From Pusillimonas sp. TS35 (lineage in GTDB: Bacteria > Pseudomonadota > Gammaproteobacteria > Burkholderiales > Burkholderiaceae_B), in the NCBI RefSeq assembly GCF_009857885.1, contig NZ_WWER01000001.1, forward strand, positions 310,001 to 374,000: a DNA stretch of 64,000 bases. Reading direction: 5' to 3'. The notes beneath the pieces are model-generated. The model was not told the origin of the DNA, did not search any database, and saw only the letters and a list, made by a program, of their open reading frames with translations. The position numbers and the translations under genes are program-made. Of this stretch, positions 1-64,000 are shown in pieces (position 1 is the first letter of the stretch; every line of letters begins with the position of its first letter).

Positions 1-232
1 GGGCGTTTGTCATGATCAGGTCCGGGTGGTTGAGGGGCGCGCGAGCCGTGCAAAGCCAGTGTACGGCAACTCATCGCAGGGTGTGCGTATTCCCCCTTGG
101 TGCACATCCCTCATCGCATTCGCATTCCGCGCATCGCTTGCATGCCAACAGAATCGGATGCATTCTGTCTTTTTTGTTTGTATGCATTGCGTTCCAGGTG
201 GCGGGGCATGTGCCTGGCCTGCGGGAGGCCTT
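1..232. other. Left-edge region without a supportable gene
   Basis: No convincing gene was seen here. The open frames that cross it have compositions unlike real proteins, and the longest is only an upstream extension of the DJ-1/PfpI gene. An ATG on the minus strand at 13-11 could begin a gene leaving the window, but only four codons are visible and no ribosome-binding site precedes it. Confidence 0.4.
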
Positions 233-1393
233 ATGCGCAGAAAATGGGTTTATGTCGCCCTGGGGGGCGTAATTGTGGTGCCACTGCTGGCGGCGCCTTT
301 CATCCTGGCGCCCGGCCCAGTGGCCGCGGGCGCACCAGCGGCGGTGGCCGTGGGTGCGGTGGAGCAGGCCGCTCTGATCGAAGCCATGCGCCCCGTGCGG
401 CGCGGGCGGCCTGTCATTGCACTTGTGGCCAACAACCAGGGCACAGAGGTGGCGGATTTTCTGGTGGCCTACGGTGTGCTGCGCCATGCCGATGTGGCCG
501 ACGTCACCGTTGTTGCGCAGGATAGCAGCCCGGTACAGTTGTATCCGCCCAAGATCAGTATTGTGCCGCAGACGACGCTGGCCGCCTTCGATCAGCGCTA
601 CCCCAACGGCGCCGATTACGTCGTTGTCCCGGCGATGGAGCCGCCAGACGGCGCCGGCTTGACGCGTTGGGTCAGCGAGCAATACCGCAAGGGGGCGCAC
701 GTGGTGTCGATCTGCAATGGCTCGCGCACGCTGGCGGCTGCTGGCCTGCTTGATGGTCGGCGCGCCACCGCGCACTGGTACAGCAAGCGCGCATTGCGTG
801 AAGAGCATCCCACGATGCGGTGGGTGTCTGACAGGCGCTATGTCACAGACGGCCGCATCACCACATCAACGGGCGTAACAGCGAATGTGCCGGTGATGAT
901 GGCGTTGGTGGAGGCGATTGGCGGCCGTGAAACTGCTACGCGCGTCGCCCATGAGTTGGGCGTAGCACATTGGGATGCGCGGCACCGCTCATCGGCATTC
1001 GTGCTCACTGCGGAGCACAAGAAAACCTTCATTCGCAACACCTTGGCGTTCTGGCAGCACGAAACGGTGGGGGTGCCGCTGCAGGCAGGGGTGGATGAGG
1101 TCGCGCTAGGCCTTACGCTTGATGCCTATGGCCGTACCGCGTTGGGCAAGACGGTGGCGGTGGGCGTGGATGACGGCGCTGTGCGCAGCCGTCATGGCCT
1201 GACGATACAGCCCGCGCGCACGGACAGTGGAAAGGTGGACTACCTGTTGCCGCCTCCTAGTGATAAGGCGCCGGCGAGTGTGATGGCGGGCCTATTGCCC
1301 GATATCCAGGCCCGCTATGGGCCGCATACGGCGGGCATTGTGGCATTGACCATGGAATATCCGTGGCAGCGCAGTGCATCCATGACGCAATGA
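233..1393 (+). CDS. Membrane-anchored DJ-1/PfpI family protein
   Basis: This is a 386-residue protein. The ATG at 233 is chosen over an in-frame start at 26 because it has a GGGAGG ribosome-binding site five bases upstream and is followed at once by a signal-anchor helix (MRRKWVYVALGGVIVVPLL). A DJ-1/PfpI-like domain spans roughly residues 60-250. Its nucleophile elbow reads VVSICNGS, placing the candidate active cysteine at residue 161, with ATAHW downstream as in the GlxA-type branch of the family. That branch usually forms the N-terminal part of AraC regulators, but no AraC helix-turn-helix is present, and the C-terminal 130 residues match nothing I recognise. The substrate is unknown. It converges with the LysR gene that ends at 1493. 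Confidence 0.75.
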   Translation: MRRKWVYVALGGVIVVPLLAAPFILAPGPVAAGAPAAVAVGAVEQAALIEAMRPVRRGRPVIALVANNQGTEVADFLVAYGVLRHADVADVTVVAQDSSPVQLYPPKISIVPQTTLAAFDQRYPNGADYVVVPAMEPPDGAGLTRWVSEQYRKGAHVVSICNGSRTLAAAGLLDGRRATAHWYSKRALREEHPTMRWVSDRRYVTDGRITTSTGVTANVPVMMALVEAIGGRETATRVAHELGVAHWDARHRSSAFVLTAEHKKTFIRNTLAFWQHETVGVPLQAGVDEVALGLTLDAYGRTALGKTVAVGVDDGAVRSRHGLTIQPARTDSGKVDYLLPPPSDKAPASVMAGLLPDIQARYGPHTAGIVALTMEYPWQRSASMTQ

Positions 1394-1492
1394 AGCGGCA
1401 AAGCGGTGAAGCGGTGAAGCCACATTACCGTCCGATTATTTCGACTCTCCGCAGCGCAACTGCTCCACGTCCACTGCCCATGTTCGGCACGG

Positions 1493-2374
1493 CTAAGGGG
1501 CGCCCAGCAGCGAAATAAACCGCTGCGCGCTGATCGGCAGGCGGTTGTTTTTTAGCGTGATAAGGGTGAGCTGGGTGTTGATACCCGGGTCTACCAGTGG
1601 CACTAGAATGGGCATGCCCGCTAACCCCAGTTGGCGGAAGCTGGCGGGCGCGAATGCCACACCCATGCCGCGTTGCACCATCAGCAGCATGGGCAGGGTC
1701 TCGACCCCCCAGTAAATGACATCGGGCGTGTAACCCGCCACTTGGCAGGCGGCGATCAGGCTGTCGGCAATGCCACGGCCAGGCGGGGTCGTGTGCATCA
1801 AGAATTTCTCTTCGCGCAGGTCTCCGATGCGGATGCCTGAGCACCCAGCCAGTGGGTGGCCATGCGGCAACGCCACGCACAGGGGCTCGTCTGTCAGTAT
1901 GCGCGTGTCCAGGTCGCTGGCTGCATAGAAGCTGCGGCAGATGGCAAAATCAAGCGCTCCGTCGCGCAAGCGCTGCATCAACGTGGCGGTTTCGCCTTCC
2001 TGTACCCGTACGTTGATGTCCAACGCGTCGCGGGCCAATTGCGTCATCACGTCGGGGATCAGAAACAGGCTGGCGGCCGTGGAGCAGCCCACCCTGACTG
2101 TGCCGCGCGCGCCGGCATGAACTTCGCCCAGTTCGCGTTGTATTGCGCTCATGGTGGTGAGTAATTCTTTGGCGCGCAGATAGAACAGCTCACCTGTTTG
2201 CGTGGGCACGAGGCGGTTCGCCTCGCGATCGAACAAGGTCACGCCCAACTCTTGCTCCAGCTTGCGGATCAGTACGCTGAGCGGTGGTTGTGTCATATGC
2301 AATGCTTCGGCGGCGGCCGAGACGCTGCCTTTTTCAAATACTGCGATGAAGCACTGAAGGCGTCGGCGATTCAT
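1493..2374 (-). CDS. LysR family transcriptional regulator
   Basis: The protein has 293 residues, the usual LysR length. It has an N-terminal winged helix-turn-helix (residues about 1-60, with SVSAAAEALHMTQPPLSVLI as the recognition region) and a periplasmic-binding-protein-like effector domain after about residue 90. It is divergent from the Bug receptor and M81 peptidase genes across a 122-base gap. That gap holds an AT-rich dyad typical of LysR sites, so it probably controls both itself and the receptor-peptidase pair. The effector is unknown. Confidence 0.9.
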   Translation of the reverse strand: MNRRRLQCFIAVFEKGSVSAAAEALHMTQPPLSVLIRKLEQELGVTLFDREANRLVPTQTGELFYLRAKELLTTMSAIQRELGEVHAGARGTVRVGCSTAASLFLIPDVMTQLARDALDINVRVQEGETATLMQRLRDGALDFAICRSFYAASDLDTRILTDEPLCVALPHGHPLAGCSGIRIGDLREEKFLMHTTPPGRGIADSLIAACQVAGYTPDVIYWGVETLPMLLMVQRGMGVAFAPASFRQLGLAGMPILVPLVDPGINTQLTLITLKNNRLPISAQRFISLLGAP

Positions 2375-2389
2375 ACTATATTTTTAAAG

Positions 2390-2404
2390 TATAGAGATGC
2401 TATA
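2390..2404. promoter_or_regulatory. Candidate LysR binding site (T-N11-A dyad)
   Basis: A 15-base dyad, TATAG-AGATG-CTATA, has perfect five-base arms. It lies in an AT-rich stretch between the divergent LysR and Bug receptor genes, just upstream of the receptor promoter. The form matches the T-N11-A core of LysR operators. The assignment is inferred from position and symmetry. Confidence 0.5.
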
Positions 2405-2414
2405 AATTATATAT

Positions 2415-2443
2415 TGGACACTATGCTGGACGATTCCTATACT
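2415..2443 (+). promoter_or_regulatory. Predicted sigma-70 promoter of the Bug receptor gene
   Basis: TGGACA and TATACT are separated by 17 bases, close to the sigma-70 consensus. They lie about 55 bases before the receptor ATG at 2497, which has an AGGAGA ribosome-binding site. The LysR-type dyad is directly upstream, as expected for activation. Confidence 0.5.
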
Positions 2444-2496
2444 GCTTTTCATCCGCCCGGAAGAGGCCGGGCCGGCAGAACCAGGAGACACCGTTC

Positions 2497-3489
2497 ATGC
2501 AACCCCTTCGTCGTAAAGTAGTTGGTTTGATAATCACTGGCATGTTGGCCGCCGCGGCTGGCGTGCCGGCCGCGTACGCTGCCGATGCCTGGCCGTCACG
2601 CATGATTCGCGTGGTTGTGCCGTACCCGCCCGGCGGTTCGGCTGATTTGCTCGGGCGTTTGGTCGCCAAGAAGCTGAGTGAGGCTGAACCCGGCGCCAAG
2701 GTGGTGGTCGAGAATATCTCGGGTGGCGCAACGGTGCCCGGCGCGCTTTCCGTTCTTAAAGATCCGGCCGACGGGCACACGCTGTTCATGGCCAGCGACA
2801 ACACGCTCAACCTGAACCACTGGCTGCTCAAAAACCCCGGCTACGACGCCGACAAGGATTTCACCCCGGTCACGGTGCTCAATACCTATCCCCACTGGCT
2901 GATTGTGAATCCTAACGGCAAACACAAGGATTTCGCCAGCTTTGTAGACTATATCCGCGCCAATCCGGGCATGGCCTCGATCAGCGTGAATACCGTGGGC
3001 GGATCGGCTTATCTGGCGCTGGATGCATGGCGCCGCGCCAACAAGCTGGATTTCATGATCGTGCCTTATCGCGGTTCGCCCCCGGCAGTCACCGACCTGA
3101 TCGGCGGCCAGACCGATGCGCACGTGGACGTGGTGGGTTCGTCGGTGGCGCTGGCCCGCGGCGGCAAGGTTAAGCCCATTGCCGTGCTCCAAACGGATCC
3201 GCTGGACGAGTTCCCCGATGCCGCCACGCAGAATTACGATGATCCCAAAGCCTTGACAGTGCGCGCCAACCTTTCTGTTGTGGTGCGTAGCGGCGCACCC
3301 CAGCCGGTCATTGACAAGATCTACGCGATTCTCAACAAGGGCGTCAAGGATCCAGACTTTGTAAAAGCGCTGGCCGACTTGAAATATCCGGCCGTAATGA
3401 TCGAACCGGCAAAGGCGCAAGCGTTTGTGCGCGGGGAAACCCAGCGCTACGGCAAGCTGGTGGCGGAATCTGGGCTTGAGAAGCAATAA
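2497..3489 (+). CDS. Bug/TctC family tripartite tricarboxylate transporter substrate-binding protein
   Basis: This is a 330-residue periplasmic solute receptor of the Bug (Bordetella uptake gene) family. A Sec signal peptide ends near residue 29 (AYA-AD), followed by the family signature region with VVPYPPGGSADLLGR. No TctA/TctB membrane components are adjacent, which is common for Bug proteins. It follows a divergent LysR regulator and precedes an M81 metallopeptidase gene by about 43 bases, so the two are probably co-transcribed. The ligand is unknown; the neighbour suggests an amide or small peptide-like compound. Confidence 0.9.
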   Translation: MQPLRRKVVGLIITGMLAAAAGVPAAYAADAWPSRMIRVVVPYPPGGSADLLGRLVAKKLSEAEPGAKVVVENISGGATVPGALSVLKDPADGHTLFMASDNTLNLNHWLLKNPGYDADKDFTPVTVLNTYPHWLIVNPNGKHKDFASFVDYIRANPGMASISVNTVGGSAYLALDAWRRANKLDFMIVPYRGSPPAVTDLIGGQTDAHVDVVGSSVALARGGKVKPIAVLQTDPLDEFPDAATQNYDDPKALTVRANLSVVVRSGAPQPVIDKIYAILNKGVKDPDFVKALADLKYPAVMIEPAKAQAFVRGETQRYGKLVAESGLEKQ

Positions 3490-3532
3490 ATAACCTCACA
3501 GGCAGGTATTTGTTTTCCCCGGGAGTTCATTG

Positions 3533-5080
3533 ATGAAATTCGCGATCGCCCTGATTCGCCACGAGACAAACACATTTTCTCCGCTACCTACCGAGCTGAA
3601 GGACTTCTGCCGAGGCACTGGCGGCCTGGACGGCCCGGTGTATGGCGAAGCGGCGCGCCTGGCGTGTGAAAACACCAACAGTGCAGCCGCCGCCTACTTG
3701 GATTTGGCGCACGAGTTGGGTGCGCAGGCCGAGTTTGCGGTGTGCGCCAATGCCGTGCCGAGCGGCATTGTGACGCGCGACGCTTTCGAAACCTTGTGCG
3801 ACGCCGTGGTGAACACTGTACAGGGTTGCGACGCTGTGCTGCTGGATCTGCACGGTGCCATGGTAGCTGAAGGGTATCCGGACGCCGAGGGCGAGTTGCT
3901 GCGACGCGTGCGCGAAGCGATTCCGCCCAGCGTACCAGTCGGCGTGGCGTTGGATTTTCATGCCAATTTCAGCCCCGCGCTGATCAAGCATGCTTCTGTG
4001 ATCGCCGGGTACTGCACTTACCCCCATATCGATGTCTACGAAACTGGCGCGCGTGTCGGGCGCAGCATTGTAAAAATGCTGCATGCAGAGGCGGCGCCGG
4101 TGCTGCTGTGGCGCCGCCTGCCCATGCTGACGCATATGCTGCGCCAGACGCCGCTGCAGCAGCCGATGCAGGACATCATGGCGCGTGCCATGCAGGCCGA
4201 AGCCGACGGTCTGGTGCTGAACGCATCTGTATTCGGTGGTTTCCCCTTGTCGGACATTCCGCACGCAGGCTTGTCGATTGTGATTGTGGCCGACGAAGGT
4301 AAAACCGCCGAGGCTCGCGCGTTGCTGGATGAGCTTGCGGAAATGGCCTGGGAGCGTCGGGAACAGTTCATTTTCCCGGTCGAACCGGTTCAGGCGTCCA
4401 TTGCGCGCGCCAAGGCATTGGAAGAAGGCCCGGTACTCCTGATCGATCACGGTGACAACTGCGGCGCCGGTGGCATTACTGACGTCATGGATGTGCTGGA
4501 AGAAGTCCTGCGCCAGGGCTTGGAGGATGTGGTGGCCGGGCCCTTCCGTGATCCGGAAACGGTCGATGCGCTTTTTCGCGCTGGCATCGGTGCGCAGGTC
4601 ACAGTACAGGTGGGCGGCAGGACGGATATGCCGGCGCTGGGTCTGAAAGGCCGGCCGCTGACGCTGAGCGGTACGGTGCACACCTTGACGGACGGCAACT
4701 ATGTGGTGACTGGCCCCATGTTTACCGGCATGAAGCTATGCCTGGGCCGCACCGCAGTGCTGAAAGTCGGCTCAGTGCTAGTGTTCATTTCAGAGCGCGC
4801 ACAGGAACCCTACGATACGGGCGTTTTTACGCACGCCGGGGTGGATCCCGCTGCTTGCAAGTATGTGTTGCTTAAGTCTCGCCAGCACTTCAGGGCCGGT
4901 TTTGGGCCGTTTGCGAGGCACGTGGTGCTGGTAAGCGGGCCTGGCGTCTGCAGTTCGGATTACAGCCTGTTCCCCTTCCAGCATCTGGCTCGGCCAATTT
5001 ATCCGCTAGACGCCGAGACGACGCCCGATGATGGCGAAAGCTTGGTTTCGCCATCCGGCGTGCAGACCACGGCTGAATGA
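3533..5080 (+). CDS. M81 family metallopeptidase (MlrC/microcystinase-like)
   Basis: The protein has 515 residues from the ATG at 3533, which has GGGAG seven bases upstream; the TTG just before it is less likely. It matches the two-domain MlrC family, with DUF1485-like N-terminal and C-terminal MlrC domains. Likely zinc ligands are H10-E11 (IRHETNTFSP), the LDLHGAM region, and the DFHAN and YPHIDVYETG segments. MlrC in sphingomonads cleaves linearised microcystin, but most family members in Burkholderiales have unknown substrates. Pairing with a Bug receptor suggests hydrolysis of an imported compound. No signal peptide is visible, so it probably acts in the cytoplasm. Confidence 0.88.
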   Translation: MKFAIALIRHETNTFSPLPTELKDFCRGTGGLDGPVYGEAARLACENTNSAAAAYLDLAHELGAQAEFAVCANAVPSGIVTRDAFETLCDAVVNTVQGCDAVLLDLHGAMVAEGYPDAEGELLRRVREAIPPSVPVGVALDFHANFSPALIKHASVIAGYCTYPHIDVYETGARVGRSIVKMLHAEAAPVLLWRRLPMLTHMLRQTPLQQPMQDIMARAMQAEADGLVLNASVFGGFPLSDIPHAGLSIVIVADEGKTAEARALLDELAEMAWERREQFIFPVEPVQASIARAKALEEGPVLLIDHGDNCGAGGITDVMDVLEEVLRQGLEDVVAGPFRDPETVDALFRAGIGAQVTVQVGGRTDMPALGLKGRPLTLSGTVHTLTDGNYVVTGPMFTGMKLCLGRTAVLKVGSVLVFISERAQEPYDTGVFTHAGVDPAACKYVLLKSRQHFRAGFGPFARHVVLVSGPGVCSSDYSLFPFQHLARPIYPLDAETTPDDGESLVSPSGVQTTAE

Positions 5081-5145
5081 TAACGGCGCCGGGATAATAC
5101 CCGCGTCCATCCCGTAGGGTACAGCCTCCGCGCCCTGCGAGCAGT

Positions 5146-6714
5146 TTACTTCCAGAACGGCGGCAGGCTGGCGAGCTGCTTGAAGGCCCGGTGCGCCCGC
5201 GCCGCCGGGGTTTCCAGGCGGGCACAGATCCAGCCTACGGCAAACCAGGCGGAGGGCGTGCTCTCGGTGAGCGCTTGGTAGCCTTCGCGTGCCACAACCA
5301 AGTCATTGATCTCGCCCAGCTCATCCTGAATAACCGCCAACTGCTTCAGATAGCGCTTCATAGGGCCGCGCCGGAACAGGCCAGCCGTAAAGGCGAGCCC
5401 GTAACGCAAGCGTTTTACCCGCTTGCGCAATGTGTGCCGGGCGTCGTCATTCATTGCTTCGATGCGGATGCCGTCGTGAACGATATGTTTGTGCAGTGCG
5501 CGCAGCGTTTTTCTGGCCCGGCCTACGATATCGACGGACGCCACGTCGGGTGACCCAGGCTCATCGCCTGTGGTGGCCTGGCAAGGGGCTGCGGGGTTGG
5601 CAAGTGCCACGGCCCATTCCAGCAGATCAAGCTGCCACACCTGAAAATCCCTGGACCTGGCCGCATCGCGAGCATTGAATGAGTCGTCCGCCGGGCGCAG
5701 CGTGACGCTCGGCATACCGGCCGCCTCCAGTCGCGGCGCAATGCTGTCGCGCAGGACGTCATGGTCGCGTGCAGCGCTGAAACTGCGGAAATGCACCTCG
5801 GCTGCATCTTGCAGGGCGGTGGAGGGAGGTACAGGCCAGCCTTCGAATAACCGCCATGCCGAACGCAGCCGTCGAATGCCTACACGCAGCTGGTGCAGGT
5901 GCTCCGGGCCCGATTGCGGCGGCTGATCGATGCCGGTATCCACCTCGGCCAGCATGGCGGCATTACGCACAATCTGGTCGTAGCAGTTGCTGGCGATACG
6001 CGCTAGCGCCCGGGCAGGCTCGTCGCGGCGCGTCCAGGTGAACGCATCCGCCTGCCGCGGCGCCCAATAGCAGGCGGCGGCCAGTTGGAATGCCGGCGCT
6101 GGGTCTGCATCCTGTTCGTCGTTGAGGCAGGCATTGGCTTCGGCCAAGCGGTCACCGCGTTCGGCCTTGCTGCGTGCATCCAGCACCAAGCCATGGCGCG
6201 CCAGCCAGCGGCGCGCCAGGTCGAACACCGCCCGCGTGCTGCCGGACATACGTTCGAATTCGAGCTCGTCGACAGGCACCGCCAACTGGCCTGACTGGAT
6301 GCGGCCTGTATCGTGGGCAAGCTCCACTTGGCCATGGCGGGTGCGGATCATACGCGTCAGGCGCAGCACATCGGTTTCGTACCGTACGGCGAGCTCGCCA
6401 TCGAGCTCCGCCAGTATCTCTCCGGCCGGCGAGCCCTCGTATACACTGAGATCGAGGGTTGGCCCCGCGGCAGTATGATTGAGTTCGATGCGCGAAAGCG
6501 GGTCGGCGCCCGCCATCTTGAATGTTTGCACCCACTTGCGCCCTTCGAGGCGGATTCTGAGTGCGGCGTGCTTCCGCGCCAGCATCCGCTGCGGGGTATC
6601 GAAGTACAGCGCGCGCAGATGCGTTCTGCGTGGCCCCGGAAGCGCCGCCAACTGTGCATGCACAGACTTGCGCGCAGCCACCGGAATGTGCAGCTTGATT
6701 TCTTGTTCAAGCAT
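5146..6714 (-). CDS. CYTH and CHAD domain-containing protein (inorganic triphosphatase-like)
   Basis: The protein has 522 residues. The ATG at 6714 is preferred because the CYTH domain begins at once with the ExExK signature (MLEQEIKLHIP). A GTG at 6744 with a G-rich upstream stretch and an ATG at 6822 are alternatives. The CYTH domain (about residues 1-200) forms a triphosphate tunnel in YgiF-type enzymes. The CHAD domain (about 245-515) contains basic, histidine-bearing helices (HQLRVGIRRLRSAW; RHTLRKRVKRLRYGL) that are known to bind polyphosphate. It probably hydrolyses tripolyphosphate or associates with polyphosphate granules. It is monocistronic and converges with the peptidase gene. 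Confidence 0.85.
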   Translation of the reverse strand: MLEQEIKLHIPVAARKSVHAQLAALPGPRRTHLRALYFDTPQRMLARKHAALRIRLEGRKWVQTFKMAGADPLSRIELNHTAAGPTLDLSVYEGSPAGEILAELDGELAVRYETDVLRLTRMIRTRHGQVELAHDTGRIQSGQLAVPVDELEFERMSGSTRAVFDLARRWLARHGLVLDARSKAERGDRLAEANACLNDEQDADPAPAFQLAAACYWAPRQADAFTWTRRDEPARALARIASNCYDQIVRNAAMLAEVDTGIDQPPQSGPEHLHQLRVGIRRLRSAWRLFEGWPVPPSTALQDAAEVHFRSFSAARDHDVLRDSIAPRLEAAGMPSVTLRPADDSFNARDAARSRDFQVWQLDLLEWAVALANPAAPCQATTGDEPGSPDVASVDIVGRARKTLRALHKHIVHDGIRIEAMNDDARHTLRKRVKRLRYGLAFTAGLFRRGPMKRYLKQLAVIQDELGEINDLVVAREGYQALTESTPSAWFAVGWICARLETPAARAHRAFKQLASLPPFWK

Positions 6715-6827
6715 ATAGACCTTGCTCTTCTTGCCAATGGACACGGCGTTTTGCCCACCCCCGCGTTCAGGGCACTGCCCGTTGATTGCCGGCAGTTGTG
6801 GAAGTGGAATGCGCCCGAGCACGCATA

Positions 6828-6855
6828 AAGATAGTCTATGTCAGTTTTGTGTCAA
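6828..6855 (-). promoter_or_regulatory. Predicted sigma-70 promoter of the CYTH-CHAD gene
   Basis: On the minus strand, a perfect -35 TTGACA and a -10 TATCTT are separated by 16 bases. Transcription would start near 6821, leaving a leader of about 105 bases before the ATG at 6714. Confidence 0.6.
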
Positions 6856-6969
6856 CCGTGTGAACACTGTAACAACTGGGTTGATGAGCCCATATTAGGG
6901 CATTTGGCCGAGGCAAGTAAGCCGAAGCGCATTAACGTTTAGCGATATACCCTATATAAAACTTAAGTT

Positions 6970-6998
6970 TTGTTAAGTTTAGAGACTAAAGGGATACA
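6970..6998 (+). promoter_or_regulatory. Predicted promoter of the 73-residue orphan gene
   Basis: TTGTTA and GATACA are separated by 17 bases in a markedly AT-rich stretch (about 6930-7020) that contrasts with the GC-rich surroundings. It points towards the small gene at 7072. Confidence 0.4.
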
Positions 6999-7071
6999 CT
7001 GAAAACGTTTTCTATTAGTCTACGCGAGTGAACTTCTAACCAAAGCAAGTGTTGCCAGGGAGGGGGTCGGG

Positions 7072-7293
7072 ATGCCAAGCCGTCGCGTCACCTATATTTA
7101 CGCCACAAAAGGAGGGCGCCTCGCATTTATTGATGTCGCTGACGTGGACGACGGTGGCAGCGTAGTGCTGTTGCAAGGTTATATCGTCGAAAATGATGGG
7201 AATCAAACAATAAAGCGGGCGCAGCGCTGGGATGCCAGCGGCAAGGTCATCGATTCGGACAACTCCGGCGATGACCTGCTGGCGCAGGTGTAG
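7072..7293 (+). CDS. Hypothetical small protein, 73 residues
   Basis: I do not recognise this protein. A coding call is supported by a G-rich ribosome-binding site (GGGAGGGGG) before the ATG, a sigma-70-like promoter upstream, and an even amino acid composition. The translation begins MPSRRVTYIYATKGGRLAFI and reads as short beta strands rich in Asp, Gly and Val. It has no signal peptide or membrane segment. It ends six bases before the convergent end of the polysaccharide block, so it is not part of that operon. Confidence 0.5.
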   Translation: MPSRRVTYIYATKGGRLAFIDVADVDDGGSVVLLQGYIVENDGNQTIKRAQRWDASGKVIDSDNSGDDLLAQV

Positions 7294-7299
7294 GCGCAC

Positions 7300-9360
7300 T
7301 CAACTGGCGCGTGCCTGAACTGGCCCTTGCAGCTCTGCCAGCCGGCGCTGCTGATGGATCAGATCGACAATGCCTGATTCTGGTTGATAGCCATCCACCA
7401 GGTTGAAAAACAATGTCCGCACCGTGGGGTAGTCGTGGTGCTTGATCGCACGGTCCAGCTGCGCCAGCGCCTGTATGAGTGCTTCCCACTCCAGGCGTTT
7501 TTCGTTCGCCCGCATGATCATGGGGTGCTCGGTTTCGGTGACGTTATCGCCGATCAGCAATTCTTCATACAGCTTCTCACCCGGACGCAGGCCGGTATAT
7601 TCGATCATGATGTCGCCGTCGGGCCGCTGGGGCGTGCGCACAGTGAGGCCGGATAGCTGGATCAGTTTTTCGGCAAGTTGGGCAATTTTCACGGGCTGGC
7701 CCATGTCCAGTACAAACACATCGCCGCCTGCGCCCATTGAGCCTGCCTGGATCACCAACTGGGCAGCTTCGGGTATGGTCATGAAATAGCGCGTGATGTC
7801 GGGGTGCGTCACGGTGACCGGGCCACCCCTGCGGATTTGCTGGCGAAACAGCGGGATCACCGAACCCGACGATCCAAGCACATTGCCGAAGCGCACCATG
7901 GTAAAGCGCGTGTTGTTGCTCACCGGCGCCTGCCTGGCGCTGTCGTGCAGCGTGACGCGCCGCTCGGCGGCAAGCGCCTGCAGCACCAGTTCGGCCAGCC
8001 GCTTGGTGCTGCCCATGATGTTGGTGGGGCGCACCGCTTTGTCGGTGGAAATCAGCACAAAGTTGCTGACGCCGGCTTGCACGGCGGCCTGCGCCGCGTA
8101 CAGCGTTCCGAAGGTGTTGTTGACAATGCCTTCCGCAATGTTGCGTTCCACCATGGGCACGTGCTTGTAGGCAGCCGCATGGTAAACCGTATCGACATTC
8201 CAGCTCTGCATGACCTCGAGCAGGCGGTGCTGGTTGCGCACCGACCCCAGCACAGGCACCAACTGTATCGCCTTGCCGGAGTGCCGCAGGTAATTTTCCA
8301 GTTCTTGCTGGATCTGGTATAGGCCATACTCTGAATGCTCGAACAGAATCAGGGTGCTGGGGGTGTTGCGCATGATCTGTCGGCACAGTTCGGCGCCGAT
8401 GGAGCCGCCCGCGCCCGTTACCATCACTGTCTGGTCCTTGATGCAGCGCTCGAACAGGGCGATGTTGGGCTGCACGGGGTCGCGGCCGAGCAGGTCGTCG
8501 ATGTCGACGTCGCGCAATTCCTCGACCTTGACGCGGCCGCTGGCCAGATCCATGATGCCGGGCAGCGTGCGTACAGATACTGGATAGCGCGTCAAAGCCT
8601 CGATGATGTCGTGTCGGCGGGTGCGTGGCGCCGAGGGGATCGCAAGCAGTATCTCGTCGGCATCGGTCTCGGCCAACATGCGGCCGAGATTGCGGGGGTG
8701 GTACACGGGCAGGCCCGACATTACCCGCTTTTCCAGATCCGGGTTGTCGTCCACAAAGGCGACCGGCACCATCTCGTGCCCCGAAAGCAGTGCCTGCACC
8801 AGTTGGTTGCCCGATGCACCCGCGCCATAGATGATCACCCGTGGCCGGTTGTCCCCGCGCCGTTTGTTGCGCGGTGTGATCGCCAGCAGGGTTTGCGGAT
8901 CCGCATTGAAATACTGCCGCATCAGCGCGCGCAGTCCGCCCACGAAAAGCAGGCTGAGCATCCAGTAGATGATGACCACCGAACGCGGTATGACAGCGGG
9001 CGGGTTGCCGTAGATATAGATACTCAGCGCAAGCAGGGCGGCGCTGGTTGATACGGCCCGGAAAATCACGCTGAAGGCCTGGTTGCCGAGATAGCGCGTG
9101 ACGGCGCGGTAAAGGCCGAAGCGATGAAACAACGGCAGAGCCAGCACGGGGGCGAGTATGAACAGCCAAGCGTGCCCGCCGAATGGTTCGATGCGTCCGG
9201 CATCGTCCAGCCTGATGTAGAAAGCAAGCCATAGCGCCAGCCAGATCAGCGCCACATCGGCGCACACCTGCAGCAGGCATTTCTGGCCGCGAGGCATTGA
9301 GACCAGGCGCCGGCGCATGTCCGGAACACCCTTGTGAGATTGCGTAATCACGGTATTCAT
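7300..9360 (-). CDS. Membrane nucleotide-sugar 4,6-dehydratase, PglF/WbpM/CapD family
   Basis: The protein has 686 residues, the length of large membrane-bound dehydratases such as WbpM. About four membrane helices fill residues 15-135. A first nucleotide-binding fold follows (VIIYGAGASGNQLVQ), then the catalytic SDR-type domain with TGAGGSIGAELCRQI and STDKAVRPTNIMGSTK. In the latter, Met replaces the usual catalytic Tyr (MxxxK), as known for WbpM-type enzymes. These convert UDP-GlcNAc to the 4-keto-6-deoxy sugar. It starts inside the stop of the aminotransferase gene (ATGA), so translation is coupled. With the three preceding genes it fits the order of bacillosamine synthesis. It is the last gene of the polysaccharide block. 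Confidence 0.88.
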   Translation of the reverse strand: MNTVITQSHKGVPDMRRRLVSMPRGQKCLLQVCADVALIWLALWLAFYIRLDDAGRIEPFGGHAWLFILAPVLALPLFHRFGLYRAVTRYLGNQAFSVIFRAVSTSAALLALSIYIYGNPPAVIPRSVVIIYWMLSLLFVGGLRALMRQYFNADPQTLLAITPRNKRRGDNRPRVIIYGAGASGNQLVQALLSGHEMVPVAFVDDNPDLEKRVMSGLPVYHPRNLGRMLAETDADEILLAIPSAPRTRRHDIIEALTRYPVSVRTLPGIMDLASGRVKVEELRDVDIDDLLGRDPVQPNIALFERCIKDQTVMVTGAGGSIGAELCRQIMRNTPSTLILFEHSEYGLYQIQQELENYLRHSGKAIQLVPVLGSVRNQHRLLEVMQSWNVDTVYHAAAYKHVPMVERNIAEGIVNNTFGTLYAAQAAVQAGVSNFVLISTDKAVRPTNIMGSTKRLAELVLQALAAERRVTLHDSARQAPVSNNTRFTMVRFGNVLGSSGSVIPLFRQQIRRGGPVTVTHPDITRYFMTIPEAAQLVIQAGSMGAGGDVFVLDMGQPVKIAQLAEKLIQLSGLTVRTPQRPDGDIMIEYTGLRPGEKLYEELLIGDNVTETEHPMIMRANEKRLEWEALIQALAQLDRAIKHHDYPTVRTLFFNLVDGYQPESGIVDLIHQQRRLAELQGPVQARAS

Positions 9361-10538
9361 CCCCTATTCACTGCCGCATGCATCACTTGTTCAAGTGCTG
9401 CGCATGTGCGGGCGATCTCATCCTCACTGAGCGTGGGATGGACCAGGAACATCAGCGAGGTCTCCCCCAGCTCGCGGGCCACCGGCAGGCGTTCACGCGG
9501 CCGCCAACTGGTATTGTCGAACGCCTTCTCCAGATAGATTTCCGAGCAGGAGCCGGCGTAGCACGGTACGCCCAGGGCATTGATCTCCTGGATGATGCGG
9601 TCGCGGCTCCAACCCTCTCGCAGCGCATCGGGCTCTGCGAACACATAGCATTTGTAGGCTGCATGTTCGATGTCTGCCGGTATATCGGGTACACGAAGGC
9701 CAGGCAGGGTGCGGGCGCAGTCCCATATTCGCTGGGCATTAGCGAGCCGCGCGGCCTGCCATTGCGGCATGCGTTCGAGTTGGATCAGCCCGATGGCGGC
9801 CTGGGTTTCCATCATCCGCCAGTTGGTGCCGAAGCCTTCATGCAGCCAGCGGTAGCCGGGCGGATGGTCGCGTTCGTAGACGGCGTCCCAGCTCTTGCCG
9901 TGATCCTTGTACGACCACATGCGTTTCCACAGACTGCTGTCCTGCGTGGTGGCCATGCCGCCTTCGCCCCCGGTTGTCATGATCTTGTCCTGGCAGAACG
10001 ACCACGCGCCGATATCGCCGATACTGCCGACGGGCTGCCCCTTGTAATGCGCGCCGTGGGCTTGCGCGCAATCTTCAATCACCTTCAGGCCATGTTCGCG
10101 CGCCAGTTCCATGATGGGATCCATGTCGCATGGCCAGCCCGCAAGGTGAACGCAAATAATGGCGCGTGTACGAGGCGTGAGCACGGTGCGTATGGTATCG
10201 GCCGTGATGTTCTGCGAGTCGCGGTCGATATCGGCGAACACGGGTGCAGCCCCTGCGTTGACGATGGCCGAAGCTGAGGCCAGGAAAGTGCGGGGCGTGA
10301 CAACAACCTCGTCGCCGGGTCCGATTTCCAGCGCCTTGAGCGCGACATCTAGGGCGAGTGTGCCGTTGGCCAGCGCAACCGCGTGGGCGGTTCCCGTCCA
10401 TGTGGCGAACTCGCGTTCGAATTGGCGGCATCGTCCGCCCGTCCAGTAGTTGACACGGTTCGACAGGATGACATCTCGCACCGCATCGGCTTCGTCCGTA
10501 GTGAAGCTGGGCCATTCGGAGAACGCGGTATTCAGCAT
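9357..10538 (-). CDS. DegT/DnrJ/EryC1/StrS aminotransferase (PglE-like)
   Basis: This 393-residue PLP enzyme is predicted to aminate C4 of the 4-keto sugar made by the PglF-like dehydratase. The start at 10538 has AAGGAA upstream and overlaps the acetyltransferase gene by seven bases; a longer frame upstream is not protein-like. The PLP lysine is K185 in SFCQDKIMTTGGEGG, and the usual ED of the cofactor pocket is in LKVIEDCAQAHGA. The gene could instead belong to a Bordetella wlbF-like route to a 4-amino-fucose type sugar; sequence alone does not decide the stereochemistry. Confidence 0.85.
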   Translation of the reverse strand: MLNTAFSEWPSFTTDEADAVRDVILSNRVNYWTGGRCRQFEREFATWTGTAHAVALANGTLALDVALKALEIGPGDEVVVTPRTFLASASAIVNAGAAPVFADIDRDSQNITADTIRTVLTPRTRAIICVHLAGWPCDMDPIMELAREHGLKVIEDCAQAHGAHYKGQPVGSIGDIGAWSFCQDKIMTTGGEGGMATTQDSSLWKRMWSYKDHGKSWDAVYERDHPPGYRWLHEGFGTNWRMMETQAAIGLIQLERMPQWQAARLANAQRIWDCARTLPGLRVPDIPADIEHAAYKCYVFAEPDALREGWSRDRIIQEINALGVPCYAGSCSEIYLEKAFDNTSWRPRERLPVARELGETSLMFLVHPTLSEDEIARTCAALEQVMHAAVNRG

Positions 10539-11224
10539 GAGGGGTTCCTTGCAAGTAATCGAGCGGGGTTGCCGGCGACAGTAGTGCCGGGCGCGACATC
10601 CCGGGTGACGACCGCGCCCATGCCAATGACGGCGCCGCGGCCAATCACCAGCGGTGCGCCGGGGCGACCCTGCCGGATGACCGCGCCCGCACCGATATAG
10701 GCATGGTCGTGGATATGAATATTGCCGTTGCACATGACGCCTGGCGCGAAGGTGACGTAGTCGCCGATTACGCAATCGTGCTCGACGTAGCTATACAAAT
10801 TGGCGTGGAAATGGCGGCCGATACGGATGTTGCTGGTGAGCGTGACGAAAGGGCTGAGTAATGCGCCTTCGTCGATCTGTACATCGTCCATGACGACTGC
10901 ATTATCCGCACGCACCGACCAGGGTTGGATGCCGTCCCGCGCGCAGCGCTGCGCCAGGGTTTCGCGCACCTGCCCCGAAGCAATGGCGAGCGCTGCATGG
11001 CGCGCATTGGCCGGGGTGGCGAGAAATTGCGCATAAGTCATGCAGCGCTGGCCATTGACGATTTCCGCCGCAGGGGCGTCGTCGATGAACACCAGGTGTG
11101 CGGGGTCTACGCCCTGCGATGCAAGCAGATGGCGTGCAAGCGGCATGATGCCGCGTCCGCAGCCGCTGGCGCCATAGATGGCATAGAGCGCGTGCGTATT
11201 GAGGCGGTCGAAGGGCGCTGTCAT
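10532..11224 (-). CDS. Sugar N-acetyltransferase, PglD/NeuD family
   Basis: The protein has 230 residues. The start at 11224 overlaps the stop of the sugar transferase gene (ATGA). An N-terminal small Rossmann-like domain (AIYGASGCGRGIMPLARHLL) is followed by a left-handed beta-helix of hexapeptide repeats, with EHDCVIGDYVTFAPGV around the histidine that acts as base in PglD. It ends with the common VVTRDVAPGTTVAGNPAR. The predicted reaction is acetyl-CoA-dependent acetylation of the 4-amino group on the UDP-sugar from the neighbouring aminotransferase, giving a UDP-diacetamido-trideoxyhexose. Confidence 0.85.
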   Translation of the reverse strand: MTAPFDRLNTHALYAIYGASGCGRGIMPLARHLLASQGVDPAHLVFIDDAPAAEIVNGQRCMTYAQFLATPANARHAALAIASGQVRETLAQRCARDGIQPWSVRADNAVVMDDVQIDEGALLSPFVTLTSNIRIGRHFHANLYSYVEHDCVIGDYVTFAPGVMCNGNIHIHDHAYIGAGAVIRQGRPGAPLVIGRGAVIGMGAVVTRDVAPGTTVAGNPARLLARNPSC

Positions 11225-11841
11225 CGGTTCTCGGCCTCCATGGCGCCGCGGCGTGAGCCGGTGAACCGGGGCATGGTCGCTTCGCCTGCGGCACTGACGC
11301 CGTCGCGTGCCAGCACCTTGGCGGCTGTCATCCACAGTATCTTCAAATCCAGCGCGAACGACCGATTGCTCACATACCAGGTGTCCAGTTCGAATTTTTC
11401 TTCCCAACTGATGGCGTTGCGGCCATTGACCTGTGCCCACCCGGTAACGCCCGGGCGTACGGCGTGCCTGCGGTATTGCACTGGGGTATAGAGCGGCAGG
11501 TACTCCATCAGCAGCGGCCGGGGGCCCACCAGGCTCATGTCGCCTTTCAGCACATTCCAAAGCTCAGGCAGCTCGTCGAGGCTGGTGGCGCGGAGCATGC
11601 GGCCAAAAGGCGTCAGCCGCTCGGCATCGGGCAGGGGCGTGCCGCTTGCGTCATGGGCGTCGCGCATGGTGCGGAACTTGACCATGCGAAATGGCTTGCC
11701 ATTGAGGCCGGGTCGCTCTTGCCGAAACAGCACTGGGCTGCCAAGTTTGGTGCGCACGCGCCAGGCAATCAGTGCTATCACAGGTGACAGCACCGCAAGC
11801 AATACGGTGGATATCAGAATGTCGAAGCTGCGTTTAAGCAT
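11221..11841 (-). CDS. Initiating phosphoglycosyl transferase, PglC-like
   Basis: This is a 206-residue small monotopic phosphoglycosyl transferase. A single N-terminal re-entrant hydrophobic segment (residues about 6-28) is followed by the catalytic domain with SLDELPEL, giving the Asp89-Glu90 dyad, and VGPRPLL and PGVTGWAQVNGRN. It transfers sugar-1-phosphate from a UDP-sugar to undecaprenyl phosphate. It is of minimal PglC size, not the larger WcaJ/WbaP type, which agrees with a diNAcBac-type donor made by the next three genes. It is the only initiating transferase I recognise in the block. It overlaps the upstream glycosyltransferase gene by eight bases. Confidence 0.88.
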   Translation of the reverse strand: MLKRSFDILISTVLLAVLSPVIALIAWRVRTKLGSPVLFRQERPGLNGKPFRMVKFRTMRDAHDASGTPLPDAERLTPFGRMLRATSLDELPELWNVLKGDMSLVGPRPLLMEYLPLYTPVQYRRHAVRPGVTGWAQVNGRNAISWEEKFELDTWYVSNRSFALDLKILWMTAAKVLARDGVSAAGEATMPRFTGSRRGAMEAENR

Positions 11842-13039
11842 GGTCGTGCGTGGCGTTGAGGTTGCGGGCGCGTGCGTGGGGGCGCCGGGGTGCCGGGGCG
11901 GCGGGTACCTGCATAGCGGTCAGCATGGCGGTGTTCACCTTTCGCACGTCGTATTTTTCGCGGGCGATGGAGAGCGAGCGTGCACCCATGCGTGCCGCCA
12001 GGGTAGGGTCGTCCAGAAAGCGCTGCATGGCTTGCGCCAACTCGGCTGCGGATTTCACCGAGACCAGGTAGCCGTTGTCGCCTTCTGTGACGGTTTCACG
12101 GCACCCCGGCGCATCGGTGGTAATGATCGCGCGGCTCATGGCCATGGCTTCCAGCACCGTGCGTGGCGTGCCTTCGCGGTAAGAGGGCAGTACATATACG
12201 GTGCTGTCGGCGATGGCTGGACGCACGTCGTCGAGCCGGCCCAGATAGTCGATCACACCGGTCTGGATCCAGTTATCCAATTCGTGCTGGCCGATGGCAT
12301 CGGGGTTTTCGTCTATCCAACCCACCAGGGCGAAGCGAGCGTCGGGTTGCGTTGTCCGGATCATCCGTGCGGCTTCCGCATATTCACGCACACCCTTATC
12401 GCCCAGCAGCCGGCCTATCATCAGGAAGCACGGGGCGTCGGGCAGCGGTGCGGGCGTGTATTCGCGCACATCAACGCCGGATCCGTTCACGATCTGCGAC
12501 GGCACCGTATCGGGCAGGATGCCCAGGCGGCAGAACAGATCCTGGTCATCGGGGTTCTGGAAGAACACGAGATGGGCGCGCGCCAGCGCGGCGGCATACA
12601 ACCCTCGTACCAGGCGCAGCAAGCGCGCGCGTCGGTCATCGCCCTCATCGTCGTGCTGGAAGGCATAGCCCAGACCTGTGATCAATGCGCAACGGCGAGG
12701 TACGCGCGCGAGCCAGGCTGCAAGCGTGCCGTAGATGACGGGTTTTATGGTGTACGACAGCACATAGCCTGGCCTGATGCGGCGCATCAGCCTGAGTATC
12801 TGCCACAGACTGCGCAGGTCCGCACCGGGGTTCATGCCGGTGCGTTGCAGAGTGATGTCGTGCACAGTGACGCCTTTGGCTTCCAACGCCTGCCGTACCG
12901 GATGCGCTGGGTTCAGGTCAGGCGCGGCGACGTGTACATCCATTCCGCGGTCGATCAGCGCATCGATCAGCGGTCCGCGAAAACGGACGATGGAATCGGC
13001 GAAGCTGGCGAGCAGTAGGAAGGTCGAAGTTTGTTTCAT
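11834..13039 (-). CDS. Glycosyltransferase family 4 (PglA/WlbH-like)
   Basis: The protein has 401 residues with a GT-B fold. The N-terminal half carries the acceptor region (LASFADSIVRFRGPLIDAL). The C-terminal half carries the nucleotide-sugar site with the EX7E motif (EGTPRTVLEAMAMSRAI). Adjacency to the PglC-like enzyme suggests it adds the second sugar to the lipid-linked first residue, as PglA does in Campylobacter. The C-terminal tail (about 30 residues, rich in Pro, Ala, Arg and His) looks disordered. It starts inside the stop of the Wzy-like gene (ATGA). Confidence 0.85.
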   Translation of the reverse strand: MKQTSTFLLLASFADSIVRFRGPLIDALIDRGMDVHVAAPDLNPAHPVRQALEAKGVTVHDITLQRTGMNPGADLRSLWQILRLMRRIRPGYVLSYTIKPVIYGTLAAWLARVPRRCALITGLGYAFQHDDEGDDRRARLLRLVRGLYAAALARAHLVFFQNPDDQDLFCRLGILPDTVPSQIVNGSGVDVREYTPAPLPDAPCFLMIGRLLGDKGVREYAEAARMIRTTQPDARFALVGWIDENPDAIGQHELDNWIQTGVIDYLGRLDDVRPAIADSTVYVLPSYREGTPRTVLEAMAMSRAIITTDAPGCRETVTEGDNGYLVSVKSAAELAQAMQRFLDDPTLAARMGARSLSIAREKYDVRKVNTAMLTAMQVPAAPAPRRPHARARNLNATHDHA

Positions 13040-14250
13040 AATGCTGTGGTTCCTGTCTCAGGCAGGCGGCGCGGCTGCGTGTGTGGGGTAGGGGGAGAAG
13101 GCTGGGCGTGCCGCGCCGGACGCGGTTGGCGACGTTTGCCAAGTGCCGACAACAGCAGGAAAATCAACATGGGCGTGAACATCCATTTCTGCCGCACCGA
13201 GATACCCAGGTTCGCGGTGGTGATCGCCAGGATCAACCACGACAGCAGGACATACATCCACATGAATGCCCGGTTGCCGGGCAATATCCGCCGATTCTTG
13301 AGCAGCTTGAGCAGGCCAGCCACGAAAAGAAACAGCAGGACGAGGTTGTCGAGCGATGCAGCCAGGGCGAAGATGCTGCCGGCTTCGAACGGCAGCGGCC
13401 GGAACAGATAGCTATAAAGCTGCATGGGCGGGCTCATCGACGCAATGTCGATGCTGCTGCCGCCCTGTGTGTTGAGAGACTGGCGCTGCTCGACATAGCT
13501 GAGCAGCTCGCTGGCTCCCGCGTCTTCCCCCACACCCGCGTAACTCATGGCGAAAGGCACCATTACTGCGGTTGCCGAGAGCGCAGCCAGACCAAGAAAA
13601 ACGCGCTGGGCGAAGGGCAGGCGCCGCTGGACCACCAGAGATCCAGCCAGGGCGATGACCATAATGCCGGCAATATGCGGGCGAACGAGCAGCATGATCA
13701 TCACCCCGAACGCCAGCAACGTATTCTTTGGTCGTGCGCCGCTCACCGCCCACAGGGATAGGCCGGCAGCGAGAAAGGCCAGCGAATCTTTGCCCAGCGC
13801 GGACGACCAGAAGCTGACGGAAGGCAGAATCACGATCAGCGTCGCAAAGCGGCGCATCAGGCGCGATTTGTCGGCGGTGGCGGCCTGCAGCGCGGCGTCC
13901 ATTGCCAGCAGGCCGACGCTGCCAAAGATGTTGAACAGCAGGCATGCGCCCAGGAACGACAGATTCAGGCTGGTGACGAACAGCGTGGCCAGGCTGACCA
14001 CCGCACCCGTGCCGACCGACAACATCAGCTCACCGGCCTGTGCCTTGGCGTAGTACACCAGTGCGTCTGCGCCATTGGCGATCGCATATGACGCATAGGC
14101 GACACAGAATAGCGTGTGCCAGCCGTACAGTACCACCGTGCGCCGCGTTCCTGTGCCCAGCTTGCGGCCCGCATACAAGGCGGCGAACAGGCCCGCCAGC
14201 ACCACGAACACCGCGCTGGCAAGTTGGAAAGGTGATCCGATCAGATTCAT
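13036..14250 (-). CDS. Multi-pass membrane protein, probable Wzy-type polysaccharide polymerase
   Basis: The protein has 404 residues with about nine to ten hydrophobic segments. A longer hydrophilic loop lies near residues 235-285 (containing SYVEQRQSLNTQGGSS) and the C-terminus is a basic, proline-rich tail. Wzy polymerases have little sequence conservation, so the call rests on topology, the periplasmic loop, and position in a block that otherwise has Wzx, Wza, Wzb and Wzc but no other polymerase candidate. It would join lipid-linked repeat units in the periplasm. Confidence 0.65.
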   Translation of the reverse strand: MNLIGSPFQLASAVFVVLAGLFAALYAGRKLGTGTRRTVVLYGWHTLFCVAYASYAIANGADALVYYAKAQAGELMLSVGTGAVVSLATLFVTSLNLSFLGACLLFNIFGSVGLLAMDAALQAATADKSRLMRRFATLIVILPSVSFWSSALGKDSLAFLAAGLSLWAVSGARPKNTLLAFGVMIMLLVRPHIAGIMVIALAGSLVVQRRLPFAQRVFLGLAALSATAVMVPFAMSYAGVGEDAGASELLSYVEQRQSLNTQGGSSIDIASMSPPMQLYSYLFRPLPFEAGSIFALAASLDNLVLLFLFVAGLLKLLKNRRILPGNRAFMWMYVLLSWLILAITTANLGISVRQKWMFTPMLIFLLLSALGKRRQPRPARHAQPSPPTPHTQPRRLPETGTTAL

Positions 14251-14258
14251 AGCCGATC

Positions 14259-15641
14259 TCAGGCGGCCTTCAGAACCTGAGCCTGCATTTGCTCAGGTTT
14301 GAGGCGATTCTTGACGATCCGGAACTTGCCGCTAGCCTCGCGAGGGATGGCGTCCACCAGATTCAAGTTGATTGCCATCCGGCTACCCACACGCAGCCTC
14401 AAGGCGTTCACGAAGTTCCGCTGCTGCGTGGCGTCGAAGGCCTTGCCGGCAACCACAGAAAGCGTGATCACGTCGGGCTCATCCTGCACAACCTGGAAGC
14501 AGATGATGCCTTCGATATCCTTGGTGCTATTGCTCAAGTTGCCCAGGTTGACGCGGCCGTTCTCGGGCGACCACACGAAATCCGAGGTTCGGCCATCGAT
14601 ATATTCGACGACGGGAAAGGGCGAGCCGCATGGGCAGTGAAACGATTCATCCGCAAGCTTGATGCGGTCGCCGATGCGATAGCGGATGAGTGGCGTGCCG
14701 GTCGTGGTGAAGGAGGTTACCAGGATCTCGCCTTCCCTTGCCGGCTGCATATTCTCGTCCACCACTTCGAAGATGCCCGTCAACGGGTGGATGTGCAGAT
14801 GGCCGTGTGGGCATTGCAGAATGAAGGGCGCGCCTTCCGAGGCTGCGTACTGGTCCACGACCTGGCAGCCCATCACGCGTGGGATAACATCGCGATACTC
14901 GGGTATCACCGTTTCCGCTGTCGGAAAGAAGGCGGTGACTTTACCCGGATACGTCAACCCGCGTTCCAACGCCATGACGCACAAGTCATAGACGCTGGAC
15001 GGAAACCCCACCATATAGTCGGGCAGGAAATCGCACATCGCCCGCCAATAGGCGTCGAAGTTGGACTGGCTGATATGGAAGGTGGATAGAAAGCGGATGC
15101 GGTTGATGTAGTCGTCGCGATGTATGTTGCCGCGTGCAATATCCTGCGGTCGTACCAGGCCCTTGCCGCTGAACCATGCTGCTTTGCGGCCCAGGTGGTA
15201 GCCGTAGCGGCCACGAAAATGATCCTTGAGTGCAAAGCGCTCCTGCATATCGTTGTGCGCGTAGATCACTTTCATGGACGCGCCCGTCGTGCCGCCGGTC
15301 AGGCTGATGATGCCTTCCTTTTCGCCGATTGTACGGATGCTGTCCATGTGGGCCAGCAGCTCAGCTTTCTCGAGAATGGGAAACTCGCTCAACGGCTTGC
15401 CGCGGTGTTTTGCGTACCACGGCGAGTGCTGTGTGGCGTGTGCGAGAAAGGCCGCCAGGCGGCGTTTCGCTTCAGCGCGGACCGCGCCGGCGCCAGCGCG
15501 CTCGAACTTCTCGTAATACGCGCGCCAGTTGCGGTATTCGCCGTTATGCCGCTGGCGGTACAGCATTGTGTTGTAGACGCTGATCCCAGCGTTCTGGACG
15601 GGGACAGGGGCGTAGTTCAATATCAAGTCTTTCAGTGCCAT
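14259..15641 (-). CDS. CapK/PaaK-like adenylate-forming enzyme
   Basis: The protein has 460 residues and resembles phenylacetate-CoA ligase in the CapK branch found in capsule loci. The AMP-binding loop reads SLTGGTTGASMK. Further motifs are YAASEG and YRIGDRIKL, and a C-terminal lid domain is present. CapK-type proteins have no settled function; adenylation of an acyl or amino-acid decoration for the polysaccharide is a reasonable guess but not shown. It lies between a glycosyltransferase and the Wzy-like gene, with gaps of 38 and 8 bases, so it is transcribed with the block. Confidence 0.8.
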   Translation of the reverse strand: MALKDLILNYAPVPVQNAGISVYNTMLYRQRHNGEYRNWRAYYEKFERAGAGAVRAEAKRRLAAFLAHATQHSPWYAKHRGKPLSEFPILEKAELLAHMDSIRTIGEKEGIISLTGGTTGASMKVIYAHNDMQERFALKDHFRGRYGYHLGRKAAWFSGKGLVRPQDIARGNIHRDDYINRIRFLSTFHISQSNFDAYWRAMCDFLPDYMVGFPSSVYDLCVMALERGLTYPGKVTAFFPTAETVIPEYRDVIPRVMGCQVVDQYAASEGAPFILQCPHGHLHIHPLTGIFEVVDENMQPAREGEILVTSFTTTGTPLIRYRIGDRIKLADESFHCPCGSPFPVVEYIDGRTSDFVWSPENGRVNLGNLSNSTKDIEGIICFQVVQDEPDVITLSVVAGKAFDATQQRNFVNALRLRVGSRMAINLNLVDAIPREASGKFRIVKNRLKPEQMQAQVLKAA

Positions 15642-15679
15642 GTCGGGTACTCCGCTTTCGTTGCGTGGTGAAGGGCCCG

Positions 15680-16918
15680 TCAGGCCCGCTCCATGTACAG
15701 GGCCTCGAATTTGCCCACGGCGTGGGCAAGCGTGAAGTTATGCTCAATGCGCCGGCGCGCGGCCTGGCCCAGCGCTTGCAACTGCTCGAGGTCGTGGGCA
15801 GCCAGTGCGTCGATGGCCTGCGCCAGGGCTTCGGTATCGCCAGGCGCCACCACCTTGCCGGTATCGCCGACCAGCACACGTGCGTCGCCCACGTCAGTGG
15901 TCACGCAGGGTAGGCCGACACTCATGGCTTCGCCCAGCACGTTCGGAAAGCCTTCAGTTCGCGAATGCAGGCAGAACACATCCAGCGCGCTCATGCACGC
16001 GGGCACGTCGGCCCGTTCGCCCAAGGTGAGAAACCGCTCCGGGAAACCGCTGGCCTGTATCAGCGTCATGATTTCCTGGTTGTCCGACGTCAGGTCGCGT
16101 CCAATCAGCACAAACCGCAGGCGCTCGTTCCGCCGACCAGCAAGGGTGGCAGCGCGGATGAAGCTGGCCTGATCTTTGGCGGGGCTGTAGCGGCCCACCG
16201 ACCCCACTAGCACTGCATTGTTCGCAATGCCCCATTCTCCGCGCAGGCGCCGACGGTCCGATGCGTTGGGCTGGAACTGATCCGGGTCGTAGCCGTTATG
16301 AATGACCATCATGCGGCGCCTGTCATAGCCGGCGGCCGCATGCACAGATTGCGCCGAATGCGCTACGCAGACAATGCGCGTAGGTAGTGAGGAAGAACAC
16401 ATGGCGCAGAGCTTGCGTATGCCACGCTTCAGGCGAGTGCCACCCGACTCCAGGTGCGAGTTCCGTATGCCCCAAAGCACGGGCCGTATGCCCAATTGGC
16501 GGCCTGCAAGGCCTCCCAGCAGATCGGCGTAATACATCCAGCACTGCAGTACATCTGGCCGGTCGCACCTGAGTGCGCGAACCAAGCGCAGGTAAGTGCG
16601 CGGTGTATCGGCAATGCCGCGCATCGCCAGGTGCGTGACGGGCACGCCCATGGCCTCGAGTCGCGGCCCGAGCACGCCGCGGCTGGTAAGAGAAATCACG
16701 CGGTGGACATAGTCCGGGTTGCCCTGATGCGCCTGTATCAGCCGGAAGAGGAAGCGCTCGGCGCCGCCGATGTCCAGCCCCACGATGACATGTGTGATGC
16801 GAACAGGCTGCGCGCGAGCAGCCGGTTCGCGTGTAACCGGCATGGCAAACGCATTCCCGCGCCCTTGTGCGGCTTGCGGTTGGGCCGCTTGCGGCCGGTT
16901 GCGTTGCGCGGCGCTCAT
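15680..16918 (-). CDS. Glycosyltransferase family 4
   Basis: The protein has 412 residues. The start at 16918 lies inside the stop of the asparagine synthase gene (ATGA) with GGAG ten bases upstream; an upstream extension to 17083 is antisense-like and rejected. After a low-complexity Gln/Ala-rich leader of about 35 residues comes the GT-B core, with THVIVGLDIGGAERFLFRLI at the acceptor side and SRTEGFPNVLGEAMSVGLP at the donor site. It probably adds one sugar of the repeat unit. Donor and linkage cannot be read from the sequence. Confidence 0.85.
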   Translation of the reverse strand: MSAAQRNRPQAAQPQAAQGRGNAFAMPVTREPAARAQPVRITHVIVGLDIGGAERFLFRLIQAHQGNPDYVHRVISLTSRGVLGPRLEAMGVPVTHLAMRGIADTPRTYLRLVRALRCDRPDVLQCWMYYADLLGGLAGRQLGIRPVLWGIRNSHLESGGTRLKRGIRKLCAMCSSSLPTRIVCVAHSAQSVHAAAGYDRRRMMVIHNGYDPDQFQPNASDRRRLRGEWGIANNAVLVGSVGRYSPAKDQASFIRAATLAGRRNERLRFVLIGRDLTSDNQEIMTLIQASGFPERFLTLGERADVPACMSALDVFCLHSRTEGFPNVLGEAMSVGLPCVTTDVGDARVLVGDTGKVVAPGDTEALAQAIDALAAHDLEQLQALGQAARRRIEHNFTLAHAVGKFEALYMERA

Positions 16919-18819
16919 GCTCGTTCTCCGGCCAACCAAGCCTGGAACATCAACACATTCCACAGCTTGCCTGCGTTGTCGGACTTGCCCGCCAGATGGC
17001 GCTGCCAGGCGGCGCGTATCGGCCCTGGATGCAGATAGCCGTCGTTCTGCAGCCTGTCGTGCGCCAACAGTGACTCGGCCCATTCGCGCAGCGGCCCGCG
17101 CAGCCAGTCGCCCAGCGGCACCGAGAATCCTTTCTTGGGCCGTTCAATCAGTTCAGGTGGAACATGTTTGTACAGAATCTGGCGCAGCAGCCATTTGCCC
17201 TGGCCATTGCGTATCTTCATATGCAGCGGCATACGCCAAGCCAGCTCTGCAAAGCGATGATCGAGCATGGGCACGCGCACCTCCAGGCTGTTCGCCATGG
17301 CCGCTCGGTCCACTTTCACCAGAATGTCGTCGGCCATGTAAGACTGGGCACCCACAGCCATCATCCATTCTTCATAGCTGGCGTCGTCAGGCCACTGGCT
17401 TGGATCGCTATATGCGGTGGCTGGTTCGGATGCAGCGAGTGCAATATCTTCGGGCCGATCCCAATGGCTGCTCAATTGGCGAAAGAATGCCTCGCGGCTG
17501 CTCGAACGCAGCAGCGCTGCGAACTTTCCGGATGCCTCGGACGGCATCAGGTCCAGAGATCCTGCGACAGCGCGGCGCAGAGGCCCCGGTACACGACGCA
17601 TTCGCTTCCACAGCGTCGGTACAAAGCGATAAGTGTTATAGCCGCCGCACAGTTCGTCGCCAGCGTCGCCGCTCAAGGCCACCGTCACATGCTCGCGCGC
17701 AAGCTTGCACACCAACAGAGTTGGCAACTGAGAGCTGTCGGCAAAGGGTTCGTCATAAATGCCCGGCAGATCAGGGATCATGTCCTGCGCGTCCTTGGGT
17801 CGCACGAACATTTGCGTATGCTGGGTGCCGAGGTGCCGGGCGACAGCGTCCGCGTGTTCTGCTTCGTTGTACCTGGGGTCGTCGAAGCCGATGGTGAAGG
17901 TGCGTACGGGTTGGCTGCTCTGGGCCTGCATCAGCGCCACGATGAGGCTGCTGTCGATGCCGCCGCTCAGGAATGCGCCCAGCGGTACATCCGAGAGCAT
18001 CTGTCCGCGTATGCTGTTGTTCAGGCTATCCGTCATGGCTTGCACGGCCTCGTCGTCGCTGCCTGTGAACGGGTTCTCCCGTGCGTGCTCCATGGCTTGG
18101 CGCACGTGCCAGTAGCGGCGGGCTTGCTCGGGGCCGCCGACCCGAGCCTGCGCGAGGGCGTCGGTATACAGTGCTATCTGTACATAGCTGCCCGCCTGCA
18201 GTTTATGGATGCCGCGATAGATGCTGTGCGGTGCGCCGATATAGCCATGGCGCAGCAGCATGGCCACCGCATCGCGGTTAATGTCGGCGCGAAAAGCAGG
18301 GTGTGCCTTGAGCGCTTTGAGCTCCGAGCCGAAATACAGGTTTCCGCCGAGCCAGCCCCAGTACAGCGGTTTTTCGCCCAGGCGGTCGCGTGCGAGGGTA
18401 AGTGTTTGGTTTTGCTTGTCCCACAGGGCGATGGCAAACATGCCGATGGCTGCCTGCAGCGTTTTTTCGACGCCCCAAGCGGCGAAGCAGGCCAACAGAG
18501 TTTCGGTATCGGCGTGCCCGCGCCACGACGGCGCGGCGCCTTCGCGCGCAAGTTGCTCGCGCAGCGAGAGATGGTTGTAGATTTCGCCGTTGAACACTAA
18601 GGCATAGCGCCGGCACGCCGAGTGCATGGGCTGGTGGCCGGCCGGCGAGAGGTCAAGAATTGCCAGCCGCTTGTGTGCCAGCGTCAGGCCGCACCGGTCG
18701 TCCGACCAGATGCCTGTGTCGTCGGGGCCGCGGTGCGCGATCGCCTCCGCCATCATTAAGCCCGCCTGCTCGCGCGGGCAGCTTGTATCAGAGGTATAAA
18801 AGCCGGCCAGGCCGCACAT
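16915..18819 (-). CDS. asnB: Asparagine synthase (glutamine-hydrolysing)
   Basis: The protein has 634 residues. Cys2 (MCGLAGF) is the glutaminase nucleophile of the N-terminal class II amidotransferase domain. The synthase domain holds the pyrophosphate loop FLSGGIDSSLIVAL. AsnB-type proteins are common in O-antigen and exopolysaccharide loci, where related enzymes (WbpS-like) amidate sugar carboxyl groups. Whether this one makes free asparagine or amidates a uronic acid is undecided. It sits between two glycosyltransferase genes, with gaps of three bases or overlap. Confidence 0.88.
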   Translation of the reverse strand: MCGLAGFYTSDTSCPREQAGLMMAEAIAHRGPDDTGIWSDDRCGLTLAHKRLAILDLSPAGHQPMHSACRRYALVFNGEIYNHLSLREQLAREGAAPSWRGHADTETLLACFAAWGVEKTLQAAIGMFAIALWDKQNQTLTLARDRLGEKPLYWGWLGGNLYFGSELKALKAHPAFRADINRDAVAMLLRHGYIGAPHSIYRGIHKLQAGSYVQIALYTDALAQARVGGPEQARRYWHVRQAMEHARENPFTGSDDEAVQAMTDSLNNSIRGQMLSDVPLGAFLSGGIDSSLIVALMQAQSSQPVRTFTIGFDDPRYNEAEHADAVARHLGTQHTQMFVRPKDAQDMIPDLPGIYDEPFADSSQLPTLLVCKLAREHVTVALSGDAGDELCGGYNTYRFVPTLWKRMRRVPGPLRRAVAGSLDLMPSEASGKFAALLRSSSREAFFRQLSSHWDRPEDIALAASEPATAYSDPSQWPDDASYEEWMMAVGAQSYMADDILVKVDRAAMANSLEVRVPMLDHRFAELAWRMPLHMKIRNGQGKWLLRQILYKHVPPELIERPKKGFSVPLGDWLRGPLREWAESLLAHDRLQNDGYLHPGPIRAAWQRHLAGKSDNAGKLWNVLMFQAWLAGERA

Positions 18820-18822
18820 ATG

Positions 18823-19953
18823 CTACATCCTTTGTGTGCGAGGGTTTACAGAGTGCTGGGGATCCAGCACGGCGAGATAGGCATCGACGGCTTTATCGAC
18901 GCTGAAGTCCTGCGCGCGCCTTTGCACATCGAAATCGGCACGAGTAGCGCCCAGCGTGTCGCGTACGGCGTCGGCCAGCGCGGGCGCATCGCCCACCGGC
19001 ACCAGCCGGCCCCACTTTCCATGACCCAGGATTTCTTCGGGCCCGCTCGGGCAGGCGGTGCTGATCACCGGTGTACCGCAGGCCATAGCCTCGACCAGGA
19101 CATTGCCAAACCCTTCCCAGCGTGAACTGAGCACAAACACCGATGCAGCGCGCATCCAGTTGTAGGGATTGGCTTGGAAGCCGGCGAGCAGAATGTCATC
19201 GCGGTACGGCGATGACTGCACTAGGGCTTCCAGGGCAGGGCGTTCTGTGCCTTCGCCCAGAATGGCCAGGCGCGCAGGCCGGCCCTCGCGCACGAGGTTG
19301 AAGGCTTGTATCAGCGTGCCGAAGTCCTTTTCGGGGCTCAGGCGGCCCGCGCCCACGATGAGCGGCGGACCGCCCGGCGTGAACCAGGGGTGAGATAGCG
19401 GCTCGCCGCTTTGCTTCACCAAGGCGACCGTCTCGATAGGGTTGTGGCAGGTGGCAATGCGGTCGCGCGGGTAGCCGATGCGACGCGCCAGATCGTCGGC
19501 CACGCCATTTGAAACGGCCACCACGGCATCCGCGCGCGGATAAGACAGGCGCATGATGCCCGGCAGTACGCGCGCCACCGGCCCGCCCGCATCGGCCATG
19601 GCCTGCGATAGGTTTGCGTGGTCGGAGAGCACCAGTCGCGTGCTCGCGCCCGACAGCGCGCGTGCCCAAACGGCAACCACATTCACATAATTCATCGCGG
19701 ACAGCATTACGCGCGGATGCCGGGTGCGCAGGTAGCGTGCCAGGGCGAACACGGTGCCCAGCGTGCGCCGGGCGGACAGTACGATGACGTTGACACGTGC
19801 GTCCACCTGAGAGCGGTAGATGCCTTCGTTGGTGCGCAGCACCAGATCCACCGGCAGCCCCCGCGCTGCCAGGCCGTTGGCCAATGACACCATCACGCGT
19901 TCGGCGCCGCCGCCGTTGAGCGAAGGAATGAAGAGGGCAATGGCTTGTGTCAT
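18823..19953 (-). CDS. Glycosyltransferase family 4
   Basis: The protein has 376 residues with a GT-B fold: FIPSLNGGGAERVMVSLANG at the N-terminus, GAGRLSPEKDFGTLIQAF at the start of the donor domain, and SRWEGFGNVLVEAMACGTPV carrying the EX7E motif. It starts inside the stop codon of the pyruvyltransferase-like gene (ATGA). It is the third glycosyltransferase of the block. With the PglC-like enzyme this suggests a repeat unit of about four sugars. Confidence 0.87.
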   Translation of the reverse strand: MTQAIALFIPSLNGGGAERVMVSLANGLAARGLPVDLVLRTNEGIYRSQVDARVNVIVLSARRTLGTVFALARYLRTRHPRVMLSAMNYVNVVAVWARALSGASTRLVLSDHANLSQAMADAGGPVARVLPGIMRLSYPRADAVVAVSNGVADDLARRIGYPRDRIATCHNPIETVALVKQSGEPLSHPWFTPGGPPLIVGAGRLSPEKDFGTLIQAFNLVREGRPARLAILGEGTERPALEALVQSSPYRDDILLAGFQANPYNWMRAASVFVLSSRWEGFGNVLVEAMACGTPVISTACPSGPEEILGHGKWGRLVPVGDAPALADAVRDTLGATRADFDVQRRAQDFSVDKAVDAYLAVLDPQHSVNPRTQRM

Positions 19954-21365
19954 GACTGACTCCCGCTGGCCGGCGCGAGCACCGCGCGCACGAAATCGTC
20001 GCGCAGGCGCTGGCGCACGCCTTCAAGGCTGATGGGCCTTGCATTCAGCAGCGCGCGCGCGACATCTTGGGGGCGGTTTTCATGGAACCGCGCAAGGGGG
20101 GTGCAGGCCGACGGTTGCCGGCAATAGGCAAACAGTTCGCGTACCTTTGGATCCCACTCAAAGGCGATCACCGGCACATTCATGGCAATGGCGGTGACGG
20201 CGGCGTGCATGCGCCATGCGGCCAAAGCCTGATAGCCGCTGATTCGTTTGATCAGCGCATGGGGGCTGTCAATGTCCGCGCACACTGAAATGCCCGGCGC
20301 TACACGTTCGAGCGCCGTACCCAGTTCGTGCGCAAAGGTGTTGTCGGGTGGTGCGCCATTGGACAGGATCTCGATGCGGTGCGCGCCTTCGCGCGCTGCG
20401 AGCGCCTGTGCCACCTCTATCCACCACTGCACGGCGAAGCTGCGGTCGGCCATCGGATGATCAGGCATCAACGCGGCCAGCACATCCGGAGCGATGACGC
20501 CCAAGCCCAGCTTGCCCTGCGGTGCAGCGTTGCTGGCGCCACCCTCGATATTGCCATCGGTGTGGTGGCCAGTGCGCAACACGCTGCGCTCATGGGTGGG
20601 TTCATTAGCCGGGGCATCGATGCACGTCCCGGTGTGCATGTCATTCTTCGGGCGTGCGAGATAAAGCCCGCTGTCGTAACCCGCGGTGATTTTGGTCGCA
20701 TCGTGCGGCCGAGCAGCTTGCGCGACCAGATTGCGCGAATGTTCGTCGCGGCAGACGATGGCGGTGACCGCCGGTGAGGCGGCGATGCGGGCCACGATCT
20801 TGCGGCACAGCCAGCTGTAGCGCTTGCCCGCGCCGACCGCAAACAGGGAAACCGGCACCTTGTGTCGTTCGCACTGCTGCACGATACGAAGGATCTGCAG
20901 TGGAAAGTTCAGGAAGTTGTCCATCAGCAGATTGCCGCCGCCGATAACCACGCGCTGGTATTGCCGCACGTCGTAGCCGGCGGCGATGCGCCGGTAGCGC
21001 GTCGCATAGAAGAGCAGGGCAATGGCATAGTTCACGGTGGGCGAGCGCAGAAGCCACTGTTTTAGGCCCACGCCTGTTTGCGCGGGCGCAGGGGCCGGTG
21101 CGCCCGACGTGCGCAAGCTGCTCGAGCCATCTGGACTGTCCGGCGTGCTGTGGTTGTGTGCGCCGCGGGCCGCGATCCCTGCACTGTGTGCGTCGGCCGT
21201 GTGGTCCAGGGCGGGTTTGCCGAAGAAGTCCCTGAACTCGGCAGCAACGCCATGATCAGCGCACAGCTTCTCAATGGCCAGACGAATGATGCCGTCGCCC
21301 ACATTGCGCGAGGTGTATTCGCCGGCGAACAGCGTCTTGCCCAATGGCGCATGGGTCGTGTTCAT
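19950..21365 (-). CDS. Polysaccharide pyruvyltransferase family protein
   Basis: The protein has 471 residues from an ATG that overlaps the flippase stop (ATGA); the longer upstream frame is a shadow. Family features are YTSRNVGDGIIRLAIEKL near the N-terminus, VVIGGGNLLMDNF, and WRMHAAVTAIAMNVPVIAFE near the C-terminus. Members add a pyruvyl ketal from phosphoenolpyruvate to exopolysaccharide sugars, but the family also includes glycosyltransferase-like proteins. Two hydrophilic insertions, about residues 65-95 and 240-285, are unusual. They make it longer than typical members (about 350-400 residues). Confidence 0.8.
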   Translation of the reverse strand: MNTTHAPLGKTLFAGEYTSRNVGDGIIRLAIEKLCADHGVAAEFRDFFGKPALDHTADAHSAGIAARGAHNHSTPDSPDGSSSLRTSGAPAPAPAQTGVGLKQWLLRSPTVNYAIALLFYATRYRRIAAGYDVRQYQRVVIGGGNLLMDNFLNFPLQILRIVQQCERHKVPVSLFAVGAGKRYSWLCRKIVARIAASPAVTAIVCRDEHSRNLVAQAARPHDATKITAGYDSGLYLARPKNDMHTGTCIDAPANEPTHERSVLRTGHHTDGNIEGGASNAAPQGKLGLGVIAPDVLAALMPDHPMADRSFAVQWWIEVAQALAAREGAHRIEILSNGAPPDNTFAHELGTALERVAPGISVCADIDSPHALIKRISGYQALAAWRMHAAVTAIAMNVPVIAFEWDPKVRELFAYCRQPSACTPLARFHENRPQDVARALLNARPISLEGVRQRLRDDFVRAVLAPASGSQS

Positions 21366-22834
21366 GTCTGAACCCCCGCGCGCTTCTTGATCTGCCGGGC
21401 ATGCAGCGCCAGCAGCTTGTTGCGGATCAGCACAAAACCCTCCACTGAAAGTAATTGCCCGGCGATTGCGTACGTAAGGATGAAGCAGGCGGAGCCTGCC
21501 GCCACCGCGAGCATTGGTGCGGCGTCGATACCGAGCAACAGGCCCCAGGCCAGCGCGGCTGCGACGGCCGAGGCGAACACTGGCTTGATGATGTCGCGCA
21601 ACTGGAGGGCGAGGCGGTAACCCAGCAGCGTGTGCGAGTAGTACATGTAAGGCAGGCAGGACAGCGCGGCCGCCACCACCTGGCCGATCAGGATGGCCAT
21701 GATGCCGAAGGGGGCGGTGGCGGCCAGCAATGCGAGGTGCAAACCTTTCTTCACCAGGCCCACATACAGCACGAGGTCGCTGCGTCCCTTGACCTTCAGC
21801 ATATTCAGGTTGATGGTATGCACCGGGAAGACAACGCCCGCGATGCACAGCAGTTGAAGATAGGGCACCGCTGGCATCCAGCGTGGGTTGAACGCAAGCG
21901 CGAATAGCGGTTCGCTCAACAGCGTAAGCACGGCCAGGCATGGTGTGATCACGAAGAACAGCAGTTGCAGAATCGTTCGGTACATCATCCGCAGGCCGTC
22001 GGCCTCGTTCTGTATCTGTGCCATGGCCGGATACGTGGCTTGCTGGACTGCGGCATTCACCTGGTCAACCACCAGGTCGCGGATGCGTTTGGCGAAGTAA
22101 TACAGGCCGGTGATCTCGGGCGTGAACAGTTTGCCGATAACCAGGATGTAGGCGTTCTCGTACAGGACGTTGAGCACGCCCTCGATAGTCAGCATGGAGC
22201 CGAAGCCGAACATCCGTCGCAGCGCCGCCCCACTGAAGTTCAACTGCGGACGCCAGGTGCTGTGCACCCACAGCAGCACGGTGGACACTGTGGCCATGGC
22301 GATAAATTGCGCCACCAGGCTCCAGACACCGAAGCCCGCATAAGCCATGGCCACGGCCAGCACACCCGCCACAATAGTTGCTGTCGAGTTGACGCGCATC
22401 AGCGTCTTGAAGTCCATATCGCGGTTCATCAGCGCAAGTTGCACCACCTTGAACGCATTGATGAACAACACCACACCGATGACGCGAAGCATCAGCGTCA
22501 GGTCCGCATGCCCGTAGTACTGCGCAACCCATGGCGCCGATACATAAAGCAAAGGGTAGAGCAGCAGGCTCAGAGCCAGGTTGGCGAAGAACGCGGTGGA
22601 CAGGTCTTCGGGCGTGATCGACGGCTGTCGAATAATGGCCTGGCCGAAGCCAGACACCATGAGGGCGTCGGCGATGGCGTAGCAGATCGCGACCATCGCC
22701 ATCAGTCCAAAGGCCTCCGGCGCCAGGAAGCGGGCCAGGAACAGGGTGAACAACACGGACGCGCCGCGGCTGACCAGCATATTAGCCACGTTCCAGACAA
22801 TACCCGTGCCGATTTTCCTGTTCAGAGTAGTCAC
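21362..22834 (-). CDS. Lipid-linked oligosaccharide flippase, Wzx/WzxC (MOP superfamily)
   Basis: The protein has 490 residues with about 12-14 membrane segments in the pattern of the polysaccharide transporter family. It starts NRKIGTGIVWNVANMLVSRG, close to WzxC-type flippases. It would move undecaprenyl-linked repeat units across the inner membrane. The start codon is GTG at 22834 and overlaps the stop of wzc (GTGA), so its translation is probably coupled to wzc. Confidence 0.87.
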   Translation of the reverse strand: MTTLNRKIGTGIVWNVANMLVSRGASVLFTLFLARFLAPEAFGLMAMVAICYAIADALMVSGFGQAIIRQPSITPEDLSTAFFANLALSLLLYPLLYVSAPWVAQYYGHADLTLMLRVIGVVLFINAFKVVQLALMNRDMDFKTLMRVNSTATIVAGVLAVAMAYAGFGVWSLVAQFIAMATVSTVLLWVHSTWRPQLNFSGAALRRMFGFGSMLTIEGVLNVLYENAYILVIGKLFTPEITGLYYFAKRIRDLVVDQVNAAVQQATYPAMAQIQNEADGLRMMYRTILQLLFFVITPCLAVLTLLSEPLFALAFNPRWMPAVPYLQLLCIAGVVFPVHTINLNMLKVKGRSDLVLYVGLVKKGLHLALLAATAPFGIMAILIGQVVAAALSCLPYMYYSHTLLGYRLALQLRDIIKPVFASAVAAALAWGLLLGIDAAPMLAVAAGSACFILTYAIAGQLLSVEGFVLIRNKLLALHARQIKKRAGVQT

Positions 22835-25065
22835 TGGCTGCGTCCTTCGGTGTCATACTCATAGTTGGTATAGCGGTAGTTGCTGTACTTGCCGCTGTAC
22901 CGCCTTGAGGTCGCCACCAGGTCGTTGAAAATCACGCCTTTCATGTGGGCGCCGGCATTGCGCAGACGCTTGGCTGATTCCTCGATTTCACCCAGAGTCG
23001 TCGTGCCGGCTCGCGCCAGCAGGAATACCGTGCCCGCCCTGGGCGCAAGCACCATGGCATCCGATACGGCCAGTACCGGTGTGGTGTCGAGCAGCACCAG
23101 GTCGTAGTCATTCGACAGCTCGTCGATCAGCGTTGTCGCCGCCGAAGACATCAGCAGTTCAGCCGGATTGGGCGGCAGTGTGCCGGTGGTAATCAAGTCC
23201 ACGTTGGGCATCACGTTGTGTCGTATCGCTTTCTCGCGGCTCAGGCTGCCGGCAATCAGTTCGCTCAAACCATCGCGGCGGTCCATGCCGAAGTACTGGT
23301 TCAGGTAGCCCTTGCGCAAGTCAGCATCCACCAGCAGCACACGCTTGTTGCCTGCGCCCAGGATGGCCGCGAAATTCACGCTGGAGAATGATTTGCCGAT
23401 ACCTGGAGTCGGACCTGTGAACAGCACGATGTTATTGGGCGCATCAAGCAGAATGAACTGCAGAGCGGTGCGCAGGCTGCGCAGGCTTTCCACGGCAGGA
23501 TCCTTGGGCGAGGCAATCGCCAGCACGTGGTTCCCGGCGGCGCGGCTCGCGATCAACGACTGCAGGCTGTACTGCGGCGCCGAGTGCGGAATGGTCGCGT
23601 AAACATGCAGGCCCAGGGTCGATTCGATGTCCGACGGATCCTTGATGCCGGGCCGCAGCATGTTGCGCACCAGTGCAACACCTACGCCGACAATCAGCCC
23701 GGCGAGGATGGCTATGGCAATGACCAAGGGGCGGTCGGGCTTGATGGGGCTGATCGGCATGACTGCTTGGTCCACCACCCGAACGTTGCCGACCTTGCCC
23801 TCCTTGACCAGGCGCAGTTGCTGAGCACTGTTGAGCAGGTTCACATACAGCTCGCCATTAACCTTCACATCGCGCATCAGATCCAGCAGTTGCTGCTCCA
23901 GGTCCGGCAGCTTGCGGATCTGCGCTGATAGGGCGTCGAGCTCTTTCTTCACGGCGGCAATCTGCTCGTTCACGACCTGCATGGCCGGGTGCTCGGGTGT
24001 ATATTGCGCCAGCAGCTCGCGGCGCTTCTGCTCCAGCGTGAACAATTGGTTCTGCAGCGACACCGACGTGTTGAGAGAGAGCGAGCCTTCCGTCGTCAGG
24101 TCGAATGTGCCATGGGCATCGCGGAACTTTGTGTAGCGCGTTGCCGCATCGTCCATCTTGCGCTTGAGCTCGGGCAGGAAGTCATCCAGGAAGGCCAGCG
24201 ATTTTTCTGCTTCGGCTGCTTTGCGCTCGACGTTTTGCTTGACGTAGGCGTCGCCGACGGCGTTGAGGATGTTGGTGATCCGTTGCGGGTTGGTGCCCGC
24301 AAGCGTAATGGCCAGCACGCCCGACTGCTTGCCCCGCTCGGTGATCATGAGCTGATCCTGCAGGCGCCGAACCATGGACAGGCGCGATTGCCGCACCAGC
24401 AAGAATTCCGCACCAGGCTTGCCCTTGAGAGACTCCACCTCAATCGTGCCCGCGTCCTCGCCATGCCCGTAGGTGACCTGCTCGCCTACGCGGCCCTCGG
24501 TCAGCACTTTGCCGTCGGGGTCATGCAGTGTGTAGCCGCGCTCGCTGGCGACCAGCGTGAGCGTCTGGCCTTCCAGGCGGGTGGGCACTGACAACGCGCG
24601 CAGCTTGATCGATTCATTGCCCGATACATAGCCGCCGAAGCCCAGCACCCCGGGATCGGAAAGTTCGGTCGAACGCGCCGCCAGCCACGGCCCGATGAAC
24701 GGTGCATAGTTGGGCCGTGCGCTGATATAAAGCTTCAGGTTATCGACAGCCTGGCCCACGACCAGGCGCGAGTGCAGGATCTCGATCTCCGCAGTGGCGG
24801 GAGACTGCACGTCGAACATGCTGTACACCTCGCTGAGCACGTTTGAATTCACGGGCTGGTTCTGCTCCACTTGGATCAGGCTGTCGGCCTGATACACCGG
24901 CTGGCTCAGAAAGGCATACAAGGCGCCGAGCAGTGTGGTGATCAGCGTGATGATGCCGATCAGCCAGCGTGCTTCGACAATGACATCGAGCATGCTCATG
25001 AAGTCAATGTCGTCGCCTTCTTTCAGGTCGGCAAGGGAAGGGGTATTGCTGTCTGCTTTCGTCAT
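22831..25065 (-). CDS. wzc: Wzc-type polysaccharide co-polymerase with tyrosine autokinase domain
   Basis: The protein has 744 residues. An N-terminal Wzz domain has a first membrane helix near residue 35. A long coiled periplasmic region follows (about 60-445, with a GNVR domain). After a second helix near 450 comes the BY-kinase domain: Walker A TGPTPGIGKS, Walker A' LLVDADLRKG and Walker B LVLLDTTPVLA. The C-terminus has a tyrosine cluster (YSGKYSNYRYTNYEYD) for autophosphorylation. It controls chain length and couples with the Wza pore. The phosphatase gene wzb lies 21 bases upstream. Confidence 0.95.
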   Translation of the reverse strand: MTKADSNTPSLADLKEGDDIDFMSMLDVIVEARWLIGIITLITTLLGALYAFLSQPVYQADSLIQVEQNQPVNSNVLSEVYSMFDVQSPATAEIEILHSRLVVGQAVDNLKLYISARPNYAPFIGPWLAARSTELSDPGVLGFGGYVSGNESIKLRALSVPTRLEGQTLTLVASERGYTLHDPDGKVLTEGRVGEQVTYGHGEDAGTIEVESLKGKPGAEFLLVRQSRLSMVRRLQDQLMITERGKQSGVLAITLAGTNPQRITNILNAVGDAYVKQNVERKAAEAEKSLAFLDDFLPELKRKMDDAATRYTKFRDAHGTFDLTTEGSLSLNTSVSLQNQLFTLEQKRRELLAQYTPEHPAMQVVNEQIAAVKKELDALSAQIRKLPDLEQQLLDLMRDVKVNGELYVNLLNSAQQLRLVKEGKVGNVRVVDQAVMPISPIKPDRPLVIAIAILAGLIVGVGVALVRNMLRPGIKDPSDIESTLGLHVYATIPHSAPQYSLQSLIASRAAGNHVLAIASPKDPAVESLRSLRTALQFILLDAPNNIVLFTGPTPGIGKSFSSVNFAAILGAGNKRVLLVDADLRKGYLNQYFGMDRRDGLSELIAGSLSREKAIRHNVMPNVDLITTGTLPPNPAELLMSSAATTLIDELSNDYDLVLLDTTPVLAVSDAMVLAPRAGTVFLLARAGTTTLGEIEESAKRLRNAGAHMKGVIFNDLVATSRRYSGKYSNYRYTNYEYDTEGRSQ

Positions 25066-25086
25066 TCTGCGATAGGCCCGCGAAGC

Positions 25087-25530
25087 TTAGCTGAGCTGCG
25101 CGATGCGCGCGGCCCAGTACCCGACATTGCGGGCAATGGTTGAGTGAGCGGTCTCGAAGGCCGCCAGCGGTTGGCGATAGGGGTCATCAATATCGATTGG
25201 CCCTTGCTGTTCGAAGTCGCCGAGGCAGCGTATCTTTCCCCTGGCAAGCGGGAACTTGCGTTCCAGGTCGCGCCGGTGGCGGTCCTCCATCACCAGGATC
25301 AGATCGGCCTCTTCGCACATCCATGCGCTGATCTGCTGCGCCCGATGCTCTGAGAGGTCGATGCCCTCGCGAGCGGCGACCTGCTGCGCCAATTTGTCGG
25401 CGGGCTTGCCCGACAGGGCGGCCAAGCCCGCCGAGAATATTTTTTTGTCCGGCAGTGCCGTCTTGAGCATGGCGGCGGCCACCGGGCTTCGGCAGATATT
25501 GCCCACACATACAACGAGAATGGTGTTCAT
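25087..25530 (-). CDS. wzb: Low molecular weight protein-tyrosine phosphatase (Wzb)
   Basis: The protein has 147 residues. It has the N-terminal phosphatase loop CVGNICRS (Cys8 to Arg14) and the C-terminal general acid region DIDDPYRQPL. It dephosphorylates the tyrosine tail of the Wzc autokinase, allowing cycling during polysaccharide export. It lies between wza and wzc with gaps of 11 and 21 bases, the canonical wza-wzb-wzc order. Confidence 0.95.
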   Translation of the reverse strand: MNTILVVCVGNICRSPVAAAMLKTALPDKKIFSAGLAALSGKPADKLAQQVAAREGIDLSEHRAQQISAWMCEEADLILVMEDRHRRDLERKFPLARGKIRCLGDFEQQGPIDIDDPYRQPLAAFETAHSTIARNVGYWAARIAQLS

Positions 25531-25541
25531 GATCCAGGCCC

Positions 25542-26723
25542 CTACTTGGTGCTGTTGTGGGTGTTGATGAACAGCGAGTCGTAGCTCGGCGTAATGTTGC
25601 TGATCACACGCTGCCAGCGCACCACCGGCGCGGGGTCGACAAACACCACATCGCGCGGCTGGAGCTGGAATTCATTGGCCAGCAGGAAAGCCGAGGGCGA
25701 GTTTGCGTTCAGGTGAAAGACCTTGGCATCGGTTACCGCCAACTCTTTCCCGCTGGGTGCAGGTGGTTTGCGGATGACATAGATCTGACTGGGCTCCGAG
25801 GTATAAGGGCTGACGCCAGCGGCTTCGCCCAGCGCCTCAGTCAAGGTCAGGCGGCCGTCGCGCATATCCAGCGCGCCGGGGGCCATCACTTCGCCTAGTA
25901 CGAAAACCTTGGATTCGTTGCGATTCACCACCCGCACCAAGTCGCCGTTGTTGAGCATGATGCGGCTCGGATTCACGCCCAAGCGCGTCAGTCGCGGGAT
26001 GTTGATCTCGACGGTTTTATCCTTGCGCGTCAGAACGATGGCGGATCGATCGGCCTGGGGCGTGAAACCGCCGGCGCGATTGATGGCTTCGGGCAGTGTC
26101 ATCGGTATGTCGTCCATCACCTGCAGGCCGGGTGCGCGCACCTCCCCGTCGACATAGATGCGGAGGTGTCGGTACGCCTGCACACGCACGGTGATCTGCG
26201 GGTTTTGTACATACTTGGAAAGCAGGCGCGTGAGCTTGGCGCGTGCCTCACTTTCGGTCAGTCCGGCCAACTGCACAGCGCCGATAAAGGGATACTGCAC
26301 GGTGCCGTCAGCGTTGACGTTGTAGCCGTTACCGACATCGGCTTGGCTGGACGAGCCTGTGCTGCGATTGGAGGTTGCCGGCGTCATGGCCAGTTCCGGG
26401 TGTCCCCAGACGACAATGTTGACGATATCGCCAGGTCCGATGCGATAAGTCTTGGGTTTGCCGAAAAGCTGCCGCACTTCCGCGCTGACTTCCTCGTCCA
26501 GTGCCGTCTTCTGTGTCGCAATCAATTCTGCGGTGATGGGCGTCAGCGCGCCTGCGGGTGCATCGTCGCGGGCCAGCTCCTTGGCTACGTCCGATGGGCG
26601 CCCCATATGCATTCCGGGTGTCAGCGCGCATGCCGACAATACGCACACGACAGCGAGCGTCAGGGATAGCCTGGCGGTACGAATTTTCCTGTCATAGGTT
26701 CCTGCGGGAACAGTTACTTTCAT
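25542..26723 (-). CDS. wza: Outer-membrane polysaccharide export lipoprotein (Wza)
   Basis: The protein has 393 residues. A signal peptide with lipobox LSAC puts the lipidated cysteine near residue 32. The Poly_export domain starts about residue 90 (TYRIGPGDIVNIVVWGHPEL), and SLBB repeats follow (RIYVDGEVRAPGLQ; VFVLGEVMAPGALDM). The C-terminal segment would form the outer-membrane helical barrel. It is the first gene of the block, and a long gene-free stretch before it should carry the promoter. The ribosome-binding site is weak. Confidence 0.93.
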   Translation of the reverse strand: MKVTVPAGTYDRKIRTARLSLTLAVVCVLSACALTPGMHMGRPSDVAKELARDDAPAGALTPITAELIATQKTALDEEVSAEVRQLFGKPKTYRIGPGDIVNIVVWGHPELAMTPATSNRSTGSSSQADVGNGYNVNADGTVQYPFIGAVQLAGLTESEARAKLTRLLSKYVQNPQITVRVQAYRHLRIYVDGEVRAPGLQVMDDIPMTLPEAINRAGGFTPQADRSAIVLTRKDKTVEINIPRLTRLGVNPSRIMLNNGDLVRVVNRNESKVFVLGEVMAPGALDMRDGRLTLTEALGEAAGVSPYTSEPSQIYVIRKPPAPSGKELAVTDAKVFHLNANSPSAFLLANEFQLQPRDVVFVDPAPVVRWQRVISNITPSYDSLFINTHNSTK

Positions 26724-26770
26724 CGAATCAACTTTTTCGTGTTAGGCGCACAAGCTTGGTGACGGCGCGG

Positions 26771-26803
26771 TTTATTGGCGTTGGCGCGGCGAGTGCCAAT
26801 AAA
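26771..26803. repeat. Inverted repeat in the wza leader
   Basis: TTTATTGGC and GCCAATAAA form perfect nine-base arms around a 15-base spacer, about 50-80 bases before the wza start. It could be an operator or a leader stem; there is no run of T that would make it a classical terminator. Confidence 0.45.
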
Positions 26804-27437
26804 TTGCGTGGGCAGGCGTTGCCGCATCTGCCGTCTTTCAAATAAAGACAATACTGAGAGTTACACGCAGATGCGTTTCTCTGCGAGGCAGGATGGCGGC
26901 GTTATGGCATCCCGAAGGAGGTATACCCGGCGGCCGCGCTAGGCTGGTTCAGGCGTGTCGCGGGTGTTTGCGATCAGCCGCCGCCGGCCGTTGAAATCCC
27001 TCGAAGGAGCGTTGGGTGCGCCGGGCTTGCCGCCGCTGACTGCGCATGTTGCGCTTGGATGATGTTGCCCGCTCGGGGATGCTCTGCCTGGACTGCTCAG
27101 CAAATCGTATCCGTCCTTTTGTCTGATACCGGGAATCCTGCAAAACCGGTATGGTTCGGGTTCGAACGACTGTACCAAAGCACGGCGGGCCGCCTGTAAC
27201 AAACCGCGTTCTTCTACATCTGAACGAAAAGTTTTGTCGGCTTAAGGGATAGCCCTGATAAGTTCAGTTCTCATAGTTCCGGTCGTTAAGCGGGATAGTG
27301 CGCCGTCGGTACGGACAATAGACGTTTACATCTTCGCCACGGCTGCAACAAACTTGTAGTGTCAGTATGGTGAGGGTCCGGAATGCGGGTTTTCATCATC
27401 CGGATAAGCGCGCATGCTCACGAGGTAACAGTCCGTT

Positions 27438-27443
27438 TATAAT
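27438..27443 (+). promoter_or_regulatory. Perfect -10 element (TATAAT)
   Basis: A consensus TATAAT lies 32 bases before the GTG of the small membrane protein gene. The -35 position is poor (TGCTCA at 17 bases), so an activator may be needed or the match may be chance. Confidence 0.35.
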
Positions 27444-27474
27444 CGGGTATCAAACGAAACTGGACGTGACAACC

Positions 27475-27771
27475 GTGAACATCAGTCACATTGATCTGCT
27501 ACGCAAAGCGCCACGGCACGCTCTGCGATCCCCTGAGAGCAACCGCATGCGCGAGCGTCTCCCCGGGCTGGCATTGCATGGTGCGGCCGGTCTTCTCATT
27601 GCGGCTTTTCTGGCGCCCGAAGGCAGCGCGCTCACGCTGGCGGGCGTGGCCTGTGTGGCCGGCGGCAAGGCCATCTACGACTACGTCAATAAAAACGAAA
27701 ACACGTTCGCCAATGCCGGGGCGCTCATCGCTGGTGGTGTAGTGGTTGTGCTGGCCAGCCTGCTGTTCTAG
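27475..27771 (+). CDS. Small hypothetical membrane protein
   Basis: This frame gives 98 residues from GTG 27475 or 74 from ATG 27547; neither has a strong ribosome-binding site. Two hydrophobic segments (LHGAAGLLIAAFLAPEGS and ALIAGGVVVVLASLLF) flank a short polar loop with KAIYDYVNKNENT. I do not recognise the family. Support comes from the TATAAT upstream, a clear two-helix pattern, and the strong hairpin downstream of the stop that separates it from the convergent gph gene. Confidence 0.5.
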   Translation: MNISHIDLLRKAPRHALRSPESNRMRERLPGLALHGAAGLLIAAFLAPEGSALTLAGVACVAGGKAIYDYVNKNENTFANAGALIAGGVVVVLASLLF

Positions 27772-27854
27772 CCTGGCGCCACACGCCTCTTTCAGCTGCG
27801 TGGGTGGCCGCCTTGTTTGGGCGCCAAGGTACTCTTTGCCTTTTGCACAAATAC

Positions 27855-27903
27855 ATGGCACAACGACGCATGCAGCCTGATGCTGCATGCGTCGTTGTGC
27901 CAT
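27855..27903. terminator. Perfect 22-base hairpin, probable bidirectional terminator
   Basis: Two perfect 22-base arms (27855-27876 and 27882-27903) enclose the five-base loop CTGAT. It lies between the convergent small membrane protein gene and gph. The flanks are T-rich but lack a clean T run on either strand, so intrinsic termination may be partial. The stem is unusually long and free of mismatches. Confidence 0.6.
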
Positions 27904-27932
27904 TGTTTATATAGGGCTGCCCACAAATCTGC

Positions 27933-28607
27933 TTAGCGCGCCTGGCCTAGGCTCCAGTGCTGCACAACAGGCCAAATCTCAGCGGGCGTGGCGGCAATCG
28001 CATCGGCCGCCCAGTTGTGCAGCGCCGTGTTGGCGCCACAATAGCCGTACGCGGCCACAATGGTTGCCATGCCCGCTGCCTTGCCCGCAATGATATCCCG
28101 CTCGTCATCGCCTATATATATACAGTCATGTGGCGCAAAGCCGGTTTCATGGGCTGCATGCAGGAGCGGCGCCGGGTGTGGTTTGGCATGCGCAGTTGTA
28201 TCGCCGCCTACGGTGACTGCGCAATCGGCGTCCAGCCCCAAGTGTGCCACCAGCGGCTTGGCCAAGTATTCCATTTTGTTGGTGACGATGCCCCAGGCAT
28301 AGCCTTGATCGCGCAGCGTTGCCAGCAGTTCTGCAATGCCCGGAAACAGCGCGGTATGCCGTGTCATGTCGTTTTCGTAGTCTTCAAGGAATTGGCGGCG
28401 TGAGCGTTCGTATTCATCGCTGCCCGGCGCGATGCCCAGCCCGGCCATTAGCAGCCCGCGGGCGCCAGCCGACGCATAGGGCCGCAACATTTCGTAGGGC
28501 AGAGGAGGCAGACCGCGCCGCGCGCGCTGTTTGTTGGCTGCGGCGGCCAAGTCCGGCGCAGTGTCGGCCAGGGTGCCGTCAAAATCGAACAGAACCAGTT
28601 TTTTCAT
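27933..28607 (-). CDS. gph: Phosphoglycolate phosphatase (HAD superfamily)
   Basis: The protein has 224 residues. HAD motif I is LFDFDGTLADT, a helical cap follows, and the later motifs are IVTNKM and YIGDDERDIIAGKAAGM. It hydrolyses 2-phosphoglycolate formed in DNA repair. It follows ubiG by four bases, the common betaproteobacterial ubiG-gph pair. Close HAD relatives with other sugar phosphate substrates cannot be fully excluded. Confidence 0.88.
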   Translation of the reverse strand: MKKLVLFDFDGTLADTAPDLAAAANKQRARRGLPPLPYEMLRPYASAGARGLLMAGLGIAPGSDEYERSRRQFLEDYENDMTRHTALFPGIAELLATLRDQGYAWGIVTNKMEYLAKPLVAHLGLDADCAVTVGGDTTAHAKPHPAPLLHAAHETGFAPHDCIYIGDDERDIIAGKAAGMATIVAAYGYCGANTALHNWAADAIAATPAEIWPVVQHWSLGQAR

Positions 28608-28611
28608 GGAG

Positions 28612-29340
28612 TCAGGCTTCGCGCCGAGTGGCCATCAGGTAATTGACGGATGTGTCGCGCGACATGCGATAGATTTGTGTGAGCGGGTTGTATTCCATGC
28701 CGGCCATATGCGTGACCGATAGCCCCGCCTGTCTGGCCGAGGCTGCCAGCTCGCTGGGCTTGATGAAGTTTTCGTAGCTGTGTGTGCCTTTAGGCAGCAT
28801 ATTGAGCAGATACTCAGCCCCCACGATCGCGAACAGGAAGGATTTTGGGTTGCGGTTCAGGGTGGAGAAGAAAACGTAGCCACCCGGTTTGACCAGCGTG
28901 GCGCACGCCTGCACCACCGAGGCAGGTTCGGGCACGTGCTCCAGCATTTCCATGCAGGTGACGATGTCGAATGCGCCTGGTTCACGCGCGGCGAGATCTT
29001 CGGCACTGATCGCTTCATAGGCGACTTTGATGCCCGACTCCAGCCCATGAAGCTTTGCCACCTGCAGTGATTTGTGAGCCAGGTCGATGCCGGTGACCTG
29101 TGCGCCTTCGCGGGCGAGGCTTTCCGCCAATATGCCGCCCCCGCAACCGACATCGACAATGGATTTGCCTGCCAGTGAGCCGGCAATTTCCTTGATCCAG
29201 CCCAGCCGCAGCGGGTTGATCATATGCAGAGGCTTGAATTCGCTTTCGGCGTCCCACCAGCGCGAGGCCAGTGCGCTGAATTTATCGAGCTCTGCCTGGT
29301 CGGCGTTCTGACTTCCGGTGGAGGAAGAGGTGGCATTCAT
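28612..29340 (-). CDS. ubiG: Ubiquinone biosynthesis O-methyltransferase
   Basis: The protein has 242 residues. It is a class I SAM methyltransferase with [19 protein letters not shown], the UbiG N-terminal signature, SAM motif [16 protein letters not shown], and [18 protein letters not shown]-like motifs downstream. It carries out both O-methylations of ubiquinone synthesis. The gene lies downstream of ompA after an intrinsic terminator and four bases before gph. Confidence 0.95.
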
Positions 29341-29423
29341 GCAAGGTTTCCGGGAAATAGTCGATGGGCGATCGAGGCCGGGCCATCGGGGCAGCCGCCG
29401 TCAAGCCAACGGCCGCATAAATG

Positions 29424-29453
29424 AATAAGGGCTCCCACAGGGGAGCCCTTATT
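29424..29453 (-). terminator. Intrinsic terminator of ompA
   Basis: Thirteen-base perfect arms around a four-base loop form AATAAGGGCTCCC and its complement. On the minus strand this is followed by a T-rich stretch. It ends the ompA transcript 46 bases after the stop codon. Confidence 0.85.
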
Positions 29454-29498
29454 GTAGCGTTTAACGTGCGGTAGAACCGCACGCTCCGCGCAGCGGTA

Positions 29499-30083
29499 TT
29501 ACTTGCGGCTACCGACGATCTCGATCTCGACGCGGCGGTTTTGTGCGCGACCTTCGCGGGTCTTGTTGGACGCGACAGGCTGCGTTTCACCCTTGCCTTC
29601 GGCGTAGATGCGATCTGCGGGGATGCCCTTGCCGACCAGGTAGGTCTTGACGGCATTGGCACGACGCTCGGACAGGCCCTGGTTGTACTTCTCGGTACCG
29701 ATGGAGTCGGTGTGACCGGTGGCAATCAGAGTTTCCAGGTTCATGTTGCTGACCTGAGCGGCGACTTGATCCAGAATCTGACGGCCTTCGGGCTTGATGG
29801 TGGACTTGTCGAAGTCGAAGAACGTATCAGCGTTCAGCACGACTTTGGTGGCAGTCGGGGCGACCACGGGAGCTTGGGCCTGAGCGACTGGCACGCCATC
29901 ACACCCGGGGATGCCGGTGGCGGGCGTCCAGAAGTTGTCGCGCCAGCAGAGTTCGCGGGTACCGTTCTTCCAGACGTCGCCGAACGGGTTGCGCCAGTTG
30001 TCGACGGTTTGCGCAGAAACTGCACCAGACGCCGTCACAGCGGCAATGGCGAGTGCGAGTGCGATTTTGGAGGGTTTGTTCAT
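29499..30083 (-). CDS. ompA: OmpA family outer-membrane protein
   Basis: The protein has 194 residues. The ATG at 30083 has GAGGAGA upstream and begins the signal peptide (MNKPSKIALALAIAAVTASG, cleaved after VSAQ). A short linker with NWRNPFGDVWKNG and two cysteines (ELCWRD, IPGCDG) follows, as in Bordetella OmpA. The C-terminal OmpA peptidoglycan-binding domain (about residues 80-190) has the TGHTDSIGTEKYNQGLSERR motif. There is no eight-strand beta barrel, so it is probably a periplasmic or Pal-like anchor. Confidence 0.93.
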   Translation of the reverse strand: MNKPSKIALALAIAAVTASGAVSAQTVDNWRNPFGDVWKNGTRELCWRDNFWTPATGIPGCDGVPVAQAQAPVVAPTATKVVLNADTFFDFDKSTIKPEGRQILDQVAAQVSNMNLETLIATGHTDSIGTEKYNQGLSERRANAVKTYLVGKGIPADRIYAEGKGETQPVASNKTREGRAQNRRVEIEIVGSRK

Positions 30084-30155
30084 GTTTCTCCTCATTGAGC
30101 TTAATGCTGGTAAGTGACCGCAGCGAACCCCCGCCGCATCTTAAAAAACGGAGCC

Positions 30156-30183
30156 AGTATAGCAACGCTATGAATTAATCAAA
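30156..30183 (-). promoter_or_regulatory. Predicted sigma-70 promoter of ompA
   Basis: On the minus strand, TTTGAT and TATACT are separated by 16 bases, about 75-100 bases before the ompA ATG. The AT-rich context fits a strongly expressed envelope gene. Confidence 0.6.
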
Positions 30184-30586
30184 GAATTGCGCTGGGTTTC
30201 ATGCGTGTTAGAAGGAATCTTACGGCATTTCCGGGCCGCAGGTTAAGACTGAGTGATACATATTCGCCAGATTGACGGATTTCGCCGGGATACCCGCAAA
30301 TAATGTTGGTTTTACGCGACAGGGCGCGGGGAGGATTAAAGTGCTTTATGAAGACTCCCAGGCATACCGAGGTATGCGGCTCTTGGGCGTTCGGGGGCTC
30401 CCGTGTATCAATGCGTCCTGGCGCAGCCCTGTATCTTCTTTCCTCTTATATATAGAGAGGTATATGCCGCAGGGGCGGGTAATGGCCCCGCTACGCGGCC
30501 ATCCTGGGGGGAAGTGCTAGAATTTCCTATTCTGCCCGACATCGGCGGGATTCAATCGCTTCACTTATATAAATTCAAGACACTAT
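30184..30586. other. ompA-gyrA divergent intergenic region
   Basis: About 400 bases without a supportable gene. It contains short inverted repeats (GCATAC/GTATGC near 30362-30377; CCTCT/AGAGG at 30442-30460) and the gyrA promoter region. A regulatory RNA is possible but not shown. Confidence 0.4.
30515..30523 (+). promoter_or_regulatory. Extended -10 promoter element of gyrA
   Basis: TGCTAGAAT fits the extended -10 form (TGnTAnAAT) and lies about 65 bases before the gyrA start. No good -35 is visible, which is usual for extended -10 promoters and would make gyrA expression sensitive to supercoiling. Confidence 0.5.
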
Positions 30587-33286
30587 ATGGATTCCTTCGC
30601 CAAGGAGACTCTTCCCATATCGCTGGAAGAGGAAATGCGCCGCAGCTATCTCGATTACGCCATGAGCGTGATCATTGGCCGGGCGCTGCCAGATGTTCGC
30701 GACGGCCTCAAGCCGGTGCATAGGCGCGTGCTGTTTGCCATGCACGAATTAAATAACGACTGGAATCGCGCCTATAAGAAATCGGCGCGTATCGTCGGCG
30801 ACGTCATCGGTAAATATCACCCCCATGGCGATTCCGCGGTGTACGACACCATTGTGCGCATGGCGCAGGATTTCTCCCTGCGCTATATGCTGGTGGACGG
30901 GCAAGGCAACTTCGGCTCCATTGACGGCGACAGTGCTGCCGCGATGCGTTACACCGAAATTCGCCTGAGCAAGATTGCGCATGAGCTGCTCGCAGATATC
31001 GACCAGGAAACTGTCGATTTTGGGCCCAACTACGATGGCGCCGAGCAGGAACCGCTGCTGTTGCCTTCGCGTCTGCCCAACCTGCTGGTCAACGGCAGCT
31101 CCGGCATTGCCGTTGGCATGGCCACCAATATCCCGCCGCACAACCTGGCCGAGGTGGTCGATGGCTGCTTGTATTGCCTGCGCAACCCCGAGTGCACGGT
31201 TGATGAACTGATCGAATTCATCCCCGCGCCCGATTTTCCCACCGGCGGCATTATTTATGGCCTGTCGGGCGTGCGCGAAGGCTACCGCACGGGCCGCGGG
31301 CGCGTAATCATGCGGGCCAAAACCCACTTCGAAGACATGGAAAGGGGTAACCGGCAGGCCATTATCGTTGACGCCATCCCTTACCAGGTCAACAAAAAGA
31401 CGCTCCAGGAAAAAATCGCCGAGCTGGTCAACGAAAAGAAAATCGAAGGCATTTCCGATATCCGCGACGAGTCCGACAAGGACGGCATGCGCCTGGTGAT
31501 CGAGCTCAAGCGTGGTGAGGTGCCCGAAGTCATCCTGAACAATCTGTACAAGAATACGCAGTTGCAGGATACGTTCGGCATGAACATGGTGGCACTGGTC
31601 GATGGCCAGCCGCGCCTGCTCAATCTCAAGCAGATGGTTTCGTACTTCCTGGCGCATCGACGCGAGGTTGTTACCCGCCGCACAGTGTTCCAGCTGCGCA
31701 AGGCGCGCGACCGGGGCCACGTGCTCGAAGGCCTGGCGGTGGCGCTGGCCAATATCGATGATTTCATTGCCATCATCAAGGCAGCCCCCACTCCCCCCGT
31801 GGCTCGTCAAGAACTCATGGCCCGGTCATGGGATTCGTCCTTGGTGCGCGAAATGCTGGTGCGCGCCGACGACAACAGTGCCGTGGGTGGGCGCGTTGCC
31901 TATCGCCCCGAGTCGCTGCCTGCCGAGTATGGTCTCCAGGAAGACGGCCTATATCGCCTCAGCGACGTGCAGGCCCAGGAAATCCTCAATATGCGCCTGC
32001 AGCGCCTTACCGGGCTGGAGCAGGACAAGATTGTCGGCGAATACAGAGACGTCATGGCCACGATCGCCGACCTGCTCGACATGCTTGCGCGTCCCGAGCG
32101 TATTACGCAGGTCATCTCCGACGAACTGCTGGCGATCAAGGCCGAATTCTCCACCGGCGCGAAAGACAGCCGCCGCTCCGAGATCGAGCGAAACGCCACT
32201 GAACTCGATACCGAAGATCTCATCACCCCCATGGATATGGTGGTGACCTTGTCGCAGTCTGGTTATATCAAGAGTCAGCCGCTTTCCGAATACCGTTCCC
32301 AGAAACGGGGTGGCCGGGGCAAGCAGGCCACGACCATGAAAGAAAACGATTGGATCGACCAGCTGTTTATTGCCAATACGCACGACTTCCTGCTGTGCTT
32401 CTCGGATCGCGGCCGAGTCTACTGGCTCAAAGTCTGGGAAGTGCCTCAAGGTTCGCGCAATTCGCGCGGCCGGCCCATCGTCAATATGTTCCCGCTGCAA
32501 GACGGCGAGAAGATCACTGTGGTGCTCTCGGTTCGCGAGTTCAGCGATGATCACTACGTGTTCATGGCCACGTCGCGCGGTACGGTCAAAAAGACCCCTC
32601 TTTCTGATTTCTCCAACCCGCGCAAAGCCGGCATCATTGCTGTTGCGCTCGATGAGGGCGACTTCCTGATCGGCGCCGACCTTACCGACGGCCAGCATGA
32701 TGTCATGCTGTTCTCCGATGCGGGCAAGGCTGTGCGCTTCGACGAAAACGATGTGCGCCCCATGGGCCGCACAGCGCGCGGCGTACGCGGCATGACGCTC
32801 GAAGAAGGGCAGTCTGTCATTTCGCTGCTGGTTGCCGGCGACGAAACGCAAAGCGTGCTCACCGCCACCGAAAACGGCTACGGCAAGCGCACCTCAATTG
32901 TCGAATACACGCGCCACGGTCGCGGCACCAAAGGCATGATCGCCATCCAGACCACCGCGCGCAACGGCAAGGTGGTTGGCGCCGTCCTGGTGCGCCCGTC
33001 CGATGAAATCATGCTGATCACCACCGGCGGCGTGCTGGTGCGCACCCGGGTTGCCGAGATCCGCGAAATGGGCCGCGCCACGCAAGGCGTCACGCTCATC
33101 AGCGTCGACGAAAACAGCATGCTGTCTGGCGTGCGCCGTGTCGTCGAAAGCGACGCCGACGACGAAGCAGGCGAAGACGAAGCCAACGGTGCCGGCCTCG
33201 ATGCAGGCAGTGATACCAGCGAGGGCGCTGGCAATCCCGGCGCTGAAGGCAGCGATCAACAAGACACTGGTGAAGGCAAGGAATAA
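30587..33286 (+). CDS. gyrA: DNA gyrase subunit A
   Basis: The protein has 899 residues. The breakage-reunion domain carries the catalytic Tyr122 ([11 protein letters not shown]), and the quinolone-resistance region reads [10 protein letters not shown] with Ser83 and Asp87, the susceptible-type residues in E. coli numbering. The C-terminal beta-pinwheel contains the GyrA box QKRGGRGK. After about residue 860 there is an acidic Asp/Glu/Gly-rich tail, which in other GyrA proteins tunes supercoiling. It introduces negative supercoils together with GyrB. It starts the plus-strand housekeeping cluster; serC begins five bases after its stop. Confidence 0.98.
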
Positions 33287-33291
33287 TCCCG

Positions 33292-34419
33292 ATGCGACCC
33301 TGGAATTTTTCGGCAGGCCCTTCAGCCATGCCTCTCGAAGTATTGCAGCAGGCGGCGGCCGAGATGACCGATTGGCATGGCAGCGGTATGTCTGTCATGG
33401 AAATGAGCCATCGCGGGCGGCAGTTCACGCAGATCCGCGATGAGGCCGTGGCCGATTTGCGCGAGCTGCTGGCCGTGCCCGATGATTTCGAGATCCTGTT
33501 CATGCAGGGTGGGGCAACGGCCGAAAATGCCATCGTGCCCATGAATCTGATCGGTCGCGATGGCCTGAACCGCGCCGACTACATCCTGACCGGAAGCTGG
33601 TCCGTCAAGTCGCACAAAGAAGCCCAGCGTTATGGCGATATTGCCGTGGCGGCCACGTCTGGCGTGGCGGCTACGATCGACGGCGTTGAGCAGACACCAT
33701 ATACCTGGTATCCGGCGCCCGACACCTGGCAGGTGCGCAAAAACGCGGCCTACCTGCACCTGTGCGCCAACGAAACCATAGGCGGGCTGGAGTTCGCCGA
33801 TTGGCCCGATATGGCTGCGGTGGGCGCGCCTGATGTGCCGCTGGTGGCCGATGTTTCGTCGCATTTCCTGTCGCGCCCCATCGATTTCAGCAAGGTCGGC
33901 ATGGTATATGCGGGCGCGCAAAAAAATGCGGGCCCCGCAGGCCTCACCGTTGTAATTGTCAACAAGCGCCTGATCGGCCATGCGTTGTCCATTTGCCCCT
34001 CGGCATTCGATTATGCCAACGTCGCCGAGGCGGGCTCTATGTTCAATACACCGCCTACCTATGCTATTTACATGGCGGGCCTGGTGTTCAAGTGGCTAAA
34101 GCGGCAGGGCGGTGTGGCGGCCATCGAGCAGGCCAATATCGCCAAGGCCCAGGCGCTTTACACCTATCTCGACCAGTCTTCGCTGTATGTAAACCGCATC
34201 CAGCCGTCGGCGCGCTCGCGCATGAACGTCCCGTTCCAACTGCGCGACGAATCGCTCAACAGCGCCTTCCTTGAAGGCGCCGAGGCCGCGGGGCTGCTGC
34301 AGCTCAAGGGGCACAAGTCCGTGGGTGGCATGCGCGCCTCCATCTATAACGCCGTGCCGCTCGAGGCCGTGCACGCCCTGATCGACTATCTGCGGGATTT
34401 CGAACGCCGCCATGGATAA
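33292..34419 (+). CDS. serC: Phosphoserine aminotransferase
   Basis: The protein has 375 residues. It is a class V PLP aminotransferase that starts [20 protein letters not shown], with the PLP lysine at about residue 211 ([10 protein letters not shown]). It converts 3-phosphohydroxypyruvate to phosphoserine, and also acts in PLP synthesis. Its end overlaps pheA by eight bases, so the two are translated in a coupled way. Confidence 0.97.
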
Positions 34420-35527
34420 CACAGAGTCTTACAACGCCGGCACGGCCGAACTGCAGGCGCAGCTCAAGCCGCTGCGCGACCGCATCGATACAATCGACGA
34501 GCAGATTCTCGACCTGCTGAACCAGCGCGCCAACACCGCGCTCGAAGTCGGCAAGGTCAAAGAATCCTTCGACGTCGATGGGCCTATCCTCAAGCCCGAG
34601 CGCGAGGCTATGATCATCCGCCGTCTGCAGGCGCTCAATCCGGGCCCATTCACCGCCGAAGCGGTCGACGCGGTCTGGTCGCAGATCATTTCCACCTGTC
34701 GCGGCCTGGAGAGCGCGCTCACGGTGGCTTTCCTGGGGCCTCAGGGTTCGTTTTCCGAGCAGGCCGCACTCGAGCATTTCGGCCACGCCATCACGCGACT
34801 GCGCTGCGATTCATTCGACGAGGTCTTTCGCGCCGTCGAGGCCGGCCAGGCCGATGTCGGTATGGTGCCGGTCGAAAACTCGACCGAGGGTGCCGTCAAC
34901 CGCACGCTGGACCTGCTGCTCAATACCTCGCTCAAGGTGCTGGCCGAGCGTTCGCTCAACATTCATCACAACTTGCTCACCAAGTCGGGCACGCTCGAAG
35001 GCGTAACGCGTGTGATGGCGCATCCGCAAGCGCTGGCGCAGTGCCAGGCTTGGCTTACTCAACATGTGCCACATCTGGTGCGTGATGCCGCATCCAGTAA
35101 TGGCGAGGCTGCCCGCATCGCGGCGCAAGACCCAACCGTTGCGGCGATCGCTGGTGATACTGCCGCGATTGCCTGGGAGCTGGGCATTGTGGCGGCGGGC
35201 ATCCAGGACGATCCGCAGAACCGCACGCGTTTCCTGGCGGTTGGCGCCATCGAAACCCTGCCCACCGGCAACGACAAGACCAGCATTATTCTTGCCGTTC
35301 CCAATCGCGCGGGCGCCGTATACGATATGCTGGCGCCGTTGGCGGCCAATGGCGTGTCCATGACGCGGCTCGAATCGCGCCCGGCCCGCACCGGGGCGTG
35401 GGAGTACTACTTTTATGTCGATCTGCTGGGTCATCGCAGCGAACCCGCCGTGGCGCGGGCGCTGGCTCAGCTCAAGCAACAGGTTGCCTTCTTCAAGGTG
35501 CTGGGCTCGTATCCCCAGCAGCAGTAA
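34412..35527 (+). CDS. pheA: Bifunctional chorismate mutase / prephenate dehydratase
   Basis: The protein has 371 residues. An AroQ chorismate mutase domain (about 15-100; [18 protein letters not shown]) is followed by the prephenate dehydratase domain (about 105-285; [28 protein letters not shown]). A C-terminal ACT domain contains [20 protein letters not shown], the phenylalanine feedback site. It catalyses chorismate to phenylpyruvate. Confidence 0.97.
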
Positions 35528-35574
35528 TCGCAACAGTAATAGCAATCGCCGTTTACGATTTCAGGGCACAACGT

Positions 35575-36711
35575 ATGACTTCCGCTGTCAATAGCGCTTC
35601 CCGGGCCGCGCTGGTGCCCGACTACATTCTGGGCATTGCGCCATACCAGGCCGGCAAGCCTATTGAAGAACTCGCACGCGAGTTCGGGCTCGACCCCGCC
35701 GCCATTGTCAAGCTCGCCTCCAACGAGAATCCGCTTGGCTTTCCCGCATCCGCGCAGGCGGCGATGTTGGCCGCCGCAGCGACGCTGGCGCGTTACCCGG
35801 ACGCCAATGGCTTCGACCTGAAGGCTGCGTTGTCCGCGCGCTATGACGTGCCGGCCGACTGGATCACGCTGGGCAATGGCTCCAACGACCTGCTCGAGAT
35901 CATTTCGCTGGCACTGCTGCACCCCGGGGCAGACTGTGTCTATGCGCAGTATTCTTTCGCGGTCTACCGCCTGGCTACCCAGGCGCGCGGCGCGCGGCAC
36001 GTCGTGGTGCCTGCCCGCGACTACGGCCACGATCTGGATGCCATGTTCGATGCGATCACGCCCGATACCCGGCTGGTGTTCATCGCCAATCCCAACAACC
36101 CTACGGGCACCTTTGTGCCGCATGCGGACGTTGCCCGTTTCCTGCAGCGCATGTACGACACACACGGCGAGCGCGTCACGGTGGTGCTGGACGAAGCCTA
36201 TACGGAGTATCTCGACCCGGCATTGCGTTTCGACAGCGCCGCATGGGTGCGCCGCTATCCAAACCTCATCGTAACCCGCACATTCTCGAAGGCCTATGGG
36301 CTGGCGGGGTTGCGCGTGGGGTATGCGCTGGCACAGCCGCGCCTTACCGATCTGCTCAATCGGGTACGCCAGCCGTTCAATGTCAACACGCTGGCTCAGG
36401 CCGCCGCTATTGCTGTACTGGGTGATGCACCCTTCCTGCAGCGTGCCTACGAGGTCAACAAGGCCGGCAAGCAAGCGCTCACTGACGCATTTGCTCGGCT
36501 GGGCCTGCAGTATGTGCCCAGCTACGGCAATTTCGTGCTGGTCAAGGTGGGCGATGCGGCGGCCATCAATATGGCCCTGCTCAAGCGCGGCGTCATCGTG
36601 CGTCCGGTGACGGGCGACGGCCTGCCCGAGTGGCTGCGCGTATCTATTGGGCTGCCGGAGGAAAACGCGCGCTTCATCGAGGCGTTGACCGAAATTCTCA
36701 AGCCGACATGA
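35575..36711 (+). CDS. hisC: Histidinol-phosphate / aromatic aminotransferase
   Basis: The protein has 378 residues from the ATG at 35575; the upstream extension overlaps pheA and is rejected. It is a fold type I PLP enzyme with ASNENPLGFP, the LDEAYTEY aspartate region, and lysine 239 in TFSKAYGLAGLRVGYA. The family annotation is histidinol-phosphate aminotransferase. Its place between pheA and tyrA suggests it also or mainly transaminates phenylpyruvate and hydroxyphenylpyruvate. Confidence 0.92.
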   Translation: MTSAVNSASRAALVPDYILGIAPYQAGKPIEELAREFGLDPAAIVKLASNENPLGFPASAQAAMLAAAATLARYPDANGFDLKAALSARYDVPADWITLGNGSNDLLEIISLALLHPGADCVYAQYSFAVYRLATQARGARHVVVPARDYGHDLDAMFDAITPDTRLVFIANPNNPTGTFVPHADVARFLQRMYDTHGERVTVVLDEAYTEYLDPALRFDSAAWVRRYPNLIVTRTFSKAYGLAGLRVGYALAQPRLTDLLNRVRQPFNVNTLAQAAAIAVLGDAPFLQRAYEVNKAGKQALTDAFARLGLQYVPSYGNFVLVKVGDAAAINMALLKRGVIVRPVTGDGLPEWLRVSIGLPEENARFIEALTEILKPT

Positions 36712-37607
36712 GCCAGAGCGCGTCGCGCGGCACAGTGCATGTGCCTGTACTCGCAGTCGTGGGCGTAGGGCTTATTGGTGGATCGTTCGCGGCAGCGCTC
36801 AAGCATGCTGGCGTTGTCGGCCGGGTACTAGGGGTGGGGCGCAGCGCCAAAGCGCTGGAGCAGGCGCATGCACTGGGCCTGATCGACGAGATTGCCACTG
36901 CCGAGCAAGCCGCGGCGCAGGCCGATGTCATCCTGCTTGCGACGCCTGTTGGCGCAGTGGGCGCGACGCTGGCCGCTATGAAGGCACACCTGCGGGCGCA
37001 TACGATTATCACCGATGCCTGCAGCACCAAAGCAGATGTGATTGCCGCCGCGCGCCTCGCGCTGGGTGAACAGGTCAGCCAGTTCGTGCCGGGCCATCCC
37101 ATTGCGGGCGCCGAGCAGACCGGCCCGGCCGCCGCCGACGCCCAACTGTATCGCGGCCGCAACGTCATCCTGACCCCTCTGCCTGAGAACGCCGCTGCTG
37201 ATCGCGCGCTCGTGGCCCGGCTCTGGGAGGCTTGCGGAGCCAGGCTGCTCACGCTCGATGCCCAGGCGCACGACACTGTGCTGGCCTCGGTGAGCCACAT
37301 TCCTCACTTCCTGTCGTCCGTGTTCATGTGGCAGGTTGCCATGGCGCCCGACGCCGATGTACGGCTGGCGTTGGCGGGCAGCGGTTTTCGCGATTTCACG
37401 CGGATTGCGGCGGGCTCCCCTGAAGTTTGGCGCGATATTTTCCTGAGCAACCGCGATGCTGTCCTGAGCGAACTGCAGGAGGTCCGCGCGGCGCTCGACC
37501 ACGCCGAGCAGGCTTTGCGCGACGGCGATGGCCGCACGCTCGAAAATTTTCTTGAACGCGCGGCGCTGGCGCGCCGCCTATGGGCCAGCAGGAGCGGCTT
37601 GAAATGA
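36708..37607 (+). CDS. tyrA: Prephenate dehydrogenase
   Basis: The protein has 299 residues. The start at 36708 overlaps the hisC stop (ATGA). It has an N-terminal Rossmann fold ([19 protein letters not shown]), [12 protein letters not shown] in the substrate region, [10 protein letters not shown], and a helical dimerisation domain. It makes 4-hydroxyphenylpyruvate from prephenate for tyrosine. It lacks a chorismate mutase domain; that activity is provided by PheA. Confidence 0.95.
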
Positions 37608-38953
37608 ATCACTCACAACATGCCGGTGAACTTTATCTTCCGCCCGTCGTCTCGGCCAGCGGCGTAGTGCAATTGCCGGGGTCCAAGAGCATCTCTAACC
37701 GCGTGCTGCTGCTCGCGGCGTTGGCCGACGGTCCCAGCAGGTTGCGCGGCGTGCTCGATTCCGACGACACACGCGTCATGATTGCGGCGTTGCGTGCCTT
37801 GGGTGTACGGATCGACGACGTCGCGCCCGGTGAAATGGTGGTGCATGGCGCCAATCCGTTTCCGGTGCGCCAGGCGGAATTGTTTCTGGGCAACGCTGGT
37901 ACTGCGTTCCGACCATTAACCGCCGCGCTGGCGCTCATGGGCGGCAGCTACCATTTGTCGGGCGTGCCGCGCATGCATGAGCGACCCATCGGCGACCTGG
38001 TCGATGCCTTGCGTGCGCTGGGGGCGTCGATCGACTATCTTGGCAATCCTGGTTATCCGCCGCTGCGGCTGGGCGCGCAGGCCGAGGCTCCCACCGGGCC
38101 TGCGGATGTGCCCGCCAGTGTGAAAGTAAAAGGCTCCGTATCCAGCCAGTTTCTGACTGCCTTGCTAATGGCAGCGCCGCTGCTGGTCGCTCGCACCGGC
38201 CGCGCACTGGCCATTGACGTCGATGGCGAGCTGATCTCCAAGCCTTACATCCTGATCACCCTGCGCCTGCTGGAGCAGTTCGGCATCAACGTTGCCCGTG
38301 AAGGCTGGCAGCGTTTTGTGATCCCCGCAGACGCGCGCTATCGCGCGGTCGAGTGCCTGGATGTTGAAGGCGACGCCTCCTCGGCCTCGTATTTTATGGC
38401 TCTGGGCGCCCTGGGTGGCGGGCCGGTGCGTATCGAAGGGGCGGGTGCGGCCAGCATGCAGGGTGACATTGCCTTCGCCGACGTGGTCGAGGCAATGGGC
38501 GCCACGGTGGTGCGCCACGATGCCAGCATCGAAGTATCCGGGCCCCGTGTGGCGGCTGGCGAGCGGCTGCGCGCCTTCGATCGTGATTTCAACCTCATCC
38601 CCGACGCGGCCATGACAGCGGCGGCCATGGCCGTATTTGCCGACGGCCCCTGCACCTTGCGCAATATCGGCAGTTGGCGTGTCAAGGAAACCGACCGTAT
38701 CGATGCCATGCATGCCGAACTGGAAAAGCTGGGAGCGCGTGTCGAGTCGGGCCCCGACTGGCTAACCGTGCATCCAATCCAGGCAGGGGGGTGGCGCCGA
38801 GCCAGCATCGCTACCTATGACGACCACCGCATGGCCATGTGCTTTTCGCTGGCGGCCTTCGGGCCTGAAGGGGTCACCATTGAGGATCCCGATTGCGTCG
38901 GCAAGACCTTCCCGGGATACTTCCCGGTGTTTCGCCAGTTGGTCAAAGCATAA
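37604..38953 (+). CDS. aroA: 3-phosphoshikimate 1-carboxyvinyltransferase (EPSP synthase)
   Basis: The protein has 449 residues and starts in an ATGA overlap with tyrA. Signatures are [17 protein letters not shown] near the N-terminus, [15 protein letters not shown] (class I, glyphosate-sensitive pattern), and [10 protein letters not shown] near the C-terminus. It is the sixth step of the shikimate pathway. Its coupling with tyrA and cmk is typical of betaproteobacteria. Confidence 0.98.
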
Positions 38954-38963
38954 GGCGTTTCCT

Positions 38964-39644
38964 ATGAATGCATTCGTACCCGTCATTACCATCGACGGCC
39001 CGACCGCATCGGGCAAAGGCACAATCGCCCACCACGTGGCCAGCGCGCTGGGTTGGGGTGTGCTCGACAGCGGTGCGCTGTATCGCCTGAGTGCGCTGGC
39101 GGTCCGCCAGCAAGGCGTCGATCCCACCGACGAACTGGCCGTTGCCCGGGTTGCCCGCGATCTGGACGTTGCTTTTCGCGACCAGCGCATCTTCCTGGAC
39201 GGTCGCGATGTGGGGGCGCTCATCCGTGAGGAAGAAATCGGCAATCTGGCGTCCCGTATTGCTGCCTACGCGCCGCTGCGTGAGGCCTTGCTCGAGCGTC
39301 AGCGGGCCTTTCGCAAGGCGCCGGGCTTGGTTGCCGATGGCCGCGATATGGGCACGGTCGTGTTCCGGGATGCTCCCCTCAAAATATTCCTGGTTGCCGA
39401 TGTCCGGGCACGTGCTGAAAGGCGCTGTAAGCAGTTGAAGGAAAAGGGCTTTTCTGCTAACCTAGTAAACTTGCTGGAAGATATGCGTGCGCGCGATGAA
39501 CGCGACCGCAGCCGGGTTAACGCTCCGCTTGTCGCGGCGGCCGATGCCCACACCATCGATTCGTCATGTTTGTCCATCGACGAAACGGTCAGCAAAGTGC
39601 TCGGCCTGTGGTCGGGCACCAGGGGCTCAGCGCCGGGGGCATAG
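38964..39644 (+). CDS. cmk: Cytidylate kinase
   Basis: The protein has 226 residues. The start at 38964 was chosen because the P-loop follows directly ([14 protein letters not shown]). The CMP-binding region has [11 protein letters not shown] and the lid has [10 protein letters not shown]. It phosphorylates CMP and dCMP. It is ten bases downstream of aroA and 105 bases upstream of rpsA, the conserved cmk-rpsA order. Confidence 0.97.
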
Positions 39645-39749
39645 CTCGTAAGCCAATGCCACGGCGCAGGGTTTTTCTCTCACTCCACTGGGGCAGGCAA
39701 ACCTCCCTGGTGTGTTATTAACGGCCATCGTGGCCAAACGGATACTGTA

Positions 39750-41465
39750 ATGTCCACCAACGTAACCCAAGCCGCTTTTGGCGGCGAAAGCTTCGCCGAT
39801 CTTTTTGCCGAAAGCCTCAAAAACCAGGACATGAAGTCCGGCGAGGTCATTTCGGCTGAAGTTGTTCGTATCGATCACAATTTCGTCGTGGTCAATGCCG
39901 GTCTCAAGTCCGAGGCACTCATCCCCCTCGAAGAGTTCCTGAACGACCAAGGCGAAATCGAAGTCGAATCTGGCGATTTTGTCTCGGTGGCCATCGATTC
40001 GCTCGAAAACGGCTACGGCGACACCATCCTGTCGCGCGATCGCGCCAAGCGCCTGTCGGCCTGGCTGCAACTCGAACAAGCTCTCGAATCCGGTGATCTG
40101 GTCAACGGTACCATCACTGGCAAGGTCAAGGGCGGCCTCACCGTCATGACCAACGGCATCCGCGCCTTCCTGCCGGGTTCGCTGGTCGACCTGCGCCCCG
40201 TCAAGGACACCACGCCGTACGAAGGCAAGACCCTCGAATTCAAGGTCATCAAGCTCGACCGCAAGCGCAACAACGTCGTCCTGTCGCGCCGCGCCGTGCT
40301 CGAGGCCAGCATGGGCGAAGAACGCCAGAAGCTGCTCGAAACCCTGCACGAAGGTGCAGTGGTCAAGGGTGTGGTCAAGAACATCACCGACTACGGCGCG
40401 TTCGTCGACCTGGGCGGTATCGATGGCTTGCTCCACATCACCGATATGGCTTGGCGCCGTGTCCGTCACCCCTCCGAAGTCCTGCAAGTGGGCCAGGAAG
40501 TCGAAGCCAAGGTGCTCAAGTTCGACCAGGAAAAGAGCCGCGTCTCCCTGGGCGTCAAGCAACTGGGCGAAGATCCCTGGATCGGCCTTGCTCGCCGTTA
40601 CCCGCAAGGTACGCGCCTGTTCGGCAAGGTCACCAACCTCACCGACTACGGCTCGTTCGTTGAAGTCGAAGCAGGCATCGAAGGCCTGGTGCACGTCTCC
40701 GAAATGGACTGGACCAACAAGAACGTCGATCCGCGCAAGGTTGTCACCCTGGGCGATGAAGTCGAAGTCATGGTTCTCGAAATCGACGAAGACCGTCGCC
40801 GCATCTCTCTGGGCATGAAGCAGTGCCGTCCCAACCCCTGGGAAGAGTTCTCGATCAACTTCAAGCGTGGCGACAAGGTCCATGGCGCCATCAAGTCGAT
40901 CACCGACTTCGGTGTGTTTGTCGGCCTGCCTGGCGGCATCGACGGTCTGGTTCACCTGTCCGATCTTTCCTGGGCCGAAACCGGCGAAGAAGCGGTTCGC
41001 AACTTCAAGAAGGGCGACGAAATCGACGCCGTGGTTCTTGGCATCGACACCGAGAAAGAGCGCATTTCTCTGGGTATCAAACAGCTGGAAGGCGATCCGT
41101 TCAACAACTACGTCGCTACCTATGACAAGGGTGCCGTGGTCCAAGGCACGATCAAGTCCGTCGAGCCCAAGGGCGCCGTCGTGACGCTGTCGGTCGATGT
41201 CGAAGGCTACCTGCGTGCTTCCGAGATCTCCAGCGGCCGTGTCGAAGACGCCACTACCGTGCTCAAGGCCGGCGACAGCGTCGACGCCATGATCATCAAC
41301 ATCGATCGCAAGGCGCGCTCGATCCAGTTGTCGATCAAGGCGCGCGACAACGCCGAAACCGCGGACACCATCCAGCGCATGTCCGAAGCCAGCGCTTCGT
41401 CGGGCACGACCAATCTGGGCGCACTGCTCAAGGCCAAGCTCGACCAGGCGCGCGACGATAGCTGA
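39750..41465 (+). CDS. rpsA: 30S ribosomal protein S1
   Basis: The protein has 571 residues and consists of six S1 RNA-binding repeats. Typical motifs recur: [40 protein letters not shown] and [20 protein letters not shown]. It unwinds and presents mRNA to the 30S subunit. The ribosome-binding site is weak, and a small stem GGCCA/TGGCC at 39722-39734 precedes the start, consistent with the S1 autocontrol known in E. coli. Strong codon bias here creates a 505-codon antisense frame. Confidence 0.98.
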
Positions 41466-41467
41466 TT

Positions 41468-41821
41468 GTGACCAAGTCGGAACTCATCGCGATACTCGCC
41501 AGCCGCTACCCGCAGCTGGCGGCGCGCGATACGGACTACGCCGTCAAGACTGTGCTCGAAGCGATGACGCAGGCGCTGGCCAGCGGGCAGCGCATCGAAA
41601 TCCGCGGTTTTGGCAGCTTTTCCCTATCGCAGCGTTTGCCTCGGGTAGGGCGCAATCCCAAGTCCGGTGAAAAAGTCATGGTGCCTGGCAAGCAGGTGCC
41701 GCACTTCAAGCCGGGTAAAGAATTGCGCGAGCGGGTCGATGCCGCTTTCGACGCGGCGCTCGATAAACCCGAAGCGCATCTGTTCGACATTCAGCCTGAT
41801 CCGCATATCATGCACGGCTGA
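41468..41821 (+). CDS. ihfB: Integration host factor subunit beta
   Basis: The protein has 117 residues with a GTG start two bases after the rpsA stop. It belongs to the HU/IHF family, with the DNA-binding beta arm containing [15 protein letters not shown] and the core motif [11 protein letters not shown]. It bends DNA as a heterodimer with IhfA. It has a C-terminal extension of about 20 residues past the E. coli length. Confidence 0.95.
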
Positions 41822-41878
41822 TTGCGGGGCGCAGCCAATCGCGCCCCCGATACGTTGCACCGGCTTACCGGCACACTA

Positions 41879-41910
41879 CAGGCTCTCCTCCGGAGAGCCT
41901 GTTTTTGTTT
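41879..41910 (+). terminator. Intrinsic terminator after ihfB
   Basis: Ten-base arms CAGGCTCTCC and GGAGAGCCTG with a three-base loop are followed by TTTTTGTTT. It ends the transcript that contains rpsA and ihfB, 58 bases after the stop. Confidence 0.9.
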
Positions 41911-41999
41911 AGAGCACTGCCGCAGCCGCTCACCTCGCCGTCATCGGCGTCCGATTCCCCTTACAATTAGCAGATTCCCGATCAATTGGAGTGCTCGAC

Positions 42000-42323
42000 A
42001 TGCGTTATCTCGTCTGGCTGTTGCGGCTGGTGGTATTTGTTCTGGTGTTGATGTTCGCGCTCAAGAACACTGAACCGGTCGACGTGAAGTTCTTCGCCGA
42101 TCAGGTGATAACGGGTGTGCCGCTCATTGTGGTCATGTTGGTTGTGTTTGTGCTTGGCGTTGTGCTGGGCTTGTTGATCGCTGCGCCTGCGCTGCTGCGC
42201 GCACGACGCGAAAAGGCGCGTTTACGCCGCGAAATCTCGCGCCTCGAAGAAAAAGCGCGCCATCCGTCTCTCCCGGCCGAGCCCGCCGCTCCTGAAACAG
42301 TCGCCCCCATGGCGCCCTTGTAA
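42000..42323 (+). CDS. lapA: LapA domain-containing inner-membrane protein
   Basis: The protein has 107 residues. The ATG at 42000 has GGAG eight bases upstream; a GTG at 41991 is less likely. Two membrane helices (about residues 2-20 and 38-63) are followed by a basic coiled-coil segment (RREKARLRREISRLEEKA) and a Pro/Ala tail, as in DUF1049/LapA proteins. It assists LapB in controlling lipopolysaccharide assembly. It lies 19 bases before lapB. Confidence 0.88.
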   Translation: MRYLVWLLRLVVFVLVLMFALKNTEPVDVKFFADQVITGVPLIVVMLVVFVLGVVLGLLIAAPALLRARREKARLRREISRLEEKARHPSLPAEPAAPETVAPMAPL

Positions 42324-42342
42324 CCCAACCAGGATTCTTACC

Positions 42343-43635
42343 GTGGATTTTGAACCGTGGTGGCTCATTTTCGTGCCACTGGTCTTCGCGCTGGGCTGGA
42401 TCGCCTCGCGCGTCGACATCAGGCAAATGCTGTCCGAAACCCGCACGCTGCCCAATTCCTATTTCAAGGGTCTGAACTTCCTGCTCAACGAAGAGCCTGA
42501 CCGCGCCATCGACGCTTTCGTCGAAGTTGCCAAGCTCGATCCCGAAACCACAGAGCTCCATTTCGCGCTGGGCGGGCTGTTTCGTCGACGTGGCGAAATG
42601 GAGCGCGCCATACGCGTGCACCAAAGCCTGCTCTCGCGAGCGGATTTGCCGCAGTCCGATCGTGAAATGGCACAGCACGAACTGGCTCAGGATTTCCTCA
42701 AGGCGGGCCTGCTCGACCGCGCTGAGCAGGCGTTCGAGCAAGTGCTCGACACACGCTACGCTGTGCCCGCCATTCGGGCCCTGATCCGCATTTACGAGTC
42801 TGAACACGATTGGCCACGCGCTATCGACGCCGTCAAGCGTCTGCGCGCGCTGGTCGACGAGCCCGTGCCGCAGCTCGCCCACTACCAGTGTGAGCAGGCC
42901 GTTACGGCAATGATGGCTAAGCCGCCAGATATCAAGGCCGCCACGACGGCACTCGATGCGGCTGATTACGCCGCAGGCCCGCTGCGGGGGCGCAAGGAAG
43001 GCCAGGCGTCTGAAGCACGCATCGCCATGCTGCGCGCACAACTCGCACGGGTCGAGAACAAATCCGGCGATGAGCGTGCCTATCTGGCCTCTGTGCTCGA
43101 TATCGCGCCCGATTACGCCAGCCTGATTGCCGCTGATCTACTCGAAAGCTATCGCAAGGCTGGGCAACAGGCCGAGGGCTTGGCGCTGCTCATGGCCCAC
43201 TATCAGCGCTATCCCTCGCTCGACACCTTCAATGTGGTGTTTCGCGAACTGCGGCAGCAGCAGGGCCTGGTTCCGGCTTGGGCGTTTGCGCGGGCGTCGC
43301 TGCGCGCTCATCCCACGCTGCTGGGGCTGGATCGCCTGCTCGAAGCCGAACTGGCGACACGCGATGTACAGGCGGATCTCTCGGGGAGCGCTGCCAGCAG
43401 CCAGGCGGGTGCGCAGGGTCAAGCGCCCGTCGTCGGGCCGGTGATTCCCGCCGGCGAAGCCGCCACAGGCGCCGACCTCGGCCTGCTTCGTTCACTGATT
43501 CACAAGCATACGCAGCGGCTCGATCGCTACGCCTGCAATGTGTGCGGTTTTGAAGCCCGTCATTTCTATTGGCAGTGCCCCGGCTGCAACAGCTGGGAAA
43601 CCTACGAGCCTCGGCGTCTTGAGGAGATCAAATAA
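42343..43635 (+). CDS. lapB: Lipopolysaccharide assembly protein LapB
   Basis: The protein has 430 residues with a GTG start. One N-terminal membrane anchor (WWLIFVPLVFALGWIASR) is followed by tandem TPR repeats (about 70-350). A C-terminal rubredoxin-type metal site has CNVCG and CPGC. LapB (YciM) adapts FtsH to degrade LpxC and so balances LPS and phospholipid. Its stop overlaps the heptose kinase start (TAATG), linking it to LPS core synthesis. A low-complexity stretch around residues 350-375 is not in E. coli LapB. Confidence 0.93.
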   Translation: MDFEPWWLIFVPLVFALGWIASRVDIRQMLSETRTLPNSYFKGLNFLLNEEPDRAIDAFVEVAKLDPETTELHFALGGLFRRRGEMERAIRVHQSLLSRADLPQSDREMAQHELAQDFLKAGLLDRAEQAFEQVLDTRYAVPAIRALIRIYESEHDWPRAIDAVKRLRALVDEPVPQLAHYQCEQAVTAMMAKPPDIKAATTALDAADYAAGPLRGRKEGQASEARIAMLRAQLARVENKSGDERAYLASVLDIAPDYASLIAADLLESYRKAGQQAEGLALLMAHYQRYPSLDTFNVVFRELRQQQGLVPAWAFARASLRAHPTLLGLDRLLEAELATRDVQADLSGSAASSQAGAQGQAPVVGPVIPAGEAATGADLGLLRSLIHKHTQRLDRYACNVCGFEARHFYWQCPGCNSWETYEPRRLEEIK

Positions 43636-44561
43636 TGCCGTTTCCGGCAGACGCGGCGAGCCGCGCAAAAATACTGGTGGTTGGCGATATCATGCTCGAC
43701 CGCTACTGGTTCGGCGAAGTCGACCGCATTTCGCCTGAGGCACCGGTCCCGGTGGTAAAGGTGGCCCGCCGCGAGGATCGCCTGGGTGGGGCCGCCAACG
43801 TTGCCCGCAACATTGTGGCACTGGGCGCGCAGGCCTCCTTGGTAGGTGTGGTGGGGGCCGACGAGGCCGGCGCCACGGTATCCAGGCTAGCGAGCGAGGC
43901 GGGCATCCATGCGGGCCTGGTTGCCGACGAGCACCTGCCGACCACGCTCAAAATGCGTGTGCTTGGGCGGCAGCAACAATTGTTGCGCGTCGATTTCGAG
44001 GAAACCCCTGCATCGGGGTGCCTGGAGGCCCTGCAGGCGCAATATCGCAAACTGTTACCCTCACATGACCTGGTCGTGCTGTCCGACTACGCCAAGGGGG
44101 CGCTGGGCAACGTCGAAGCCTTGATCGCCATGGCGCGCGAGGCTGGCGTGCCGGTGCTTGTAGACCCAAAAGGCCATCAGTATCGTCGCTACGCGGGCGC
44201 CACCCTTATTACGCCCAATCGCGCTGAAATGCGCGATGCTGTAGGCGCCTGGCACGACGAAAACGACCTCACCACAAGGGCGCAGGGCTTGCGCGAGCAA
44301 CTAGGGCTCGAAGCGCTGCTGGTCACGCGCTCGGAGCAGGGTATGACACTGTTCTCGGCGGCGGGGCGCGAACACATCAATGCACATGCTCACGAAGTAT
44401 TTGACGTTTCGGGCGCGGGCGATACCGTGCTTGCCACCCTCGCCGTGATGCGCGCTGCCGGCTTGAGCTGGTCCGAATCCATGTCCTGGGCCAACCGCGC
44501 CGGCGGCGTGGTGGTTGGCAAGCTGGGCACCTCTGTCGTCACCGCAGGAGAACTCTCATGA
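43635..44561 (+). CDS. rfaE1: D-glycero-beta-D-manno-heptose-7-phosphate kinase
   Basis: The protein has 308 residues and corresponds to the kinase domain (domain I) of HldE only. It is a PfkB/ribokinase-type fold with [20 protein letters not shown] and the anion-hole motif [15 protein letters not shown]. The adenylyltransferase domain must be encoded elsewhere. It phosphorylates heptose 7-phosphate for the LPS inner core. It overlaps lapB (TAATG) and hldD (ATGA). Confidence 0.93.
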
Positions 44562-45559
44562 TCATCGTAACCGGCGGCGCCGGCTTCATAGGCAGCAACT
44601 TGGTGCGTGGCTTGAACGCGCGTGGCCATACCGACATCCTGGTCGTCGACGACCTCATGCAGGGTGACAAGTTCGTCAACCTCGTCGATGCGCAGATTGC
44701 CGATTACCAGCACAAAGACGATTTCCGTCAGCGTGTCGCCACGGGCGACCTGGGCAAGGTCGAGGCGATTTTCCATCAAGGTGCCTGCTCCGACACCACC
44801 GAGCGCAATGGTCACTACATGATGGACAACAACTACAGGGTCACGCTTGAGCTGTTCGAATACAGCCAGCGCGCCCGCGTGCCGTTCATCTACGCCTCGT
44901 CCGCTGCCGTATATGGTGCGGGGCCTGTATATGCCGAAGACGTGCGCAACGAAAAACCCCTGAACGTCTACGGCTATTCCAAATTCCTCTTCGACCAAGT
45001 GCTGCGCCGGCGCATGGATGGCTTGGTCGCACCCGTGGTGGGGCTGCGCTATTTCAACGTGTACGGCCCACGCGAACAGCACAAGGGCCGCATGGCATCC
45101 GTAGCCCTGCACAATATGCACGAATTCCAGCGTGAGGGGCACGTACGCCTGTTTGGTGGTTGGGATGGCTATCAGGATGGCGGCCAGATGCGGGATTTCA
45201 TTCACATCGATGATGTTGTCTCGGTAAATCTACATTTCCTCGACAACCCCGAGGTATCGGGCATATTCAACTGCGGCACGGGGCGCGCCCAGCCGTTCAA
45301 CGATGTGGCCGGCACCGTGGTCAACACCTTGCGCGCCCATCGCGGCGAACCGGCGTTGTCGCTCCAGCAACTGGTCAAGGCCCAACTGCTGCGCTACATT
45401 CCCTTTCCCGACGACCTCAAGGGCCGCTACCAAAGCCATACGCAGGCCGATCTCACACAGTTGCGCGCCGCCGGCTATACCAAGCCGATGCGCGACGTAC
45501 AGACGGGTGTCGCCGAATACGTCAATACCTTGCTCGCCAGCGGCGCAGTCACGGCCTGA
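44558..45559 (+). CDS. hldD: ADP-L-glycero-D-manno-heptose 6-epimerase
   Basis: The protein has 333 residues. It is an extended SDR with the Gly-rich loop [25 protein letters not shown], and the catalytic YxxxK in [11 protein letters not shown]. It inverts C6 of ADP-heptose, the last step before LPS core assembly. The symbol rfaD is also used. Translation is coupled to the kinase gene. Confidence 0.97.
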
Positions 45560-45661
45560 TGGGCTTTGGTGTGCAATGGGTGCGTGGCTACTTTCGCATT
45601 GCGGTGGGCCGCTGCAGGGCCAGCATGCCTGTTCGGCGTTTATTCGCAGTCCAATCGCAGC

Positions 45662-45683
45662 CCATGCGTAAGACTACGCATGG
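45662..45683 (+). repeat. Hairpin between hldD and the ComEA-like gene
   Basis: Perfect nine-base arms CCATGCGTA and TACGCATGG with a four-base loop lie about 100 bases after hldD. No T run follows, so it may be a transcript-end stem or a processing signal. Confidence 0.5.
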
Positions 45684-45760
45684 ACGCCTTGTCGCCGCCG
45701 GGCTGGCAGCAGGATCGGGCGGCGGCGATCATCGATGCTCCATTCACATTCAGGAGCCAG

Positions 45761-46225
45761 ATGATGAATCCTTTCACCGAATCCACCGTTGCCCAGCCGT
45801 TGCCCACTGAGACGCCGTTTCATCATCCAGCGCGCGTAGTGCATACACCATCGACGGGCCGGCACAGCATCCGTGCCAACAGAGGGCTCATGGTCGGAAC
45901 CGCCATTGGCGTGCTGGCAGCCTTGCCTGCGCTGGCAGCGGTCGACCTCAATTCCGCCACAGTGGAACAACTGCAGACCCTCCGTGGCATCGGGCCTCGT
46001 ACGGCCAGCGTCATTATCGAAGAAAGGCGTCGCGCGGGCCCGTTTACGTCTATTGAAGACTTGTCCGATCGCGTGCGGGGCATCGGTCTGCGCAAGGCGG
46101 CGGCGCTGGAGGCGTCTGGCCTGCGTGTTGGCCCGGCGTACCGTGTGCTGCAGCAAGACAATATGCCTGCTGCGGGCAAACCCGGCGTGGCGCGTTCGAG
46201 CCAGGTCAGTTCGACAGGCCGATGA
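45761..46225 (+). CDS. ComEA-like helix-hairpin-helix DNA-binding protein
   Basis: The protein has 154 residues. The tandem ATGs at 45761/45764 are preceded by GGAG; an upstream extension is rejected. After an N-terminal stretch of about 35 residues comes a single hydrophobic segment (GLMVGTAIGVLAALPALAA). A tandem helix-hairpin-helix domain follows (VDLNSATVEQLQTLRGIGPR, then FTSIEDLSDRVRGIGLRKA). In competent bacteria ComEA binds incoming DNA in the periplasm; here function is inferred from family only. Confidence 0.82.
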   Translation: MMNPFTESTVAQPLPTETPFHHPARVVHTPSTGRHSIRANRGLMVGTAIGVLAALPALAAVDLNSATVEQLQTLRGIGPRTASVIIEERRRAGPFTSIEDLSDRVRGIGLRKAAALEASGLRVGPAYRVLQQDNMPAAGKPGVARSSQVSSTGR

Positions 46226-46480
46226 ATAGCGCGCGGGCCGGCTGCCGCGCCGCGGACGGGCTTCGGTGTCCGCCCACCGAACATTGCCTCGCAGGCAGGC
46301 AGTGCGCGCCGGCCCGCCGACAGGCCGGAGATACACGCCATCCGCCCCGTGCCGCGTGCCTGGCACCGTATAAGCTCCAGGCGCAAGCCCTGCGCCGCGT
46401 GTCTTGCGCTGTGTGGCGCCATGGGGCCGGCTGGCGGTAATATGCGATTCTGTACCACCCAAAGGCAAAACAACTTTCCC

Positions 46481-47386
46481 ATGAAAAACTACCCCACTAT
46501 TGAAGACACCATCGGCCACACGCCGCTGGTGCGGCTGCAGCGCATCCCCGGCGAGTTCGGTGCAGCGCGCGGCAATGTCATCCTGGCCAAACTCGAAGGC
46601 AATAATCCGGCGGGGTCGGTCAAAGACCGCGCCGCAAGCTCTATGATCCGCCGCGCCGAAGAGCGGGGGGAGATCAAGCCCGGCGATACGCTCATTGAAG
46701 CCACCAGCGGCAATACCGGTATCGCGCTGGCCATGACAGCCGCCATCCGGGGCTACAAAATGGTCCTCATCATGCCCGACAATCTGTCGGTGGAACGGCG
46801 TGCGTCCATGACAGCTTACGGCGCCGAGCTCATCCTCACGCCTGCCAGCCAGGGGGGGATGGAATACGCCCGCGACCTGGCCCTGAAAATGCAGGCCGAG
46901 GGCAAAGGCAAGGTCCTCGACCAGTTTGCCAATGCCGATAACCCGCGCGCCCATGTGGAAACCACGGGCCCTGAACTCTGGGAACAGACTGGTGGCGAGA
47001 TCACCCATTTTGTCAGCGCCATGGGCACGACGGGCACCATCATGGGCGTGGGCACGTACCTGCGTTCGCGCAACCATGCCGTGCGCGTGATTGGCGCCCA
47101 GCCCGCCGAGGGCTCGCAGATCCCCGGCATCCGCAAGTGGGCCGAGGCATACCAGCCCGCTATCTATCATCCCGCCGAGGTCGATGAGTTCGAGTTGATC
47201 GAGCAAGCCGAGGCTGAAAACATGGCACGCCGTCTGGCCGCCGAAGAAGGCATTTTTGCCGGCATCTCGTCTGCTGGCGCTCTGGTGGCGGCGCTGCGCG
47301 TGGCGCAGCGTGTCGAAAACGCCACCATCGTCTTCATCGTGTGCGACCGAGGCGACCGCTACCTGTCGACCGGCGTCTTCAACTGA
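46481..47386 (+). CDS. cysM: Cysteine synthase B
   Basis: The protein has 301 residues. The start at 46481 is chosen because the family N-terminus (YPTIEDTIGHTPLVRLQRI) follows. The PLP lysine is K48 in NPAGSVKDRAA, and the phosphate loop is EATSGNTGIALAM. It makes cysteine from O-acetylserine and sulfide or thiosulfate. A gap of 255 bases separates it from the ComEA-like gene, and it converges with mltB. Confidence 0.96.
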   Translation: MKNYPTIEDTIGHTPLVRLQRIPGEFGAARGNVILAKLEGNNPAGSVKDRAASSMIRRAEERGEIKPGDTLIEATSGNTGIALAMTAAIRGYKMVLIMPDNLSVERRASMTAYGAELILTPASQGGMEYARDLALKMQAEGKGKVLDQFANADNPRAHVETTGPELWEQTGGEITHFVSAMGTTGTIMGVGTYLRSRNHAVRVIGAQPAEGSQIPGIRKWAEAYQPAIYHPAEVDEFELIEQAEAENMARRLAAEEGIFAGISSAGALVAALRVAQRVENATIVFIVCDRGDRYLSTGVFN

Positions 47387-47401
47387 CGCCCGTCTACGGC
47401 T

Positions 47402-48601
47402 TCAGGGCTTCTCCTCGCCCATGGCGTCCGCCAGCACTGCCGCCAGGTCGGCCACTGCGGTGGCGTAGAAATAGCTGCGGTTGTAGTGCGTGATCGCAAA
47501 GAAGTTTGGTGTGCCGATGCGGTATTCGGCGCGGTTGCGCGACTCATCCACCAGGTTCACCATGCCCAGCTTGTACCGCATCCAGGCGGGGGTAGGCATG
47601 CCAGTGGGGGTGATCGCCGCCGCGCCCTGGGCAGCAAGCTCAGCCCAACTGAGGGTGGGGGTGAGGCCACCCTTTACCAGCGATGCGGGGTCGCTCGGCA
47701 GCGTGGCGGGCGCAAATACGGGCAGCCCGGGTACCCAGCCGTGCAGGCGCAGAAAGCGCGCCACCGAGGCGATTGCATCGTACTCATTGAGCAGGTCTAT
47801 ATGGCCATCGCCGTTGCCGTCGGCGGCATAGCGTGCCAGGCTGCCTGGCATGAACTGAGGCAGGCCCATGGCGCCGGCAAACGAGCCGGTCGCGGCGTGC
47901 GCATCCAGGACCTTGCGATAATCCAGCTCGATAAGGTCGGCCAGTTGATCTCGAAACAACTGGCTGCGCTCGGGCCGGGTATCGTCGGGGTAACGGAAAC
48001 CCAGCGTCGCGAGCGCGTCCAGTACCCTGAAGTTGCCCGTATTGCGGCCATAGACGGTTTCCACACCAATGATGGCCACAATAATGGATGCTGGCACGCC
48101 GTACTGGCGCGCAGTTCTATCCAGAAAGGCGCGGTTTGCCGTCCAGAATTCCTGCCCGGCCCTGATGCGGATGGGCTCGACAAAGCGTTGGCGGTAGACC
48201 GTCCAACTGCGGCGTATGCGCTGCCCGCTGGGCTTCATCAGGCGCGCCGCAGTGCTATCGTAGCTGACGGTGCGCAACAATGATTCGACATGCGCCAACG
48301 GCACGCCCCGTACCGATGAAACCTCGCCCGCAAAGGCTTTCAGGTCTGGCGTAAGCGAGCCGTCGGGCTCAAGCAGCGGGCCGCCGCTGGACGACGAGTG
48401 GCCGGCGGCGATGGGCGCGGGTGCCGGCGGCAAGGCGAGCGGTGCGGCAGCCTGTGGGCTGCTGTTACTTGCCAACGCGGGGCCAGGGCGAGCGGCAGGC
48501 GGCTTGGCGGCGTCGGGGCCGGCGGCCGTCTGCTGACTGGCACAGCCACCCAGCACCAGCGACAAAAGGCTAACTTGCAAGAAACGAATGGGTGTGAACA
48601 T
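47402..48601 (-). CDS. mltB: Membrane-bound lytic murein transglycosylase B
   Basis: The protein has 399 residues from ATG 48601 (AAGG upstream); a TTG six bases before is an alternative. A signal peptide with lipobox LGGC makes it a lipoprotein. A Pro/Ala/Ser linker of about 75 residues precedes the SLT_2 domain with the catalytic Glu181 in GVETVYGRNTGNF, and QFMPGSLARYAADGNGDGHIDL further on. It cleaves peptidoglycan to 1,6-anhydromuropeptides. It is divergent from the deacetylase gene with only 11 bases between the two starts. Confidence 0.93.
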   Translation of the reverse strand: MFTPIRFLQVSLLSLVLGGCASQQTAAGPDAAKPPAARPGPALASNSSPQAAAPLALPPAPAPIAAGHSSSSGGPLLEPDGSLTPDLKAFAGEVSSVRGVPLAHVESLLRTVSYDSTAARLMKPSGQRIRRSWTVYRQRFVEPIRIRAGQEFWTANRAFLDRTARQYGVPASIIVAIIGVETVYGRNTGNFRVLDALATLGFRYPDDTRPERSQLFRDQLADLIELDYRKVLDAHAATGSFAGAMGLPQFMPGSLARYAADGNGDGHIDLLNEYDAIASVARFLRLHGWVPGLPVFAPATLPSDPASLVKGGLTPTLSWAELAAQGAAAITPTGMPTPAWMRYKLGMVNLVDESRNRAEYRIGTPNFFAITHYNRSYFYATAVADLAAVLADAMGEEKP

Positions 48602-48612
48602 AATCAACCTTT

Positions 48613-49536
48613 ATGGAGACACTTTATATTACCCACCCATCGTGCCGCTTGCATGAAATGGGAAGCTGGCATCCCGAATGCCCCGAACGGCTCGATGCCA
48701 TTCATGATCGCCTGCTGGGCAGCGGTTTGATGGATTTTCTTGACGAGGCCGAAGCGGTGCCCGCCACCGATGCCGACCTGCTGCGGGTGCATACACCTGA
48801 ACATCTGGCCTATCTTCGCCGCCACCTGCCCCTCGAAGGGTTGTACCCCATCGATACCGACACCCTGATGTGCCCGCGCACGCTCGATGCCGCTATGGCA
48901 TCGGCAGGGGCGGGCATCACGGCGGTCGATGCGATCATGCGCGGCGAACACCGCAACGCCTTTTGCGCCGTGCGGCCGCCCGGCCATCATGCGCGCCGGG
49001 CGCAGGCAATGGGTTTCTGTTTTTTCAATAATATCGCGGTGGCTGCTGCTTACGCACTGGAACGCTATGGCCTCAAGCGTGTGGCCATCATCGACTTCGA
49101 CGTACACCACGGCAATGGCACCGAGGAAATATTTGCTGGCGATCAGCGGGTGCTGATGTGCAGTTTCTTCCAGAATTCGATATTTCCGCATGGTTGGATT
49201 AACCCTTGCCCGGAAAACATGGTAAACATACCGGTTGACGCATACACGAAGGGCGATGCGCTACGCATGCTGTTCGCCGATGTGCTGATGCCGCGCTTGC
49301 AAGCGTTCGAGCCTGAGTTTGTCTTCATTTCCGCCGGCTTCGACGGCCACCGCGAAGACGACTTGGGGCAACTGGGCATGGTCGAAGCCGATTACGGCTG
49401 GATCACCGAACGCATCACCGAAGTCGCCGACGCCAGCGCATCAGGCCGCATTGTCAGCTTTCTGGAGGGTGGTTACAACCTATCCGCCCTGGGCCGCAGC
49501 GCCGCCGCGCACATCAAGGTGCTGGCATCTGTGTAA
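48613..49536 (+). CDS. Histone deacetylase / acetoin utilisation (AcuC-like) family protein
   Basis: The protein has 307 residues. The zinc-dependent deacetylase fold starts SWHPECPERLDAIHDRLL. The catalytic His pair is in RPPGHHARRAQAMGF, the zinc site in IIDFDVHHGNGTEE, and the C-terminal glycine loop in SFLEGGYNLSALGRS. Bacterial members deacetylate acetyl-lysine, acetylpolyamines or related small amides. The start lies 11 bases from the divergent mltB start, so each promoter lies within the other gene. Confidence 0.9.
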   Translation: METLYITHPSCRLHEMGSWHPECPERLDAIHDRLLGSGLMDFLDEAEAVPATDADLLRVHTPEHLAYLRRHLPLEGLYPIDTDTLMCPRTLDAAMASAGAGITAVDAIMRGEHRNAFCAVRPPGHHARRAQAMGFCFFNNIAVAAAYALERYGLKRVAIIDFDVHHGNGTEEIFAGDQRVLMCSFFQNSIFPHGWINPCPENMVNIPVDAYTKGDALRMLFADVLMPRLQAFEPEFVFISAGFDGHREDDLGQLGMVEADYGWITERITEVADASASGRIVSFLEGGYNLSALGRSAAAHIKVLASV

Positions 49537-49694
49537 TGGGTCATCGGTGCCTGGTGATGTTCCGTGCGCGCCAGCCTTGCCGCCCCGGCGGTCCTGTGGC
49601 CGTGCGGCCGCGTCGTACCGTTGTAGAATTGAAAAATTTGCGTAAAACAGTATTCAGCCATTTTTGATTTTATATACTCTCCGGAGAAAGCTCG

Positions 49695-50444
49695 ATGAAG
49701 GTGTTGGTACCTGTCAAGCGCGTCGTTGACTACAACGTCAAGGTACGCGTCAAATCCGATCAAAGCGGGGTGGACATCGCCAATGTGAAGATGTCCATGA
49801 ATCCCTTCGATGAAATCGCTGTGGAAGAAGCCACGCGCCTGAAGGAGAAGGGCGTAGTCACCGAGGTCATCGCAGTGTCCTGCGGCGTGGCCCAAAGCCA
49901 GGAAACCCTGCGCACTGCCATGGCCATCGGCGCCGACCGCGGCGCACTGGTCCAAACCGACGCCGAGCTGCAGCCGCTGGCCGTGGCCAAGCTGCTCAAG
50001 GCACTGGTCGATAAAGAGCAGCCTCAGCTGGTCATTCTGGGCAAGCAGGCCATTGACGACGATGCCAACCAAACTGGCCAGATGCTGGCTGCGCTGCTGG
50101 GCTGGCCCCAGGCCACTTTCGCCAGCAAGGTCGAGGTCGCCGACGGCAAGGCAACGGTCACGCGCGAAGTGGATGGCGGCCTGGAAACCCTGTCGCTCAC
50201 GCTGCCCGCAATTGTCACGACTGACTTGCGCCTGAACGAGCCGCGCTACGTCACCTTGCCCAACATCATGAAGGCCAAGAAGAAGCAGCTGGATGTGCTC
50301 ACACCCGAAGAACTGGGCGTGGATGTCACCCCCCGCCTGAAGACGCTCAAGGTATCCGAGCCGCCCGCGCGCTCGGCCGGCATCATCGTGCCTGATGTCG
50401 CCACGCTGGTCGACAAACTCAAGAATGAAGCGAAGGTGGTTTGA
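49695..50444 (+). CDS. etfB: Electron transfer flavoprotein subunit beta
   Basis: The protein has 249 residues. It starts [20 protein letters not shown] with a GGAG ribosome-binding site, and carries the conserved [16 protein letters not shown] and the [23 protein letters not shown]-site region. With EtfA it accepts electrons from acyl-CoA dehydrogenases and passes them to ETF:ubiquinone oxidoreductase. It is followed directly by etfA. Confidence 0.97.
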
Positions 50445-50446
50445 AC

Positions 50447-51376
50447 ATGACGATTCTGGTTATTGCTGAACACGACAACGCCCATCTGAAGGGCGCTACG
50501 CTCAACACGATTGCCGCCGCAGCCAAGATCGGCGGCGACATTCACGTACTCGTCGCGGGCAACGGCGCGCAGGCGGTGGCAGATCAGGCCGCCAAGGCGG
50601 CCGGTGTGGCCAAGGTGCTGCTGGCCGACGCGCCGCAACTGGCCGACGGGCTGGCCGAGAACGTCGCCGCCCAGGTGCTCGACATTGCCGGCGGGTACAG
50701 CCACATCCTGTTCCCGGCCACTGCATCGGGCAAAAACGTGGCGCCTCGCGTGGCCGCCAAGCTGGACGTCGCCCAGCTCTCGGACATCATCGCCGTCGAA
50801 TCGGCCGACACCTTCCAACGTCCTATCTACGCTGGCAACGCCATTGCAACCGTGCAGTCGTCGGATGCGGTCAAGGTCATCACTGTGCGGACCACGGGGT
50901 TTGACGCAGTTGCGGCCGAGGGCGGCAGTGCCGCCGTCGAATCGGTGGGTGCGGTGGCCGATTCGGGCCTATCCAGCTTTGTGGGCCGCGAAGTGGCCAA
51001 GAGCGACCGGCCCGAGTTGGCTGGCGCAGCCGTGGTGGTTTCGGGTGGCCGTGGCATGGGCAGCGCCGAAAACTTCAAGTTGCTCGAGCCACTGGCCGAC
51101 AAGCTGGGTGCGGCGCTGGGCGCGTCGCGCGCGGCGGTCGACGCGGGCTACGCGCCCAACGACTGGCAGGTCGGCCAGACCGGCAAGATCGTGGCGCCAC
51201 AGCTGTATGTGGCCATCGGTATCTCGGGTGCCATCCAGCACCTGGCCGGCATGAAAGACTCCAAGGTCATCGTCGCGATCAACAAAGATGCCGAAGCGCC
51301 TATCTTTGGTGTGGCCGACTACGGCTTGGTGGCTGATCTGTTCACGGCGGTGCCTGAATTGGTCGCTGCCCTGTAA
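50447..51376 (+). CDS. etfA: Electron transfer flavoprotein subunit alpha
   Basis: The protein has 309 residues from ATG 50447, two bases after etfB. The C-terminal FAD domain has [40 protein letters not shown] and [20 protein letters not shown]. It binds the FAD that carries electrons from acyl-CoA dehydrogenases such as the one encoded at about 56 kb. Confidence 0.97.
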
Positions 51377-51405
51377 GGCGTAGGCCCGGCGCTTTCGCGC
51401 CATAC

Positions 51406-51483
51406 AGGCCGCGAAATCACGCTCCACGACACGCGTCCGCATCCATGCGGGCTGTCAGAGGGGCGGGTTTCGCGGCCTTTTTG
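51406..51483 (+). terminator. Probable intrinsic terminator after etfA
   Basis: Arms AGGCCGCGAAA and TTTCGCGGCCT are 51 bases apart and followed by a run of T. The spacer contains its own CCGCAT/ATGCGG stem, so the structure is branched. It separates etfBA from the convergent LysR gene. Confidence 0.65.
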
Positions 51484-51493
51484 CATGGTGCTG

Positions 51494-52417
51494 TCAGAAT
51501 AGCAATGAGCAGTGGCGCCAGAGGCCTGCGGCAACGAGACGCTGGATTTCGTGCTGACAGATTTCAATGACGCGGTTCACGGCGGGCGTTGGCGGCAAGC
51601 TGTCGCTGGCGCATAGTACGAGCTCGCGCGACAGGTCGGTGGCCAGCAGGTGTGCCTTGATCAGACCGTCGATGATTTCAGGTTGTGCGGCCGAGTAAGG
51701 AAGAATGGTGGCCGCTGCGCCATTGCGAACGGCGGGGATGAGAATGGCCGAGGTGCTTGCCTCGGCATATAGGTTACTGGAGAAACCGGCTGTCAGGAAC
51801 GCATGGTCGACGCGTGCGCGCAGCGTGTTGGGCAGGCTGGGAAGGATGAGCGGCAATGCGGCAATATCAGCGACCGCGAGGCGCCGCGATGGCAGGCGTG
51901 CGCTTGGATGGGTGAGCAGTAGCAGTGTTTCCCGAAGCAGAGGCTGGTGCGAAATGCCCGGCAGCGCCTGCTGGTCAGGAGATAGAGAGAAATCGATCCG
52001 CCCCTGCAGTACGAGCTTGGTGAGATCTGCACTGGGCACATCCACGATTTCCAGCACCACCGACGGTAGATCCGCCTTGACACGCTGCATGAGCGGCAGC
52101 GACAGAATCCGCGCCGTACTCGAGGCCAGCCCAATGGACACCGTCCCAGTAACTTCGTCGGTACCTCGCGTCAGCAGGCTGCGTGTGCTGTCCACCTGCC
52201 GGAGGATGGTTTGGGCATGGCGGTACAGCAGCAAGCCTTCGGCGGTCGGCTGTACGCCTTTGGGCCCGCGTACCAGGATGTCGACCCCTAGATCCTGTTC
52301 CAGCAGCGACATCTGTTGGCTGAGCGCGGGCTGTGCCACGTGCAGGCTTTCTGCGGCACGCGTCATGTTGCGCAGTTCGACCACGCGCACGAAATACTTG
52401 AGCTGGCGTAGATTCAT
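51494..52417 (-). CDS. LysR family transcriptional regulator (Nac/Cbl-like)
   Basis: The protein has 307 residues. The N-terminal helix-turn-helix starts MNLRQLKYFVRVVELRNMTR, with AAESLHVAQPALSQQMSLLE as the recognition part, and an effector domain follows. It is divergent from the class III CoA-transferase gene across 97 bases. This suggests it controls the CoA-transferase, hydratase and Bug receptor genes. The effector is unknown. Confidence 0.9.
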   Translation of the reverse strand: MNLRQLKYFVRVVELRNMTRAAESLHVAQPALSQQMSLLEQDLGVDILVRGPKGVQPTAEGLLLYRHAQTILRQVDSTRSLLTRGTDEVTGTVSIGLASSTARILSLPLMQRVKADLPSVVLEIVDVPSADLTKLVLQGRIDFSLSPDQQALPGISHQPLLRETLLLLTHPSARLPSRRLAVADIAALPLILPSLPNTLRARVDHAFLTAGFSSNLYAEASTSAILIPAVRNGAAATILPYSAAQPEIIDGLIKAHLLATDLSRELVLCASDSLPPTPAVNRVIEICQHEIQRLVAAGLWRHCSLLF

Positions 52418-52514
52418 AGCAATAAGTTTAACTTATCGTGGCATCGCGAAATAGTATTTTCTTATCTTGCGGGCTCTTCCTAGAATGAACGCACTCAATG
52501 AGGAGACGCAAGTA

Positions 52515-53777
52515 ATGAGCCTGCCGCTAGCTGGATTGAAAGTGCTGGATCTCACCCGTGCATTGTCAGGGCCCTTCAGTACGATGATTCTCGCGGATCT
52601 CGGGGCTGAGGTGATAAAAGTCGAGCCTGCCCCCGGTGGCGATATGGTGCGCCAATGGGGCCCGTTTGATGAAGATATAAGTGTTTATTATCTTAGTGCC
52701 AACCGCAACAAAAAGGGCCTGGGTGTGGATTTTCGCCAACCTGAAGGCCTGGCGTTGATCCGCAAGATGGCACTCGCGTCTGACATTGTGGTCGAGAATT
52801 TCAAAGTAGGCACCATGGAGAATATGGGCCTGGGCTATGACGCGCTGCGTCAGGAACACCCGGGCCTGATTATGGCGTCGATCTCGGGTTTTGGCAGCAA
52901 GGGGCCGGCCAGTGGGTGGGCGGGGTTTGACCAGATCGCCCAGGGTTATTCGGGCTTCATGAGCTTGACCGGCACCACCGAATCAGGGCCGACGCGCGTG
53001 GGTACCGCCATCGGGGATCTCACTGCGGGCATGTGGCTGGCGATCGGCATATTATCGGCCGTTGTGCAGCGCCAGCATACAGGGGTGGGTCAGCATGTGG
53101 AAACCTCGCTGCTATCGGGGTTGATGGGCCTGCTGAGCGTGCAGGGGCAACGATACCTAAGTGTGGGCGAGGTGCCTGAGCCATGTGGCAATGTACATCC
53201 GGTCATCGCGCCTTACGGTACCTTTGAAACTGCCGACGGGCCGCTGAATCTCGCGCCCGCGACGCAACAGATGTGGGTCAAGCTGTGCGCTATCCTGGGC
53301 CTGGAACACCTGGTCACGGATCCACGCTTTGTGACCAATGCGGATCGCATGCAGCATCGTCATGCCCTGAAGGATGCGCTAGAACAGAGCCTGAAGCAGC
53401 GCAAACGCATGGAATGGACACCGCTGATGATCGAGCATGGCATCCCAGCCGGGCCGATCAACACGCTGGCAGACGTTTTTGCCGATCCGCAGGTACGGGC
53501 CTGCGGCCTGGTTCAATCCGTGCAGCATCCAATCGTGGGTGAACTGAAGCAAGTCGGCCTGCCGCTGAGCATGGATGCGATTGAGGACGGGATCAGCGTG
53601 CGCAGTGCGCCGCCGGTGTTCGGCCAGCACACGCGCGAGGTGCTGGCCGCCTATGGTATTGCGGATGGCGATGTAGAGGCCTTGCTGGCGCGCAGTGTCT
53701 TGCATCAGGCTCCACCATTCGACGGCGCGGTGTGTGCGCAAGCGGGCAGCCCCGAGACAGCCAAGGGGCACGCATGA
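52515..53777 (+). CDS. Class III (CaiB/BaiF) CoA-transferase
   Basis: The protein has 420 residues from ATG 52515 with AGGAGA eight bases upstream. It starts PLAGLKVLDLTRALSGPFST, typical of the family, and Asp168 (GTAIGDLTAGMW) aligns with the catalytic aspartate of formyl-CoA transferase. It moves CoA from an acyl-CoA donor to a carboxylic acid. The enoyl-CoA hydratase gene starts in its stop (ATGA), pointing to a coupled activation-hydration route. Confidence 0.93.
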   Translation: MSLPLAGLKVLDLTRALSGPFSTMILADLGAEVIKVEPAPGGDMVRQWGPFDEDISVYYLSANRNKKGLGVDFRQPEGLALIRKMALASDIVVENFKVGTMENMGLGYDALRQEHPGLIMASISGFGSKGPASGWAGFDQIAQGYSGFMSLTGTTESGPTRVGTAIGDLTAGMWLAIGILSAVVQRQHTGVGQHVETSLLSGLMGLLSVQGQRYLSVGEVPEPCGNVHPVIAPYGTFETADGPLNLAPATQQMWVKLCAILGLEHLVTDPRFVTNADRMQHRHALKDALEQSLKQRKRMEWTPLMIEHGIPAGPINTLADVFADPQVRACGLVQSVQHPIVGELKQVGLPLSMDAIEDGISVRSAPPVFGQHTREVLAAYGIADGDVEALLARSVLHQAPPFDGAVCAQAGSPETAKGHA

Positions 53778-54586
53778 ACCAGAAAAACCACAGTACCGTC
53801 CCGGCCGATGTAAAAGATGGCCTCACGCCTGCCGGTGCGCCGGCGCTTGATATTTCGGGGCGTGTAGCGACCATAACGCTGGACAAGCCCAGTTATGCCA
53901 ATCGGCTCAGCCCCGAAGATCTGGGTACCATTCGACGCCATATCCAGGCCGTCAATGAGGCTGAAGACGTGCTGGTGTTGCGCATCATGGCAACGGGAAA
54001 GTACTTCTGCAGCGGCTACGACATTTCCGCGCTTGCCGCGGACGATGCCCCCAGCTCGCTTTACTTCGGCGAGACCGTCGACATGCTCGAGGCGGCCCGC
54101 CCCGTCACCATCGCCGCCATTCACGGCGGAGTCTACGGGGGCGGTACCGATCTGTGCCTAGCCTGTGATTTCCGCATCGGCACCCCGCAGGCCAATATGT
54201 TCATGCCGGCAGTACGACTGGGCCTGCATTTCTATCCGGGCGGCATGGTGCGTTACGTGACCCGATTGGGCTTGGACAATGCCAAGCGCCTGTTCCTGAC
54301 GGCCGAGAAAATCGACGCGGCAACGATGTTGCAGCTCGGCTTTCTGACCGAGCTGGCGCAGGAGGGCGATCTCGATGCGCGGGTACAGGCGCTCAGCGCC
54401 CAGTTGGCAGGGATGGCGCCCATTGCACTGACGGGGATCAAGCGGCACCTGAATCTGATCGCGCGCGGCCAGTTGGACATCGCCGATATTGAATCACTGG
54501 TGCTGCGGTCGGAGCGGTCCAGTGACATTGCCGAGGGCGCGCGGGCATGGAAAGAGAAGCGCGAGCCGATATTCATTGGCGGATAG
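53774..54586 (+). CDS. Enoyl-CoA hydratase/isomerase family protein
   Basis: The protein has 270 residues. It is a crotonase fold: GRVATITLDKPSYANRLSPE at the start, an oxyanion-hole region KYFCSGYDISALA, and AAIHGGVYGGGTDLCLACDF in the second half of the site. The usual acidic catalytic pair is not obvious: the position after GGG holds T rather than E, so it may be an isomerase, a decarboxylase or another crotonase activity. Translation is coupled to the CoA-transferase. Confidence 0.88.
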   Translation: MNQKNHSTVPADVKDGLTPAGAPALDISGRVATITLDKPSYANRLSPEDLGTIRRHIQAVNEAEDVLVLRIMATGKYFCSGYDISALAADDAPSSLYFGETVDMLEAARPVTIAAIHGGVYGGGTDLCLACDFRIGTPQANMFMPAVRLGLHFYPGGMVRYVTRLGLDNAKRLFLTAEKIDAATMLQLGFLTELAQEGDLDARVQALSAQLAGMAPIALTGIKRHLNLIARGQLDIADIESLVLRSERSSDIAEGARAWKEKREPIFIGG

Positions 54587-54701
54587 GACGTACCGTGCGT
54601 GGCAATACGGACGGAAGGGCGGCGCAGAGCGTGGGGCGAAAACCAGGCAAGGAGCCGTTAACAAAGCCATTACTCATTACACAATACCCATGGAGACAAT
54701 C

Positions 54702-55679
54702 ATGAAACGCATTAAACAGTTCCTCGGCATGGCCCTTGCCACTGGCATTGCGTGCGGCTTACCCGCCACCAGTGCGCATGCGGCGCCCGCATATCCCGCC
54801 AAACCAATCACGTTGATCATCGGTTTTCCTCCCGGTGGCGGGGCCGATCATGTTGGCCGTGTATATGCCAATGCGTTGTCCAAGGTGCTTCAGCAGCCCG
54901 TCGTCGTCGAGAACCGCCCCGGTGCGGGTTCGACCATCGGTGCCAGTCATGCCGCGCGCGCCGCGGCGGATGGCTATACGCTGTATCTTGGCAACTCGAG
55001 CGTCATGGGCAGCGACAGTGTGCTTTACAAGGTGGATTACTCCGCCGACAGCTTCGTGCCGGTTGCCCAGTTGACCACCGGCCCCATGGTGCTGATTGCC
55101 AATGCCAAGCTCGGCATACGCACCGTACAGGACTTGCTCGATCGTGCCCGCAAAGCGCCTGGCAAACTCAATATGGCTTCGTCCGGCAACGGGGTAATCA
55201 CCCACCTGGCTGGCGTGTCTTTCATGGAATTGGCAGGGGTGCAATTCATGCACGTTCCCTTCAAGGGCGGTGCGGCGGCCACGCAGTCCGTCGCCGCGGG
55301 CGATACGGATATCTCGTTTGCAACCGCGCCGTCTGCAAAAGCGGTAATCGACAGTGGCAAGGTGGTGGGCATCGCGGTGACATCGGCCAATCGGTCGAGT
55401 CTGGTCGATTATCCGCCGATTGCGGAAACGGTGGCCAAATATGATCTGGCCAATTGGTGGGGCATTTTCGCACCCAAGGGCACGCCTCAATCCGTGGTTG
55501 AAACGCTGTTCGCCGCCACTAACAAAGTGTTGGCGGATCCGGCGGTACGTAAAAGCCTTGAGTCAGGCTACGAGGAGGTGACGCCTTCTGCCTCGTCCAC
55601 CGCATTTGTTGAGTTTGCACGCCGCGAAGGTGCCGAAGGGCTGCGATTGGCCAAGAAGAGCGTGGAAACGGCCAACTGA
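54702..55679 (+). CDS. Bug/TctC family substrate-binding protein
   Basis: The protein has 325 residues. The start at 54702 has GGAGA upstream and begins a signal peptide that ends near AHA (residue 24). The Bug signature region reads ITLIIGFPPGGGADHVG. It is the likely periplasmic receptor for the acid activated by the upstream CoA-transferase. No membrane transporter subunits are nearby. Confidence 0.9.
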   Translation: MKRIKQFLGMALATGIACGLPATSAHAAPAYPAKPITLIIGFPPGGGADHVGRVYANALSKVLQQPVVVENRPGAGSTIGASHAARAAADGYTLYLGNSSVMGSDSVLYKVDYSADSFVPVAQLTTGPMVLIANAKLGIRTVQDLLDRARKAPGKLNMASSGNGVITHLAGVSFMELAGVQFMHVPFKGGAAATQSVAAGDTDISFATAPSAKAVIDSGKVVGIAVTSANRSSLVDYPPIAETVAKYDLANWWGIFAPKGTPQSVVETLFAATNKVLADPAVRKSLESGYEEVTPSASSTAFVEFARREGAEGLRLAKKSVETAN

Positions 55680-55767
55680 AAGGGGTAAGGTGGGTTGCGC
55701 GGCATGAATATGGCAAAATGAGCTGTCCAACGCTTTACGTAAACGTCAGAAAAACAGAGTGAAGACC

Positions 55768-57591
55768 ATGACATACCGCGCACCTTTGCAAGACATCCGT
55801 TTCGTAATGAAAGAGCTGGCCGGGCTCGATGAGTTGCTGGCCATGCCCGGTTTCGAAGACGTATCCGACGACCTTATCGATGCGGTGCTGGATGAAAACG
55901 CGCGTTTTGTCGAAGAGGTCATCGCGCCGTTGAACCGGCAGGGCGATACCAAACCGGCAGCGTGGAACGACGGCCGGGTGCGAACGTCGCCAGGCTTCAA
56001 AGAGGCGTTTGAGCAATTTGCGCAAGGCGGTTGGCAGGGGCTGTTGCACGAGAAAGAGCTCGGTGGCCAGGGGCTGCCCAAGCTGCTGGGGGCTGTGTGC
56101 GGCGAAAACCTCAACGCCGCCAATCTTGCATTCGCCCTGTGTCCGCTTCTTACCGATGGCGTGATCGAGGCGCTGACCGCTGTGGGTTCGCCGGCCCAGC
56201 AGCAGCGCTACATTCCCCCCATGCTTGATGGGCGCTGGACGGGCACCATGAACCTCACCGAGCCCCAGGCCGGCTCGGATCTGGCACAGGTCGCCACCAA
56301 GGCAGTCAGGCAGGATGACGGCAGCTACCGGCTGTCAGGCCAGAAGATTTTCATTACCTATGGTGAGCACGACATGGCCGAAAATATCGTCCATCTGGTG
56401 CTGGCCCGCACGCCTGATGCCCCCAAGGGGGTCAAGGGCATTTCCTTGTTCATCGTGCCTAAATTCCTGGTCAACGATGACGGCTCGACGGGGGCGCGCA
56501 ACGACGTCTGGTGCGGCTCCATCGAGCACAAGCTGGGCATACATGGCAGCCCTACGGCAGTGCTGCTGTACGGTTCGGGCAAGGGCGAGGTGGGCGAGGG
56601 CGCCGTCGGCTATCTGGTCGGCGAAGAGAACCGCGGCCTCGAGTACATGTTCATCATGATGAATGCCGCGCGCTATGCGGTGGGTATTCAAGGCATCGCA
56701 GTGTCCGAGCGGGCGCTGCAGCATGCCATGGCCTATGCCCGAGAACGTGTGCAGGGCCAGGCCCTCGAGGGTTCGACCGGCCCGGTGGCGATCGTGGATC
56801 ACCCCGATGTGCAGCGCATGCTGCTGACAATGAAGGCGCTGACCGAAGGTGCGCGGGCGCTTGCGTATGTGGCTGCCGCCGCCAACGACAGCGCCCGTCA
56901 TCATCCCGACACGGGGCGGTGCGCCCGCGACAAAGCGCTCTACGAATACCTGGTGCCGGTCGTCAAGGGCTTCTCCACCGAAATTTCTGTCGAAGTCGCC
57001 TCCTTGGGCATACAGGTGCATGGCGGCATGGGCTTTATCGAAGAAACCGGTGCGGCCCAGTACTACCGCGATGCACGGATCCTGCCGATTTACGAAGGCA
57101 CGACAGCCATCCAGGCCAATGACTTTGTAGGGCGCAAGGTGTTACGTGACGGCGGCGCTGTGGCGACGGCGCTGGCCGAACGCATGGCGGCCACAGTGGC
57201 GCAGGTGCGCGAGGCGGCGGGGCAGGGCGGCGCCAATGCCGAAGGCCTTGCCTTGATCGCCACTCAATTGGAACAGGCGGTGCAGGCCTATCGCACGGCC
57301 AACCGCTACGTACTTGAAAACGCCAAAGAGAATTTGCGCGGTGTTTTCATGGGCAGCGTGCCCTTGTTGATGCTTGCAGGCATCGCCTTGGCCGGCTGGC
57401 AGATGGCGCGCGCGGCACTGGCCTGCGAGCGTGCCCTGGCCAAGGGTGATTCACCTTTTCATCGCCAGAAACTGGCCACCTGCGTGTTCTATGCCGCCAA
57501 CCTGTTGCCGCGCGCCGGCGCACTGGCGGCGGCTATCACCACGGGCGGCACGGCGGCGCAATTTGCCGCCGCTGCCCTGGCAGAAGCTTAG
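55768..57591 (+). CDS. Acyl-CoA dehydrogenase (DmdC-like long form)
   Basis: The protein has 607 residues from ATG 55768; a GTG three codons earlier is possible. The N-terminal region (TYRAPLQDIRFVMKELAGLD) and total length match the long acyl-CoA dehydrogenases that include 3-methylmercaptopropionyl-CoA dehydrogenase. Motifs are MNLTEPQAGSDLAQVATKA and QVHGGMGFIEETGAAQYYRD. It oxidises an acyl-CoA and passes electrons to EtfAB. It may act with the CoA-transferase and hydratase. Its stop overlaps the convergent hydrolase gene by four bases. Confidence 0.9.
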   Translation: MTYRAPLQDIRFVMKELAGLDELLAMPGFEDVSDDLIDAVLDENARFVEEVIAPLNRQGDTKPAAWNDGRVRTSPGFKEAFEQFAQGGWQGLLHEKELGGQGLPKLLGAVCGENLNAANLAFALCPLLTDGVIEALTAVGSPAQQQRYIPPMLDGRWTGTMNLTEPQAGSDLAQVATKAVRQDDGSYRLSGQKIFITYGEHDMAENIVHLVLARTPDAPKGVKGISLFIVPKFLVNDDGSTGARNDVWCGSIEHKLGIHGSPTAVLLYGSGKGEVGEGAVGYLVGEENRGLEYMFIMMNAARYAVGIQGIAVSERALQHAMAYARERVQGQALEGSTGPVAIVDHPDVQRMLLTMKALTEGARALAYVAAAANDSARHHPDTGRCARDKALYEYLVPVVKGFSTEISVEVASLGIQVHGGMGFIEETGAAQYYRDARILPIYEGTTAIQANDFVGRKVLRDGGAVATALAERMAATVAQVREAAGQGGANAEGLALIATQLEQAVQAYRTANRYVLENAKENLRGVFMGSVPLLMLAGIALAGWQMARAALACERALAKGDSPFHRQKLATCVFYAANLLPRAGALAAAITTGGTAAQFAAAALAEA

Positions 57592-59195
57592 AAGCCCATC
57601 GGGTAGCCATCTTTGCGGTGGTCCGAGGCGGCCATATAACCACCTTGCGCCAGCCGCATGGCCATTTGCGCGCAGCCAAACTCCAGGTCAAACCGCGGCG
57701 CCACATCGATGGCGTGCCCGCGTTCGTGCAGGCCTGCTACGGTTTCAGGCGGCATATTCCATTCAACCCGTACGGCCCGGTTGTCGTCGGCCACCCGCCA
57801 ACGTGGCGCGTCGATGGCTGCCTGCGGGTTCTGATCGAAGTCGGCCACACGGCAGGCCATCTGCACGTGGCCCTGCGCCTGAATAGACCCGCCCATCAGG
57901 CCGAAACTGGCCAGCGGAGCACCGCCACGCATCAGAAAACCGGGGATGATCGTGTGGAAAGGCCGCTTGCCCGGGCCGACTTGGTTGGGGTGGCCTGCAC
58001 GCGTGGAAAAGCCGCAGCCTCGGTTATGCAGCGCAATGCCGGTACCTGGCACCACCACACCAGAGCCAAAACCCTTGAAGTTTGACTGAATCAGCGACAC
58101 CATCATGCCGCTGGCGTCGGCGGCTGTCATGTAGACCGTGCCGCCCTGGTGCGGGTTGCCGGGGCCCGGGTAGGCGGCGCGACGCGGGTCGATTTGTTTG
58201 GCACGCTCGCGCAGATAGGCCGGATCCAGCAGTTTTTCGGTCATGCCCGGCGCCATGGCTGCCGGGTCGCCCACGTAGGCGTGCAGATCGGCAAAGGCCA
58301 GTTTCATGGCCTCCAACTGCAAGTGGATGTAGTCGGCCGAATCGTGCTTCAGCTCGGCCATGTCCAGCGCGTCGAGCATGCCCAACGCCATCAATGCGCC
58401 GATACCCTGGCCGTTGGGGCCGATTTCCACCAATTCCAGGTCGCGGTAGCCGATGCGGATAGGGGCTACCCAGTCGGGCCGGTTGGCGGCCAAGTCCGCT
58501 TCGGTGATCAGCCCGCCCGTATTACGCGCATGGGCTGCGATGGCAGCCGCCAGTTCGCCGTGATAAAAAGCATCCCCGCCGCTGCGGGCAATTTTTTCCA
58601 GTGTGTCGGCCTGCCCGGGGCACACGAAGCGTTCGCCCGGAAGCGGTGCTCGCCCCTGGGGCGCGAAGGCATCCGCGTAGCCAGGTTGGCTGCTCAGCTT
58701 GCCTACCTGCTCCTGCCATTGGCGATGAACAGTGGGCGACACCAGGAAGCCGTCGCGCGCCAGCTTTACGGCTGGTTCGAATAAGTCTTCGAAGGGCAGG
58801 GTGCCGAAGCGATCGCACAACGCCCGCCAGCCGGCAACCCCGCCCGGTGTTGTTACGCTGCCCCATCCGATGCCCGGCATAGAGGGTTGGTCAGCGAATC
58901 GGTCTGGTGTCCAGGCTGCCGGCGCGCGCCCGCTGGCATTCAGGCCATGCATTTGCTTGCCGTCCCAGATCAGGGCGAACAGGTCGCCGCCGATACCGTT
59001 CATGCAAGGCTCGACCACTGTCAAGGCAATGGCCGTGGCCAGGGCGGCATCGACTGCGTTGCCGCCGCGCATCAGCATTTTCAGCCCCGCAGCAGCCGCC
59101 AGGGGCTGCGAAGTGCTGACAACGTTGTCGGCCAGCACCGGCACGCGTTGCGAGGTATAGGGAAATTGCCAATAGGTGGATTGGTCTAAAGCCAT
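57588..59195 (-). CDS. Gamma-glutamyltransferase family Ntn hydrolase
   Basis: The protein has 535 residues from ATG 59195. It has the GGT family N-terminal region (GLKMLMRGGNAVDAALATAI) and a self-cleavage/nucleophile threonine at about residue 353 in HQGGTVYMTAADASG. The canonical TTHFS of true GGTs is absent, as in oxamate amidohydrolase-like (HpxW) members. No clear signal peptide is seen, so it probably acts in the cytoplasm on an amide. It lies 34 bases downstream of nothing on its strand but the Bug receptor gene start, so the two may be co-transcribed (receptor first). Confidence 0.82.
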   Translation of the reverse strand: MALDQSTYWQFPYTSQRVPVLADNVVSTSQPLAAAAGLKMLMRGGNAVDAALATAIALTVVEPCMNGIGGDLFALIWDGKQMHGLNASGRAPAAWTPDRFADQPSMPGIGWGSVTTPGGVAGWRALCDRFGTLPFEDLFEPAVKLARDGFLVSPTVHRQWQEQVGKLSSQPGYADAFAPQGRAPLPGERFVCPGQADTLEKIARSGGDAFYHGELAAAIAAHARNTGGLITEADLAANRPDWVAPIRIGYRDLELVEIGPNGQGIGALMALGMLDALDMAELKHDSADYIHLQLEAMKLAFADLHAYVGDPAAMAPGMTEKLLDPAYLRERAKQIDPRRAAYPGPGNPHQGGTVYMTAADASGMMVSLIQSNFKGFGSGVVVPGTGIALHNRGCGFSTRAGHPNQVGPGKRPFHTIIPGFLMRGGAPLASFGLMGGSIQAQGHVQMACRVADFDQNPQAAIDAPRWRVADDNRAVRVEWNMPPETVAGLHERGHAIDVAPRFDLEFGCAQMAMRLAQGGYMAASDHRKDGYPMGF

Positions 59196-59229
59196 GGTGT
59201 CTCTACTCAAAAAACAATAAAACAGGGGG

Positions 59230-60276
59230 TCAGTTGCTGCGGATGTTTGCTTCCTTGACTACATTGCCCCAGAAAGCGTGCTCATTGTTTACCACCTTTG
59301 CCAGCGCATCGGGCGGGCCGTAGCGCAGTTCCGCACCCTGTGCTGCCATGGCAGTGATGAGCTTCGGGTTCTTCAATGATTGTTCCAGCGCCGCTGAAAG
59401 CGTTGCAATGATGTCCGGCGGCGTGCCTTTCGGCGCGAATAGGCCAAACTGATTATCCGCCACTACGTTCGCAATGCCGGATTCCTTCAGGGTGGGAACG
59501 TCGGGCAACAGGGAAACGCGCTGCCCCGAGGCCACCGCCAGATACTTGAGCTTGCCACCCTTCACCAACGGCATTGAGCCCGTGACGCTGTCAAACATCA
59601 TGCTTGAAACGCCGCTGACAACGTCCGGCAGTGCCTGGCTGCTGCCTTTGTAGGGCACGTGGGTGATGTCCAGGGCGTTCTGGCGAGAGAACAGCGTGCC
59701 TTCGAGGTGAGACAGCGTACCCACACCTTGGGAGGCGTAGTTGTACTGGCCAGGCTTGGCCTTGATATAGGCGATTAGCTCAGCGACATTGCTGACCGGC
59801 AGGGAGGCCGGCACAACCAGCGCATGCGGCACAAAGCCGATCAAGCCGATTGGCACGAAGTCTTTGGCCAGATGCACGGGCTGGTCTTTATAGATCGCAG
59901 CGGCAATCGCTTGGTTGGTGGTGGCAGCCAGATAAAGCCCATATCCATTCGGCGCTTGCCGCGCGCCTGCCGCAAGCCCGATCGCTCCGCCGGCGCCCGT
60001 GCGGTTTTCTACAACGACCGATTGACCAAGCACTGCCCCCATCTGCTGGCCCAAAGCCCTTGCCAGCACATCGGTTGCACCCCCTGGGGGAAATGAAATG
60101 GTGACCTGTATCGGCTTGTCCGGAAAGGCGGCGAAGGCTGGCGCTGGCGCGACAGTGGCGGCGCCGATGGCCCCGGCCAGTGCCAGCATCTGTAAAAACG
60201 GCACCGTGCTGGGCCGGTTGTGCACTGCACCTGCAGTGCTGCGTACTGCTTTACACCATGAAGCGATTGATTTCAT
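59230..60276 (-). CDS. Bug/TctC family substrate-binding protein
   Basis: The protein has 348 residues. A longer than usual N-terminal stretch precedes the signal helix (MLALAGAIGAATVAPAPAFA, about residues 30-49); an internal ATG at residue 30 is a possible true start. The family region reads IQVTISFPPGGATDVLARAL. It is followed at 34 bases by the GGT-like hydrolase and is divergent from a LysR gene, so it may bind the hydrolase substrate. Confidence 0.9.
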   Translation of the reverse strand: MKSIASWCKAVRSTAGAVHNRPSTVPFLQMLALAGAIGAATVAPAPAFAAFPDKPIQVTISFPPGGATDVLARALGQQMGAVLGQSVVVENRTGAGGAIGLAAGARQAPNGYGLYLAATTNQAIAAAIYKDQPVHLAKDFVPIGLIGFVPHALVVPASLPVSNVAELIAYIKAKPGQYNYASQGVGTLSHLEGTLFSRQNALDITHVPYKGSSQALPDVVSGVSSMMFDSVTGSMPLVKGGKLKYLAVASGQRVSLLPDVPTLKESGIANVVADNQFGLFAPKGTPPDIIATLSAALEQSLKNPKLITAMAAQGAELRYGPPDALAKVVNNEHAFWGNVVKEANIRSN

Positions 60277-60416
60277 ATGAATTTCCGAGGAGAGGTCAGA
60301 AACAGCTTCTTGAAAAAAGGGGGGTGAAAGCGAAGATCCCAGTTACGCCCCGCGCCCTGCGGAATGGGGCGGCGCTTGTATTGCATTCATATTACCGATA
60401 TGGTTTGATCCAAACA

Positions 60417-60446
60417 ATTTGATTTATTCATCATAATTAATCAAAT
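60417..60446. promoter_or_regulatory. Candidate LysR operator (inverted repeat)
   Basis: Perfect eight-base arms ATTTGATT and AATCAAAT with a 14-base spacer lie in an AT-rich stretch just before the LysR start at 60453 and about 140 bases from the divergent Bug gene. The placement fits autorepression and control of the receptor-hydrolase pair. Confidence 0.5.
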
Positions 60447-60452
60447 ATATCG

Positions 60453-61331
60453 ATGGATACCATACGTTTTCTCCGTACCTTTCTCGCCGTTGCCCGCAGC
60501 AACACTTTTGCCGAGGCCGCGGACGTGGTCGCGCTTACCCAGAGTGCGGTGAGTTTTCAGATGCGGGCACTGGAGCAGCAATTGAACCGGCGGCTGTTCG
60601 AGCGCCAGGGCAGGTTGTCGGTGCTGACCGCGGAAGGGCGGGCCATGCTGCCCGAGGCGCAGGCGCTGCTGGATCAGTTCGAACGCTTGCGCGGCCCACA
60701 GCCCGGCCAGGAAGACGACATGGCCGGCGCTGTCACTTTCGGCGCCATTGTGTCGTGCATGGGACCGCTCTCCAAAGGTGTGTCTCGGCTCAAGGCACGC
60801 TATCCCAATCTCGAGGTGCGGCTAACGACAGGACGCTCCGGCGCATTGGCGGCGCAGGTCGAAAGCGATATGCTGGATGCGGCCATCATCGTGGCGCCGC
60901 CCCGCAAGCGATCCACCCTGAACTGGCTGCCTTTGCGGGAAGAGCCATTGGTTGTGGTTGCGCCGGCGCATGCAGCGGTCAAGAGTGCGCGCGACGCAGT
61001 CGAGCGCTACCCCTTCTTGCGTTTCGACCGGCGTGAGTTCACCGGGCGGCTGGTTGACCGCGCGCTCAAAAGGATGCATTGTCGCGTTAACGAGTTTCTG
61101 GAACTGAACTCGATGGATACGCTGGTTGCCCTGGTGCGCCAGGACGTCGGCGTTACCGTGCTGCCCATGCCCGTGGCGGTCGACTGGGCAAGCGATGCCA
61201 GCTTGCAGGTGCTGCCGTTGGGCGGCAAGGCGGGCGAGGCGGTGCGCCACATCGGCGCGCTTTCCAAGGCCGGCCATCCGCATCCGCGTCTCATTGATGC
61301 CTTCTGCGCAGTGTGCAAAGAGATGTTCTAG
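60453..61331 (+). CDS. LysR family transcriptional regulator
   Basis: The protein has 292 residues. The helix-turn-helix starts MDTIRFLRTFLAVARSNTFA with ADVVALTQSAVSFQMRALEQ, and an effector-binding domain follows. It is divergent from a Bug receptor and GGT-like hydrolase and probably regulates them. The gene has no close ribosome-binding site, so it may be weakly translated. Confidence 0.9.
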   Translation: MDTIRFLRTFLAVARSNTFAEAADVVALTQSAVSFQMRALEQQLNRRLFERQGRLSVLTAEGRAMLPEAQALLDQFERLRGPQPGQEDDMAGAVTFGAIVSCMGPLSKGVSRLKARYPNLEVRLTTGRSGALAAQVESDMLDAAIIVAPPRKRSTLNWLPLREEPLVVVAPAHAAVKSARDAVERYPFLRFDRREFTGRLVDRALKRMHCRVNEFLELNSMDTLVALVRQDVGVTVLPMPVAVDWASDASLQVLPLGGKAGEAVRHIGALSKAGHPHPRLIDAFCAVCKEMF

Positions 61332-61477
61332 CGGTATTGCGCAGCTGCGCAGCGTGTTCGGCACCGCGCGGTGGTTGCCCGGCCACCATAAGTTTATGCA
61401 TAAAGCTTATTTCCCTGGCCTGGTTTATGCTGACACAATATTTAGGTCTTTGTTCAACCCGTTACAAGTGAGCTGCC

Positions 61478-62119
61478 ATGACTACATTGCGTCTGGGCGA
61501 TACCGCCCCTGATTTCGAGCAGGATTCCTCGGTCGGCAAGATCCGTTTTTATGACTACCTCGGCGATAGCTGGGGGGTGCTGTTTTCGCATCCGGCCGAT
61601 TTCACACCCGTTTGCACGACAGAGCTGGGCTACACGGCACTGGTGTCGGGCGAGTTTGCCAAGCGCAACGCCAAGGTGATCGCCGTGTCTGTGGACGACG
61701 CCGAATCGCACCGTAAATGGATCGGGGACATTAATGACACGCAGAAATGCGAGGTCAATTATCCGATCCTGGCGGATGCGGATCACAAGGTCGCCAAGCT
61801 GTACGACATGATCCACCCCAATGCCAGTACCACCGTGACGGTGCGCTCGGTGTTTATCATCGACCCAAAGAAGAAAGTCCGTCTGATCATCACCTATCCG
61901 GCCAGCACCGGCCGCAATTTCGATGAAATCCTGCGAGTGCTCGACTCGCTGCAACTGACCGATAACTATAGTGTTGCGACGCCGGTTAACTGGAAGCAGG
62001 GCGATGATGTCATCATTGTTCCGTCGCTGCAGGACGAAGCCGTGCTGAAGCAAAAATTCCCCAAAGGCTACACGGTAGTGCGCCCTTACCTGCGCATCAC
62101 GCCGCAGCCCGATAAATAA
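61478..62119 (+). CDS. Peroxiredoxin, Prx6 (1-Cys) family
   Basis: The protein has 213 residues. The peroxidatic Cys46 lies in HPADFTPVCTTELG, and a second cysteine at 91 sits in NDTQKCEVNYPI, as in mammalian Prx6. The C-terminal domain ends VVRPYLRITPQP, typical of 1-Cys members. It reduces hydrogen peroxide and organic peroxides. It is monocistronic, with an intrinsic terminator downstream. Confidence 0.95.
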   Translation: MTTLRLGDTAPDFEQDSSVGKIRFYDYLGDSWGVLFSHPADFTPVCTTELGYTALVSGEFAKRNAKVIAVSVDDAESHRKWIGDINDTQKCEVNYPILADADHKVAKLYDMIHPNASTTVTVRSVFIIDPKKKVRLIITYPASTGRNFDEILRVLDSLQLTDNYSVATPVNWKQGDDVIIVPSLQDEAVLKQKFPKGYTVVRPYLRITPQPDK

Positions 62120-62168
62120 TAGGGGGCGCCGGCAGGTTACCGCCGGTGCACGTGCTTGCGAAATAAGC

Positions 62169-62199
62169 AAAAGGGCCGGCCTTGTTCTGGTCCTTTTTT
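62169..62199 (+). terminator. Intrinsic terminator of the peroxiredoxin gene
   Basis: AAAAGGGCC pairs with GGTCCTTTT (one G-T pair) around an 11-base loop, followed by further T. It lies 50 bases after the stop codon. Confidence 0.75.
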
Positions 62200-62656
62200 G
62201 TTGGCTGCCGACCCGGCGGCGCCTGAAGTAGGGCTCCCACAGCATCACCCGCGAGCGGCCACGTAAGAGGTAGGCTGTCCGGCCCCCCAGCAGCATTCCA
62301 TGCGCGGTGGCCGATGCTCCGTTGAGTCCCTCCACCCCAGCGCCTCCAGTGTTGCATCACTGACGGCGCGAGCCAACTATACAAGTTCCGTTGGCCCGCA
62401 GGGGCAAAAGGGCGAGTTCGCACACGCCGCTGAAAGCGCGTGAATTTGACGGGAACCCCGAAGGGGAGAGCGATCGAAGCGACCAGCCTGCCCCGCCACG
62501 ACGCGCCCCGGCCAAAGAGCCCAGATCTTCCGCCAGCAAAACAACCCCCGCCTAAAAACCCCCAGATCGCCGCACGTACAACCCCCCGGTGAGCAGCCCA
62601 ATACCCCCAGGCACAACTCCACCCCCAAACAACACACAAAAAAAGCTTGCAAATAA
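62200..62656. other. GC-rich region without a recognisable gene
   Basis: About 450 bases between the peroxiredoxin terminator and the SOS-box promoter. Long minus-strand frames (such as 62097-62639) exist only because the sequence is GC-rich; their products are rich in Arg, Gly and Trp and have no ribosome-binding site. I see no RNA gene or mobile element. Confidence 0.4.
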
Positions 62657-62694
62657 AACTGATGTTTTATACAGTACTGTATATAGAGTCAGTA
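62657..62694 (+). promoter_or_regulatory. Two adjoining LexA (SOS) boxes
   Basis: Two sites fit the CTG-N10-CAG LexA pattern. Box 1 (62657-62676) reads AACTGATGTTTTATACAGTA; box 2 (62675-62694) reads TACTGTATATAGAGTCAGTA. They share two bases, and the join forms a 14-base palindrome at 62669-62682. A TTGCAA at 62647 and a TACAGT 17 bases later could be the promoter they cover. They lie 28 bases before the small ATG at 62723. Confidence 0.75.
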
Positions 62695-62722
62695 TCCATA
62701 TAACCAGCAAACGAGGCAAGCC

Positions 62723-62902
62723 ATGCAAAACTCCACCTTTCCCCGTCGTCCCGCAGCAAAATGGCCATTTCCCGCCCGCCGCGCGCCAGCCCGGCAAAGC
62801 AAATTGTCGCGGGGCGCCATGCTGGTCGACGTTTGCCTGGTGCTTGCCTGGGGCGCTACCATCCCAGGCATGATGTGGCTGGGCGTCGCCGGCGGGTTCT
62901 GA
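62723..62902 (+). CDS. Small SOS-controlled predicted membrane peptide, 59 residues
   Basis: This frame was found by reading downstream of the LexA boxes. The ATG at 62723 has GAGG six bases upstream and the frame ends in TGA at 62902. The first half is strongly basic and proline-rich (MQNSTFPRRPAAKWPFPARR). The second half is one hydrophobic segment (MLVDVCLVLAWGATIPGMMW) ending LGVAGGF. I do not recognise the family. The form (short, basic plus one helix, SOS promoter) resembles SOS membrane toxins such as TisB or small division inhibitors, but this is inference. Confidence 0.65.
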   Translation: MQNSTFPRRPAAKWPFPARRAPARQSKLSRGAMLVDVCLVLAWGATIPGMMWLGVAGGF

Positions 62903-62950
62903 ATTGCTCGCTCCGCTGTCTCGGCCAGCCCTTCGGAGCGTCATCGGCAT

Positions 62951-62978
62951 AAGCGCCGCTGCAAAAAAGCGCCGCTGC
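62951..62978. repeat. Short tandem direct repeat
   Basis: The 12-base unit AAGCGCCGCTGC occurs at 62951-62962 and 62967-62978, after the SOS peptide gene. Its role is unknown. Confidence 0.5.
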
Positions 62979-63051
62979 TATGACTGCCACGCCAAAAACA
63001 CGCCCTAACAACGTGTGGGGCAAGCGGCTTTTCTAGATGCCCAATTGCTTG

Positions 63052-63057
63052 TACAAT
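63052..63057 (+). promoter_or_regulatory. Predicted -10 element of the rplS promoter
   Basis: TACAAT is preceded at 16 bases by TTTCTA and lies about 100 bases before the rplS start. It suggests that rplS has its own promoter here. Confidence 0.4.
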
Positions 63058-63155
63058 AGCAGGCTTTGCTAACTCATCCTCTGACGGCTTGCGTTGCGCG
63101 TTTGGCGCTCCTTCAATAAAAAAGCCTGCTCAAGATGAACTCTGGAGTCACTACC

Positions 63156-63536
63156 GTGAATCTGCTCGAAACCCTCGAACAAGAGGAAATCGCCCGTCTG
63201 ACCGAAGGCAAAACCATGCCCGAATTCGCGCCCGGCGATACCGTCATCGTCAATGTGAACGTGGTCGAAGGCACCCGCAAGCGCGTACAGGCCTACGAAG
63301 GCGTCGTCATTGCCAAGCGCAACCGTGGCCTGAACTCTGCCTTCATCGTGCGCAAAATCTCGTCCGGCGAAGCCGTCGAGCGTACGTTCCAGCTTTACTC
63401 ACCGCAAATCGCCAGCGTCGAAGTCAAGCGTCGTGGTGACGTTCGCCGTGCTAAACTGTATTATCTGCGTAGCCGCTCGGGTAAAGCCGCACGCATCAAG
63501 GAAAAGCTCGTCCGCAAGGCGGACAAGGCTGCATAA
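63156..63536 (+). CDS. rplS: 50S ribosomal protein L19
   Basis: The protein has 126 residues. The GTG at 63156 is chosen because L19 proteins start [15 protein letters not shown] and GGAG lies nine bases upstream; an ATG at 63135 would add seven residues. It carries [20 protein letters not shown] and the strongly conserved [21 protein letters not shown]19 sits at the 30S-50S interface. It is not preceded by trmD, which is unusual. Confidence 0.96.
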
Positions 63537-63560
63537 CACACAGCATCCTTGCGCAAACGG

Positions 63561-63593
63561 CAAAGGCACCCCGGCGGGTGCCTTTGTTGTTTT
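63561..63593 (+). terminator. Intrinsic terminator of rplS
   Basis: Eleven-base perfect arms CAAAGGCACCC and GGGTGCCTTTG with a four-base loop are followed by TTGTTTT, 24 bases after the rplS stop. The next gene starts only ten bases further on. Confidence 0.88.
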
Positions 63594-63602
63594 ACGGACC
63601 AC

Positions 63603-64000
63603 ATGTCGGAAAGCTTACTTACATTTCGGTCTCCCCTACCAGTGGCGCCAAGCTTCGACCCCCGGCGTCAGCCTGTCGTTCCGGCGGCCAATCTGCCGCC
63701 CTTGCTGCAGGGCAGCATAGAGCTCGATTTCATTCGCTCCGCCTTTGGGGCCGCCATCGACTGGCAGGTCGAGCCCATCTTCACTCGCTCATTCAATATC
63801 GATCGCCTCAAGCTCGATGGGGTGCGCCAGGCCGCTGTGTTTTTTCCACTGGTGCAACGCCCGTCAGGGCTGCATGTTTTGTTTACACGCCGCGCATCGC
63901 ATCTACACGATCACGCGGGCCAGATCAGTTTTCCAGGCGGGCGCATCGACCCTGCGGACCGCGACGAGATCGCTGCCGCGCTACGTGAAACCCAGGAAGA
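63603..64000 (+). CDS. Nudix family CoA pyrophosphatase (partial, cut by window end)
   Basis: The frame is open from ATG 63603 to the end of the window, giving 132 residues. The CoA pyrophosphatase region [17 protein letters not shown] leads into the Nudix box (GGRID, then AALRETQEE), with the rest beyond the edge. It hydrolyses CoA and its derivatives to 3',5'-ADP and phosphopantetheine. It lies after the rplS terminator. Confidence 0.88.

Follow-up and report, generated by a model that had tools for sequence, protein, structure and literature searches.

What is the function of a gene for a 59-residue peptide that follows two closely spaced LexA boxes in the genome of Pusillimonas sp. TS35? 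The locus lies close to the end of a 64,000-nucleotide stretch of DNA, referred to here as the window, and all features are given in window coordinates on the forward strand. The comparative sequence evidence presented below provides good support for the assignment of the gene to the LexA (SOS) regulon. As to the function, we give an even chance to the possibility that the peptide is an SOS division inhibitor acting in the manner of SidA from Caulobacter, an assignment made by analogy.

The peptide gene is positioned between two longer genes. The upstream neighbor (61478–62119) encodes a 213-residue protein, which we take to be a peroxiredoxin because of its motif PADFTPVCTTE, and the downstream neighbor (63135–63536) is, judging from its sequence, presumably rplS, the gene of ribosomal protein L19. 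Both are present in the list of open reading frames, as is the peptide gene, which occupies positions 62723–62902 including the stop codon, begins with an ATG at 62723, and is supported as a gene by homology and by its pN/pS values. It is preceded by two CTG-N10-CAG boxes, box 1 (CTGATGTTTTATACAG) at 62659–62674 and box 2 (CTGTATATAGAGTCAG) at 62677–62692. A preliminary description of this DNA had reported two such boxes, nearly abutting, ahead of a short frame with a ribosome-binding site. The boxes and the frame are present, the boxes do nearly abut, and the ribosome-binding site is the sequence GAGG at 62713–62716, six nucleotides 5′ of the ATG, identified from the sequence and from the pre-ATG sequences of 30 loci; however, the gap between box 2 and the ATG is 30 bases instead of the 28 reported.

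The bare CTG-N10-CAG pattern is uninformative in the window, where it has 20 matches against 21.6 expected, and the pattern CTGT-N8-ACAG has no match in the window. The boxes were scored with a 20-bp LexA weight matrix derived from 13 training sites in the promoter regions of lexA and of PA0069-type radical SAM genes from other genomes. Two of the 13 sites, those of the radical SAM genes at L065 and L092, also belong to the 58 named loci described below, and the link of the training site L105 to its radical SAM gene, at a distance of about 300 bp, is less sure. In agreement with the earlier reading of the two elements as LexA boxes, box 2 (20.1 bits) and box 1 (18.0 bits) are the best and second-best matrix sites in the 64 kb. 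Among 120 sequences simulated with a first-order Markov model, sites scoring at least as high as box 1 occurred at a frequency of 0.008 per 64 kb, no site reached the score of box 2, and none of the sequences contained a pair of sites with box-level scores 15–40 bp apart. Each of the boxes in the window has one imperfect half-site, and their scores are lower than those of most boxes of the relatives. The third-best matrix site in the window (14.1 bits) is the second of two CTG-N10-CAG 16-mers 17 bp apart at 35917–35949; it is located inside an aminotransferase-like coding frame (35398–36711) and is therefore probably a chance occurrence.

The genome of Pusillimonas sp. TS35 contains one LexA match, at G000:C25. 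Its lexA gene is preceded, just 5′ of the start, by the sequence CTGTATATAAATACAG (25.7 bits), so it is very likely that the LexA of this organism reads the motif. The gene of the PA0069-family radical SAM protein in the same genome (L108, G000:C19:332347–333405) is located away from the peptide gene and has a LexA box of its own, CTGTTTATTTGATCAG. A perfect 20-bp LexA palindrome, TACTGTATAAAAATACAGTA (33.7 bits), is found at G000:C18:346605–346624 (L175) with a methyltransferase-like frame nearby, and it is the sole mismatch-free match in this genome.

A pattern-driven scan provided 58 named loci of the peptide family, among which the motif frequencies are partly a product of the way the set was constructed. 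The loci are from Pusillimonas, Pollutimonas, Candidimonas, Allopusillimonas, Alcaligenes, Castellaniella, Achromobacter, Bordetella, Yanghanlia, and other genera; many are from congeners, and two are from the single genome of Yanghanlia caeni, which has two copies of the peptide gene (L069 and L075), each on its own contig and each with LexA sites. Four of the genera were confirmed as members of the Alcaligenaceae by taxonomy look-up; we assume the same placement for the remaining ones, and one MAG is labeled no more narrowly than Burkholderiaceae bacterium. The reading frame is under purifying constraint in the 29 of the 58 loci that could be arranged into six groups, with mean pN/pS values of 0.05–0.18 over the C-terminal 34 codons. 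Four neighbors were tested in flanks of up to 2,500 bp: an rplS motif is present downstream in 50 of the 58 loci, a peroxiredoxin motif upstream in 28, and cysN together with a radical SAM gene upstream in 14.

Conservation of the boxes extends to nearly the entire set. LexA sites are present in 57 of the 58 loci, 43 of them directly in front of the peptide gene and 14 in front of a radical SAM gene, compared with none of the 58 control regions, which comprised 440 bp downstream of each locus. Within 500 bp 5′ of the stop codon, 40 loci have at least two sites, three have one, and 15 have none. Fourteen of the last group have a site further upstream; the exception is L063, located at a contig end, where the sequence begins only 124 bp before the match. 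The first two sites are spaced by 31–34 bp in 19 loci, by 24–28 bp in 12, by 18 bp, as in the window, in six, and by other distances in three.

The 14 loci with the site further upstream are from Achromobacter and Bordetella. Here, the peptide gene is located behind a radical SAM gene that has a LexA site at its start; the radical SAM motif is present in all 14, and the proteins of the peptide family are long, with 107–170 residues. The one radical SAM gene that was scanned belongs to the PA0069 family (NF033668, 470.9 bits versus a cut-off of 360). According to excerpts of a comparative study from 2012 (PMC3323433), splB, a spore-photoproduct-lyase-like gene, is a predicted LexA target in alpha- and beta-proteobacteria. 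The PA0069 family may be identical to this splB.

The preliminary description had proposed conservation of the frame in the Alcaligenaceae as a check, and its outcome was positive. In 200 genomes of the same bacterial family, a protein search produced matches in 173 at the loose threshold of E ≤ 1, and a profile restricted to the C-terminal 36 columns detected the peptide in 159 genomes at E ≤ 0.1 and in 145 at E ≤ 0.001, the latter number being the 159 minus 14 above 0.001 as counted from the results table. A broader profile revealed weak copies in g5, g22, g23, and g31; copies are also present in g12 and g40. The nine divergent members from distant genera of the family (E ≤ 0.026) that were scanned all have an upstream LexA site. 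By contrast, such a site is present in none of the ten weaker in-family matches and none of the 17 out-of-family matches scanned, the latter out of 24; L149 and L150 from within the family and L034 from outside it were too short to scan. The out-of-family matches to the short profile were rejected as chance, since none of the 17 has a LexA site, and several are recurrent frames of 35–55 residues with unrelated shared sequence. No convincing outsider emerged when two overlapping sets of genomes from the order, numbering 200 and 250, were searched. Because the matches outside the family and the weaker ones inside it do not have the LexA sites of the members at E ≤ 0.026, the peptide appears to be confined to its own bacterial family at this sensitivity.

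LexA itself was found in 188 of the 200 genomes. Both LexA and the peptide are absent from the nine reduced genomes of g8 and g39, and among the three other genomes with no detected LexA, two (G065 and G194, which are 82% and 78% complete, respectively) have the peptide. LexA is present and no peptide was detected in g13, g14, g34, and g43, and likewise in parts of g5, g22, and g23. Since these include several LexA-bearing genera with no detected copy, either another factor may take its place there or its role may be dispensable. In one g5 genome, the peptide gene (L111/L153 and L172; G137:C4 near 970107–970201) is preceded by double LexA boxes and matches in two separate parts that lie in different frames, and therefore looks frameshifted or mis-sequenced.

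The promoter of the peptide gene was read by eye as TTGCAA (62647–62652) and, after a spacer of 17 bp, TACAGT (62670–62675). These −35-like and −10-like hexamers have eight of twelve consensus matches, which is under the cut-off of the promoter scan. However, a TTGC or TTGA positioned exactly 12 bp 5′ of the CTG of the first site is retained in 41 of the 43 relatives with direct sites, and this fixed distance supports the proposed promoter. The −10-like hexamer is the right half of box 1, and box 2 probably lies over the transcription start expected from this promoter. The scan of positions 62500–63140 on both strands did not report any promoter-like site; because it also misses the proposed sense promoter, it says little about a possible antisense RNA.

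The product of the gene is predicted to be a small protein with a single transmembrane segment. The preliminary description of a basic half followed by one hydrophobic segment agrees with the hydropathy and with the AF2 model, in which helices at residues 30–44 and 46–56 are interrupted just before a conserved Ile-Pro pair; the confidence of the model is modest (mean pLDDT 64.7, pTM 0.30). The C-terminal helix region extends from D36 to F59 (62828–62899) and has the pattern D-x6-W-x3-IP...GGF, assigned from the AF2 model and from conservation. The tail following the last Lys or Arg is 29 residues long in 28 of the 30 nearest relatives and 32 residues long in two, with the copy from the window included. 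The most conserved positions are D36, V40, W43, I47, P48, L53, and G58. Along the helix, conservation has its peak near 100 degrees; six tests covering three ranges gave uncorrected permutation p values of 0.011–0.041. The N-terminal part varies among relatives, and it is basic in the nearest 30. It contains the motif KWPFP (residues 13–17, 62759–62773), recognized by its conservation in the relatives: [KRN]WPF is present in 41 of the 58 loci, and residues K13–F16 are nearly invariant (at least 90%) among the nearest 30. Because the positive charges are N-terminal, the N-terminus is predicted to be inside the cell, and the conservation of one helix face suggests a membrane protein partner. The peptide had been noted as unrecognized, and it remains so in Pfam and NCBIfam, in which no family, SulA models included, matches the window peptide at E ≤ 10.

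From these features we infer a transcription start, a membrane topology, a partner, and a block of division, as follows. LexA bound to box 1 would cover the −10 element of the only recognizable promoter, and binding at box 2 would cover the expected start, so the gene would be off in undamaged cells. The double boxes had been thought to indicate tight repression of a harmful product, which they may do. When DNA damage removes LexA, the small protein would be made. Its one proline-kinked C-terminal helix would insert into the membrane with the basic N-terminus in the cytoplasm and the C-terminus at the outer face, and the conserved helix face formed by D36, V40, W43, and I47 would dock on a membrane partner. 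The partner may be a component of the late division machinery (FtsW/FtsI/FtsN), in which case septum synthesis would be halted until repair is finished, as with Caulobacter SidA. The step involving the division machinery is drawn from the analogy to SidA and YneA and from the lack of a convincing SulA.

SidA of Caulobacter crescentus is an SOS-induced inner membrane protein of 29 residues whose target is FtsW, as stated in excerpts of PMC4211646. The peptide resembles SidA in being under LexA control, very short, and equipped with one membrane helix. The two are likened by layout, and they differ in that the N-terminal part of the peptide, in which a KWPFP-like motif is frequent, has about 30 residues, a number that exceeds 100 in some Achromobacter. 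YneA of Bacillus, SosA of Staphylococcus, and ChiZ of Mycobacterium are likewise SOS-induced proteins with a single transmembrane segment that are thought to target the septal synthase; YneA binds transmembrane segment 7 of FtsW through its transmembrane helix, and a similar binding has been predicted for SidA, SosA, and ChiZ, not with high confidence (excerpts of PMC13396833). Unlike YneA and ChiZ, whose LysM domain lies outside the membrane, the 59-residue peptide ends at the membrane with the residues GGF.

The role proposed for the peptide, arrest of division in the SOS response, is that of SulA in Escherichia coli. However, SulA disrupts the polymerization of FtsZ (excerpts of PMC4211646), whereas the peptide is a predicted membrane protein and is not matched by the SulA model. 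Among control genomes, the SulA model matches E. coli only, and there is no convincing match in the 200 family genomes either, of which ten match weakly, one of them above the cut-off. Three of the matching proteins were checked, including the one above the cut-off. All three are encoded beside lexA and are ImuA of the translesion cassette, with two above the ImuA cut-off and one below it. A complementary distribution of SulA and the peptide, considered initially because SulA matches came from genera that lack the peptide, was dropped, since three of the ten SulA-matching proteins proved to be ImuA. An ImuA-like protein encoded directly after lexA in a genus with no detected peptide (L097, 1258–2190) has a long C-terminal extension, in which PWPF followed by basic residues recalls the KWPFP motif.

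The reading of the peptide as a small SOS division inhibitor, one of two offered in the preliminary description, provides the best fit; it is unproven and has no homology to a known inhibitor behind it. A rather unlikely alternative, in which the peptide would have no direct effect on division, is that it is an SOS-induced adaptor for another membrane protein, such as a protease, a transporter, or an enzyme of respiration or of the cell wall. The conserved helix face and the [KRN]WPF motif point to a protein partner without naming one, which suits an adaptor, as does the position behind a radical SAM gene in Achromobacter and Bordetella. However, no membrane protein recurs as a neighbor among the four neighbors tested (rplS, peroxiredoxin, cysN, and radical SAM).

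The other reading in the preliminary description, a toxin laid out like tisB, fared worse. A peptide of the TisB or DinQ type would dissipate the proton motive force and slow or kill the damaged cell, favoring dormancy. The peptide shares with such toxins its SOS control and its layout, in which a basic part accompanies one hydrophobic helix, and DinQ of E. coli is a LexA-controlled single-transmembrane peptide that depolarizes the membrane (excerpts of PMC3567139). The acidic residue of the helix could enable oligomerization, which would equally suit a channel-forming toxin. TisB and DinQ are LexA-controlled single-helix peptides whose synthesis is also controlled by antisense RNA and mRNA processing, as described in the same excerpts of PMC3567139. 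By contrast, the peptide locus has no Rfam match, a result still compatible with an antisense RNA, and its leader folds no better than shuffled versions. The stretch between box and ATG is 9–138 nucleotides long across 41 cases, with a median of 53, and in the longest ones there is room for control by the leader. Therefore, the case against a type I toxin is based on the absence of leader structure and not on length. Among 41 leaders, 40 from relatives and one from the window, with loci that have no direct sites and four loci with no ATG leaving at least 50 residues excluded, a single one folds more than two standard deviations better than its shuffled versions, and the value for the window is z = +1.2. 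Furthermore, the position-specific conservation along one face of the helix speaks against a toxin, as does the single syntenic place in the chromosome across genera. A TisB-type toxin is thus less likely than a SidA-like inhibitor, and we regard it as improbable.

The small size, the one helix, and the SOS control would also be compatible with a product of a prophage or mobile element, for example a small holin. This origin is very improbable, as the gene has a fixed chromosomal site, the 15 stretches in viral contigs that fit the pattern include no confirmed relative, and the matches in PHROGs are weak (best E of 0.014), each in one or two of 30 members; PADLOC gave no match for 30 members. 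That the peptide is a chance open frame, of the kind expected for a short frame in a G+C-rich region, behind a LexA site serving something else, can practically be dismissed, because the frame is recovered across genera with low pN/pS values in all six groups.

As a kind, the peptide seems to be an SOS-induced small membrane protein, and as a protein family it seems to be undescribed. Among the matches listed in searches of the open-access literature, which leaves most subscription journals outside its scope, none concerns this peptide or any division inhibitor of the SOS response in the Alcaligenaceae, and the excerpts of a study of small RNAs in Bordetella (PMC3110155) contain nothing on the peptide. 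The uncharacterized beta-proteobacterial genes hypA and hypB resemble the peptide gene in having predicted LexA sites; however, according to excerpts of PMC3323433, hypA is from multi-chromosome species only and hypB from Burkholderia only, a comparison made by description. A further-reaching interpretation, to which we assign somewhat less than an even chance, is that the undescribed family supplies the effector of the SOS checkpoint in the Alcaligenaceae, in the form of a tail-anchored protein with a single helix that inhibits synthesis of the septal wall and has an origin separate from those of SidA, YneA, and SulA. It would be connected to LexA in two ways, either through a promoter of its own, in most cases with two operators, or as the second gene behind an SOS-controlled radical SAM gene.

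To our knowledge, there is no description of damage-induced division arrest in Bordetella, Achromobacter, Alcaligenes, and their kin. The widespread unnamed SOS membrane protein is one candidate gene for the question of how division is arrested in the Alcaligenaceae. If FtsW is its target, the peptide would add one more independent lineage to the small membrane peptides that reach the septal synthase, and the conserved face of its helix would show where to look for the contact.
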